Below are positions 1-41,488 of a stretch of 41,488 nucleotides of DNA, piece by piece; within the stretch, counting starts at the first letter, position 1, and each line of letters starts with the position of its first letter. Source of the stretch: an uncultured Gammaproteobacteria bacterium (GTDB lineage: Bacteria; Pseudomonadota; Gammaproteobacteria; Nitrosococcales; Methylophagaceae); NCBI GenBank assembly GCA_905479985.1, contig CAJQOM010000027.1:1-41488 (forward strand), read 5' to 3'. The position numbers and the translations under genes were made by a program. The notes beneath the pieces are model-generated. The model had not been told where the DNA came from. It worked only from the letters and a program-made list of their open reading frames with translations, and searched no databases.

Positions 1-138
1 TTGGCCTAAATCTGCCGCACGAAAAGCGGCTGTGTAACCACCGGGTCCTGAACCAAGAACGAGGGTTTGGGCATGCATATCGGCATCGCTTGGAGCAGTA
101 TCCGTGTTGGCTGCTATTGTTGGTGCTGCGGCTGCGAC
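1..138 (-). pseudogene. lpd: Partial dihydrolipoamide dehydrogenase remnant, cut by window edge
   Basis: Downstream of the TAA at 141-139 the same reading frame continues through the Ala/Pro linker into the Rossmann motif GSGPGGY and then leaves the window. It is identical to the linker and N-terminal FAD-binding part of the intact lpd at 39765. An internal ATG at 78-76 lies just before the FAD domain, so reinitiation could in theory yield a lipoyl-free Lpd, but no ribosome binding site is visible in front of it. It may be a second lpd copy broken by one C-to-T change, or the 3' part may be an assembly artefact at a contig end. Confidence 0.6.
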
Positions 139-272
139 TTATTCAGGTTCTGATGTCGAAACAGCTTCAGCGCCTTCTGATACTTCTAAGGTTAAAATTA
201 TGGCGCCTTGTGCTATTTTATCGCCAACAGCAACACTCAACTTGGTCACTGTACCGGCATGAGTACTGGGAA
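1..272 (-). repeat. Inverted copy of the lpd lipoyl/linker/FAD-start region
   Basis: Read on the minus strand, these 272 bases match 39907-40178 base for base by eye, except at position 141, where an A replaces the G expected from the complement of 40038. The shared piece covers the second half of the lipoyl domain, the Ala/Pro linker and the first FAD-binding residues of dihydrolipoamide dehydrogenase. The match begins sharply at position 272 and runs to the window edge, so its true length is unknown. Identity this high between paralogous segments indicates recent duplication, gene conversion, or an assembly break inside a repeat. Confidence 0.95.
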
Positions 273-417
273 CATCCAGAACTGTTTTCTCAGACTCGAG
301 AGAAAGGATATCTTGATCCAAATGAATAACATCGCCAACGGCAACGAGAATTTTTGTAATGGTTAAACCATCGAGGTCATCAAGCTCGGGTAAAGTAAAT
401 TCGAGTGTATTTGACAT
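139..417 (-). CDS. Lipoyl-domain protein, chimeric N-terminus of an lpd-like gene
   Basis: This is a 92-residue single lipoyl (biotinyl_lipoyl) domain with the modification lysine at K44 in ESEKTVLDVPS, a normal hairpin context. Such domains carry lipoate as a swinging arm in 2-oxoacid dehydrogenase complexes. Residues 1-48 differ from every other lipoyl domain here, while residues 49-92 are identical to those of lpd at 39765, so the domain is a hybrid joined near the conserved Pro-Ser. It ends at a TAA where lpd has a CAA codon. I chose the ATG at 417, preceded by AAAGGT, over a longer open frame that runs back to 558 because homology starts there. It could be a free-standing lipoyl protein, a truncated second lpd, or a hybrid created by assembly. 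Confidence 0.65.
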   Translation of the reverse strand: MSNTLEFTLPELDDLDGLTITKILVAVGDVIHLDQDILSLESEKTVLDVPSTHAGTVTKLSVAVGDKIAQGAIILTLEVSEGAEAVSTSEPE

Positions 418-479
418 CGTTATGACCTTTTTGGAATAGGGTAGATTGGCAATACCAAAAGCTAAAAAAATAGAATGAA

Positions 480-525
480 CCAGAGAGAGAAAAAAGGGGG
501 GGGGCAAAAACCCCTCTCTGGCCCG
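480..525. other. Hairpin with G9 tract upstream of the lipoyl gene
   Basis: An 8-bp inverted repeat (CCAGAGAG with CTCTCTGG) encloses a run of six A, nine G, one C, five A and four C. It lies 60-110 bases upstream of the minus-strand lipoyl gene, in its probable leader. The G9 tract could also pair with the C4 run. A homopolymer this long is prone to slippage in replication and in sequencing. The function is unknown; a leader hairpin or phase-variable promoter spacing are possibilities, not conclusions. Confidence 0.4.
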
Positions 526-559
526 TTCTAAAGATGTAAGGAAACTCCTTACGTTCATG

Positions 560-623
560 TATAAATGATGTGCTTGGAGGCAAGTACTAATAAATTAGCG
601 GCTATTGGACATCATCATTTATA
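560..623. repeat. Imperfect stem with 11-bp terminal inverted repeat
   Basis: TATAAATGATG at 560-570 and its exact complement at 613-623 bracket 42 bases that include a smaller CTTG/CAAG hairpin (572-583). The element sits in the gap between the SRPBCC gene and the lipoyl gene. It lacks a T-run for a classical terminator on the minus strand. It might be a miniature repeat element or a structured intergenic RNA. Confidence 0.4.
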
Positions 624-647
624 GTCATGATTGTTAAAACAACGTGA

Positions 648-1115
648 TTAAGCAAAGGCCGTTGGTAGGCAAAATTCCACGTGTTTATTTTTTTCTAAAT
701 CTTGTTTTAAGATTGTAAGTTTATGGCTGAATAAGGTTTGGATAATATTTTTAATTAACATGAATTCAGCTCCAAGACGGCTGTCGTATTCGACTTCAAT
801 CATGACGATTGTGCTGTCACCTTTTGTCTCTAAACTGATTTCAATATGATCGATCGTAACGTTTAAATCATTCCTAGCCAGCTTGATTGACGTCGTCGAA
901 TTATTATTCCAATGAATTGTTTTAGTGGGAACGACATATGCAGGCATAACAACTAAATCATTTTTATGCATGGCTAAGTAAGAGAAGCTTAACCCACTGA
1001 TATCTTTATAGACTTCGGGTAAAAAGTCTTTGACGAAACAAGAACTACTGACAGCATTCCAAGTAGTGTCTTTATCTGCAGCAATAGTGGTGTGTGCTTT
1101 AAATGTTCTCATCAT
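648..1115 (-). CDS. SRPBCC (START-like) family protein
   Basis: A 155-residue protein with the alternating strand/helix pattern of the Bet v1/START superfamily: an N-terminal strand with KAHTTIAADKDTTWNAV, a central series of beta strands, and a long C-terminal amphipathic helix (IIQTLFSHKLTILKQDLEK). Members bind hydrophobic ligands or act as polyketide cyclase-like or dehydrase-like proteins, but no catalytic motif lets me name a substrate. The start is the first of two adjacent ATG codons, with GGAG (complement of 1124-1127) eight bases upstream. It is transcribed divergently from a TetR regulator across an operator-bearing gap, so it is probably a target of that regulator. The assignment rests on fold-like pattern only. 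Confidence 0.6.
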   Translation of the reverse strand: MMRTFKAHTTIAADKDTTWNAVSSSCFVKDFLPEVYKDISGLSFSYLAMHKNDLVVMPAYVVPTKTIHWNNNSTTSIKLARNDLNVTIDHIEISLETKGDSTIVMIEVEYDSRLGAEFMLIKNIIQTLFSHKLTILKQDLEKNKHVEFCLPTAFA

Positions 1116-1146
1116 GACAAAATCTCCATGTAATTAATTTAATTTG

Positions 1147-1162
1147 TACCAACTGGTCGGTA
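1147..1162. promoter_or_regulatory. Probable TetR operator 1
   Basis: The 16-base sequence TACCAACTGGTCGGTA is an imperfect palindrome with 12 of 16 symmetric positions and has the TACC...GGTA form common in TetR-family operators. It lies about 30 bases upstream of the SRPBCC start codon, so binding would block that promoter. Confidence 0.6.
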
Positions 1163-1194
1163 TGGGTTCATATTACGGTAAAATATTTTGTTGT

Positions 1195-1208
1195 CAACCA
1201 TTTGGTAC
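1195..1208. promoter_or_regulatory. Probable TetR operator 2
   Basis: ACCATTTGGTAC at 1197-1208, read on the other strand, matches GTACCAACTGGT of the first operator with one mismatch, giving an inverted second site about 45 bases away. The pair lies between divergent start codons, consistent with autoregulation and control of the neighbour by the TetR protein at 1347. Confidence 0.55.
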
Positions 1209-1346
1209 AAAATAAAAATTAATTACGAATGTTTAGGCTATTGTCACTGATTGGATAAATCTATTAAGCCTAGCTATAATAAGGCATTAGGAAAGCTTTA
1301 TAACAATTACAAATACACTAGACTAATTAGTGCTAAGAGGTTGAGA

Positions 1347-1961
1347 ATGCCAAAAGACGGAAACATAACGCGCGATAAGATTTTGACAACATCAATGGAG
1401 TTGGCCATTAGCCAAGGCCATGTTGCAACGCCAATCGATGCTGTTATTGCAGAAGTGGGTATTACCAAAGGGACATTCTTTTACCATTTCCCGTCTAAAA
1501 AGCATCTTGCGGTGGCAATGATTGAAAAATTCTCCAATAGTAAATTGGATACACTCAATGATTATTGCGCCAAAGCAACTAAATTAAGTAATGATCCTTT
1601 ACAGCAATTATTAATCTTTGTTGGCTTGATCCAAGAGCAACATGCCCAATTAGAACAAGAGGAAATTGGTTGCCTTTACGCGAGTTACTGCTATGAAAAT
1701 CAACTGGTAGATAAAGACATCGGCGAGATGGTGTCATCCACCATGAAAGAGTGGAAAGATAAATTCAGCAGTAAAATTAAAGAAGTGATGGCGGTCTATC
1801 CACCGGCAACTGAAGTGAACCCTGATGAAGTCGCAGGCCTATTTCTAGCGACATTAGAAGGGGCTTATATTATGGCGAGGATCATGCCAGAGCAAGATGC
1901 TGTTGAAACTTATTTAGAACAGTACAAAACCTATCTTCGCGTGTTATTCAAACAGCCATAA
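1347..1961 (+). CDS. TetR/AcrR family transcriptional regulator
   Basis: A 204-residue repressor-type protein. Residues near 8-55 form the TetR helix-turn-helix domain (TRDKILTTSMELAISQG, then ITKGTFFYHFPSKKHL, with the family's typical FYHF-x-SK signature). The remainder is a helical ligand-binding domain with no recognisable ligand specificity. The start is the ATG at 1347, six bases after AGAGG; the frame stays open upstream to 1251, but those 32 residues precede the conserved domain and have no ribosome binding site. The divergent SRPBCC gene and the downstream ABC exporter are the obvious candidate targets. Confidence 0.85.
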   Translation: MPKDGNITRDKILTTSMELAISQGHVATPIDAVIAEVGITKGTFFYHFPSKKHLAVAMIEKFSNSKLDTLNDYCAKATKLSNDPLQQLLIFVGLIQEQHAQLEQEEIGCLYASYCYENQLVDKDIGEMVSSTMKEWKDKFSSKIKEVMAVYPPATEVNPDEVAGLFLATLEGAYIMARIMPEQDAVETYLEQYKTYLRVLFKQP

Positions 1962-2062
1962 AATAAAGGTTAGACCTTCAAAGCAAAGCTGTTATTCACC
2001 CTATGAAGTTGCTAAGCTAATAGCCTTAGTCACCGTTAACAGCGTTTTAAATAAACAGGCAT

Positions 2063-3841
2063 ATGCGCGATACTTATAACAGTCGATATATCCTCAATGT
2101 GGCTTTAGAACATAAAGCGGCATTGATCAAAGCGAATATCATTGCGATTCTGGCCACGCTCTGTGCTGTCCCCATCCCCTTATTAATGCCCCTAATGGTG
2201 GATGAAGTACTGTTAAATCAGCCGGGCTTTATCGTCAATACCATCAATCAGACATTGCCTGAATTTTGGCATCAGCCTGTGCGTTATTTGATTGTGATAT
2301 TACTGATTACCATCACCTTACGCTTATTCTCCTTGGTGTTTAATGTTTGGCAAACCCGGCAATTCACCATTATTGCTAAAGAGATTACTTATCGTATTCG
2401 CCATAGCCTTTTAAAGCGCTTACAAAGTATTTCGATGGCAGAGTACGAAACACTAGGCAGTGGGGCAGTCAGCTCGCATTTAGTGACCGATCTTAATACG
2501 ATCGATAACTTTGTTGGCACATCAGTCAGCCGTTTATTAGTTGCCGTATTATCCATTATCGGCACGGCCGTGATCTTACTGATCATGCATTGGCAGCTCG
2601 CTTTATTTATCTTATTGCTAAATCCAATCGTCATTTATGCCACTGTAGTGATTGGTAAGCGGGTTAAAGTACTAAAGCAACGTGAAAATAAAGCTTTCGA
2701 GGTTTTTCAATCATCATTGACGGAAACATTGGAAGGCATTCAACAAGTCAGAGCCGCCAACCGTGAAGTCCATTATCTCAAACGGCTTTCAGACCAGGCC
2801 AAACTAGTCCGCGATCACGGCATTGCTTATGCGTGGAAAAGCGATACTGCCAATCGACTGAGTTTTACTGTTTTCTTATTGGGCTTTGAAGTGTTTCGTG
2901 CTTCAGCCATGATGATGGTGCTACTGTCGGATCTGAGCATTGGCCAAATGATGGCCGTTTTCAGTTACCTTTGGTTCATGATGGGGCCTGTTAACGAAGT
3001 GATTGGGATTCAATACGCTTGGTATGCGGCTAAAGCAGCATTAGGCCGAATTAACGCATTAGATAATCTAGAGCAAGAGCCGGTTTATAGTACGGTTGAA
3101 AACCCCTTTACGGGCCAACACACCGTGGCCATTAGCGTCGAAGATCTCTACTTCCGCTACGGTGATAACGAAGATGTCTTAAAAGGCGTCAGCCTCGATA
3201 TTAAGGCCGGAGAGAAAATAGCATTAGTCGGTGCCAGTGGCGGTGGCAAATCAACATTAGTCCAAGTGTTATTAGGGTTATACCCACATCAAAGCGGTCA
3301 ATTGAAATTTAATGGTGTACCGATTGAAAAAATTGGGCTGCAAACTGTACGCGAAAATATCTCAACAGTATTACAACACCCCGTGATCTTTAATGGCACG
3401 ATCCGTGAAAACCTGACCATGGGCAAAGATGTTTTAGAGGAAGATATTTGGCATGGTTTAGATATTGCTCAAATGACCGACTTTGTCTGGGATTTAGAAG
3501 ATGATCTAGACACTGAACTCGGTCGCAGTGGCGTGAGATTATCAGGCGGGCAGCGTCAACGGATTGCAATTGCTAGAATGATTTTAGCCGATCCGAAAGT
3601 GGTCATTTTAGATGAAGCGACATCCGCCTTAGATATGGAAACGGAGCAAAATTTACTCGAAGCACTCGATGCCTTCTTACAGCAACGGACGACCATTATC
3701 ATTGCACACCGTTTTAGTGCCGTGCGTCAGGCTGACAGAGTTTATGTGTTTGAGGATGGTAAAATCAGTGAGCAAGGCCATCATGATGACTTGATTAACA
3801 GCGGCGGTCTTTATACCCGATTGTATTCAGAGTCTTATTAA
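2063..3841 (+). CDS. ABC exporter, fused permease and ATPase
   Basis: A 592-residue half-transporter with the type I exporter layout. The transmembrane region (about residues 20-310) has roughly six hydrophobic segments; the C-terminal nucleotide-binding domain has a Walker A motif GASGGGKST near residue 390, signature LSGGQRQR near 493, and Walker B VVILDEATSALD. The switch histidine is in IIIAHR. Such proteins work as dimers in the inner membrane and export lipids, drugs or peptides. AGG ends four bases before the ATG. It follows the TetR gene by about 100 bases, which suggests linked regulation. Nothing in the sequence fixes the substrate, so no symbol is given. Confidence 0.85.
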   Translation: MRDTYNSRYILNVALEHKAALIKANIIAILATLCAVPIPLLMPLMVDEVLLNQPGFIVNTINQTLPEFWHQPVRYLIVILLITITLRLFSLVFNVWQTRQFTIIAKEITYRIRHSLLKRLQSISMAEYETLGSGAVSSHLVTDLNTIDNFVGTSVSRLLVAVLSIIGTAVILLIMHWQLALFILLLNPIVIYATVVIGKRVKVLKQRENKAFEVFQSSLTETLEGIQQVRAANREVHYLKRLSDQAKLVRDHGIAYAWKSDTANRLSFTVFLLGFEVFRASAMMMVLLSDLSIGQMMAVFSYLWFMMGPVNEVIGIQYAWYAAKAALGRINALDNLEQEPVYSTVENPFTGQHTVAISVEDLYFRYGDNEDVLKGVSLDIKAGEKIALVGASGGGKSTLVQVLLGLYPHQSGQLKFNGVPIEKIGLQTVRENISTVLQHPVIFNGTIRENLTMGKDVLEEDIWHGLDIAQMTDFVWDLEDDLDTELGRSGVRLSGGQRQRIAIARMILADPKVVILDEATSALDMETEQNLLEALDAFLQQRTTIIIAHRFSAVRQADRVYVFEDGKISEQGHHDDLINSGGLYTRLYSESY

Positions 3842-3850
3842 CAAAGATAA

Positions 3851-4309
3851 CTAAGAAAGACGAGATAGCGGTTTATTCTGACTGTCTTTTGAATAATGCA
3901 AATAAGTACCCGATAGCGTATCTGGCCAACTGACTTTATCCTTTCCCAAATATTGCCACCAAATGCCCAAACCAAGGGGTAACCAAGCAATCAATGAGAC
4001 GGCAAAACGTAGAAAAGCTTGTTGCCAACTCACCGGACTATGCGTTTGACTACGTAAAAAAACCCGCCAACTACGCATGCCCAATGTTTGACCACCATGG
4101 GTCCAAAACCAGCCGTAAAAGCCAAAACTCACCACAAATAAGTAAGCAATAAAAAACGGGTTGCCTTGACCAATCGCTTCTCCGCCATTGAGCGCGACGA
4201 TAGGGAATGTCGCTAATAACAAACTTGATAGCAATAGCAGTAGGTCGTAGACCATTACCATCAGGTGACGAAACAGCCCGGGTCTAACCGTATTAACGTG
4301 AGGTGACAT
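3851..4309 (-). CDS. RDD family membrane protein
   Basis: About 152 residues with the RDD-domain pattern: RPGLFRHLMVMVYDLLLLL forms the first transmembrane segment with its Arg and Asp, a second hydrophobic segment ends in FYGWFWTHGGQTLGMRSWRVFL, the conserved GQTLGM block, and a third spans residues near 110-130. The role of most RDD proteins is unknown; a few are linked to ion transport. I place the start at the ATG at 4309 because the conserved domain begins right after it; the frame is open to an ATG at 4360. It is convergent with the ABC exporter (9-base gap) and divergent from purL. Confidence 0.75.
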   Translation of the reverse strand: MSPHVNTVRPGLFRHLMVMVYDLLLLLSSLLLATFPIVALNGGEAIGQGNPFFIAYLFVVSFGFYGWFWTHGGQTLGMRSWRVFLRSQTHSPVSWQQAFLRFAVSLIAWLPLGLGIWWQYLGKDKVSWPDTLSGTYLHYSKDSQNKPLSRLS

Positions 4310-4402
4310 AGCGAATAGAGTACAAAATAAACCATAATAATTTGGGTAGCTAAGCGACATAAAGTATCATTATTAGCTTGATAGATGTCAATTAGGATCA
4401 CC

Positions 4403-7400
4403 ATGTTACAAATGATCGGCCGTTCGGCGCACTCTGCTTTTCGTTTAGCTAAATTATTGAGCCTGTTACAAGAGGCCAATAGTCATATTACTGGCCTACG
4501 TAGCGAGTATCGTTATTTTATTGATACTAAAGACGGGCATCAGTTAATAGAGGCAGAGCAAGGCCTTTTAGAGATGCTACTTGAAGCGAGTGTCAGTAGT
4601 GATAACAAGCCGTTAACAGACACTTTTTTTCTTGTTACACCAAGACCAGGCACGATTTCACCTTGGTCCAGTAAAGCCACGGATATTGTCCATAATAGTG
4701 GCCTGCTAACGGTAGATAGGGTTGAACGCGGCATCGCATTTTTTGTAGAGACAACCGCACCATTATCAGTAACACAGTGGCAGTCAATTAGCGCGTTATT
4801 GCATGACCGAATGATCGAATCTATTTTTACCACAGAAGATGAAGCCGATCGCTTATTTATGCACAGCGAGTCTCGCCCACTGATTACGATTGATATCATT
4901 TCTGGCGGCCGCGAAGCATTGGTTACAGCCAATACCACAATGGGCTTAGCATTGGCGGAAGATGAGATTGATTATCTCGTTGATAATTTTACGACAATGG
5001 GTCGTAATCCTAGCGATGCTGAGCTGATGATGTTTGCACAAGCCAATTCAGAACATTGTCGTCATAAAATATTCAGTGCGGATTGGGTGGTAGATGGCGA
5101 TCCTCAGCCAGAAACATTATTTAATATGATTCGCAATACGCATCATAAAAACCCAGAAGGGGTGATTACCGCTTATAGCGATAACTCATCTGTTATCGCG
5201 GGTCCAAAAAGTGACCGTTTCCAAGTCGATATGCGAACGAATCAATATCGCTTTCAAGGTGAAGAACAGCATATCCTCATGAAAGTGGAAACCCACAATC
5301 ATCCGACGGCTATTTCACCTTTCCCGGGTGCTGCAACGGGTGCTGGTGGCGAAATACGTGATGAAGGTGCAACTGGGCGAGGATCTAAGCCAAAAGCAGG
5401 CTTAACGGGATTTTCAGTCTCTAACCTTAATATTCCTGGTTTTGAACAACCTTGGGAAATGCCTTACGGCAAGCCAGCAAGAATGGCATCAGCACATGAG
5501 ATTATGTTGGATGGCCCATTAGGTGGCGCAGCCTTTAATAATGAATTCGGTCGGCCGAACTTATGCGGTTATTTTAGAACCTACGAAGTGGCTGTCCCTT
5601 CAGAAGATGGCTTTGAAGTCCGGGGCTATCACAAACCAATTATGGTGGCAGGTGGCATGGGCACAATCCGGCCTCAACATGTCAAAAAGAATATGTTTGA
5701 ACCCGGCGTTCAACTGATTGTTCTAGGCGGCCCTGCGATGCTGATTGGCCTTGGTGGCAGTGCTGCCTCATCAGTATCATCAGGCAGTAGTGAAGAAAGT
5801 TTAGATTTTGCCTCTGTCCAACGCGATAATCCAGAAATGGAGCGCCGTTGTCAGGAAGTGATTGACCGTTGTGTAGCCCTAGATGACAAAAATCCAATTA
5901 TTGCCATTCATGATGTTGGTGCCGGTGGTTTATCCAATGCTTTCCCTGAGCTAGTCGATGATTGCAATCGAGGCGGGCAGTTTGATTTAAGATTAGTGCC
6001 GAATGATGAACCGAGCATGTCACCAATGGAAATTTGGTGTAATGAATCGCAAGAGCGTTATGTCATGGGGGTTGCCCTCGAAGATGTTGAGATATTTAAA
6101 GCCATTGCCGATCGCGAACGTTGCCCATGGGCCATTGTCGGTGAAGCAACGGAAGAGTTAGATCTACGCGTGGGCGATGCCGACAATGACACGATGCCGG
6201 TGGATATGCCGCTATCGTTATTGTTAGGCAAGCCGCCGAAGATGCTGCGTGATGTAAAACATATTGAGTTTCATAACCCTGAAATGGAACTCAGTGGTAT
6301 CGATGCCAATGCGGCATTAGAACGGGTCTTAAAGTTACCGACCGTTGCCAGCAAAAGCTTTTTAATTACGATTGGCGACCGGAGCATCACAGGTTTAGTC
6401 GCCCGTGATCAAATGGTGGGCCCATGGCAAGTCCCTGTTGCTGATTGTGCAGTGACGTTAGCAGATCATCATGGTTTCAAAGGTGAAGCGATGGCGATGG
6501 GAGAACGTGCGCCGATTGCATTAGTCGATGCACCTGCATCAGGCCGGATGGCCATTGGTGAAGCCATTACCAATATCGCTGCTGCCAGCATTGAGAAGTT
6601 AGGTGATATTAAATTATCAGCCAACTGGATGGCAGCCTGTGGTCATGAAGGTGAAGATGCTTTGCTTTATGACACGGTGAGAGCCGTTGGTATGGAACTC
6701 TGCCCCGAATTGGAAATTGCCATCCCAGTGGGTAAAGATTCGTTATCGATGAAAACGGTATGGCAAGATCGAGAAGAGACAAAATCTGTCACATCGCCAC
6801 TGTCATTAGTGATTACAGCATTTGCACCGGTCACAGATGCAGAAAAAACCTGTACACCGCAACTCAGAACAGATCTGGGTGACACGGATTTAATCTATAT
6901 TGATTTAGGAAAAGGCTATAACCGACTTGCGGCATCGGCATTAGCGCAAGTGTATAACCAAGTCGGACACTATGCGCCTGATCTTGATGAACCAACCGAT
7001 ATAAAACATTTCTTCTCGGCTATTCAACAGCTCAAGCAAGACAATATGATTTTGGCTTATCATGATCGCAGTGATGGCGGTTTAATCACCACATTATGTG
7101 AGATGGCCTTTGCCGGCCATTGTGGGCTAGATATTACGTTGACCGGTTTAGGTGACGTTTTACCGGTCATGTTCAATGAAGAACTCGGTGCCGTGATTCA
7201 AGTCCGTCATAGTAGTGTTGATGATGCATTGGCTGTCCTAAGAGAAAATGACTTAGCGCACTATAGTCATGTCATCGGGACAGTGACAGAAGCGCAACAG
7301 ATTACCGTGACAGTCAATGGCGCCAAGGTGATTGATGCACCGCGCTCAAGGTTACAACGTCATTGGGCTGAAACCAGTTATCAAATGCAATCTCAGCGTG

Positions 7401-8287
7401 ATAATCCAGCTTGTGCACAAGAAGAGTTTGATGCCTTATTGGATAATGCGGATCCTGGTTTACATGCAGAATTAACATTTGATCGACGTGATCATATCGC
7501 AACGCCCTTTATTGTCAGTGGCGTTAGACCAAAAGTAGCGATTTTGCGTGAACAAGGCGTCAATGGCCAATTAGAGATGGCGGCTTCTTTTGACAGCGCT
7601 GGGTTTACTGCTGTTGACGTGCATATGAGCGATATCTTATCGGGCCGCACAAATTTAGATGACTTTAGAGGCTTAGTCGCGTGTGGTGGCTTCTCTTATG
7701 GTGATGTATTAGGCGCAGGCCGTGGTTGGGCCAGTACGATTTTGCATAATGAAACAGCGCGCCAGCAATTTAGTGATTTCTTCAACCGTGAAGATACTTT
7801 TGCATTAGGGGTGTGTAACGGTTGCCAAATGTTATCGCAATTGAAAGCGTTAATTCCGGGCAGTGATCATTGGCCAACCTTTGAACGAAACTTATCAGAG
7901 CAATTTGAAGCGCGTTTCTCTTTAGTTGAAATAGTTGAATCACCGTCTATCTTATTAGCAGGAATGGCCGGATCGAGAATGCCCATTGCGGTGGCACATG
8001 GCGAAGGTCGTGCCGACTTCTTAACAACGGATGACTTAGATAAAGCCCACATTGCTATGCGTTACGCTGATAACGATGGCAAAGTAACCGAACGCTATCC
8101 GAACAACCCTAATGGTTCGCCAAGAGGTGTGACAGCGTTAACGACGACAGATGGCCGTGTGACGATTATGATGCCGCATCCTGAACGGGTTACGCGGACA
8201 GTGCAGTATTCTTGGCATCCTGATGATTGGGGTAAAGAAGGGCCTTGGTTACGAATATTCCATAATGCCAGGAAATGGGTAGGGTAA
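4403..8287 (+). CDS. purL: Phosphoribosylformylglycinamidine synthase
   Basis: A 1294-residue single-chain FGAM synthase, the size usual in gammaproteobacteria. It converts FGAR, glutamine and ATP to FGAM in purine synthesis in the cytoplasm. The order is: PurS-like N-terminal domain, linker with [37 protein letters not shown], two AIRS-like synthetase halves ([29 protein letters not shown], and later GKDSLSMKT), and a C-terminal class I glutamine amidotransferase with the nucleophile Cys in [10 protein letters not shown] and HGEGRADF plus PHPERV. I chose the ATG at 4403, five bases after AGGA, over an upstream in-frame ATG at 4385, because [14 protein letters not shown] aligns with the known N-terminus. 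Confidence 0.97.
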
Positions 8288-8293
8288 AATCAG

Positions 8294-8319
8294 TAGGCCG
8301 CAATAGCGGCCTATTTTTT
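8294..8319. terminator. Rho-independent terminator after purL
   Basis: A perfect 8-bp stem (TAGGCCGC/GCGGCCTA, loop AATA) is followed by TTTTTTA on the plus strand, six bases after the purL stop. The 3' arm of the stem contains the stop codon of the convergent smr gene (8313-8311), so the two genes share this short end region. Confidence 0.9.
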
Positions 8320-8850
8320 AGGTTTTTTTCGTAATAACAAGTATAAAGCGCCCGTTCCGCCATCCTCGATCCGGGCAGAACAAAAAGCCAAAATATCATC
8401 CATATCACGCAACCAATGATTGAGTTTGGTTTTTAGAATCGGCTTATGGTGTTTGGAGCTCCAACCTTTGCCATGAATAACACGTGCGCCACGGATGTTA
8501 TAACTGACACAATCAGCAATAAAATCGACTAAAGCTTGATGGGCAACGGGGATAATCATGCCATGTAAATCAAGTTCAGCATCGATCTTAACTTGCCCAC
8601 TTCGTAGTTTGGCAAGCTGTCGTTCTTGAATACCACTGCGCCGAAAGCTCAACGCTTCTTCACTACCGACAGTGACAGTGGGTTCATAAAGATCAGATAA
8701 ATAACCTTGGTCAGGATGAATCGTTGACTGTTTTCTAGGTGATAAAGGCGTAATAGGTTTAACAAGGGGCATGATCTTATCTTGAGAAAGATGTTCTATA
8801 TCGCCAATCTCCTGCCGAAATAGTTCAATATCATCTTGATCGGATGCCAT
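8311..8850 (-). CDS. Smr domain protein
   Basis: A 179-residue protein with a C-terminal Smr (small MutS-related) domain: LDLHGMIIPVAHQALVDFI with the LDLHG motif and RGARVIHGKG with the HGKG motif, ending ALYLLLRKKPKK. Proteobacterial stand-alone Smr proteins of the SmrA/SmrB type are nucleases; SmrB cuts mRNA at collided ribosomes. The N-terminal 80 residues are charged and probably disordered, as usual in the family. I chose the ATG at 8850; an in-frame TTG at 8868 is less likely. Whether it is SmrA- or SmrB-type is not settled from the sequence. Confidence 0.85.
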   Translation of the reverse strand: MASDQDDIELFRQEIGDIEHLSQDKIMPLVKPITPLSPRKQSTIHPDQGYLSDLYEPTVTVGSEEALSFRRSGIQERQLAKLRSGQVKIDAELDLHGMIIPVAHQALVDFIADCVSYNIRGARVIHGKGWSSKHHKPILKTKLNHWLRDMDDILAFCSARIEDGGTGALYLLLRKKPKK

Positions 8851-8982
8851 AAGTATTACCAAGCACAATAAAAGTTAAAGACAGATAGTATTGTCGATAT
8901 GACAGGGTAATTCAATATGAATTAGAGCCAATATCGTTAAGACGGTAGTCAAAGTAACTTTTTTATTCTATGCTGTGTCCTT

Positions 8983-9062
8983 ACTTGTCGGGGTGCCATT
9001 AAGTTGGCTGAGATGAAACCCGTTGAACCTGAAGAGGCTAGAACCTCCGTAGGAAACAAGTG
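8983..9062 (+). promoter_or_regulatory. TPP riboswitch (THI element)
   Basis: The conserved thi-box blocks are present in order: GGGGTGCC at 8990-8997, GGCTGAGAT at 9006-9014, ACCCGTTGAACCTGA at 9018-9032, and the distal AACCTCCGTAGGAAACAAGTGAGA segment ending near 9064. The closing P1 stem is ACTTGT (8983-8988) with ACAAGT (9056-9061). It senses thiamine pyrophosphate and lowers expression of the downstream thi operon. Downstream, ACGGGTT at 9073-9079 can pair with AACCCGT at 9017-9023 inside the aptamer, giving a plausible mutually exclusive switch. Confidence 0.95.
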
Positions 9063-10984
<1,922 letters not shown>

Positions 10985-10993
10985 GGTTTAACC

Positions 10994-12085
10994 ATGGTAA
11001 TGAATCGATATTTAGTCATAGGAAGTGGTCTGATAGGCAGGCTGCTGTCATGGCGTTTAATACAGGCAGGGCATGAAGTCGATATTCTATCCAGTGATGA
11101 TCGCCTAGGCAGCGATAGCGCAGGTTATGTTGCTGCCGCAATGATAGCGCCATCAACCGAAGCGATTAGTGCTGAACCACAAGTGAAAGTGCTAGGAGAA
11201 CGATCGTTAGCGCTTTGGCCGAAATGGCTTGAAGCCTTGCCTGAACCCGTGTTTTATCAGGCGAATGGCACCTTAGTAGTGGCCCATTCGGGTGATAAAG
11301 CGGAGTTACAACGCTATCAACGCCGTGCACAGCATGTATTAGGCGCTCAATCTTACAGCCACTTAACGGCAGCAACATTAGCTGAACGGGAGCCAGAGCT
11401 GGCGGATAATTTTGACGAGGCAATGTGCTTTGAGCGTGAAGCTTGCATGGATAATAAGCAATTATTTCAGGTTTTAGGCCGGGTATTGGGGCAGGCTTGT
11501 GATTGGCAACAATGTGAACCCATAGCAAGGTTATCAGAGATGGTGATTGCATCACTGACGCAACAGTATTTTTCCCAGTTATTAGAGACTTATGATGCGG
11601 TGATTGATTGCCGTGGCACTGGCGCAAAGCAAGATCTAAATCAACTCAGAGGGGTCAGGGGCGAAATTATTCGTGTCAGGGCACCAGATGTCTCGTTAAA
11701 GCATGCGATTAGATTGATGCACCCACGTTATCCCTTGTATTTAGCACCAAGGCCCAATCATGAATACGTTTTAGGGGCAACGGTATTGGAAAGTGATGAT
11801 CGTTCAGCTATCAGCGTACGTTCAGGCCTAGAGTTAATGTCAGCCTTATATAGCCTACATAAAGGCTTTGGCGAAGCCAGAGTGATTGAAATGGCAGCCC
11901 ATTGCAGACCGGCCTTAGCGAACAATATGCCGATCATTAAACGTCAGTCCTGGGGGTATCAATTGAATGGTTTTTATCGTCACGGCTATTTATTTGGCCC
12001 GGCGATGATTGAAGAGTGTGTGAATCGATTGATGGGCCATACTGATCAACTACAATTCGAGCAATATTATGACGGTGAAGAATAA
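10994..12085 (+). CDS. thiO: Glycine oxidase ThiO
   Basis: A 363-residue FAD-dependent oxidase of the DAO family. The N-terminal dinucleotide-binding motif is at residues 8-15 (VIGSGLIG), followed by SAGYVAAAMIAPSTEA, and the C-terminal block is NGFYRHGYLFGPAM. In thiamine synthesis it oxidises glycine to the iminoglycine (dehydroglycine) used by ThiG for the thiazole ring, replacing the anaerobic ThiH, so the route is the oxygen-dependent one. It starts nine bases after thiC and overlaps the likely start of thiS. A second ATG two codons later is a possible alternative start. Confidence 0.9.
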   Translation: MVMNRYLVIGSGLIGRLLSWRLIQAGHEVDILSSDDRLGSDSAGYVAAAMIAPSTEAISAEPQVKVLGERSLALWPKWLEALPEPVFYQANGTLVVAHSGDKAELQRYQRRAQHVLGAQSYSHLTAATLAEREPELADNFDEAMCFEREACMDNKQLFQVLGRVLGQACDWQQCEPIARLSEMVIASLTQQYFSQLLETYDAVIDCRGTGAKQDLNQLRGVRGEIIRVRAPDVSLKHAIRLMHPRYPLYLAPRPNHEYVLGATVLESDDRSAISVRSGLELMSALYSLHKGFGEARVIEMAAHCRPALANNMPIIKRQSWGYQLNGFYRHGYLFGPAMIEECVNRLMGHTDQLQFEQYYDGEE

Positions 12086-12287
12086 GATAAATATGCAATT
12101 CAATGGTGAGCGGATTGATGTTGAAAACGATATCACCATGGCAGAATTATTAGCTCAGAAAACCCTCAGTGAAGGACATTTTATTGTGGTGTTAAACGAT
12201 GAATTAGTGGTGCAAACAGATTACGATGATACCGTCATAAAAACAAATGATGCAGTTGATATCTTGTCACCGATTACCGGAGGCTAG
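12069..12287 (+). CDS. thiS: Sulfur carrier protein ThiS
   Basis: A small ubiquitin-like protein ending in the required Gly-Gly (PITGG), which is adenylated and thiocarboxylated and then delivers sulfur to the thiazole synthase. The beta-grasp pattern is visible in [20 protein letters not shown] and [11 protein letters not shown]. The longest form has 72 residues and overlaps the end of thiO by 17 bases; an in-frame ATG at 12093 would give a more typical 64-residue protein, and ribosome binding sites do not decide between them. No thiF adenylyltransferase gene lies in the window, so activation must come from elsewhere. Confidence 0.9.
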
Positions 12288-12288
12288 G

Positions 12289-13089
12289 ATGCAAGCATCA
12301 TCTTGGCAGGTTTATGATCAAACGCTACAAAGTCGTTTATTTATTGGCACAGCGCTGTATGCTTCACCCCAGATTATGATGGATGCGATTACAGCATCAC
12401 AAGCACAAGTCATCACCTTATCCCTGCGTAGACAAACACCAACAGCATCAAAAAATGGCGAAAAATTCTGGCAATTGGTGCAGTCATTAGGCTGTCGTTT
12501 ATTACCCAATACTGCAGGGTGCTTCAGTGCAAAAGAGGCAGTTAAAACAGCCCGCCTAGCCCGTGAGTTATTTCAAACAGATTGGATTAAACTCGAAGTT
12601 TTAGGCGATAGTTATAATCTACAACCTGATCCTTTTGCTTTGTTAGAAGCGACAAAAGTGCTGATTTCAGAAGGATTTAAAGTGTTTCCCTATAGTACCG
12701 ATGACCTCGTGTTGTGTCAGAAGCTAGCTGATCTAGGGTGTGAAGTCATTATGCCTTGGGGCGCGCCAATTGGCACTGGTAAAGGCTTACTGAATCCTTA
12801 TGCATTACAGATGGTGCGAGAACGCTTACCTGAAATCACTTTATTGGTCGATGCCGGTATCGGTAAGCCCTCAGATGCAGTGCAAGCGATGGAATTAGGC
12901 TATGACGGCGTCTTATTGAATACCGCAGTCGCAGAAGCATTAGAACCCGCACAAATGGCTGTGGCCTTTTCACAAGCCATTAATGCCGGACGTTTGGCTT
13001 ATGAAGCGGGCGTGATGCCACCGCGAGCACATGCCAAAGCAAGCACGCCAACAATAGAACAACCGCTCTGGCAGCAATATGGCGAATAA
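12289..13089 (+). CDS. thiG: Thiazole synthase ThiG
   Basis: A 266-residue TIM-barrel enzyme that joins deoxyxylulose phosphate, iminoglycine and ThiS-borne sulfur into the thiazole phosphate. The Schiff-base lysine is K101 in [10 protein letters not shown]; phosphate-binding blocks [12 protein letters not shown] and [11 protein letters not shown] are present. The start at 12289 is fixed by GGAGG (12279-12283) five bases upstream, immediately after the thiS stop; the frame remains open further upstream inside thiS. Its 3' end overlaps the thiDE start by 11 bases. Confidence 0.96.
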
Positions 13090-14536
13090 ACGCGCGATAT
13101 TATTAATCGGTGGCCTCGATCCGCAGGGATGTGCCGGCATCACGGCAGATATTCAAACAGCCACGATGCTGGGTTGTCATGCCGTGCCTTTATTGACGTG
13201 TTTAACGCAACAAACGCGCGAAGGCTTAACCGATTTGGGTGCCTTGTCTGAAACACAGTTTATGGCGCAATATCAAAGCTGTGTTGCCGATGTTGACATT
13301 GCAGCGATTAAGATTGGTTTGATTCCCAATGCTGACATTGCACAGTGTATTAGTAACATTATCGATCAACACGATGTGCCGGTGGTACTCGATCCTGTAT
13401 TAGCCAGTACTTCAGGTGGCCTGTCAGTAGATAACGATGTAAAACACATTATCCTGCAAAGTTTGTTGCCGAAGATTACCTTATTAACACCGAATCTCCC
13501 TGAGTTGGCAAAATTAGTGAATGAAGTTGAGCTTGATGTGCCCCAGCTTGAACTAGCCACAGAGAGTTTGCTAAAAAAAGGTTTAACAGCCTGCTTAGTG
13601 ACAGGCGGACATGCTGATTCACCTTGGGCTGCAGATTATTTTACCGATGGCAAAAATAGCTTTTATTGTTACCATAAAAAACAAGCTAACAACGTACGAG
13701 GCACTGGGTGCGTGCTGGCAACAAGTTTAGCAAGTCAGCTTGCTTTAGGGCAGGATATTCGTGATGCAACCGTGCTAGCCAAAGCTTATATAAACCAAGG
13801 TGTTCGTCAATCTAATGTAGTCGGACCATACAGGGTATTTCATCAGAGTATGGCAAAGCTAGTGTTCGAAGATATACCCAAATTATGTTACGACGTTAAG
13901 CTAATAGGCAAACAGTTTAATTTCCAGCCGTGTCCTGATCGTTTAGGCATTTATCCTGTTGTCGATAGTAGCGACTGGGTTGGTAAATTGGTGAAAGAGG
14001 GCATCAAAACAATTCAATTGCGTATTAAAACTGGTTCAGAACAAGTCAAACGACAACACATTATACAAGCAGCATCGAATTGTGATGACGCAGTGGCTTT
14101 TTTTGTGAATGACCACTGGAAAATGGCGATTGAAAATCAAGTCTACGGTGTTCATTTGGGCCAAGAAGACTTACATGATGCAAACCTAATCGAAATTGAA
14201 CAAGCAGGTTTACGCCTCGGTATTTCTACACATTCTTATTGGGAATTAGCGCGGGCATTGGCGATTAACCCAAGTTATATTGCATTAGGGCCGGTCTTTG
14301 AAACAAGCAGTAAGCAAATGCCATTTGAGCCACAAGGCATCGCGCGAGTGGCGCAATGGGCAGAAATGCTAGCAGGGCATTACCCATTGGTTGCCATCGG
14401 TGGTATTGATCTACTACGAGCTAAAGCACTCAAGAAAACAGGCGTTGGTGCTGTGGCGATGATTTCGGCGATTACCAAAGCGGATGATTACCAGAAAGCA
14501 ATACGAGATTTAATCGTTTGTTGGCAATCGGGTTAA
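13079..14536 (+). CDS. thiDE: Bifunctional HMP-P kinase/thiamine-phosphate synthase
   Basis: A 485-residue fusion. Residues 1 to about 255 are ThiD (ribokinase fold): [35 protein letters not shown] and the anion-hole block [14 protein letters not shown]. Residues about 285-485 are ThiE (TIM barrel): [43 protein letters not shown] and AIGGI. It makes HMP pyrophosphate and couples it to the thiazole to give thiamine phosphate. The ThiD loop has DPQGCAG where the E. coli type has DPSGGAG, a modest divergence. The start ATG at 13079 overlaps the end of thiG. It is the last gene of the operon and meets the DUF1761 gene tail to tail with a 4-base overlap. Confidence 0.93.
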
Positions 14537-14937
14537 GTCAGTAAAAAGAGAATCAATGACATCAGGATAACAGTCAAAATACGATAACCGGATTGAATGA
14601 ATAACAAACTGGTTCCCCAGTCACAAAATAGATTATCAGATAACAAAGCTGGAAAAATAATCAGAAACCCGACAATAGCCCCGACAGTAATTGCCATGGT
14701 TAAGTCGACGGATGACATAAGATTAAACAATAAAAAAAGGCCAAGCGCAGTGATGAAATTAGCAAGAACACTGCCAATCATCGGCCCAGTTTGACTACCT
14801 AATGTGTCAGTGGTTTTACCGAGACTACGCATCCATTGGTGAGCAAATAAGAAAGGCGAATACCATAAGGCACCTAACACCATGCCCGCGATTGTAGCAG
14901 CTCCAATAGCGAAGAGACCGGATGAGAAAATAGCCAT
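14533..14937 (-). CDS. DUF1761-like membrane protein
   Basis: A 134-residue protein with about four hydrophobic segments. The N-terminus has the pattern GMVLGALWYSPFLFAHQWMRSLG, typical of DUF1761 proteins, followed by segments around residues 60-80, 85-105 and 112-132. Family function is unknown. It lies downstream of the glycosyltransferase on the same strand with a 55-base gap, and converges on thiDE. Confidence 0.7.
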   Translation of the reverse strand: MAIFSSGLFAIGAATIAGMVLGALWYSPFLFAHQWMRSLGKTTDTLGSQTGPMIGSVLANFITALGLFLLFNLMSSVDLTMAITVGAIVGFLIIFPALLSDNLFCDWGTSLLFIQSGYRILTVILMSLILFLLT

Positions 14938-14992
14938 AACCGTTCCTTATATAAAGTGATGGAAAGGAATAGGCAGTCTACATCGAATAACG

Positions 14993-16219
14993 CTATTGCT
15001 GCTTTTGTTTCGCTGCGATCCATTGTGACATATACCGGGTACTGGCTAGCGTATGGTGCTTTAACATAGCACCTGTAAAATTAGCGAGTCGATGTTGTTC
15101 GAGGTTGTCGGTGACAGTCTGAATTTTATTGATTAACGCAGTGCCCAAGCGATTCGCATCATAACGTTGTCCTAGCAGAGTATGCGCATGTGACTGGGCT
15201 AATGACCATTGTTCTGAGTTTTGGTAAAGGCTAACGGCGGCATGAATAAAGTCTTCATCACTATGAGCAATTTGGCCTGGCCAAGGTTGCTGGCCATGCA
15301 TACCTTCAGAACCGACCAAAGTGGTGACACTGGGCGTCTGCATCATCATGGCATCAAGTAATTTGCCTTTCAAACCGGCCCCAAAACGGAGCGGGGCTAA
15401 ACAGACGCGTGCCTGTTCCATAACCGTTAACGCATTCTCTGCCCAGCCTTTAATTAAAAAGCCTGACTTCGGATTATGCAGCGCGGTGGCTTTCGGCGGC
15501 GGGTAAGCACCATAAATATGACATTCAGCGTTAGGTAAGTGTGTTTTTATTTTTGGCCAAAGTGATTGTAAATAAAGGACGGCACCCCAATTCGGCGCAT
15601 GGCGAAAATTGCCGATGGTGATGAAATGTTGCCGCTGTTCGAATGCCAAGGTGGCTTCAGGTAACTTATCTAATTGGACCATAAAAGGCAGCCAATGCAG
15701 CAGCGCTGAATCAACCTTAAAATAGTCAGTGAGTAAGGTGATTTCATGAGGCGAAATAATCAATGACAAGTCACAGCGTAAAATCGCCGCAATTTCACGT
15801 TTTGCGATGTCACTGGCCAAGTCTGCATCAACCAATTCGCGATTTCGTTTGAGTGCTTGATGGCGTGCATGACGAAGACACTGTAAATCTTCGGTATCTA
15901 ATATCTTAATGGCATTTGGACAGGCTTTATCAACGCGCCAACCAAATTGTTCTTCCATCATAAACCGGTCAAATAATACAATATCCGGATTATAGTCAGC
16001 GACGTAGACATCAAAGCTATCACAGTTGAGCCGGATCGCATGTTGGCTAATGCCTTCATCAGCTAAGTTTATTTGATGCAGTGTTTCTTGGGCAGGGCTA
16101 GTAAACTCGACTTGCCAACCTTGTTGTTTGAAAAGTCGCAGTAATGACAACATATGACTGCCTGCGGCAGACGAGTTAGGTTCTGGCCAGACATAACCAA
16201 TAACAAGGACTTTTTTCAT
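14993..16219 (-). CDS. Glycosyltransferase, GT-B fold (group 1 type)
   Basis: A 408-residue protein starting MKKVLVIGYVWPEPNSSAAG, the N-terminal Rossmann half typical of group 1 glycosyltransferases. The C-terminal half has ITIGNFRHAPNWGAVLYL, CHIYGAYPP, IKGWAENA and the donor-binding block APLRFGAGLKGKLLDAM near residues 270-290. It would transfer a sugar from a nucleotide-sugar donor, perhaps for envelope glycan or protein glycosylation, but the acceptor cannot be told. It follows the coiled-coil membrane protein gene by 18 bases, so the two are probably cotranscribed. Confidence 0.8.
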   Translation of the reverse strand: MKKVLVIGYVWPEPNSSAAGSHMLSLLRLFKQQGWQVEFTSPAQETLHQINLADEGISQHAIRLNCDSFDVYVADYNPDIVLFDRFMMEEQFGWRVDKACPNAIKILDTEDLQCLRHARHQALKRNRELVDADLASDIAKREIAAILRCDLSLIISPHEITLLTDYFKVDSALLHWLPFMVQLDKLPEATLAFEQRQHFITIGNFRHAPNWGAVLYLQSLWPKIKTHLPNAECHIYGAYPPPKATALHNPKSGFLIKGWAENALTVMEQARVCLAPLRFGAGLKGKLLDAMMMQTPSVTTLVGSEGMHGQQPWPGQIAHSDEDFIHAAVSLYQNSEQWSLAQSHAHTLLGQRYDANRLGTALINKIQTVTDNLEQHRLANFTGAMLKHHTLASTRYMSQWIAAKQKQQ

Positions 16220-16237
16220 GATGTGATTGATACGATA

Positions 16238-16798
16238 TTAAGGCGCTGGGCGTTTAAACTCACCCCAACGGGGTTCAGGGCGAGGTTTAGGGGGATCCTT
16301 TTCTATAGGGGGAAAAGCATTGGCATCACTACCATAATTATTCAAAAAGGTAGTATCAGGTTTTCTCTGAGCGTCAGTCTTTGACGGTGCAGGTCGTTCT
16401 ACGTTCTGCTGTGGACCCTGTTGTGTTTTCAATTCAAGGATATATTCCCTTAATTTTATGTTTTCTTCTCGAAGGGAAATAGCCTCTTCACGCAACACCA
16501 TTATTTTTTCTGCTAATTCTGTCGTGGTTGCTGGCTTAGCAGCGTCATCCTTTTTAGCTGCATTTGCTAGTGAAGAAACTAAACCGAATTCATCAGTTTC
16601 TTCTGGCGCCTCCACCCCATCTTTGGAGGCAGGTTCATCGGAACCCATAAAAAAGAAAGCACCACCACCTGCGAGAAGTAGAATGACAACACCAATGACA
16701 ATTTTAATAAATAAAGGTTTTGCTAAACCAAGTATTTTTGGTGTATCTCCACCTTCACCTTCTGGCAAGTCTGCTAGGTCTTCTTCTTTTTCAGCCAC
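16238..16798 (-). CDS. Single-pass membrane protein with coiled coil
   Basis: A 186-residue protein I do not recognise. It has an acidic N-terminus, a basic residue before a transmembrane helix at about residues 30-52 (PLFIKIVIGVVILLLAGGGA), an acidic Ala-rich stretch, a strong heptad coiled coil at about residues 95-130 (AEKIMVLREEAISLREENIK and onward), and a Pro- and Arg-rich C-terminal tail. The topology is probably N-in with the coil in the periplasm. The N-terminal layout superficially resembles FliL, but no FliL domain follows. It is the first gene of a small minus-strand unit with the glycosyltransferase. Confidence 0.7.
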   Translation of the reverse strand: MAEKEEDLADLPEGEGGDTPKILGLAKPLFIKIVIGVVILLLAGGGAFFFMGSDEPASKDGVEAPEETDEFGLVSSLANAAKKDDAAKPATTTELAEKIMVLREEAISLREENIKLREYILELKTQQGPQQNVERPAPSKTDAQRKPDTTFLNNYGSDANAFPPIEKDPPKPRPEPRWGEFKRPAP

Positions 16799-17094
16799 AA
16801 ACGAACTCCGTTTAACATAAAAGTATTAAATCAATTGAATCATAATAGCCTTATCGACGCATTAGGTTCAATTCTTTAAAAAGACTTATCTCAATGTAGC
16901 AGATTGATAAGCGGGATAGCGCTATGCTAGTCTGGCGTTTTGACGGTAGACAGTTAGATTAGAAAATAACGAAGTGAATGGGGTTTTAGATGAAAAACTT
17001 AACGGTGGCATAAGCAGTTCTCAATAGAGAATTACAGCGGCGGCCGTATACGCAATACGCGACGATTGATATTTAACAATAAAGAGAAGATGTT
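16799..17094. other. Intergenic gap between divergent genes
   Basis: Nearly 300 bases separate the minus-strand membrane protein gene from the plus-strand diguanylate cyclase gene. I see no supported gene. A short hairpin (TTCTC, loop AATA, GAGAA at 17018-17031) lies in the leader of the cyclase gene, and AAAGAGAAG at about 17081-17089 is its ribosome binding site. No GEMM-type c-di-GMP riboswitch pattern was recognised. Confidence 0.4.
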
Positions 17095-18618
17095 ATGGAC
17101 GAACGAGTCACTTCCTCAGGTCATGCTGAGGATAACTTAATAGATTTTCGCATTCTGGCTGAAGACGCGCCGGTGATGTTGTGGATAACCAATAACACGG
17201 GCGAGAATATTTTCTCAAATGGTATTTATAAAACAGTTATAGGCCGTAAAAACGTTGAAGCGCTAGGCGGTAAGGCTTGGTTCGAAGCCTTATATCCGGA
17301 GGATCAAAAGAACTGTTTAAGCGTATTTGACGAAGCATTCAAAACGCACAAGTCTTTTGTCATGGAGTATCGTCTTAAAAGGCACGATGGAGAATATCGC
17401 TATATTACTGATCGCGGTGAACCTTATATAAACCGAGAGGGCAAGTTTGGTGGTTTTATTGGCTCTTCGACAGATATTACCGACCAAAAACTATCGGAGA
17501 ACAAACTCAAAAAAGCCCATCAGGAGTTGATTCAGTATAGTCAAGAGATGAGCTTAATTAATGAGCTGAATTCTTATTTGCAAATCTGTCGTGGCATAAA
17601 AGAAACCTATCCTGTTATTGCTCACTACCTAGAACAAGTCTTCCCTGACTGGGTCGGCGGGCTTTATTTATTCAATGACAAGAAAACGTTTATAGAGTCA
17701 ATAACATCATGGGGAAGCCAAGACGTTAGAAGTGATGAGGTCATGGAATCAGATGACTGTTGGGCATTACGACAAGGGAAGCAACATGATGCCCTAGATA
17801 CAAAGAACCGTTTGCTTTGCAATCATACTCATAAAGAAATTGAGCGTTATACCTGCACCCCGGTGATTGCCCAAGGTGAAATGCTAGGTATGTTGCACAT
17901 GGAATACAGCGGTGAAACAGCGTTCGATTCAGATGAATTAAAACAGCATTATTTTGATTCGCGCCAACGTTTAATGAAAACAGCTGCGGATAATCTCGCT
18001 TTGTCTCTTGTCAGTTTGAATCTACGTGAAGCCTTAAAACGCCAGTCTATCCGTGACCCACTAACGGCTTTATTTAACCGTCGTTATATGGAGGAAAGTT
18101 TAGAGCGTGAAATATCACGTTGTGAACGTGCCGGACAAGGCTTGGGTGTCATTATTGTTGATATAGATCATTTTAAGAAATTTAATGATACATACGGCCA
18201 TGATGCAGGTGATGTTGTCTTAGTCGAGTTTGCTAAGTTCATGACTGAATATTTTCGGCTCAGTGATATTGTTTGCCGTTTTGGTGGTGAGGAATTTATT
18301 ATTATTATGCCCTCAGCACCGAAGCATATTGTCGTAGAGCGGGCAACACAGTTATGACATAAATTACACGATATCGACATTTATTATGAAGGCAAAAAAT
18401 TACCAGGTATTACCGCATCATTTGGTGTCGCGTATTTAGTGGACGATAGTTACCAGCAATCATCGGTTGTCGTTAAACTAGCCGACTCAGCGCTTTACGA
18501 AGCAAAGAGGGCGGGGAGAGACCGGGTTGTGGTCTATGACCCCGCGAATCATGTTGCGGGTGAAGAAGCGGTTCAAGGCTCTGGCTACGTTAAAGAGCTA
18601 AAGGAAAAAGAAGAGTAG
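17095..18618 (+). pseudogene. PAS-GAF-GGDEF diguanylate cyclase with in-frame TGA
   Basis: The frame encodes 507 codons broken by TGA at codon 421 (18355-18357). Before it lie a PAS domain (about residues 18-138, ending GFIGSSTDITDQK), a GAF domain (about 150-310) and the start of a GGDEF domain with VDIDHFKKFNDTYGHDAGD, an inhibitory-site RLSD and the active motif GGEEF near residues 396-400. After the TGA the same frame continues with the missing end of the domain (ITASFGVAYL, ADSALYEAKRAGRDRV) to TAG at 18616-18618. No frameshift is needed; a single TGG-to-TGA change explains it. Truncated at residue 420 the cyclase would lack its last strands and probably be inactive. A sequencing error or leaky readthrough remain possible. 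Confidence 0.85.
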
Positions 18619-18714
18619 TATCGATGGCATAAAGGTTGCGATAAAGCCATTTGCATAATGTATTGTGCTAACGGTTATAAAAAACCAGTCTGTTTAATAA
18701 TAAGGAGAATGAAT

Positions 18715-19119
18715 ATGGGTATGATGAGCGAATTTAAGGATTTTGCTGTCAAAGGTAATGTCGTTGATATGGCTGTGGGTATTATCATTGGCGCCGCCTT
18801 TGGTAAAATTGTGTCTTCATTTGTAGCGGATGTCATCATGCCACCCATCGGTGTCATACTCGGCGGGGTGAATTTCACTGACTTAGCCTTTGTGCTGCAA
18901 GAAGCGGTCGGAGAAACTGCCGCAGTGACCATTAATTATGGTGTATTTGTTCAGACATTGATTGATTTTATTATTGTTGCTTTTGCTATTTTCATGGCAG
19001 TGAAAGCCATTAACTCAATGAAAAAAGCCGAAGAAGCAGCACCAGCTGCACCGGCAGAGCCATCTAAAGAAGAAGTACTATTAACTGAAATTCGTGATCT
19101 ATTAAAACAACCAAAATAG
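18715..19119 (+). CDS. mscL: Large-conductance mechanosensitive channel MscL
   Basis: A 134-residue inner-membrane channel that opens under membrane tension to release solutes during osmotic downshock. The first transmembrane helix block [37 protein letters not shown] is the family hallmark; the second helix is around residues 75-97, and the cytoplasmic helix at the C-terminus ends [13 protein letters not shown]. The ATG at 18715 is chosen because GGAG (18704-18707) is seven bases upstream; an ATG at 18709 is too close and the frame continues to 18658 without support. It is followed by a strong terminator. Confidence 0.96.
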
Positions 19120-19144
19120 ACTCATCGAGCGTTAGATAACAAAT

Positions 19145-19180
19145 GCCCTAGGCCGCACAATAAGCCTAGGGCTTTTTATT
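19145..19180 (+). terminator. Rho-independent terminator after mscL
   Basis: A perfect 9-bp stem, GCCCTAGGC (19145-19153) with GCCTAGGGC (19164-19172), is followed directly by TTTTTATTT. The T-run is only on the plus-strand side, so it serves mscL; the convergent antiporter gene ends just beyond it. Confidence 0.92.
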
Positions 19181-21012
19181 TAAGTATTTGAGGGTGTTTG
19201 TTCAGGGTCTTCTTGAATCAATGCCGTAATCGTCCAGCCAGGGCTAGGCACAAGCGTCATGTCATCAGTGAAAAAGCGCAATTGCCGCTTAGCGTTAAAG
19301 GCAAATAAGGGCATTGCACGTTTGCCATACTGCTTTTGGTAATCGTCATAACTAAAGCTATCGCTAATATTCGTTTGTTTGGTTTTAGCACCTTGACTGA
19401 TTAAGCTAGCAAGCTTAGAAAAGGTCACATCAGACCCGAAGAGGACTTGATGGTCATGACTGACGGCTGTCCGTGATTTTTGTTCTTCGCTTTTTTTATC
19501 TTTCTCAACCTCTGATGATAAAAAGTAGACTCGGTTACTGCCAAACTCTGAACGATAACGTTGCCCTGCCAAAGCGTTATATTCTTTTTGTGGTGCCAGA
19601 GCCAATAAATTACCCAACCCTACCAAATCTAAATGACGGTCAGCATGTTCAGAAATAGCATTACCGTAATAGCTTTTTAGACCCTCCATCCGTGCGGCCC
19701 TAATATTAGTCCAGCTGCCATCCGTCACTAAGGTATTAAAGTCATTTTCATTTAACGCATGGGCGAGCATTCTAGATACTGGGTTAGCGCCAATAATTAA
19801 AAAGCCGGTATCGTCAGGTTCTGCCACACCGAGCAGCCGTGCTAAGAACTTAGCGGTTGTTCCCTGCACAAAGACCGTGCCGATAATAATAGTAAAGGCC
19901 AAGGGCACGAGAAGCTCGGCATTCTCAACGCCATGCTCTTGTAAACGGATGGCGAACAAAGCTGTCACAGCCGCAGCAACAATACCGCGGGGGCCAATCC
20001 AACTGACCATAAACTTCTCTTGCCAAGTCAAGTCAGAACCAATGGTAGACAGGATGACTTTGATGGGGCGGGCAAAGAGTTGAATAAAAACAAATAACCC
20101 AATGGCCGACCAGCCCAAAGCGGCGAATTGTGAAAAGTCTAACCGTGCTGCCAATAAAATGAATAAGCCAGAAATAAGTAAAATACTTAAACTTTCCTTA
20201 AAGTCTAAGATGTCATCGACCGGTACATTTTTCATATTCGCCAGCCAGATCCCCATCACGGTAACTGCAAGCAACCCAGATTCTTCTGATAAATGGTTCG
20301 ATGCGGCGAAAACGGCGAAGACCAAACACAGCGTGGCCACATTATGTAAATATTCAGGCATTAAATGCCGACGCAACACTAAACCAAATAAATAAGCAGG
20401 AATGGCGCCAAGTAATGACCCGATGACAAGTGTTTGTCCGAACATGAGTGCTGTGTGATTAAAGGATGCATGACCTTGCAGCTGTATCGATAAAATAACC
20501 TCAAAGACCAACACGGCTAAAATGGCGCCAAGCGGATCAATAACAATGCCTTCCCAACGTAAGATATTTGAAATGGTCGCGTTAGGCTTAACAGTCCGAA
20601 GAATTGGGACAATCACGGTCGGACCTGTGACCACCATCAATGCACCAAACAGAATTGATAAATCCCAAGAGAACCCAACAATATAATGGGTGCCGATAGA
20701 AATGGCGGCCCAAGTAATGGCAACACCAATCGTTAAGATATTACGGACGACTTTTTGTAAGTCCCGAATCTCTTCAAATTTCAGCGTTAAGCTACCTTCG
20801 AATAAGATAACCGCGACTGACAGCGACACCATGGGAAATAACAAATCGCCAAATAGGCCTTCAGGGTCGAGTATGCCCGTCAAAGGGCCCAGAACGATAC
20901 CTGCTATTAAGAGGAAGACAATGGCAGGTAATTTCACCCACCAAGCAAACCATTGACAGACAATGGCGACAATGCCAATCGTCGAGAGCGCGATAATCGC
21001 TTGCTCATGCAT
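19180..21012 (-). CDS. CPA1-type Na+/H+ (cation:proton) antiporter
   Basis: A 610-residue inner-membrane protein. About twelve hydrophobic segments fill residues 1-400, with the exchanger motifs LLIAGIVLGPLTG, FEGSLTL, VVTGPTVIVPIL, WEGIVIDPLGAILAVLVFE and WIGPRGIVAAAVTALFA. After residue 405 comes a cytoplasmic Rossmann-like, TrkA-N-style region (FLIIGANPVSRMLAHAL) and a C-terminal tail. It should exchange Na+ or K+ for protons in pH and salt balance. AAGGA precedes the ATG at 21012. It is convergent with mscL and downstream of the MotY-like gene, with no sign of shared function beyond osmotic homeostasis. Confidence 0.88.
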   Translation of the reverse strand: MHEQAIIALSTIGIVAIVCQWFAWWVKLPAIVFLLIAGIVLGPLTGILDPEGLFGDLLFPMVSLSVAVILFEGSLTLKFEEIRDLQKVVRNILTIGVAITWAAISIGTHYIVGFSWDLSILFGALMVVTGPTVIVPILRTVKPNATISNILRWEGIVIDPLGAILAVLVFEVILSIQLQGHASFNHTALMFGQTLVIGSLLGAIPAYLFGLVLRRHLMPEYLHNVATLCLVFAVFAASNHLSEESGLLAVTVMGIWLANMKNVPVDDILDFKESLSILLISGLFILLAARLDFSQFAALGWSAIGLFVFIQLFARPIKVILSTIGSDLTWQEKFMVSWIGPRGIVAAAVTALFAIRLQEHGVENAELLVPLAFTIIIGTVFVQGTTAKFLARLLGVAEPDDTGFLIIGANPVSRMLAHALNENDFNTLVTDGSWTNIRAARMEGLKSYYGNAISEHADRHLDLVGLGNLLALAPQKEYNALAGQRYRSEFGSNRVYFLSSEVEKDKKSEEQKSRTAVSHDHQVLFGSDVTFSKLASLISQGAKTKQTNISDSFSYDDYQKQYGKRAMPLFAFNAKRQLRFFTDDMTLVPSPGWTITALIQEDPEQTPSNT

Positions 21013-21062
21013 AGCTGATCTTCCTTAATAAATCTTATTATTTGGAGACCAATTTTACCTGA

Positions 21063-21911
21063 TTAACGAAAAACCTCAATTTCGGTTCGTCGGTTATGGG
21101 CCCGACCTGTTTGCGTCTTATTCGACATCACGGGAATGAGCTCTAAATGGGAGGCCACAGTAATGAGTGATTCCGGTACGCCATTATCCATCAAAAAGTT
21201 TTTAACCACTGCTGAGCGGGCATCTGACAAGGCTTGATTCAAGCGTTTTCTGCCATGGTTATCAGTGTGGCCAGCCAAGGCTATTTTTCTAATGCTCGAA
21301 TCGGCTTGGACAAATTTGACTACACGCATCAGGGCTATTTTCTCTAGTTCACCGAGTTCAGATTTTTCTAATTCAAAATTAACGGTTAAATTTTGAATGT
21401 CTTCGAAAGAGTAGGGCAACAGATCAATTAAACAAGCCTCGAACTGTGGCAGAAAATCCTGCAAATGCACGGTCGACATCAAGACGTTAATTTCTTGATG
21501 GCTATGTTGGCTTAAATAAAACAGTGTTGGGAAGCGCCCCTCATTGATATGGTTTAAAGCCTGGCGGGCATTCACGCCTTCAATATGAAAGACACGTTGC
21601 CCTTGTTGGGCCATAACAATAACCAAGTCTTGGCGTTGCTCACTGTTTTGCCACGGTGCTTCAGCGACTTCAAATGTCACACTGCCTTTTTTAGAGGGTT
21701 GGGTGTTGGTGGTGAAGGTGAGAGAAAAAGGCCATCCGGCGAATTGACCGAATTTAGCGGTACCGAAATCACGGATAGGCTGACTCAAAGTACACTCAAT
21801 AGGCGAGTTGATGAGTTCCCATTGTGTATCTGTAATCGCCGGCTGAAACTGTTCAGCCTGAACCAAGAAAGGGAAGCAAAAAAGCCAAGAGAAAATTATT
21901 TTTTTTATCAT
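21063..21911 (-). CDS. MotY-like OmpA-family protein
   Basis: A 282-residue secreted protein with a signal peptide (MIKKIIFSWLFCFPFLVQA). The N-terminal half resembles MotY of sodium-type or Pseudomonas-type flagella (TQWELINSPIECTLSQPIRDFGTAKF), and the C-terminal half is an OmpA-like peptidoglycan-binding domain (IALAGHTDNHGRKRLNQALSDARSAVVKNFL, then RAHNRRTEIEVF). MotY forms the T-ring around the flagellar motor and anchors stators. Its ATG overlaps the apt stop codon by one base, so the two are cotranscribed. No other flagellar gene is in the window, so the assignment rests on sequence pattern alone; a general OmpA-like protein is the alternative. Confidence 0.7.
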   Translation of the reverse strand: MIKKIIFSWLFCFPFLVQAEQFQPAITDTQWELINSPIECTLSQPIRDFGTAKFGQFAGWPFSLTFTTNTQPSKKGSVTFEVAEAPWQNSEQRQDLVIVMAQQGQRVFHIEGVNARQALNHINEGRFPTLFYLSQHSHQEINVLMSTVHLQDFLPQFEACLIDLLPYSFEDIQNLTVNFELEKSELGELEKIALMRVVKFVQADSSIRKIALAGHTDNHGRKRLNQALSDARSAVVKNFLMDNGVPESLITVASHLELIPVMSNKTQTGRAHNRRTEIEVFR

Positions 21912-22426
21912 TAATATATGAGCAACGAGTGAACAGGGTAAGACATTAATTTAGCCCGGCCATTAAGCGGAGCCAATTCTATTAGAAAGGCACAAGCAAT
22001 AATCTCGCCACCCAATTTCTCTACAAGCTGACAACTGGCTTGCGCTGTGCCGCCTGTGGCCAAGACATCATCAATGAGCAAGATCCTGTCGCCACTTTCA
22101 ATGGCGTCAACATGGGCCTCTAAGCCAGCGCTAGCATACTCTAAGTCGTAATCAACACGTTCAACCGTTGCCGGTAATTTACCGGGCTTTCGTAGCGGGA
22201 TAAATCCGACCCCTAATTGTTGGGCAACCAAGCTACCAAAAATAAAGCCTCGGGCTTCCATCCCTGCGACGGCAGTAATATCCGCTTTTAGATACGGCAA
22301 CGCCAAGGCATTGACGGCTTGGCTTAGGCTATCGTGATCTTTTAGTAGCGGCGTAATATCCTTAAAGACAATACCTGACTCAGGAAAGTCAGCGATATCA
22401 CGTATTTTTGTTTTTAATTTATTCAT
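21911..22426 (-). CDS. apt: Adenine phosphoribosyltransferase
   Basis: A 171-residue purine salvage enzyme converting adenine and PRPP to AMP. The N-terminal block IRDIADFPESGIVFKDITPLL, MEARGFIFG, and the PRPP-binding loop ILLIDDVLATGGTA are all present. I chose the ATG at 22426 (MNKLKTKIRD) over an upstream TTG at 22432. It is followed with a one-base overlap by the MotY-like gene and is divergent from the lipoprotein gene at 22507. Confidence 0.95.
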   Translation of the reverse strand: MNKLKTKIRDIADFPESGIVFKDITPLLKDHDSLSQAVNALALPYLKADITAVAGMEARGFIFGSLVAQQLGVGFIPLRKPGKLPATVERVDYDLEYASAGLEAHVDAIESGDRILLIDDVLATGGTAQASCQLVEKLGGEIIACAFLIELAPLNGRAKLMSYPVHSLLIY

Positions 22427-22506
22427 GAACAAGCATTCTGATAAAAGTTAATTTATTATAGCGGCTGTGATCAAGTATCTGGCGGCAATTTTAAGGTAGA
22501 TAAATA

Positions 22507-23142
22507 ATGAATGTGATTAAAACAGTCGTGGCCTTTGGCATGATGTTGAGTTTGACAGGCTGTCTGGGTTTAATGAACAGTAAGCCAGAACAGGCAATTG
22601 TTGAGGAAACACCGCAGCAATTTTACGTTATTGATGTTGACCGCGGCTTGAAAGAACATGATCGTTCGCAAGGACGTGTTTTGTATCTAGCACCCGTTGT
22701 CGTCACCTCACAATTTCAAGCCAAAAATATTGTTTTCAAGGTAGGGGATAATGCGTTTCAACCGCAACCGAATCATGCCTTTTTCGACACGCCGCAAGAT
22801 ATGTTTACCACGCAACTACAACGCTGGTTGACTAAAACAGGATTCTTTAAGCGTGTGACCTTAGATGATCCGGATCAAGCGGACTATGTGTTAGAAGTCG
22901 CAGTGACCGGCTTATACGGTGATAAAAGAGCTGACGTGCCAGCACAATCAATACTTGAAATGCAGTTTTTCATGACGGATACCAATGCAGAAACAGAAGA
23001 AGTCGTTTTCCAAACGGGGTTACATATTGACATCGATATTGCTGAAACAACGCCGTCGAACACCGTAAAGGGCTGGAAAACGGGCTTGAAAAAGCTATTG
23101 TCGACCTTAGAGGACGATTTAAGCAGTTATTTTCCTGATTAG
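22507..23142 (+). CDS. Lipoprotein, PqiC/ABC-auxiliary type
   Basis: A 211-residue protein with a lipoprotein signal ending in the lipobox LTGC (Cys at residue 19). The body has the pattern of ABC-type transport auxiliary lipoproteins (PqiC family): FYVIDVDRG near the start, VLYLAPVVVTSQF, a block with TQLQRWLTKTGFF, DQADYVLEVAVTGLYGD and a final helix. Such proteins partner MCE-type lipid transporters, but no mla or mce gene is nearby, so the family call is tentative. It stands alone between apt and gyrA. Confidence 0.6.
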   Translation: MNVIKTVVAFGMMLSLTGCLGLMNSKPEQAIVEETPQQFYVIDVDRGLKEHDRSQGRVLYLAPVVVTSQFQAKNIVFKVGDNAFQPQPNHAFFDTPQDMFTTQLQRWLTKTGFFKRVTLDDPDQADYVLEVAVTGLYGDKRADVPAQSILEMQFFMTDTNAETEEVVFQTGLHIDIDIAETTPSNTVKGWKTGLKKLLSTLEDDLSSYFPD

Positions 23143-23247
23143 ACCCCCTAGAGTGTGTTGAGTATAAATGTGCATGAAATCGCCTAAAATGATAGGATTA
23201 CTGTTTCGTTGAAAATAACGCCTCATATTGATTTGGATGAAAGTTAG

Positions 23248-25842
23248 ATGACTGATGAAATTGCCTTAGAGTTGGACTCGATTAGTATTGAAGAAGAGAT
23301 GAAGCAGTCTTATCTCGACTATGCAATGAGTGTCATCGTTGGCCGAGCATTACCCGATGTAAGAGATGGTCTCAAACCGGTTCACCGCCGTGTTTTATTC
23401 GCGATGCGGGAGTTGAATAATAACTGGAATGGATCGTATAAAAAATCAGCCCGTATTGTCGGTGACGTGATTGGTAAATACCATCCACATGGCGATACCG
23501 CTGTTTATGACACCATGGTTCGGATGGCACAACCATTTTCAATGCGTTATATGTTGGTTGATGGTCAAGGTAACTTCGGGTCAGTAGATGGTGATTCTCC
23601 TGCTGCGATGCGTTATACCGAAGTACGCATGGCAAAAATCACCCATGAAATGCTGGCGGATTTAGAAAAAGAAACCGTTGATTTCACTGCCAACTATGAT
23701 GAGTCAGAGCATGAGCCATCAGTGTTGCCGACCAAGATTCCCACTTTATTAGTGAATGGCTCTTCGGGTATTGCTGTAGGGATGGCCACCAATATCCCAC
23801 CGCATAACCTGACCGAAATTTTAAACGCTTGTATTGCGACAGTCGACCAACCCGATATCGATATTGCCGGTTTAATGCAACATATACCTGGCCCTGACTT
23901 TCCAACAGCGGCCATGATTAATGGTGCCGGAGGCATCAGTGAAGCCTACCGTACGGGTCGCGGCCGAGTTCATATTCGCGCAAGAGCTGAAATTGAAACC
24001 AATGACAGCACAGGCCAGCAAAGTATTGTCGTTATTGAATTACCGTATCAAGTCAATAAAGCCCGTTTATTAGAAAAAATTGCCGAACTGGTTAAAGATA
24101 AGAAAATAGAAGGTATCTCAGGCTTACGCGATGAGTCGGACAAAGACGGTATGCGTATGGTCGTTGTTTTAAAACGCGGTGAAGTGCCAGAAGTCGTTTT
24201 AAACAACCTCTACAAACAAACCCAGATGCAAACAGTATTTGGTGTCAACATGGTTGCAATCGTTGATGGCCAGCCGCGTTTGTTAGGTTTAAAAGCAATT
24301 CTTGATGCGTTCATACGTCATCGCCGTGAAGTTGTCACACGCCGTTCATTGTTTGAATTACGCAAAGCACGTGACCGCGCGCATATCTTAGAAGGTTTAG
24401 CGACCGCTTTAGCCAATATTGATGAAGTAATCGAGCTGATTAAATCATCAACCAACCCAGCAGAAGCGAAAGCCGCATTGCTATCACGTGGCTGGGGATC
24501 AAAAATGATTCTCGACATGTTGGGCAATGCCGGAGCGGAAGCATCTCGCCCAGAAGGCTTGGAAGCTGAGTTAGGTTTAGTCGATGGGGCTTATCATTTA
24601 TCTGCCACACAAGCCCAAGCTATTTTAGATATGCGTTTGCATCGTCTAACAGGCTTAGAACAAGATAAAATCTTAGATGAGTACCGTGAAGTATTAGAAG
24701 AAATCGCCAAATTATTGGCCATTTTGAGTGACCCAGATAATTTAATGGCCGTGATTCGTGAAGAATTGGTCAAAGTGAAAGAAGAATATGGCGATGAACG
24801 TCGTACAGAAATCTTAGGGACACATCTTGATTTAACGCTAGAAGATTTAATTACTGAAGAAGAAATGGTCGTAACCTTATCGCATGCGGGTTATGCCAAA
24901 ACGCAGCAATTGGATACCTATCAGGCACAACGTCGTGGTGGTAAAGGTAAGTCTGCAACGTCAATGAAAGATGAAGATTTTATCGAACATCTCTTTATCG
25001 CTAATACCCACGATACTTTATTGTGCTTCTCAAGTGCCGGTAAAGTGTATTGGAAAAAAGTCTATGAATTACCACAAGGTGGTCGTGCAGCACGTGGCAA
25101 ACCAATCGTAAATTTACTGCCGCTAGAAGAGGGTGAGAAAATCAACGCAGTGTTGGCTATTCGTGAGTTTGAAGCTGATAAATTCATCTTTATGGTGACA
25201 GAGTCTGGCACCGTTAAGAAAACACCATTAGTCGATTATTCACGCCCTAGAGCCAACGGCATTATCGCTGTCGATTTAAAAGAAGAAGATAAATTAGTTG
25301 ATGTCGCCTTAACGACGGGTGAATCTGACATCATGCTATTTAGCTCAGGTGGTAAAGTGATTCGTTTTGATGAACGAGATGTTCGTTCAATGGGCCGAGT
25401 GTCTCGTGGTGTCCGCGGCATGCGTTTGCCAGAAGGCCAGAAAATCATTTCATTGATTATTGCTCATGATGAAGATGGTGCTATTTTAACCGCTACCGAG
25501 CTTGGTTTTGGTAAGCGTACACATTTGGCAGAGTATCGTGTTCAAGGACGAGGCGGCCAAGGGATTATTTCGATTCAAACGTCTGAGCGGAATGGTAATG
25601 TCGTCGGTGCAGTGCAAGTGTTAGACGAACATCAGATCATGTTGATTACCAATGGCGGCACTTTGGTCAGAACCCCTGTTAAAGATGTTTCAATCGTGGG
25701 GCGTAATACCCAAGGTGTAAAATTGATTAATCTAACTAAGAAAGAGAAGTTAGTCGGCCTTGAGCGTGTGCTTGAAGTGGAAGGCGATGATGATGAACTT
25801 GAGTCAGATGGTGATGAAGTAGCATCAGAAGCGGATGAATAG
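23248..25842 (+). CDS. gyrA: DNA gyrase subunit A
   Basis: An 864-residue breakage-reunion subunit that, with GyrB, introduces negative supercoils. The catalytic tyrosine is in [10 protein letters not shown]; the quinolone-determining region reads [17 protein letters not shown], with Thr at the position of E. coli Ser83, as in several gammaproteobacteria, so it is not by itself evidence of resistance. The GyrA box (QRRGGKG near residue 559) begins the C-terminal beta-pinwheel that wraps DNA. The tail is very acidic ([12 protein letters not shown]). pheA follows after 61 bases without a visible terminator. Confidence 0.98.
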
Positions 25843-25903
25843 TCTACAAAATCATGTGGACAAGACAATGCGATGGCAGTTCTAGCTGGGAAAGGGTAAA
25901 ACA

Positions 25904-26989
25904 ATGAGTGAAAAGCAAGCCTTGCAGGCCATTCGACAACGGATAGACGACATTGATCTGCAAGTTCAAGCCTTACTCAATCAGCGTGCCGAAATGGCGC
26001 AAGAAGTAGCGCGAATCAAAATAGCCAACGGCGAACAAACCGACTTTTATCGGCCCGAACGCGAAGCCATGGTGTTACGACAAGTGATGGAACGTAACCA
26101 AGGGCCATTAGATGCCAAAGAAGTTGCTCGGTTATTCCGAGAAATCATGTCAGCTTGCCTGGCTGCTGAGAAACCATTACAAGTCGCTTATCTTGGGCCA
26201 GAAGGCTCATTTACCCAAGCGGCAACATTGAAGCAATTTGGCGGATCGGTTGACCCTAAGCCACTTTCAACGATTGCCGATGTGTTTCACGAAGTTGAAG
26301 TAGGTAATGCCAGTTATGGTGTTGTGCCTGTAGAAAACTCAACGGAAGGGATGGTGACACACACCTTAGATGAATTTATCAATACGCCACTTAAAATCAA
26401 TGGCGAAGTGTCATTGCGGATCCATCATTATCTGCTGAGCAAAGAAACCCAATTAACCAATGTTAAAAAGATCTATGGTCATCCTCAAGCGTTAGCACAA
26501 TGCCGCCAATGGCTAGCAACGCATTGTGCTGGTTGTGAACAAATACCTGTGAGCAGTAATTCAGAAGCAGCTAGAAAAGTGGCGGGTGAAGCTAGTGCCG
26601 CTGCGATTGCCGCGAACCGTGCAGCCGAAATTTATCAGTTAGAAACCCTAGCCAGCAATATTGAAGATGAAGCGGATAATACAACGCGTTTTCTCGTTAT
26701 AGGTCGTCAAGATATTGGCCCATCAGGTCAAGATAAAACAGCTTTACTGGTGTCAACAAAAAACCAGCCGGGTGCATTACATAGCCTGCTAGAACCGCTA
26801 GCAAAAAGCGGTATTACCATGTCGAGGATTGAGTCTCGTCCTTCGCGTAAAGGGGTGTGGGAATATGTGTTTTTCATTGATATAGAAGGCCATAACAATG
26901 ATGCGGAAATTGCTATGGCATTAGACAAGCTAGAACAAGCATCATCAATGTGTCGCGTATTAGGCTCTTATCCGAAGGCAGTATTATAG
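25904..26989 (+). CDS. pheA: Chorismate mutase/prephenate dehydratase (P-protein)
   Basis: A 361-residue fusion for phenylalanine synthesis. Residues 1-85 are an AroQ-type chorismate mutase ([30 protein letters not shown]), about 92-270 the prephenate dehydratase ([32 protein letters not shown] with the catalytic Thr), and about 282-355 an ACT domain with [21 protein letters not shown] that senses phenylalanine. AAAGGG lies before the ATG. serC, often found next to pheA, is absent here. Its TAG stop overlaps the GTG start of ispH. Confidence 0.96.
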
Positions 26990-27942
26990 TGGAGTTATTA
27001 CTCGCTAATCCTAGAGGATTCTGCGCTGGTGTTGATCGCGCGATTGAGATTGTTGAAAGGGCGATTAAACTATTTGGTGCGCCAATTTATGTGCGTCATG
27101 AAGTTGTTCATAATCGCTTTGTGGTTGATGATTTGAAAAACAAAGGCGCGGTCTTTGTCGATGAAGTCGATGAAGTACCTGACAATAGCATCCTGATTTT
27201 CAGTGCCCACGGCGTGTCAAAACAAGTGCAAGAACAGGGAAAGCAACGGGGCTTAAATGTCTTTGATGCAACCTGCCCACTAGTGACCAAAGTGCATATG
27301 GAAGTGGCCAAGTTTGAAAGACAAGGTAAAGAATGTATTTTAATCGGTCATGTTGGCCACCCAGAAGTGGAAGGGACAATGGGCCAATACACCTCTGAGC
27401 AAGGCGGCATGTACCTGGTGGAAACCCCTGAAGACGTGGCTAATTTAGCTGTTAAAAACCCAGATAATTTGGCCTTTGTGACCCAAACGACACTGTCCGT
27501 CGACGATACATCGCGCGTCATTGATGCCTTAAGAATGACCTTCCCAAACATTGAAGGGCCACGCAAAGATGATATTTGCTATGCCACCCAAAACCGTCAA
27601 GATGCGGTAAAAAATTTAGCGCAGCAATGCGATGTTGTCATGGTAGTTGGGTCAAAAAATAGTTCGAATTCTAATCGTCTTCGTGAGTTGTCAGATAAAT
27701 TAAACACAACGGCTTATTTGATCGACAACGCTCAAGAGGTTAACCCCGACTGGCTAAATTCTGTGTCGGTAGTCGGTTTAACAGCCGGTGCATCTGCCCC
27801 GGAGTTATTAGTGCAAAATGTCGTCGAACGATTAAAAGAACTCGGCGTAACACAAGTGAACGAGCTAGATGGGCGACCCGAAAAAGTCGAGTTTTCATTG
27901 CCTAAAGAATTGAAAGTGGATATCTCAGCGCTGTCACATTAA
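26989..27942 (+). CDS. ispH: 4-hydroxy-3-methylbut-2-enyl diphosphate reductase
   Basis: A 317-residue iron-sulfur enzyme, the last step of the MEP isoprenoid pathway, giving IPP and DMAPP. The three cluster cysteines are in [25 protein letters not shown] and [11 protein letters not shown]; the catalytic Glu is in the [12 protein letters not shown] region. I chose the GTG at 26989, which overlaps the pheA TAG, since the protein then begins directly with [12 protein letters not shown]; an in-frame ATG at 26950 inside pheA would add residues unlike the family. An ABC permease gene starts three bases after the stop. Confidence 0.96.
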
Positions 27943-27945
27943 CTT

Positions 27946-29367
27946 ATGTCATCTCTTCCTTTCCTGCCCGTTTTCCTCTGGACTGATATCCTGATTTATC
28001 TGCTCCTCGCAGTGATCATGCTTTCTGTGCTTTATATCCGAAAACACCCACATCTCACTGCACCATGGAAATTGGTATTGCAACGGAAACGAGGTGTCAT
28101 TTCGTTGATGATTTTACTGTGCTACGTTGCCGTCGGCTTACTGGATTCCTTTCATTTTCGTTTAGCGGTTGAAAATGATAAATCAACCGATCAACAGCAT
28201 TATGCAACCGAAGTGCTAGCGGTATTAGATTTAGTGATTATGCCCCTGCGAGAGCAAGTCGAAAAAACCTATTCAGCGCCCTTTGCCACCCGCTCTTTTG
28301 TCAAAGAAATGCAGCAAACCGGCAAAACAACATTACAGTACGATTATGCCAAATTAAAATATGCTGGCGCCCATCTAGGCTCTGATCAGGATAAATGGGC
28401 TGATATTCAGGCAACGGTAATCACTACCACCACTAAAGCCACGCTAGTGTGGTTCGTCTTATCGATAGCGTTTATCTTTATGTTGGCAGCAAGGCGAAAA
28501 GTGACCTGGCATCAGCAAGCGATCACTATTTTATCTGGCCAATCACGCTATCCACTACGCACCCTATTATTTATGTTGTGGCTCATCGCATTCACCGTGT
28601 GGACTACCGCAGCATTAAGCGTGGATTACCATGTCTTCGGCACCGATAAAGTGGGGCAAGATGTCCTATACCAATCATTAAAAAGTATTCGAACCGGGCT
28701 TGTCATTGGGACATTAACCACATTAGTGATGTTGCCATTAGCAGTGTCGATGGGATTAGCAGCAGGTTACTTTAGGGGGTGGATTGATGACGTCATTCAG
28801 TATATCTACACCACACTGAACTCAATACCAGGTGTATTGTTGATAGCGGCAGCAGTGTTAATGCTGCAGGTCTATATGAACAACCATCCTGAGAACTTCG
28901 TCACGATCGCAGAACGCGCCGATATGCGTTTATTATTCCTATGTATCATTTTGGGCGTCACGAGCTGGACAGGACTTTGCCGTATTTTAAGGGGTGAAAC
29001 ACTGAAATTACGCGAGGCGGAATATGTGTTGGCTTCAAGGGCATTAGGGACAAGCAGTTTTAGTATCCTGCATCGACACATCATGCCGAACCTAATGCAT
29101 ATTGTCATGATCGCGGTGGTGTTAGATTTTAGTGGTTTGGTCCTAGCTGAAGCCGTCTTATCTTATGTTGGTGTTGGGGTAGATCCATCGATGATCAGTT
29201 GGGGTAATATGATTAACAGCGCGCGACTCGAAATGGCCCGTGACCCCGTTGTTTGGTGGTCTCTGACAGCCGCCTTTGTCTTTATGTTTGTCTTGGTACT
29301 CGCTGCAAACTTATTTGCGGACGTAGTCCGTGATGCCTTTGACCCTAGGTCACAAAGAGCCGTATGA
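27946..29367 (+). CDS. OppC/DppC-type ABC permease with N-terminal extension
   Basis: A 473-residue inner-membrane protein. The C-terminal portion from about residue 225 is a standard peptide-type permease (VFGTDKVGQDVLYQSLKSIRTGLVIG, then the ATPase-coupling EAA loop EYVLASRALGTSSFSILHRHIMPN). The first 220 residues are an additional region with hydrophobic segments near 10-28, 48-66 and 165-182 and a soluble stretch with CxxC-free, charged sequence between them, longer than in ordinary DppC. The gene starts three bases after ispH and overlaps the ATPase gene by four bases (ATGA). No DppB-type permease or binding protein accompanies it. Confidence 0.85.
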   Translation: MSSLPFLPVFLWTDILIYLLLAVIMLSVLYIRKHPHLTAPWKLVLQRKRGVISLMILLCYVAVGLLDSFHFRLAVENDKSTDQQHYATEVLAVLDLVIMPLREQVEKTYSAPFATRSFVKEMQQTGKTTLQYDYAKLKYAGAHLGSDQDKWADIQATVITTTTKATLVWFVLSIAFIFMLAARRKVTWHQQAITILSGQSRYPLRTLLFMLWLIAFTVWTTAALSVDYHVFGTDKVGQDVLYQSLKSIRTGLVIGTLTTLVMLPLAVSMGLAAGYFRGWIDDVIQYIYTTLNSIPGVLLIAAAVLMLQVYMNNHPENFVTIAERADMRLLFLCIILGVTSWTGLCRILRGETLKLREAEYVLASRALGTSSFSILHRHIMPNLMHIVMIAVVLDFSGLVLAEAVLSYVGVGVDPSMISWGNMINSARLEMARDPVVWWSLTAAFVFMFVLVLAANLFADVVRDAFDPRSQRAV

Positions 29368-31364
29368 CAACATTACTCAAAGTCAGCGGGCTCACTACAC
29401 ATATCGGCAGTAAAACAAAACCAATTAAACCGGTTGACGGGGTGAGTTTCAATGTCGAAAAAGGCCAAACATTTGCGTTATTAGGCGAGTCTGGCTGTGG
29501 TAAATCAATGACCGCACTGTCATTACTTCGCTTAAACCCACAACACGTCAGCCGTATTGTCTCAGGAAAAATTGAATTAGACGGCCAAGATCTACTTAGT
29601 TTGTCAGAAACCGAAATGGAGCATATTCGTGGTCGACGCATCGCCATGATCTTCCAAGAACCGCAAAGTTCACTTAATCCAGTTTTATCGGTCAGCCAAC
29701 AAATTGGTGAAGCACTACAATGGCATTTTGAGATAATGGGTGATGCACTACAAGCGCGCATTCTCGAGCTATTATCTTCAGTGGGTATACCCGATCCAGA
29801 ACAACGCATCAAAGCCTACCCGCATCAATTATCGGGTGGAATGAAACAACGGGTGATGATTGCCATTGCCTTAGCCGGCGAACCGGAGCTTCTCATTGCA
29901 GATGAGCCGACGACCGCTTTAGATGTCACCATCCAGGCACAGATACTCGATTTATTAAAACAAATCCAACGTGATACTGGCATGGCGATATTATTAATTA
30001 GCCATGACTTAGCGGTCGTTGCCCAAATGGCGGACCATGTCGCTGTCATGTATGCCGGCCAAATTGTTGAAACAGCACCGAGAGACCAATTTTTTAAACA
30101 GGTGAACCATCCTTACAGTCAAAAATTGTTTGAAGCACTTCCAACGGAACAAAAAAGGCAACAACAATTAACGGTTATCAAAGGCAATGTGCCAGCATTG
30201 GATACTGTATTTTCTGGTTGTAGATTTGTAGAACGGTGCGATAAAGCGATAGACCAGTGTGATTCAATACCGCCACAATGGTACCAAACCCAACAAAGTG
30301 GGGTGCGATGCCATTTATATGATCCTAAGCATGACCAAGTAGCCTCAACGCAAAGCAACGCGATCACGGCATCCTCGTTGTCAGTGATTCCAACCGAACA
30401 ATCGCCGATATTGCAACTTGAACAATTACAGGTGCATTTCCCGATTAAAAAAGGGTTGTTACAACGTGTTGTAGGCCAAGTCAAAGCCGTCGATGGCGTG
30501 AGTTTACAATTAAGGCAAGCGGAAACAGTTGCCTTAGTGGGGGAGTCAGGTTGCGGTAAAACGACAGTGGGTAAAGGTATTTTACAGTTGGTAGCTGTCA
30601 CTGGTGGGGAAGTCACTTATCAAGATAAAGTATTAAATCAAATATCAGCTAGCGAACTCAAATCGCAGCGCAATGCATTACAAATTATCTTTCAAGACCC
30701 TTATGCGTCAATGAACCCGAGAATGACGGTATCGCAAGTCATCGAAGAAGCTATGCTAGCGGCACCATCCGTTAAAACAAGCAGTGAACGTATTAAGCGA
30801 ATCGATGCGTTACTAGAAAGGGTAGGACTTGATGCACAATATAAACACCGTTATCCACATGAGTTTTCCGGTGGTCAGCGCCAACGAATATGTATCGCAA
30901 GGGCGTTAGCAGCTGAACCCAAAGTATTGATCTGTGATGAACCGACCAGTGCCTTAGATGTGTCCGTTCAAGCCCAGATATTGAATTTATTACGAGAACT
31001 ACAACAAGAGTTTGGCCTAAGTTATTTCTTTATCACCCATAATATTTCGGTGGTTGAATACCTCGCACACCGTATTGCAGTGATGTACCTTGGGCGTATT
31101 GTCGAACAAGGCACGCGCGACGAGATTTTAAAGTCACCTAAACATCCGTATACACAAGCTTTGTTAGCGGCTGTCCCTAAACTCGAAGATGATAAAGGGC
31201 GTGAGACTATTCAGCTCGAAGGTGAATTGCCATCGCCAGCTAATCCGCCACAAGGTTGCCATTTTCACCAGCGGTGTCCACAGGCAATGCCACAGTGTAA
31301 AACGGCCTATCCCGAACCAACCCAATTGACCGCCGAGCATGAAGTGCGGTGTTTCTTATATTAA
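29364..31364 (+). CDS. Peptide-type ABC ATPase, DppD-DppF fusion
   Basis: A 666-residue protein with two complete nucleotide-binding domains. Domain 1 has Walker A GESGCGKS at residues 41-48, signature LSGGMKQR and Walker [13 protein letters not shown]; domain 2 has [17 protein letters not shown] and [11 protein letters not shown]. Each ends in the oligopeptide-transporter C-terminal motif with paired cysteines ([14 protein letters not shown] and [14 protein letters not shown]). It resembles YejF/GsiA-type fusions and would energise uptake of peptides or similar solutes through the permease just upstream. The substrate is not defined. Confidence 0.9.
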
Positions 31365-31379
31365 ATAGAGAATGTAACC

Positions 31380-31625
31380 ATGGATCAACAAACACAAACC
31401 GAAATTGAAGCAGCGGCGTTTCGTCAATTATTAGCCCATTTACAAGAAAACACGGAAGTACAAAATATAGACTTAATGAACCTAGCGGGTTTTTGTCGTA
31501 ACTGCCTATCAAAATGGGTCTTAGCGGCAGCAGAAGAAAAGGGTGTTGAGATGGACTACGACAAAGCGAGGGAATTCGTCTACAACATGCCTTATTCAGA
31601 ATGGAAAGAAAAATACCAACGCTAA
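31380..31625 (+). CDS. DUF1244 family protein
   Basis: An 81-residue soluble protein with the DUF1244 pattern: EAAAFRQLLAHLQENTEVQNIDLMNLAGFCRNCLSKWVLAAAEEKG, including the FCRNCLSKW cysteine pair, and ending YNMPYSEWKEKYQ. The family is widespread in proteobacteria and without established function; the C-x2-C pair could bind metal. It follows the ATPase gene by 15 bases and is convergent with the anti-sigma gene. Confidence 0.85.
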   Translation: MDQQTQTEIEAAAFRQLLAHLQENTEVQNIDLMNLAGFCRNCLSKWVLAAAEEKGVEMDYDKAREFVYNMPYSEWKEKYQR

Positions 31626-31632
31626 AAGTGAT

Positions 31633-31893
31633 TTAGTGATCACCCGGATTGGTTTTGTCACACATGGCATGCAGTTTTTTTGCTAAAGCCTGTCGATCCG
31701 TTGCATCCATTTCTTGTGGTTTTGCCACGGTGACGGTATCAATTGTTTGTCGAAACTGCTGCACGTAATTGCGGCAACAACGGCAAATAACAAGATGCAT
31801 GAACAACGCGATACGTTTAGAAAGGGGCAAACCGCCTTCTACACCAGCGATATAGTTACTTGTTTCTTCAGTGACATCTTTACATTGCAGCAT
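31633..31893 (-). CDS. Putative zinc-finger anti-sigma factor
   Basis: An 86-residue cytoplasmic protein with a zinc-binding anti-sigma motif H-x3-C-x2-C at HLVICRCC (about residues 33-40) and a preceding helix with cysteine near residue 4 (LQCKDVTEETSNYIAG). There is no transmembrane helix. Proteins of this kind hold an ECF sigma factor inactive until a metal or redox signal acts on the zinc site. It begins one base after the stop of the sigma factor gene, so the pair is translated together. Its neighbours suggest a copper or oxidant response, which is inference. Confidence 0.8.
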   Translation of the reverse strand: MLQCKDVTEETSNYIAGVEGGLPLSKRIALFMHLVICRCCRNYVQQFRQTIDTVTVAKPQEMDATDRQALAKKLHAMCDKTNPGDH

Positions 31894-32511
31894 TTAATTA
31901 TCCTGATAGTGTTCAATGGCATCATGTAGTGCGACACGAGCACGGTGTAATAATACTCTCGCGTTAGACGAAGAGATGGCTAAAATGTTACAAATTTCGT
32001 TAATTTTATAACCTTCCATGTCCACCATTGTCAGCGCAGCACGTTGCATAGCAGGTAAAGATTGGAAAGCCTGTTCAATGACTTTTTGTAATTGTGTATT
32101 GGCAAGAAGAGCTTCAGGCGTTGCTGTTTCCCACGGTAGGATATTATCGACACGGTGTCCTGTGTGATCGAACTTGTCACTAGATACCGCTTCCCAACCA
32201 TCATCTAATGAACTGTAACGGTTTTCTCTACGAACCCGGCTTTTAGCCCCATTACTGACAATTTGAACTAACCATGTTTTAAGAGACGAACGACCTTCAA
32301 ATTTTGGCAAGGCTTTGATGGTAGAAACCCAAGCATCCTGCACAACTTCGTCAGCAATACTGTCTCCAACGATAGCTCTGGCTACAGACAGCATCAAATT
32401 GTGATATTCTGCGACCACATGCTCAAAAGCAGCGGGATCGCCTTCGATAAGGTTCTTGATTAACGGTTTTTCATCGTTATTATTTTCAGACTTGAAAAGT
32501 TTTGTCATCAT
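31894..32511 (-). CDS. ECF-type RNA polymerase sigma factor
   Basis: A 205-residue group IV sigma factor. Region 2 is at about residues 25-95 (FEHVVAEYHNLMLSVARAIVGDSIADEVVQDAWVSTIKALPKFEGRSSLKTWLVQIVSN), and region 4 at about 140-195 (LQKVIEQAFQSLPAMQRAALTMVDMEGYKINEICNILAISSSNARVLLHRAR). The linker of about 45 residues is longer than average. It forms an operon with the anti-sigma gene and is divergent from the EGKCG-repeat gene, its likely target. Two adjacent ATG codons are possible starts. Confidence 0.92.
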   Translation of the reverse strand: MMTKLFKSENNNDEKPLIKNLIEGDPAAFEHVVAEYHNLMLSVARAIVGDSIADEVVQDAWVSTIKALPKFEGRSSLKTWLVQIVSNGAKSRVRRENRYSSLDDGWEAVSSDKFDHTGHRVDNILPWETATPEALLANTQLQKVIEQAFQSLPAMQRAALTMVDMEGYKINEICNILAISSSNARVLLHRARVALHDAIEHYQDN

Positions 32512-32609
32512 GTCTGTAACATTTTGCTTTTATGTATGTCTACGTTAACAAGCTTGGTCAAATTGTGACGGGTTGTTTTAATTTTTTACAATAATACAGG
32601 AAAATTATT
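32512..32609. promoter_or_regulatory. Divergent promoter region, sigma factor and hvfA-like gene
   Basis: This 98-base gap must hold promoters for both directions. On the plus strand TTGGTC (32554-32559), a 17-base spacer and TTTAAT (32577-32582) form a weak sigma-70-like pair; GTAAC at 32516-32520 resembles the -35 core reported for some copper/metal-responsive ECF promoters but lacks a clear -10 at the expected distance. AGGA at 32598-32601 is the ribosome binding site of the hvfA-like gene. I cannot decide which sigma factor acts here. Confidence 0.35.
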
Positions 32610-33029
32610 ATGTCGATATCTTCTAAGAAAAAAACAATAGCACTAGCAGCTGGCGCAGCATTGACTGCAGGCCTAGCACTAACGCCAACACTTGCAAGTG
32701 CAGAAACCAGCCCATTCGCAGCGGCAGAATTATCAAACGGTTATATGCAATTAGCAGGTCATGAAGCCAAAGAAGCAAAATGTGGCGAAGGCAAATGCGG
32801 CGAAGGTAAATGTGGTGGTAAGGCAGTAGGAACACAATCAGATATTGATAAAAAAACTGCTGAATACCACGAGCAAATGAAAGCACAAGAAGCAAAATGC
32901 GGCGAAGGCAAATGCGGTAATGCGCCTGCAAAAGCAGAAGAAGCAAAATGTGGTGAAGGTAAATGTGGTAACGCACCAGCAAAAGCTGAAGAAGCAAAAT
33001 GTGGTGAAGGTAAATGCGGCGCTAAATAA
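32610..33029 (+). CDS. HvfA-like EGKCG-repeat protein, putative copper-binding RiPP precursor
   Basis: A 139-residue secreted protein: a signal peptide (positive SSKKK, then a hydrophobic stretch ending LASA), a leader-like region with SPFAAAELSNGYMQLA, then a low-complexity core. The core has nine cysteines, all in E-A/G-K-C-G context (five EGKCG, four EAKCG). HvfA-type precursors have Cys in EGKCG motifs converted by a DUF692 enzyme (HvfB) with a DUF2063 partner (HvfC) into copper-binding thiooxazole-type groups. Here those partners are missing from the locus. The DoxX-type gene downstream and the sigma/anti-sigma pair upstream match the usual context. Without modification it might still act as a simple thiol metal sponge. 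Confidence 0.85.
   Translation: MSISSKKKTIALAAGAALTAGLALTPTLASAETSPFAAAELSNGYMQLAGHEAKEAKCGEGKCGEGKCGGKAVGTQSDIDKKTAEYHEQMKAQEAKCGEGKCGNAPAKAEEAKCGEGKCGNAPAKAEEAKCGEGKCGAK
32889..33026 (+). repeat. 51-bp tandem repeat inside the hvfA-like gene
   Basis: Two full 51-base units (32889-32939 and 32940-32990) and a partial 36-base third unit encode EAKCGEGKCGNAPAKAE. They differ mainly at synonymous third positions (for example TGC/TGT, GGC/GGT). A related Cys cluster lies upstream at about 32772-32822. The in-frame unit length means gain or loss of units would add or remove two cysteines each. Confidence 0.92.
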
Positions 33030-33053
33030 GCCCTTACCAGAACAACGTAATGG

Positions 33054-33077
33054 AAAGGGGCTCTACGGAGCCCTTTT
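33054..33077 (+). terminator. Rho-independent terminator after the hvfA-like gene
   Basis: GGGCTC (33058-33063), loop TACG, GAGCCC (33068-33073), extended by A-T and G-T pairs and followed by a run of six T. It lies before the DoxX-type gene, so it may attenuate readthrough and give the precursor transcript in excess over the downstream genes. Confidence 0.85.
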
Positions 33078-33153
33078 TTACAATGAGAGTAAGTATTAAT
33101 AGGCCACTTAATTAAAAGAGGGCATGATCAATACTGATTTTTAGGAGATGGCA

Positions 33154-33741
33154 ATGTCGATATGTAGCATGATGGGCGCAATGCAACGTGCATTGAATAC
33201 AACCAGAGCCATCGATTTTTTGGCCCCATTAGCAATGCGTTTTTATCTCGCGCCAGTGATGTGGATGGCTGCGAATACGAAATGGAATCCGCTAGACTCA
33301 AATAGTTCTTTAGATTCAACGATTGAATGGCTTGGTAACTCAGACTGGGGCCTTGGTTTACCTTATCCAGAATTATTAGGCCATTTAGCGTGGGGAGCAG
33401 AGTATTTCGGTGCGATTTTCCTCGTACTCGGTTTTGCTGTGCGTTGGGTATCTATACCACTGATGGTGACAATGGCTGTTGCGGCTATCACTGTACATTG
33501 GGATAAAGGGTGGCTAGCAGTGGCAGAACCAAATGCCCAATTAGAAGCAGGTCGTTCATTACTCAAAGAGCACGGTAATTATGATTGGCTAACTGAGACA
33601 GGTAACTTCGTTATTTTAAATAACGGCATAGAGTTTGCGACAACCTACTTCATCATGCTGTTAGCCTTATTCTTTACCGGTGCGGGTCGTTATTTCAGCA
33701 TTGATTATTGGTTAGCAAAAAAATACATGGCTTCAGAATAG
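33154..33741 (+). CDS. DoxX-family membrane protein, HvfX-like
   Basis: A 195-residue membrane protein with about four hydrophobic segments: residues 20-40 (FLAPLAMRFYLAPVMWMAA), about 75-95 (GAEYFGAIFLVLGFAVRW), about 97-115 and near 165-185 (YFIMLLALFFTGAGRYFSIDYWL). The start of the first helix and the GAGRYFSID block fit the DoxX family, whose HvfX branch is encoded with HvfA-type precursors. Its precise role is unsettled; redox or export functions have been suggested. I take the ATG at 33154, six bases after AGGAG; an ATG at 33148 touches that site. msrP follows after nine bases. Confidence 0.8.
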   Translation: MSICSMMGAMQRALNTTRAIDFLAPLAMRFYLAPVMWMAANTKWNPLDSNSSLDSTIEWLGNSDWGLGLPYPELLGHLAWGAEYFGAIFLVLGFAVRWVSIPLMVTMAVAAITVHWDKGWLAVAEPNAQLEAGRSLLKEHGNYDWLTETGNFVILNNGIEFATTYFIMLLALFFTGAGRYFSIDYWLAKKYMASE

Positions 33742-33750
33742 GACAAGGCA

Positions 33751-34710
33751 ATGCACATTAACAAAAATAAGTTAGGCTTATTAAAAGATCATGATGTGAC
33801 CGATGAAAAGGTGTATCTGAATCGACGCGAATTCATTAATAAGGCGGCATTGCTGGCATCAGCAGCGGCATTACCGTCAATAGCGTTCGCGGAAAGCGAA
33901 GCACCAGCGCCAAGTTACACTGATTTGAAAAAGAGCCCTTTTTCAGCTTCTGAAGATTTGACAACATATCAATCTATTACGACGTATAACAATTTTTACG
34001 AGTTTGGTGTTAACAAAGAAGACCCGGCAAAGAATGCGACCGACTTCCCTGATAAGTCAGAGCCGTGGCGTATTGTCATTGATGGTGAATGTGATAATCC
34101 CGGTGAATATGATCTTGATGATTTGATGAAGCCATTTACATTGGAAGAACGCATTTATCGCCTGCGCTGTGTAGAAGGCTGGTCAATGGTCATTCCATGG
34201 CATGGTTTTTCGTTAGCAGACTTATTAAAGCAAGCCAAACCGAATTCAAAAGCCAAATATGTTGAATTCAGTACACTTTATAATCCACAACAAATGCCGG
34301 GCCAACAAAGTAGTGTACTGCAATGGCCTTATATTGAAGGTTTGAGAATAGATGAAGCAATGAACCCTCTTTCCTTTATGGCAACAGGTTTGTATGGCAA
34401 TGATTTGTTAGGTCAAAATGGCGCACCACTACGCCTCGTCACACCGTGGAAATATGGCTTCAAAAGTATCAAGTCGATTACGCAAATTCGCTTCGTTGAA
34501 AAACAGCCAGTGTCCTCTTGGATGATTGCAGGGCCTGCAGAATATGGTTTCTATTCAAATGTAAATCCAGATGTTGCCCATCCGCGATGGAGTCAGGCAC
34601 GTGAGCGACGTATTGGTGAGTTCTTGAAACGCAAAACGGAAATGTTTAATGGTTATCAAGAACAAGTAGCACACCTCTACACTGGCATGGATTTGAAAAA
34701 AGATTTTTAA
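33751..34710 (+). CDS. msrP: Periplasmic methionine sulfoxide reductase, catalytic subunit
   Basis: A 319-residue molybdoenzyme (YedY) that reduces methionine sulfoxide in periplasmic proteins. It carries a twin-arginine signal (NRREFINKAALLASAAA, Arg25-Arg26, cleavage after IAFA), the molybdenum-ligand Cys140 in YRLRCVEGW, and GAPLRLVTPWKYGFKSIK near residue 230. It is secreted folded by the Tat system. msrQ follows after 15 bases. Its position behind a putative copper-RiPP gene pair suggests shared control in response to copper or hypochlorous oxidants, which is inference. Confidence 0.95.
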   Translation: MHINKNKLGLLKDHDVTDEKVYLNRREFINKAALLASAAALPSIAFAESEAPAPSYTDLKKSPFSASEDLTTYQSITTYNNFYEFGVNKEDPAKNATDFPDKSEPWRIVIDGECDNPGEYDLDDLMKPFTLEERIYRLRCVEGWSMVIPWHGFSLADLLKQAKPNSKAKYVEFSTLYNPQQMPGQQSSVLQWPYIEGLRIDEAMNPLSFMATGLYGNDLLGQNGAPLRLVTPWKYGFKSIKSITQIRFVEKQPVSSWMIAGPAEYGFYSNVNPDVAHPRWSQARERRIGEFLKRKTEMFNGYQEQVAHLYTGMDLKKDF

Positions 34711-34725
34711 TAGGCTCAGTGCGCG

Positions 34726-35319
34726 ATGTTTCGTCAATTATTTAAAACCAGCCTCTTTATTATCAGTTTGCTGCCAGCAATAATCTTAATTTATGGCGCG
34801 CTAAATAATCAACTGGGGGCGAACCCCATTGAAGTGCTCACCCGTGACACAGGGGAGTGGGCATTACGATTTTTATTAATCACATTGGCTGTTAGCCCAC
34901 TAAGATTATTATTCGGCTGGCATTTTTTAGCCGATGTGAGGCGGTTATTAGGCCTGTATAGTTTTTTCTATGCCGCCATTCATATGCTGTTATATGTCTG
35001 GTTAGATCAGTTCTTTAATTTGACCGATATCATCAAAGATATTATTGAACGTCCTTTCATCACAGTTGGTTTTATCAATTTTCTAGCTTTAATCCTTTTA
35101 GCTGCAACGTCAAATGACGCTATGATCAAACGCCTAGGCGCTGAACGATGGAACCGCCTGCATAGCCTTGTCTACTACATTGGTATAGGGGCTGTTATTC
35201 ATTTTTTCATGTTGGTCAAAAAGGATGTTACAGAACCGGTTATTTACATTATAATTTTGGTCGTATTATTGGGTATTCGGCTCTATCGCTACAGTCGTCG
35301 AAGCTTAATATCAGCATGA
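34726..35319 (+). CDS. msrQ: MsrQ heme-binding membrane subunit
   Basis: A 197-residue inner-membrane protein (YedZ), a b-type cytochrome of the ferric reductase-like transmembrane family that passes electrons from the quinone pool to MsrP. About five or six hydrophobic segments are visible, with heme-ligand-type histidines in LFYAAIHMLLYVWLD-like context (residues near 85) and LHSLVYYIGIGAVIHFFMLVK (near 145-165). WHFLADVRRLLGLYSFFYA and NRLHSLVYY are conserved in the family. It ends the transcription unit. Confidence 0.94.
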   Translation: MFRQLFKTSLFIISLLPAIILIYGALNNQLGANPIEVLTRDTGEWALRFLLITLAVSPLRLLFGWHFLADVRRLLGLYSFFYAAIHMLLYVWLDQFFNLTDIIKDIIERPFITVGFINFLALILLAATSNDAMIKRLGAERWNRLHSLVYYIGIGAVIHFFMLVKKDVTEPVIYIIILVVLLGIRLYRYSRRSLISA

Positions 35320-35485
35320 AAGCCATTTCGAAACGACATTTTTTGGGACATTAGTCCTCAAAATCATTTAAAAAACCCACAGAAATACGCTACTTAGCTA
35401 TATGCAGCCCCATTGTAGGTATAAATCCGAGTAAAAACTGTTACAATAGCTCGCTGTTTATTGCGTTACTATTTTGAAGGTATTT
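35320..35485 (+). promoter_or_regulatory. aceE upstream region
   Basis: This gap of 166 bases contains a TACAAT -10-like hexamer at 35442-35447 about 40 bases before the aceE start, but no convincing -35 element at 16-18 bases. AAGG at 35477-35480 is the ribosome binding site. No terminator for msrQ is evident, and I see no PdhR operator. Confidence 0.35.
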
Positions 35486-38143
35486 ATGACTGATTTTGTT
35501 GATAACGATCCACAGGAAACCCAAGACTGGTTAGACTCATTAGTGTCTATGATTGAGGTAGAAGGTGGGGACAAAGCACATTACATTCTAGAAAAACTCA
35601 TTGATACGGCGCGCCGATCAGGCGTCAATCTTCCTTATAGTGCAACAACGGCCTATGTAAACTCTATTCCTGTCGATCAGCAACAACGTATTGCCGGAGA
35701 TCAAGAGTTAGAACATAAGATTCGGTCATACATTCGTTGGAATGCGATGGTGATGGTCACGAAAGCGAACCTAAAGCCTGGTGCTGTCGGTGGTCATATT
35801 GCCAGTTTCTCATCAGCTGCAACCTTATACGATGTCGGTTTTAATCACTTTTTCAAAGGTGATAATCATGGCAATGGTGCTGATTTAGTCTTTTTCCAAG
35901 GACATTCATCACCGGGTATTTATGCACGTTCTTTCTTAGAAGGGCGTTTATCAGAACAACAATTATTGAATTTCCGTTTCGAAGCGGATGGTGAAGGCCT
36001 ATCTTCATACCCACATCCTTGGTTAATGCCTGATTATTGGCAGTTCCCAACGGTATCGATGGGCTTAGGGCCATTATTAGCGATTTACCAAGCCCGCTTC
36101 ATGAAGTACATGGATCACCGAGAAATCAAACCAACTGAAGGCCGCAATGTTTGGGCTTATTTGGGTGATGGTGAGATGGATGAGCCTGAATCATTAGGTG
36201 CAATCAGTCTCGCTGGCCGCGAAAAACTCGACAATTTAACCTTTGTCGTGAACTGTAATTTACAGCGTTTAGATGGCCCAGTTCGTGGTAACGGGAAAAT
36301 CATTCAAGAACTAGAAGGTGTTTTCAGAGGCGCTGGCTGGAATGTTATCAAAGTTATCTGGGGTTCAGAATGGGATCGCTTATTAGCCAAAGATAAGAAA
36401 GGCTTATTGCTAAAACGGATGGAAGAAGTCGTTGATGGTGAATACCAAAACTACAAATCAAAAGATGGCGCTTTTGTCCGCGAGCATTTCTTTGGTAAAT
36501 ATCCTGAACTATTAGAATTAGTATCCGATATGACGGATCAAGATATTTGGGGTTTAAGCCGAGGGGGCCATGACCCAAGAAAAATCTATGCTGCATACAA
36601 AACAGCATCAGAACATAAAGGCCAACCAACGCTTATCTTGGCGAAAACAGTCAAAGGCTATGGCATGGGCGAAGCGGGGGAAGGTCAAAATACCACGCAT
36701 TCGCAAAAGAGCATGACAGTTGAGCATATGAAGCGTTTTCGTGATCGTTTTAAGATTCCCGTCACCAACGATCAAATTGAAGATGATGTGCCGTTCATTA
36801 CATTAGACGATGACAGCCCTGAGAAACAATATTTATTAGGTCGTCGCGAAGAATTAGGTGGTTTCTTACCAAAACGAAACCATGATGCACCTGCATTGAA
36901 AGTGCCAGAATTAAAGATTTTTGATGCGGTGTTGAAATCAAGTGGTGATCGTGAAATTTCTACGACAATGGCTTTTGTTCGGATTCTTACGGCATTGATT
37001 CGTGATAAAGAAATTGGCAAAAATATTGTGCCGATTGTACCTGATGAAGCCCGTACTTTTGGTATGGAAGGTTTATTCCGCTCAGTTGGTATTTATTCTT
37101 CATCTGGTCAAATGTACGAACCAGAAGATTCTGGCAAAGTCATGTGGTATCGCGAAGATACCAAAGGCCAAATCTTACAAGAAGGCATTAATGAAGCCGG
37201 CGCGATGGCAGAATGGATTTCGGCGTCGACAGCGTATTCAAACTACAACGTGAATATGGTGCCATTCTATATTTACTACTCTATGTTTGGCTTCCAACGC
37301 ATTGGTGATTTGGCATGGCTTGCAGGCGATATTCAAGCGAAAGGCTTCTTGCTGGGTGCAACAGCGGGCCGTACGTCGTTAAATGGTGAAGGTTTACAGC
37401 ATCAAGATGGGCACAGCCTGATTCAAGCAGGAACGATTCCAAACTGTATTAGTTACGATCCAACCTATGCATATGAAATGGCTGTCATTGTCCAAGACGG
37501 TATGCGTCGGATGTATGGAGAACAAGAGAGTGTGTTCTATTACATCACTGCGATGAATGAAAACTACACGCATCCTGCAATGCCAGAAGGCTCTGAGCAA
37601 GGCATCCTGAAAGGAATGTACAAGCTGAAACCGGGTGGCAAGCATAAGTTAAAAGCACAGCTATTAGGCAGTGGTACGATTTTGCGTGAAGTTGAAGCAG
37701 CAGCTGAGATGCTAGAAAAAGATTGGAAAGTATCAGCGACTGTCTGGAGTGCGACGAGCATGAATGAGTTGGCCAGAGATGGCATGGCAATAGATCGCGA
37801 TAATCGACTTCATCCTGAGCAAGACAATAAGCGTTGTTATGTGCAAGAATGTCTAGATGATGAGCAAGGTGTTGTTATCGCATCAACAGACTATATGCGA
37901 TTGTACGCTGAGCAAATTCGCCCATGGGTGAAAGCACCATACACCGTACTAGGAACGGATGGTTTCGGCCGTTCAGATACCCGTGAAAGATTGAGAAGTT
38001 TCTTTGAAGTTGATCGTTATCATGTTGTGGTTGCAACATTAAGCACTTTGGCAGATGAAGGCCAAATCGCAATGGATATTGTCGAAAAAGCAATTAAACA
38101 ATATAAGATTAATGTTGATGCAGTCGCACCAGTTAAGGGATAA
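35486..38143 (+). CDS. aceE: Pyruvate dehydrogenase E1 component, homodimeric
   Basis: An 885-residue thiamine-diphosphate enzyme that decarboxylates pyruvate and transfers the acetyl group to lipoyl domains of E2. The size and blocks such as RRSGVNLPYSATTAYVNSI, GHIASFSSAATLYDVGFNHFF, YLGDGEMDEPES (part of the ThDP-binding motif ending NCNLQRLDGPVRGN) and GLQHQDGHS are those of the homodimeric AceE type. I chose the ATG at 35486, five bases after AAGG; a TTG at 35474 is less likely. aceF follows after two bases. Thiamine made by the thi operon in this window is its cofactor source. Confidence 0.97.
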   Translation: MTDFVDNDPQETQDWLDSLVSMIEVEGGDKAHYILEKLIDTARRSGVNLPYSATTAYVNSIPVDQQQRIAGDQELEHKIRSYIRWNAMVMVTKANLKPGAVGGHIASFSSAATLYDVGFNHFFKGDNHGNGADLVFFQGHSSPGIYARSFLEGRLSEQQLLNFRFEADGEGLSSYPHPWLMPDYWQFPTVSMGLGPLLAIYQARFMKYMDHREIKPTEGRNVWAYLGDGEMDEPESLGAISLAGREKLDNLTFVVNCNLQRLDGPVRGNGKIIQELEGVFRGAGWNVIKVIWGSEWDRLLAKDKKGLLLKRMEEVVDGEYQNYKSKDGAFVREHFFGKYPELLELVSDMTDQDIWGLSRGGHDPRKIYAAYKTASEHKGQPTLILAKTVKGYGMGEAGEGQNTTHSQKSMTVEHMKRFRDRFKIPVTNDQIEDDVPFITLDDDSPEKQYLLGRREELGGFLPKRNHDAPALKVPELKIFDAVLKSSGDREISTTMAFVRILTALIRDKEIGKNIVPIVPDEARTFGMEGLFRSVGIYSSSGQMYEPEDSGKVMWYREDTKGQILQEGINEAGAMAEWISASTAYSNYNVNMVPFYIYYSMFGFQRIGDLAWLAGDIQAKGFLLGATAGRTSLNGEGLQHQDGHSLIQAGTIPNCISYDPTYAYEMAVIVQDGMRRMYGEQESVFYYITAMNENYTHPAMPEGSEQGILKGMYKLKPGGKHKLKAQLLGSGTILREVEAAAEMLEKDWKVSATVWSATSMNELARDGMAIDRDNRLHPEQDNKRCYVQECLDDEQGVVIASTDYMRLYAEQIRPWVKAPYTVLGTDGFGRSDTRERLRSFFEVDRYHVVVATLSTLADEGQIAMDIVEKAIKQYKINVDAVAPVKG

Positions 38144-38145
38144 AA

Positions 38146-39768
38146 ATGACAGAGTTAATTGAAATAAGAGTACCTGATGTTGGTGACTTTGATGAAGTGG
38201 AAATCATTGAAGTATTGGTGGCTGTAGGCGACAGCGTTGATGTTAACCAAGATATTATTACCTTAGAATCAGATAAAGCAGCGATGGAAATTCCATCACC
38301 CACCGCCGGTGTGCTTAAAGAATTAAAAGTGGCTGTAGGTGATAAAGTAAAGCAAGGTGATCTGATTGCAATAGCAGAAGTCAGTTCAGCAAATGCACCA
38401 CAAGAAACAGTAGTAGAAAAACCAGCACCAACCGTCGAAAGCAAGCCGACAGAACCAGCCGCTATCCCAACGACTAGCGGTTTGGTCGAAATAAAAGTGC
38501 CAGATATCGGTGACTTTGATGAAGTGGAAATTATTGAAGTACTGGTAGCCGTAGGTGATAGCGTTGATGCGAACCAAGATATTATTACCTTAGAATCAGA
38601 TAAAGCCGCGATGGAAATCCCATCACCAGTTGCCGGTGTGATTAAAGAATTAAAAGTTGCCATCGGCGAGAAAGTAAAGCAAGGCGATGTCATTGCAATT
38701 GCAGAGTCAGCCAGTTCGGCACCTGTTGTTGAAATGCCAGTAGCTGAGGTCAGTTCAGGTAAAGCAACCGCGGCAGCCATTGTTGCACAAGCGATGAGCA
38801 AGCAGGCACAATCAGCAGCACCAGAACCTGAATTAGCACCTTTTGCACCAGATAGTAAGTCGGCAATTAAACAAGCCCATGCCTCACCATCTGTACGTCA
38901 ATTTGCACGTGAATTAGGCGTTATATTGAGTCAAGTGGGTGGATCAGGCGTTAAAGGCCGTATTACCAAAGAAGATGTACAAAACTTTGTTAAGCAAAAA
39001 ATCAATGCGCCCGCTGTGGCAACGGGTGGCAGTGCTATTCCCCCTGTGCCTGTGGTCAATTTTGAAAAATTTGGTGCGATAGAATCAGTCGAGTTAGGCC
39101 GAATTGAAAAGATTTCTGGCAAGCATCTACATGCCTGTTGGTTAAATATTCCCCATGTCACGCAGTTTGATGAAGCGGACATTACCGAATTAGAACAATT
39201 TAGAAAAGAAAACAAAGAAGCCGCTGCGAAACAAGGCGTTAATTTAACGCCATTGGTTTTCATTATGAAAGCGGTTGTGGCGAGCTTGAAGTTGTACCCA
39301 GAGCTCAATTCATCATTAAGTGAAGATAAGCAGTACTTAATTATGAAAGATTATTACAACATTGGCGTTGCAGTCGATACGCCAAATGGGCTGATGGTAC
39401 CCGTCATCAAAGACGTTGATAAAAAAGGCTTTTTAGAGTTGGCGGGCGAGTTAGGCGAAATCAGTGCACGTGCACGTGATGGCGCTTTAACGGCCAAAGA
39501 CCTTCAAGGCGGCACGTTCTCGATTTCCAGCTTAGGCGGTATTGGCGGCAGTTTCTTTACGCCGATTGTTAATGCACCAGAAGTGGCTATTTTAGGCGTG
39601 GGCCGTCATAAAATGCAGCCAGTTTGGAATGGCAAAGAGTTTGAACCAAAATTGATGTTACCGCTATCAGTCTCATATGATCACCGTGTCGTTGATGGTG
39701 CATTAGGTGCACGCTTTACAACACATTTAAATCATATGTTATCTGATATTAGAAAGGTCTTATTATGA
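38146..39768 (+). CDS. aceF: Pyruvate dehydrogenase E2, dihydrolipoyl acetyltransferase
   Basis: A 540-residue core subunit. Two lipoyl domains lie at residues 1-78 (K44) and 112-188 (K153), each with ESDKAAMEIP; a peripheral-subunit-binding domain is at about 246-283 (ASPSVRQFARELGV...VKGRITKEDV); the catalytic acyltransferase domain fills about 310-540 with SYDHRVVDGA (His513, Asp517). Ala/Pro-rich linkers join the domains. It transfers acetyl groups to CoA. Its TGA stop overlaps the lpd ATG (ATGA), so the operon is tightly coupled. Confidence 0.97.
   Translation: MTELIEIRVPDVGDFDEVEIIEVLVAVGDSVDVNQDIITLESDKAAMEIPSPTAGVLKELKVAVGDKVKQGDLIAIAEVSSANAPQETVVEKPAPTVESKPTEPAAIPTTSGLVEIKVPDIGDFDEVEIIEVLVAVGDSVDANQDIITLESDKAAMEIPSPVAGVIKELKVAIGEKVKQGDVIAIAESASSAPVVEMPVAEVSSGKATAAAIVAQAMSKQAQSAAPEPELAPFAPDSKSAIKQAHASPSVRQFARELGVILSQVGGSGVKGRITKEDVQNFVKQKINAPAVATGGSAIPPVPVVNFEKFGAIESVELGRIEKISGKHLHACWLNIPHVTQFDEADITELEQFRKENKEAAAKQGVNLTPLVFIMKAVVASLKLYPELNSSLSEDKQYLIMKDYYNIGVAVDTPNGLMVPVIKDVDKKGFLELAGELGEISARARDGALTAKDLQGGTFSISSLGGIGGSFFTPIVNAPEVAILGVGRHKMQPVWNGKEFEPKLMLPLSVSYDHRVVDGALGARFTTHLNHMLSDIRKVLL
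38158..38695 (+). repeat. Tandem lipoyl-domain duplication in aceF
   Basis: The segment 38158-38368 recurs at 38485-38695 (offset 327 bases, 109 codons), with long identical stretches such as GGTGACTTTGATGAAGTGGA and only scattered, mostly synonymous differences. It shows that lipoyl modules in this operon are recently duplicated or homogenised by gene conversion. Confidence 0.9.
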
Positions 39769-41488
39769 GTTTGATGGAAATAAAAGTCCCGGATATTGGG
39801 GACTTTGATGCGGTAGAGGTCATTGAAGTCTTAGTGTCTGTCGGTGATCAGGTTGAAGAAAATCAAGATATCCTGACATTAGAGTCAGATAAAGCAGCCA
39901 TGGAAATTCCCAGTACTCATGCCGGTACAGTGACCAAGTTGAGTGTTGCTGTTGGCGATAAAATAGCACAAGGCGCCATAATTTTAACCTTAGAAGTATC
40001 AGAAGGCGCTGAAGCTGTTTCGACATCAGAACCTGAACAAGTCGCAGCCGCAGCACCAACAATAGCAGCCAACACGGATACTGCTCCAAGCGATGCCGAT
40101 ATGCATGCCCAAACCCTCGTTCTTGGTTCAGGACCCGGTGGTTACACAGCCGCTTTTCGTGCGGCAGATTTAGGCCAACAAGTCATCATGATAGAGCGCC
40201 ATGCCCGTATAGGGGGTGTTTGTCTTAATGTCGGGTGTATTCCGTCAAAAGCCTTATTACATACAGCACAAATCATCAATGAAGCAGCAGACATGAGTGA
40301 TCATGGTGTGACCTTTGCAAAACCAGATATCGATATTCGGAAAATCGAGACATGGAAAAATAGCATCGTCGATAAATTAACAGGCGGTTTAAAAGCGTTA
40401 GCTAAGCAACGTAAAGTTGACATCGTCCAAGGTGAAGCAAGCTTCACTGGCTCACACACCATGCAAGTTGATACCGGTGATGGCATTAAAACGATCAGTT
40501 TTGAAAATTGTATTGTGGCAGCGGGTTCACGCGTGACTAAAATCCCTGTTTTCCCCAACGATGATCCCCGAATGATGGACTCAACCGATGCCTTGGATCT
40601 AGAAAACATTCCTAAAAAATTATTAGTCATTGGCGGCGGTATTATTGGCCTTGAAATGGCAACGGTCTATAACGCATTAGGTTCTGATATCACCGTTGTT
40701 GAGTTACAAGACAGCTTGATCCCAGGTGCAGATAAAGACATTGTGAAGCCGTTGTTAAAGCGGGTACAAGCACAGTACGAAGCGATTTATTTAAATACCA
40801 AAGTAGCGAGTATTGAACCGCAAACTAAAGGCCTTAAAGTCGGGTTTGAAGGCAAAGATGCACCAGAAACAGCCATTTTCGATAAAATTTTAGTGGCCGT
40901 TGGCCGGATGCCAAATGGCAAGCTTCTTAATGCAGAAGCTGCAGGACTTGCTGTCAATGACCATGGTTTTATAGAAGTTGATAGTCAGATGCGAACCAAT
41001 GTCCCGCATATTTATGCTATTGGGGATATTGTTGGACAGCCGATGTTAGCGCATAAAGCGGTTCATGAAGCGAAAGTGGCTGCAGAAGTCATATCAGGCC
41101 ATAAGGCAGCGTTTGACCCAATGACGATTCCTTCTGTTGCGTATACCGATCCGGAAGTGGCTTGGATGGGTAAAAGTGAAAGTGAAGCGAAAGCCGAAGG
41201 CATTGATTATGTTAAAGGTGCTTTTCCGTGGGCAGCCAGTGGCCGTAGTTTAAGTATTGGCCGTGATGAAGGACTGACTAAAGCTTTGTTTGAGAAAGAA
41301 ACGGGTAAGTTGATTGGCGCAGGGATTGTTGGCCCTAATGCGGGAGAATTGATTGCTGAGGCAGTATTAGCCTTAGAGATGGGCGCAGATGCTGAAGATA
41401 TTGGAATGACGATCCATCCTCATCCGACCTTGTCTGAGACCTTGGGTTTTGCAGCTGAGATGGCGGAAGGTAATATTACTGACTTGAT
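39765..41488 (+). CDS. lpd: Dihydrolipoamide dehydrogenase E3 with N-terminal lipoyl domain, partial
   Basis: 574 codons are present and the 3' end is cut by the window, probably only a few residues short. Residues 1-80 are a lipoyl domain (K43 in ESDKAAMEIPS), then an Ala/Pro linker, then a full E3: FAD motif GSGPGGY near 121, the redox disulfide C153-LNVG-C158, NAD-binding GGGIIGLEMA, and the active-site HPHPTLSE (His553, Glu558). It reoxidises dihydrolipoyl groups with NAD+. Lpd proteins with their own lipoyl domain occur in several proteobacteria. Part of its 5' region (39907-40178) recurs inverted at 1-272. Confidence 0.96.
   Translation, partial: MSLMEIKVPDIGDFDAVEVIEVLVSVGDQVEENQDILTLESDKAAMEIPSTHAGTVTKLSVAVGDKIAQGAIILTLEVSEGAEAVSTSEPEQVAAAAPTIAANTDTAPSDADMHAQTLVLGSGPGGYTAAFRAADLGQQVIMIERHARIGGVCLNVGCIPSKALLHTAQIINEAADMSDHGVTFAKPDIDIRKIETWKNSIVDKLTGGLKALAKQRKVDIVQGEASFTGSHTMQVDTGDGIKTISFENCIVAAGSRVTKIPVFPNDDPRMMDSTDALDLENIPKKLLVIGGGIIGLEMATVYNALGSDITVVELQDSLIPGADKDIVKPLLKRVQAQYEAIYLNTKVASIEPQTKGLKVGFEGKDAPETAIFDKILVAVGRMPNGKLLNAEAAGLAVNDHGFIEVDSQMRTNVPHIYAIGDIVGQPMLAHKAVHEAKVAAEVISGHKAAFDPMTIPSVAYTDPEVAWMGKSESEAKAEGIDYVKGAFPWAASGRSLSIGRDEGLTKALFEKETGKLIGAGIVGPNAGELIAEAVLALEMGADAEDIGMTIHPHPTLSETLGFAAEMAEGNITDL
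39907..40178 (+). repeat. lpd: lpd segment duplicated in inverted orientation at the left edge
   Basis: These 272 bases are the partner of 1-272. The only difference seen is C at 40038 (CAA, Gln) against the T that makes TAA in the other copy. The left end of the match falls at the codons for Pro-Ser after the lipoyl hairpin; the right end is set by the window edge of the other copy. Confidence 0.95.

Follow-up and report, generated by a model that had tools for sequence, protein, structure and literature searches.

The hvfA locus and its predicted product

The window analyzed here, a stretch of 41,488 nt, corresponds to contig C27 of an uncultured Methylophagaceae genome that spans 2.2 Mb in 46 contigs and is 99.85% complete. 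Its genes of interest lie in the order DUF1244, anti-σ and ECF σ-factor (both on the reverse strand), hvfA, hvfX, msrP, msrQ, and aceE. The hvfA-type precursor gene, assigned from its ORF and from NCBIfam profiles, occupies positions 32610–33029 of the forward strand and encodes 139 amino acids. Divergent from it, the ECF σ-factor (31894–32511, reverse) scores over cut-off with both Sigma70_r2 (57.1 bits) and Sigma70_r4_2 (43.4 bits), and the adjoining putative zinc anti-σ (ZAS) factor (31633–31893, reverse) carries an Hx3Cx2C motif, recognized by eye, and reaches 42.2 bits against NF052368, for which the cut-off is 50. Downstream of hvfA, on the forward strand, are the DoxX-type gene hvfX (33148–33741; NF050144, 214.4 bits, cut-off 80), msrP, encoding a periplasmic methionine sulfoxide reductase (33751–34710; NF003767, 460.4 bits, cut-off 207), and msrQ, encoding the haem membrane partner of MsrP (34726–35319; NF003831, 177.5 bits, cut-off 130). 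These assignments agree with the initial annotation, which had placed a divergent ECF σ/anti-σ pair upstream of the precursor gene and an HvfX-like gene downstream of it. A hairpin with a T-run follows directly after hvfA (33058–33079, forward); such a hairpin lies 33–54 nt past hvfA in 27 of the 36 loci handled, with none in seven and one elsewhere in two. A separate hairpin scan reports the 33058–33079 palindrome on the reverse strand only, and the element is possibly a terminator or attenuator ahead of hvfX. A scan for σ70-type promoters gave 9 sites, against 10.6 expected, and hence no usable signal.

The precursor looks secreted, with a Sec signal recognized by eye (an n-region, a hydrophobic stretch, and an end reading ASA/E), and, as initially annotated, all nine of its cysteines fall within E[A/G]KCG motifs, four of them EAKCG and five EGKCG. 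The motifs do not strictly alternate, the first cluster being EAKCG-EGKCG-EGKCG. The earlier suggestion that alternation affects which cysteines are processed appears weak, given that FonA, with SGEAKCGEGKCGEK, acquires 5-thiooxazoles according to the accessible text of its description (PMC12668002). Upstream of the cysteine repeats is a pre-core region, SPF...ELSNGYMQLA, and sequence comparison finds the pre-core pattern.PF...LSSGYM in precursors of both the split arrangement described below and the adjacent one. In the C-terminal part EAKCGEGKCGNAPAKAE is repeated with a period of 17 residues, the repeat length given for the Buf_EGKCG/oxazolin group in the available part of PMC12452194. A spacer, VGTQSDIDKKTAEYHEQMKAQ, interrupts the repeats at window positions 32826–32888, and similar spacers occur, among the precursors compared, only in L115 and L213. 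The protein scores 61.6 bits against the KCGExKCG repeat domain NF050137 (cut-off 19.5) and 60.3 bits against the narrower HvfA equivalog NF050188, under its cut-off of 95, and is therefore filed as HvfA-type rather than as an NF050188 equivalog. That cut-off was reached by none of six HvfA proteins encoded beside hvfB (37 to 75.4 bits), a comparison that left out a seventh, L191. The window's HvfA is the sole HvfA-like match in its genome, the runner-up having an E value of 0.09 and an internal stop. By analogy with related systems, its product is probably a secreted, copper-binding peptide. Two relatives also carry a second HvfA-like paralogue (L107, 8374–8793, reverse; L111, 7975–8280, reverse) that keeps the signal and pre-core region and has lost most or all of its KCG cysteines.

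A candidate enzyme pair at a second locus

Profile searches of the whole genome found neither hvfB nor hvfC in the window or on C27, as the initial annotation had reported for the window. PF05114 (DUF692) and PF09836 (DUF2063) each returned two matches, on C16 and C23 only. On C23, HvfB (NF003818, 453.8 bits, cut-off 360) and HvfC (NF050145, 307.6 bits, cut-off 142) are encoded as a pair close to edd-eda and a rhodanese gene; the hvfB reading frame is open, and the closest solved structures are 3BWW for HvfB (E 3.7e-77) and 3DEE for HvfC (E 6.6e-12). With this pair present, loss of the enzymes was rejected as an explanation. No precursor was found beside it among ten small ORFs with at least three cysteines in the surrounding 9.5 kb, judged by eye for a signal peptide and repeated cysteine motifs. 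C16, in contrast, carries a bufferin locus that looks intact, with two BufA2 precursors that score 95.1 and 77.6 bits (cut-off 60), BufB (395.4 bits, cut-off 310), and a DUF2063 partner. The genome search thus leaves a precursor gene that has no modification enzymes encoded next to it and an HvfBC gene pair with no precursor found next to it. The initial annotation had named as a counter-case a second complete locus that processes its own precursor; the C16 bufferin locus fits that description and the C23 locus does not.

Residues linked to substrate selectivity distinguish the two enzymes. The accessible text of PMC12668002 gives Arg15, Arg16, and Phe250 of FonB as markers of enzymes acting on Lys-Cys (EGKCG) substrates, whereas in enzymes for Cys-Lys (BufA2-type) substrates the second Arg is lost and Asp replaces Phe. 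HvfB of C23 has Arg16-Arg17 and Asp251-Phe252, the EGKCG-type signature, and BufB of C16 has Arg-Thr and Asp-Asp, the BufA2-type signature. Across 72 aligned MNIO rows (46 family HvfB, 11 other HvfB, 12 BufB, and 3 further proteins), the second Arg is retained in 45 of 46 family HvfB (the remaining row has a gap) and 10 of 11 other HvfB, as opposed to T or K in all 12 BufB; the Phe position is F in 46/46 family and 10/11 other HvfB and D in 12/12 BufB. Both positions are S in the three further MNIOs. Asn175, Asp242, and His244 are described as essential in HvfB of Haemophilus influenzae (PMC13419390, in the part available), and their likely counterparts, picked by motif rather than by the published numbering, are conserved across all family HvfB rows. 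By this substrate signature, the C23 HvfBC pair fits the window's HvfA.

These residues bear on the idea that BufB and BufC of C16 modify HvfA and that hvfBC of C23 is a relic. The intact appearance of the C16 locus, together with a copy of the promoter motif described below before its first bufA2, would agree with such a role. However, at the positions occupied by Arg and Phe in EGKCG-type enzymes BufB carries Thr and Asp; the C23 hvfB gene is open with its active-site residues conserved; and a BufB-like match occurs in only 12 of 57 family genomes (scoring 258.7 to 276.5 bits when searched with HvfB), as against 51 with HvfB over cut-off, six further family genomes showing a weaker BufB-like match of 181 to 189 bits. 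We regard this idea as highly improbable.

Separation of hvfA and hvfBC across the family

HvfA, HvfB, and HvfX were searched for in 95 relatives, 57 of which form the family considered here, Methylophaga and its relatives. The loci fetched from this family comprise 40 around hvfA (L107–L146) and 46 around hvfB (L006, L147–L185, and L201–L206); with the window, L212, and L213 included, they cover 43 of the 48 family genomes with hvfA and 46 of the 51 with HvfB. All 40 hvfA loci lack hvfB, and all 46 hvfB loci lack hvfA. Yet the genes co-occur: HvfB scores over cut-off in 51 of 57 family genomes, and hvfA is present in 46 of those 51, recognized by profile in 44 and from its ORF in G012 and G018. 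In three with HvfB and no hvfA found (G002, G010, and G019), the hvfA site is a contig end; G022 (84% complete) and G026 (69%) likewise have HvfB and no hvfA found. Conversely, hvfA is present and a DUF692 match lacking in G048 (85% complete) and G056 (55%), and G029 (100% complete) has neither hvfA nor HvfB by these profiles. Gene order is largely conserved on both sides, as DUF1244, anti-σ and ECF σ, hvfA-hvfX-msrP-msrQ, and aceE around hvfA, and as hvfC-hvfB with eda around hvfB, a family eda lying in 43 of 46 stretches. An ECF relative is present in 39 of the 40 hvfA loci, the exception, L109, being a contig end.

A genome in 46 contigs could separate neighboring genes artificially, and the contig ends at the hvfA site of G002, G010, and G019 are what such an artefact of fragmented assembly would produce. 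However, hvfA and hvfB share one contig in eight relatives (G034, G035, G037, G038, G039, G042, G044, and G047), where record coordinates put them 49 kb to 2.5 Mb apart, and the order of genes on both flanks is much alike across the family. The same-contig relatives led us to reject this explanation, to which we give only the slightest chance. Judged from the sequences, the split in this family is conserved and old. A tree of 93 MNIO rows accounts for it with one to two changes, a single origin being recovered in 66% of 200 bootstrap replicates; its base lacks resolution, long branches are flagged, and L164, L171, and rows under score or length limits (for example, L278) were omitted, and on these data the tree neither proves nor excludes a single origin.

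Two relatives with small genomes, G018 and G012, carry the hvfA ORFs at L212 8508–8804 (reverse) and L213 7042–7380 (reverse). G018 keeps a hvfA with three cysteines, its motif, msrPQ, and hvfBC, and has no ECF or hvfX match; G012 keeps a hvfA with six cysteines and hvfBC, its ECF gene and hvfX being broken. Because both retain hvfA and hvfBC without a working ECF factor, the regulator is not indispensable.

A promoter motif shared by the two loci

A predicted ECF promoter, TGTAAC-N17-GTC, is located at 32515–32540 of the forward strand and starts 95 nt before the hvfA start codon. When 250 nt upstream of each ORF and 45 nt inside it were scanned, the motif was found for 39 of the 44 family hvfA ORFs and for 43 of the 46 hvfB ORFs, counts that, like those of co-occurrence, come from related rows and are not independent events. 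It also precedes 33 of 41 anti-σ genes and 1 of 40 hvfX genes, and it was absent from the scanned regions of aceE (36), edd (42), eda (43), msrP (38), msrQ (38), hvfC (45), the rhodanese gene (33), DUF1244 (39), oppDF (35), and ecf (40). The reversed pattern, used as a control, matched 2 of 46 hvfB ORFs and no other class, and 200 rounds of first-order resampled sequences gave means of 0.015 (hvfA) and 0.045 (hvfB) matches. No matches were obtained at spacings of 15, 16, or 18–21 across the ten classes scanned; hvfA had nine matches at a spacing of 13 and one at 14, and the hvfB motif occurs at a spacing of 17 only. The five hvfA ORFs without the motif are the decayed paralogues of L107 and L111, the second tandem copy of L113, L137, and L146, and the three such hvfB ORFs are L164 (a contig start), L179, and L181. 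Of the 12 bufferin loci (L005 and L217–L227), eight also carry the motif ahead of their first bufA2. TGTAAC-N17-GTC resembles known ECF promoters, and we infer that the adjoining ECF factor reads it.

In the window's own genome the motif with an A after TGTAAC has 9 sites, compared with 4 for the reversed control, so that single sites elsewhere are weak evidence. One such site stands 55 nt before the gene for a secreted-looking protein of 247 amino acids with EGCSSCPPAD (L325, on C41), and another stands 85 nt before that for a 504-amino-acid protein (L312, on C13) and recurs in the relative G003 (L313). In relatives some sites precede other genes, and three (L320–L322) precede none.

Taken together, the C23 pair, the shared motif, and the residue signature make a second, co-regulated locus the most likely source of the modifying enzymes. 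This supports the proposal of the initial annotation that they work in trans from another locus, and tells against its other proposal, that the product is an unmodified thiol metal buffer. Were HvfA to remain unmodified in the periplasm, HvfBC of C23 would act on something else; the distance between hvfA and hvfBC would suit such an arrangement, as would the occurrence of HvfA without any DUF692 match in G198, G397, G048, and G056. Against it, hvfA and hvfBC are found together in the 46 of 51 HvfB-bearing family genomes noted above, and the two share the promoter motif; HvfB of C23 bears the EGKCG-type signature; and no other precursor was found beside hvfBC, the bufferins having a separate enzyme pair of their own. 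We therefore judge an unmodified buffer to be distinctly improbable.

A predicted promoter within the σ-factor gene

A further copy of the motif lies inside the σ gene itself, within the region 4 codons and upstream of the anti-σ gene (31967–31992, reverse). The corresponding Cys-Asn pair of region 4 is present in 39 ECF genes, one more, L137, being without it. Its Cys is encoded by TGT in 39/39, compared with 57% of Cys codons elsewhere in these genes (n = 14), and its Asn by AAC in 37/39, compared with 30% elsewhere. The third base of the Ser/Ala codon is G in 37/39, TCG and GCG each making up 9% of the codons for their amino acid elsewhere. This synonymous-codon constraint suggests an embedded promoter that would provide negative feedback by raising the anti-σ factor. 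We lean toward the broader reading, in which a copy of the promoter that the σ-factor recognizes, embedded in its DNA-binding region 4 codons, would drive the anti-σ gene, and the same sequence would unite as many as three separate copper-peptide loci (hvfA-hvfX-msrPQ, hvfBC, and bufA2-bufBC, unlinked to one another) in a single regulon.

A probable split pathway and its predicted regulation

The evidence makes it very probable that this genome encodes a split oxazolin/captophorin pathway, in which the precursor comes from the window and HvfBC from the unlinked, co-regulated C23 locus. Under this model, the window would supply HvfA, and the C23 locus near edd-eda would supply HvfB, a DUF692 iron oxidase, and the DUF2063 protein HvfC. 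HvfC would recognize HvfA through the shared pre-core region, and HvfB, with HvfC, would convert the E[A/G]KCG cysteines to copper-binding 5-thiooxazoles before export. The Sec pathway would then carry the product to the periplasm, where it would hold copper while MsrPQ repaired oxidized methionines. Stress would release the ECF factor from its anti-σ partner, and the freed factor would raise HvfA, HvfBC, and the anti-σ factor itself via TGTAAC-N17-GTC; the C16 bufferin locus is probably under the same ECF factor. The hairpin after hvfA could maintain a surplus of hvfA over hvfX-msrPQ. The functional steps of this model are transferred from characterized relatives as the accessible parts of PMC13419390 and PMC12668002 describe them.

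The closest parallels, as far as the available portions of the respective papers go, share the components rather than their arrangement. The oxazolin system hvfABCX of nontypeable H. influenzae (PMC13419390) likewise has an EGKCG-repeat precursor, HvfB, HvfC, and HvfX, but it is a single operon, whereas here hvfBC is unlinked and msrPQ follows hvfX. In the same organism, the regulon of the ECF factor RpoE2 takes in a four-gene doxX cluster and the periplasmic methionine sulfoxide reductase MsrAB (PMC7907618), and the families of that cluster, COG3220, DUF2063, and DoxX, identify it as the hvf operon. The RpoE2 regulon resembles the one predicted here in combining an ECF σ-factor and a small anti-σ factor with a doxX (hvf) cluster and a periplasmic reductase. 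In contrast to it (PMC7907618), MsrPQ is here encoded in line with hvfA-hvfX, and the control is predicted from the DNA motif. The captophorin system FonABC, which makes fontiphorin (PMC12668002), has the same EAKCGEGKCG core and the same Arg-Arg and Asp-Phe enzyme signature, but forms a gene cluster where the present genes are split. BufA2-type bufferins are also MNIO-modified, secreted, metal-binding peptides, encoded on C16 with their own enzymes, and differ from the HvfA system in their cysteine motifs and enzyme signature. Stand-alone Buf_EGKCG/oxazolin precursors, and oxidored_molyb or ferric-reductase neighbors of EGKCG genes, have already been published (PMC12452194); in the accessible text of that survey the stand-alone precursors are not paired with distant co-regulated enzyme genes, as they are here.

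In the literature searched, which took in few subscription papers, we found no report of the conserved split in this family, the shared motif, or the probable promoter within the σ gene. Peptide surveys based on gene neighborhood would score the family's HvfA and HvfBC as orphans, and the conserved split combined with the shared motif offers a way to pair them. Together they also define a regulon that can be tested under copper or oxidant stress in a family with named Methylophaga strains among its members, and they place MsrPQ in line with this pathway outside pathogens.

Arrangements outside the family

Beyond the family, seven of 11 hvfB loci (L186–L195 and L200) have an adjacent hvfA (L187–L193), and the same test found none in L186, L194, L195, or L200. 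One further locus, L196 (G069), has a hvfA-like ORF and hvfX and no hvfB on an 8-kb contig. A census of the class covered 369 genomes, 98 of them with HvfA, and took the place of HvfA for 69, including 67 non-family genomes. Among the matches listed, counted by hand, hvfB lies within 5 kb of hvfA in 52 of these 67; again among the matches listed, it lies at 8–13 kb in three, about 920 kb away in one (G345), and on another contig in seven, three of which have a gene at a contig end and one of which, G224, shows a fragment of a DUF692 gene next to hvfA. HvfB over cut-off is absent, among the matches listed, from four of the 67: G198 and G397 (75% complete) have no DUF692 match, and G200 and G406 have other DUF692 matches. 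These scattered cases indicate that splits also occur sporadically outside the family. G198, from another family and 99% complete, encodes HvfA on its contigs C11 and C13. Enzyme-less HvfA may thus exist elsewhere, and G198 would be a better candidate for it than the window gene.

A scan with HvfX found the arrangement of the window in Methylophaga spp., in M. aminisulfidivorans MP, where it is locus L253, and in MAGs labeled 'Piscirickettsiaceae' or 'Methylophagaceae', records that overlap in part with the family genome set. Among the matches listed, 26 of 80 HvfX loci have the family gene order, defined as hvfX with msrPQ-aceE or with DUF1244-anti-ECF, and none of the 26 has hvfB in the flank. 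The other 54 loci listed, some of them short contigs, were classed by phmmer and motif as 29 with hvfA and hvfB, 7 with hvfB only, 1 with hvfA only, and 17 with neither. Four Cycloclasticus loci (L271, L289, L290, and L294) have hvfX, with hvfA and hvfB absent from the fetched flank. One of the seven hvfB-only loci, L295, has a hvfA-like ORF recognized by eye, giving hvfA-hvfB-hvfC-hvfX-msrP-msrQ in a row. The initial annotation had msrPQ occupying the place usually held by hvfBC, which proved incorrect, in that contiguous operons put hvfBC between hvfA and hvfX; L295 has the gene order of the window with hvfBC still in place.
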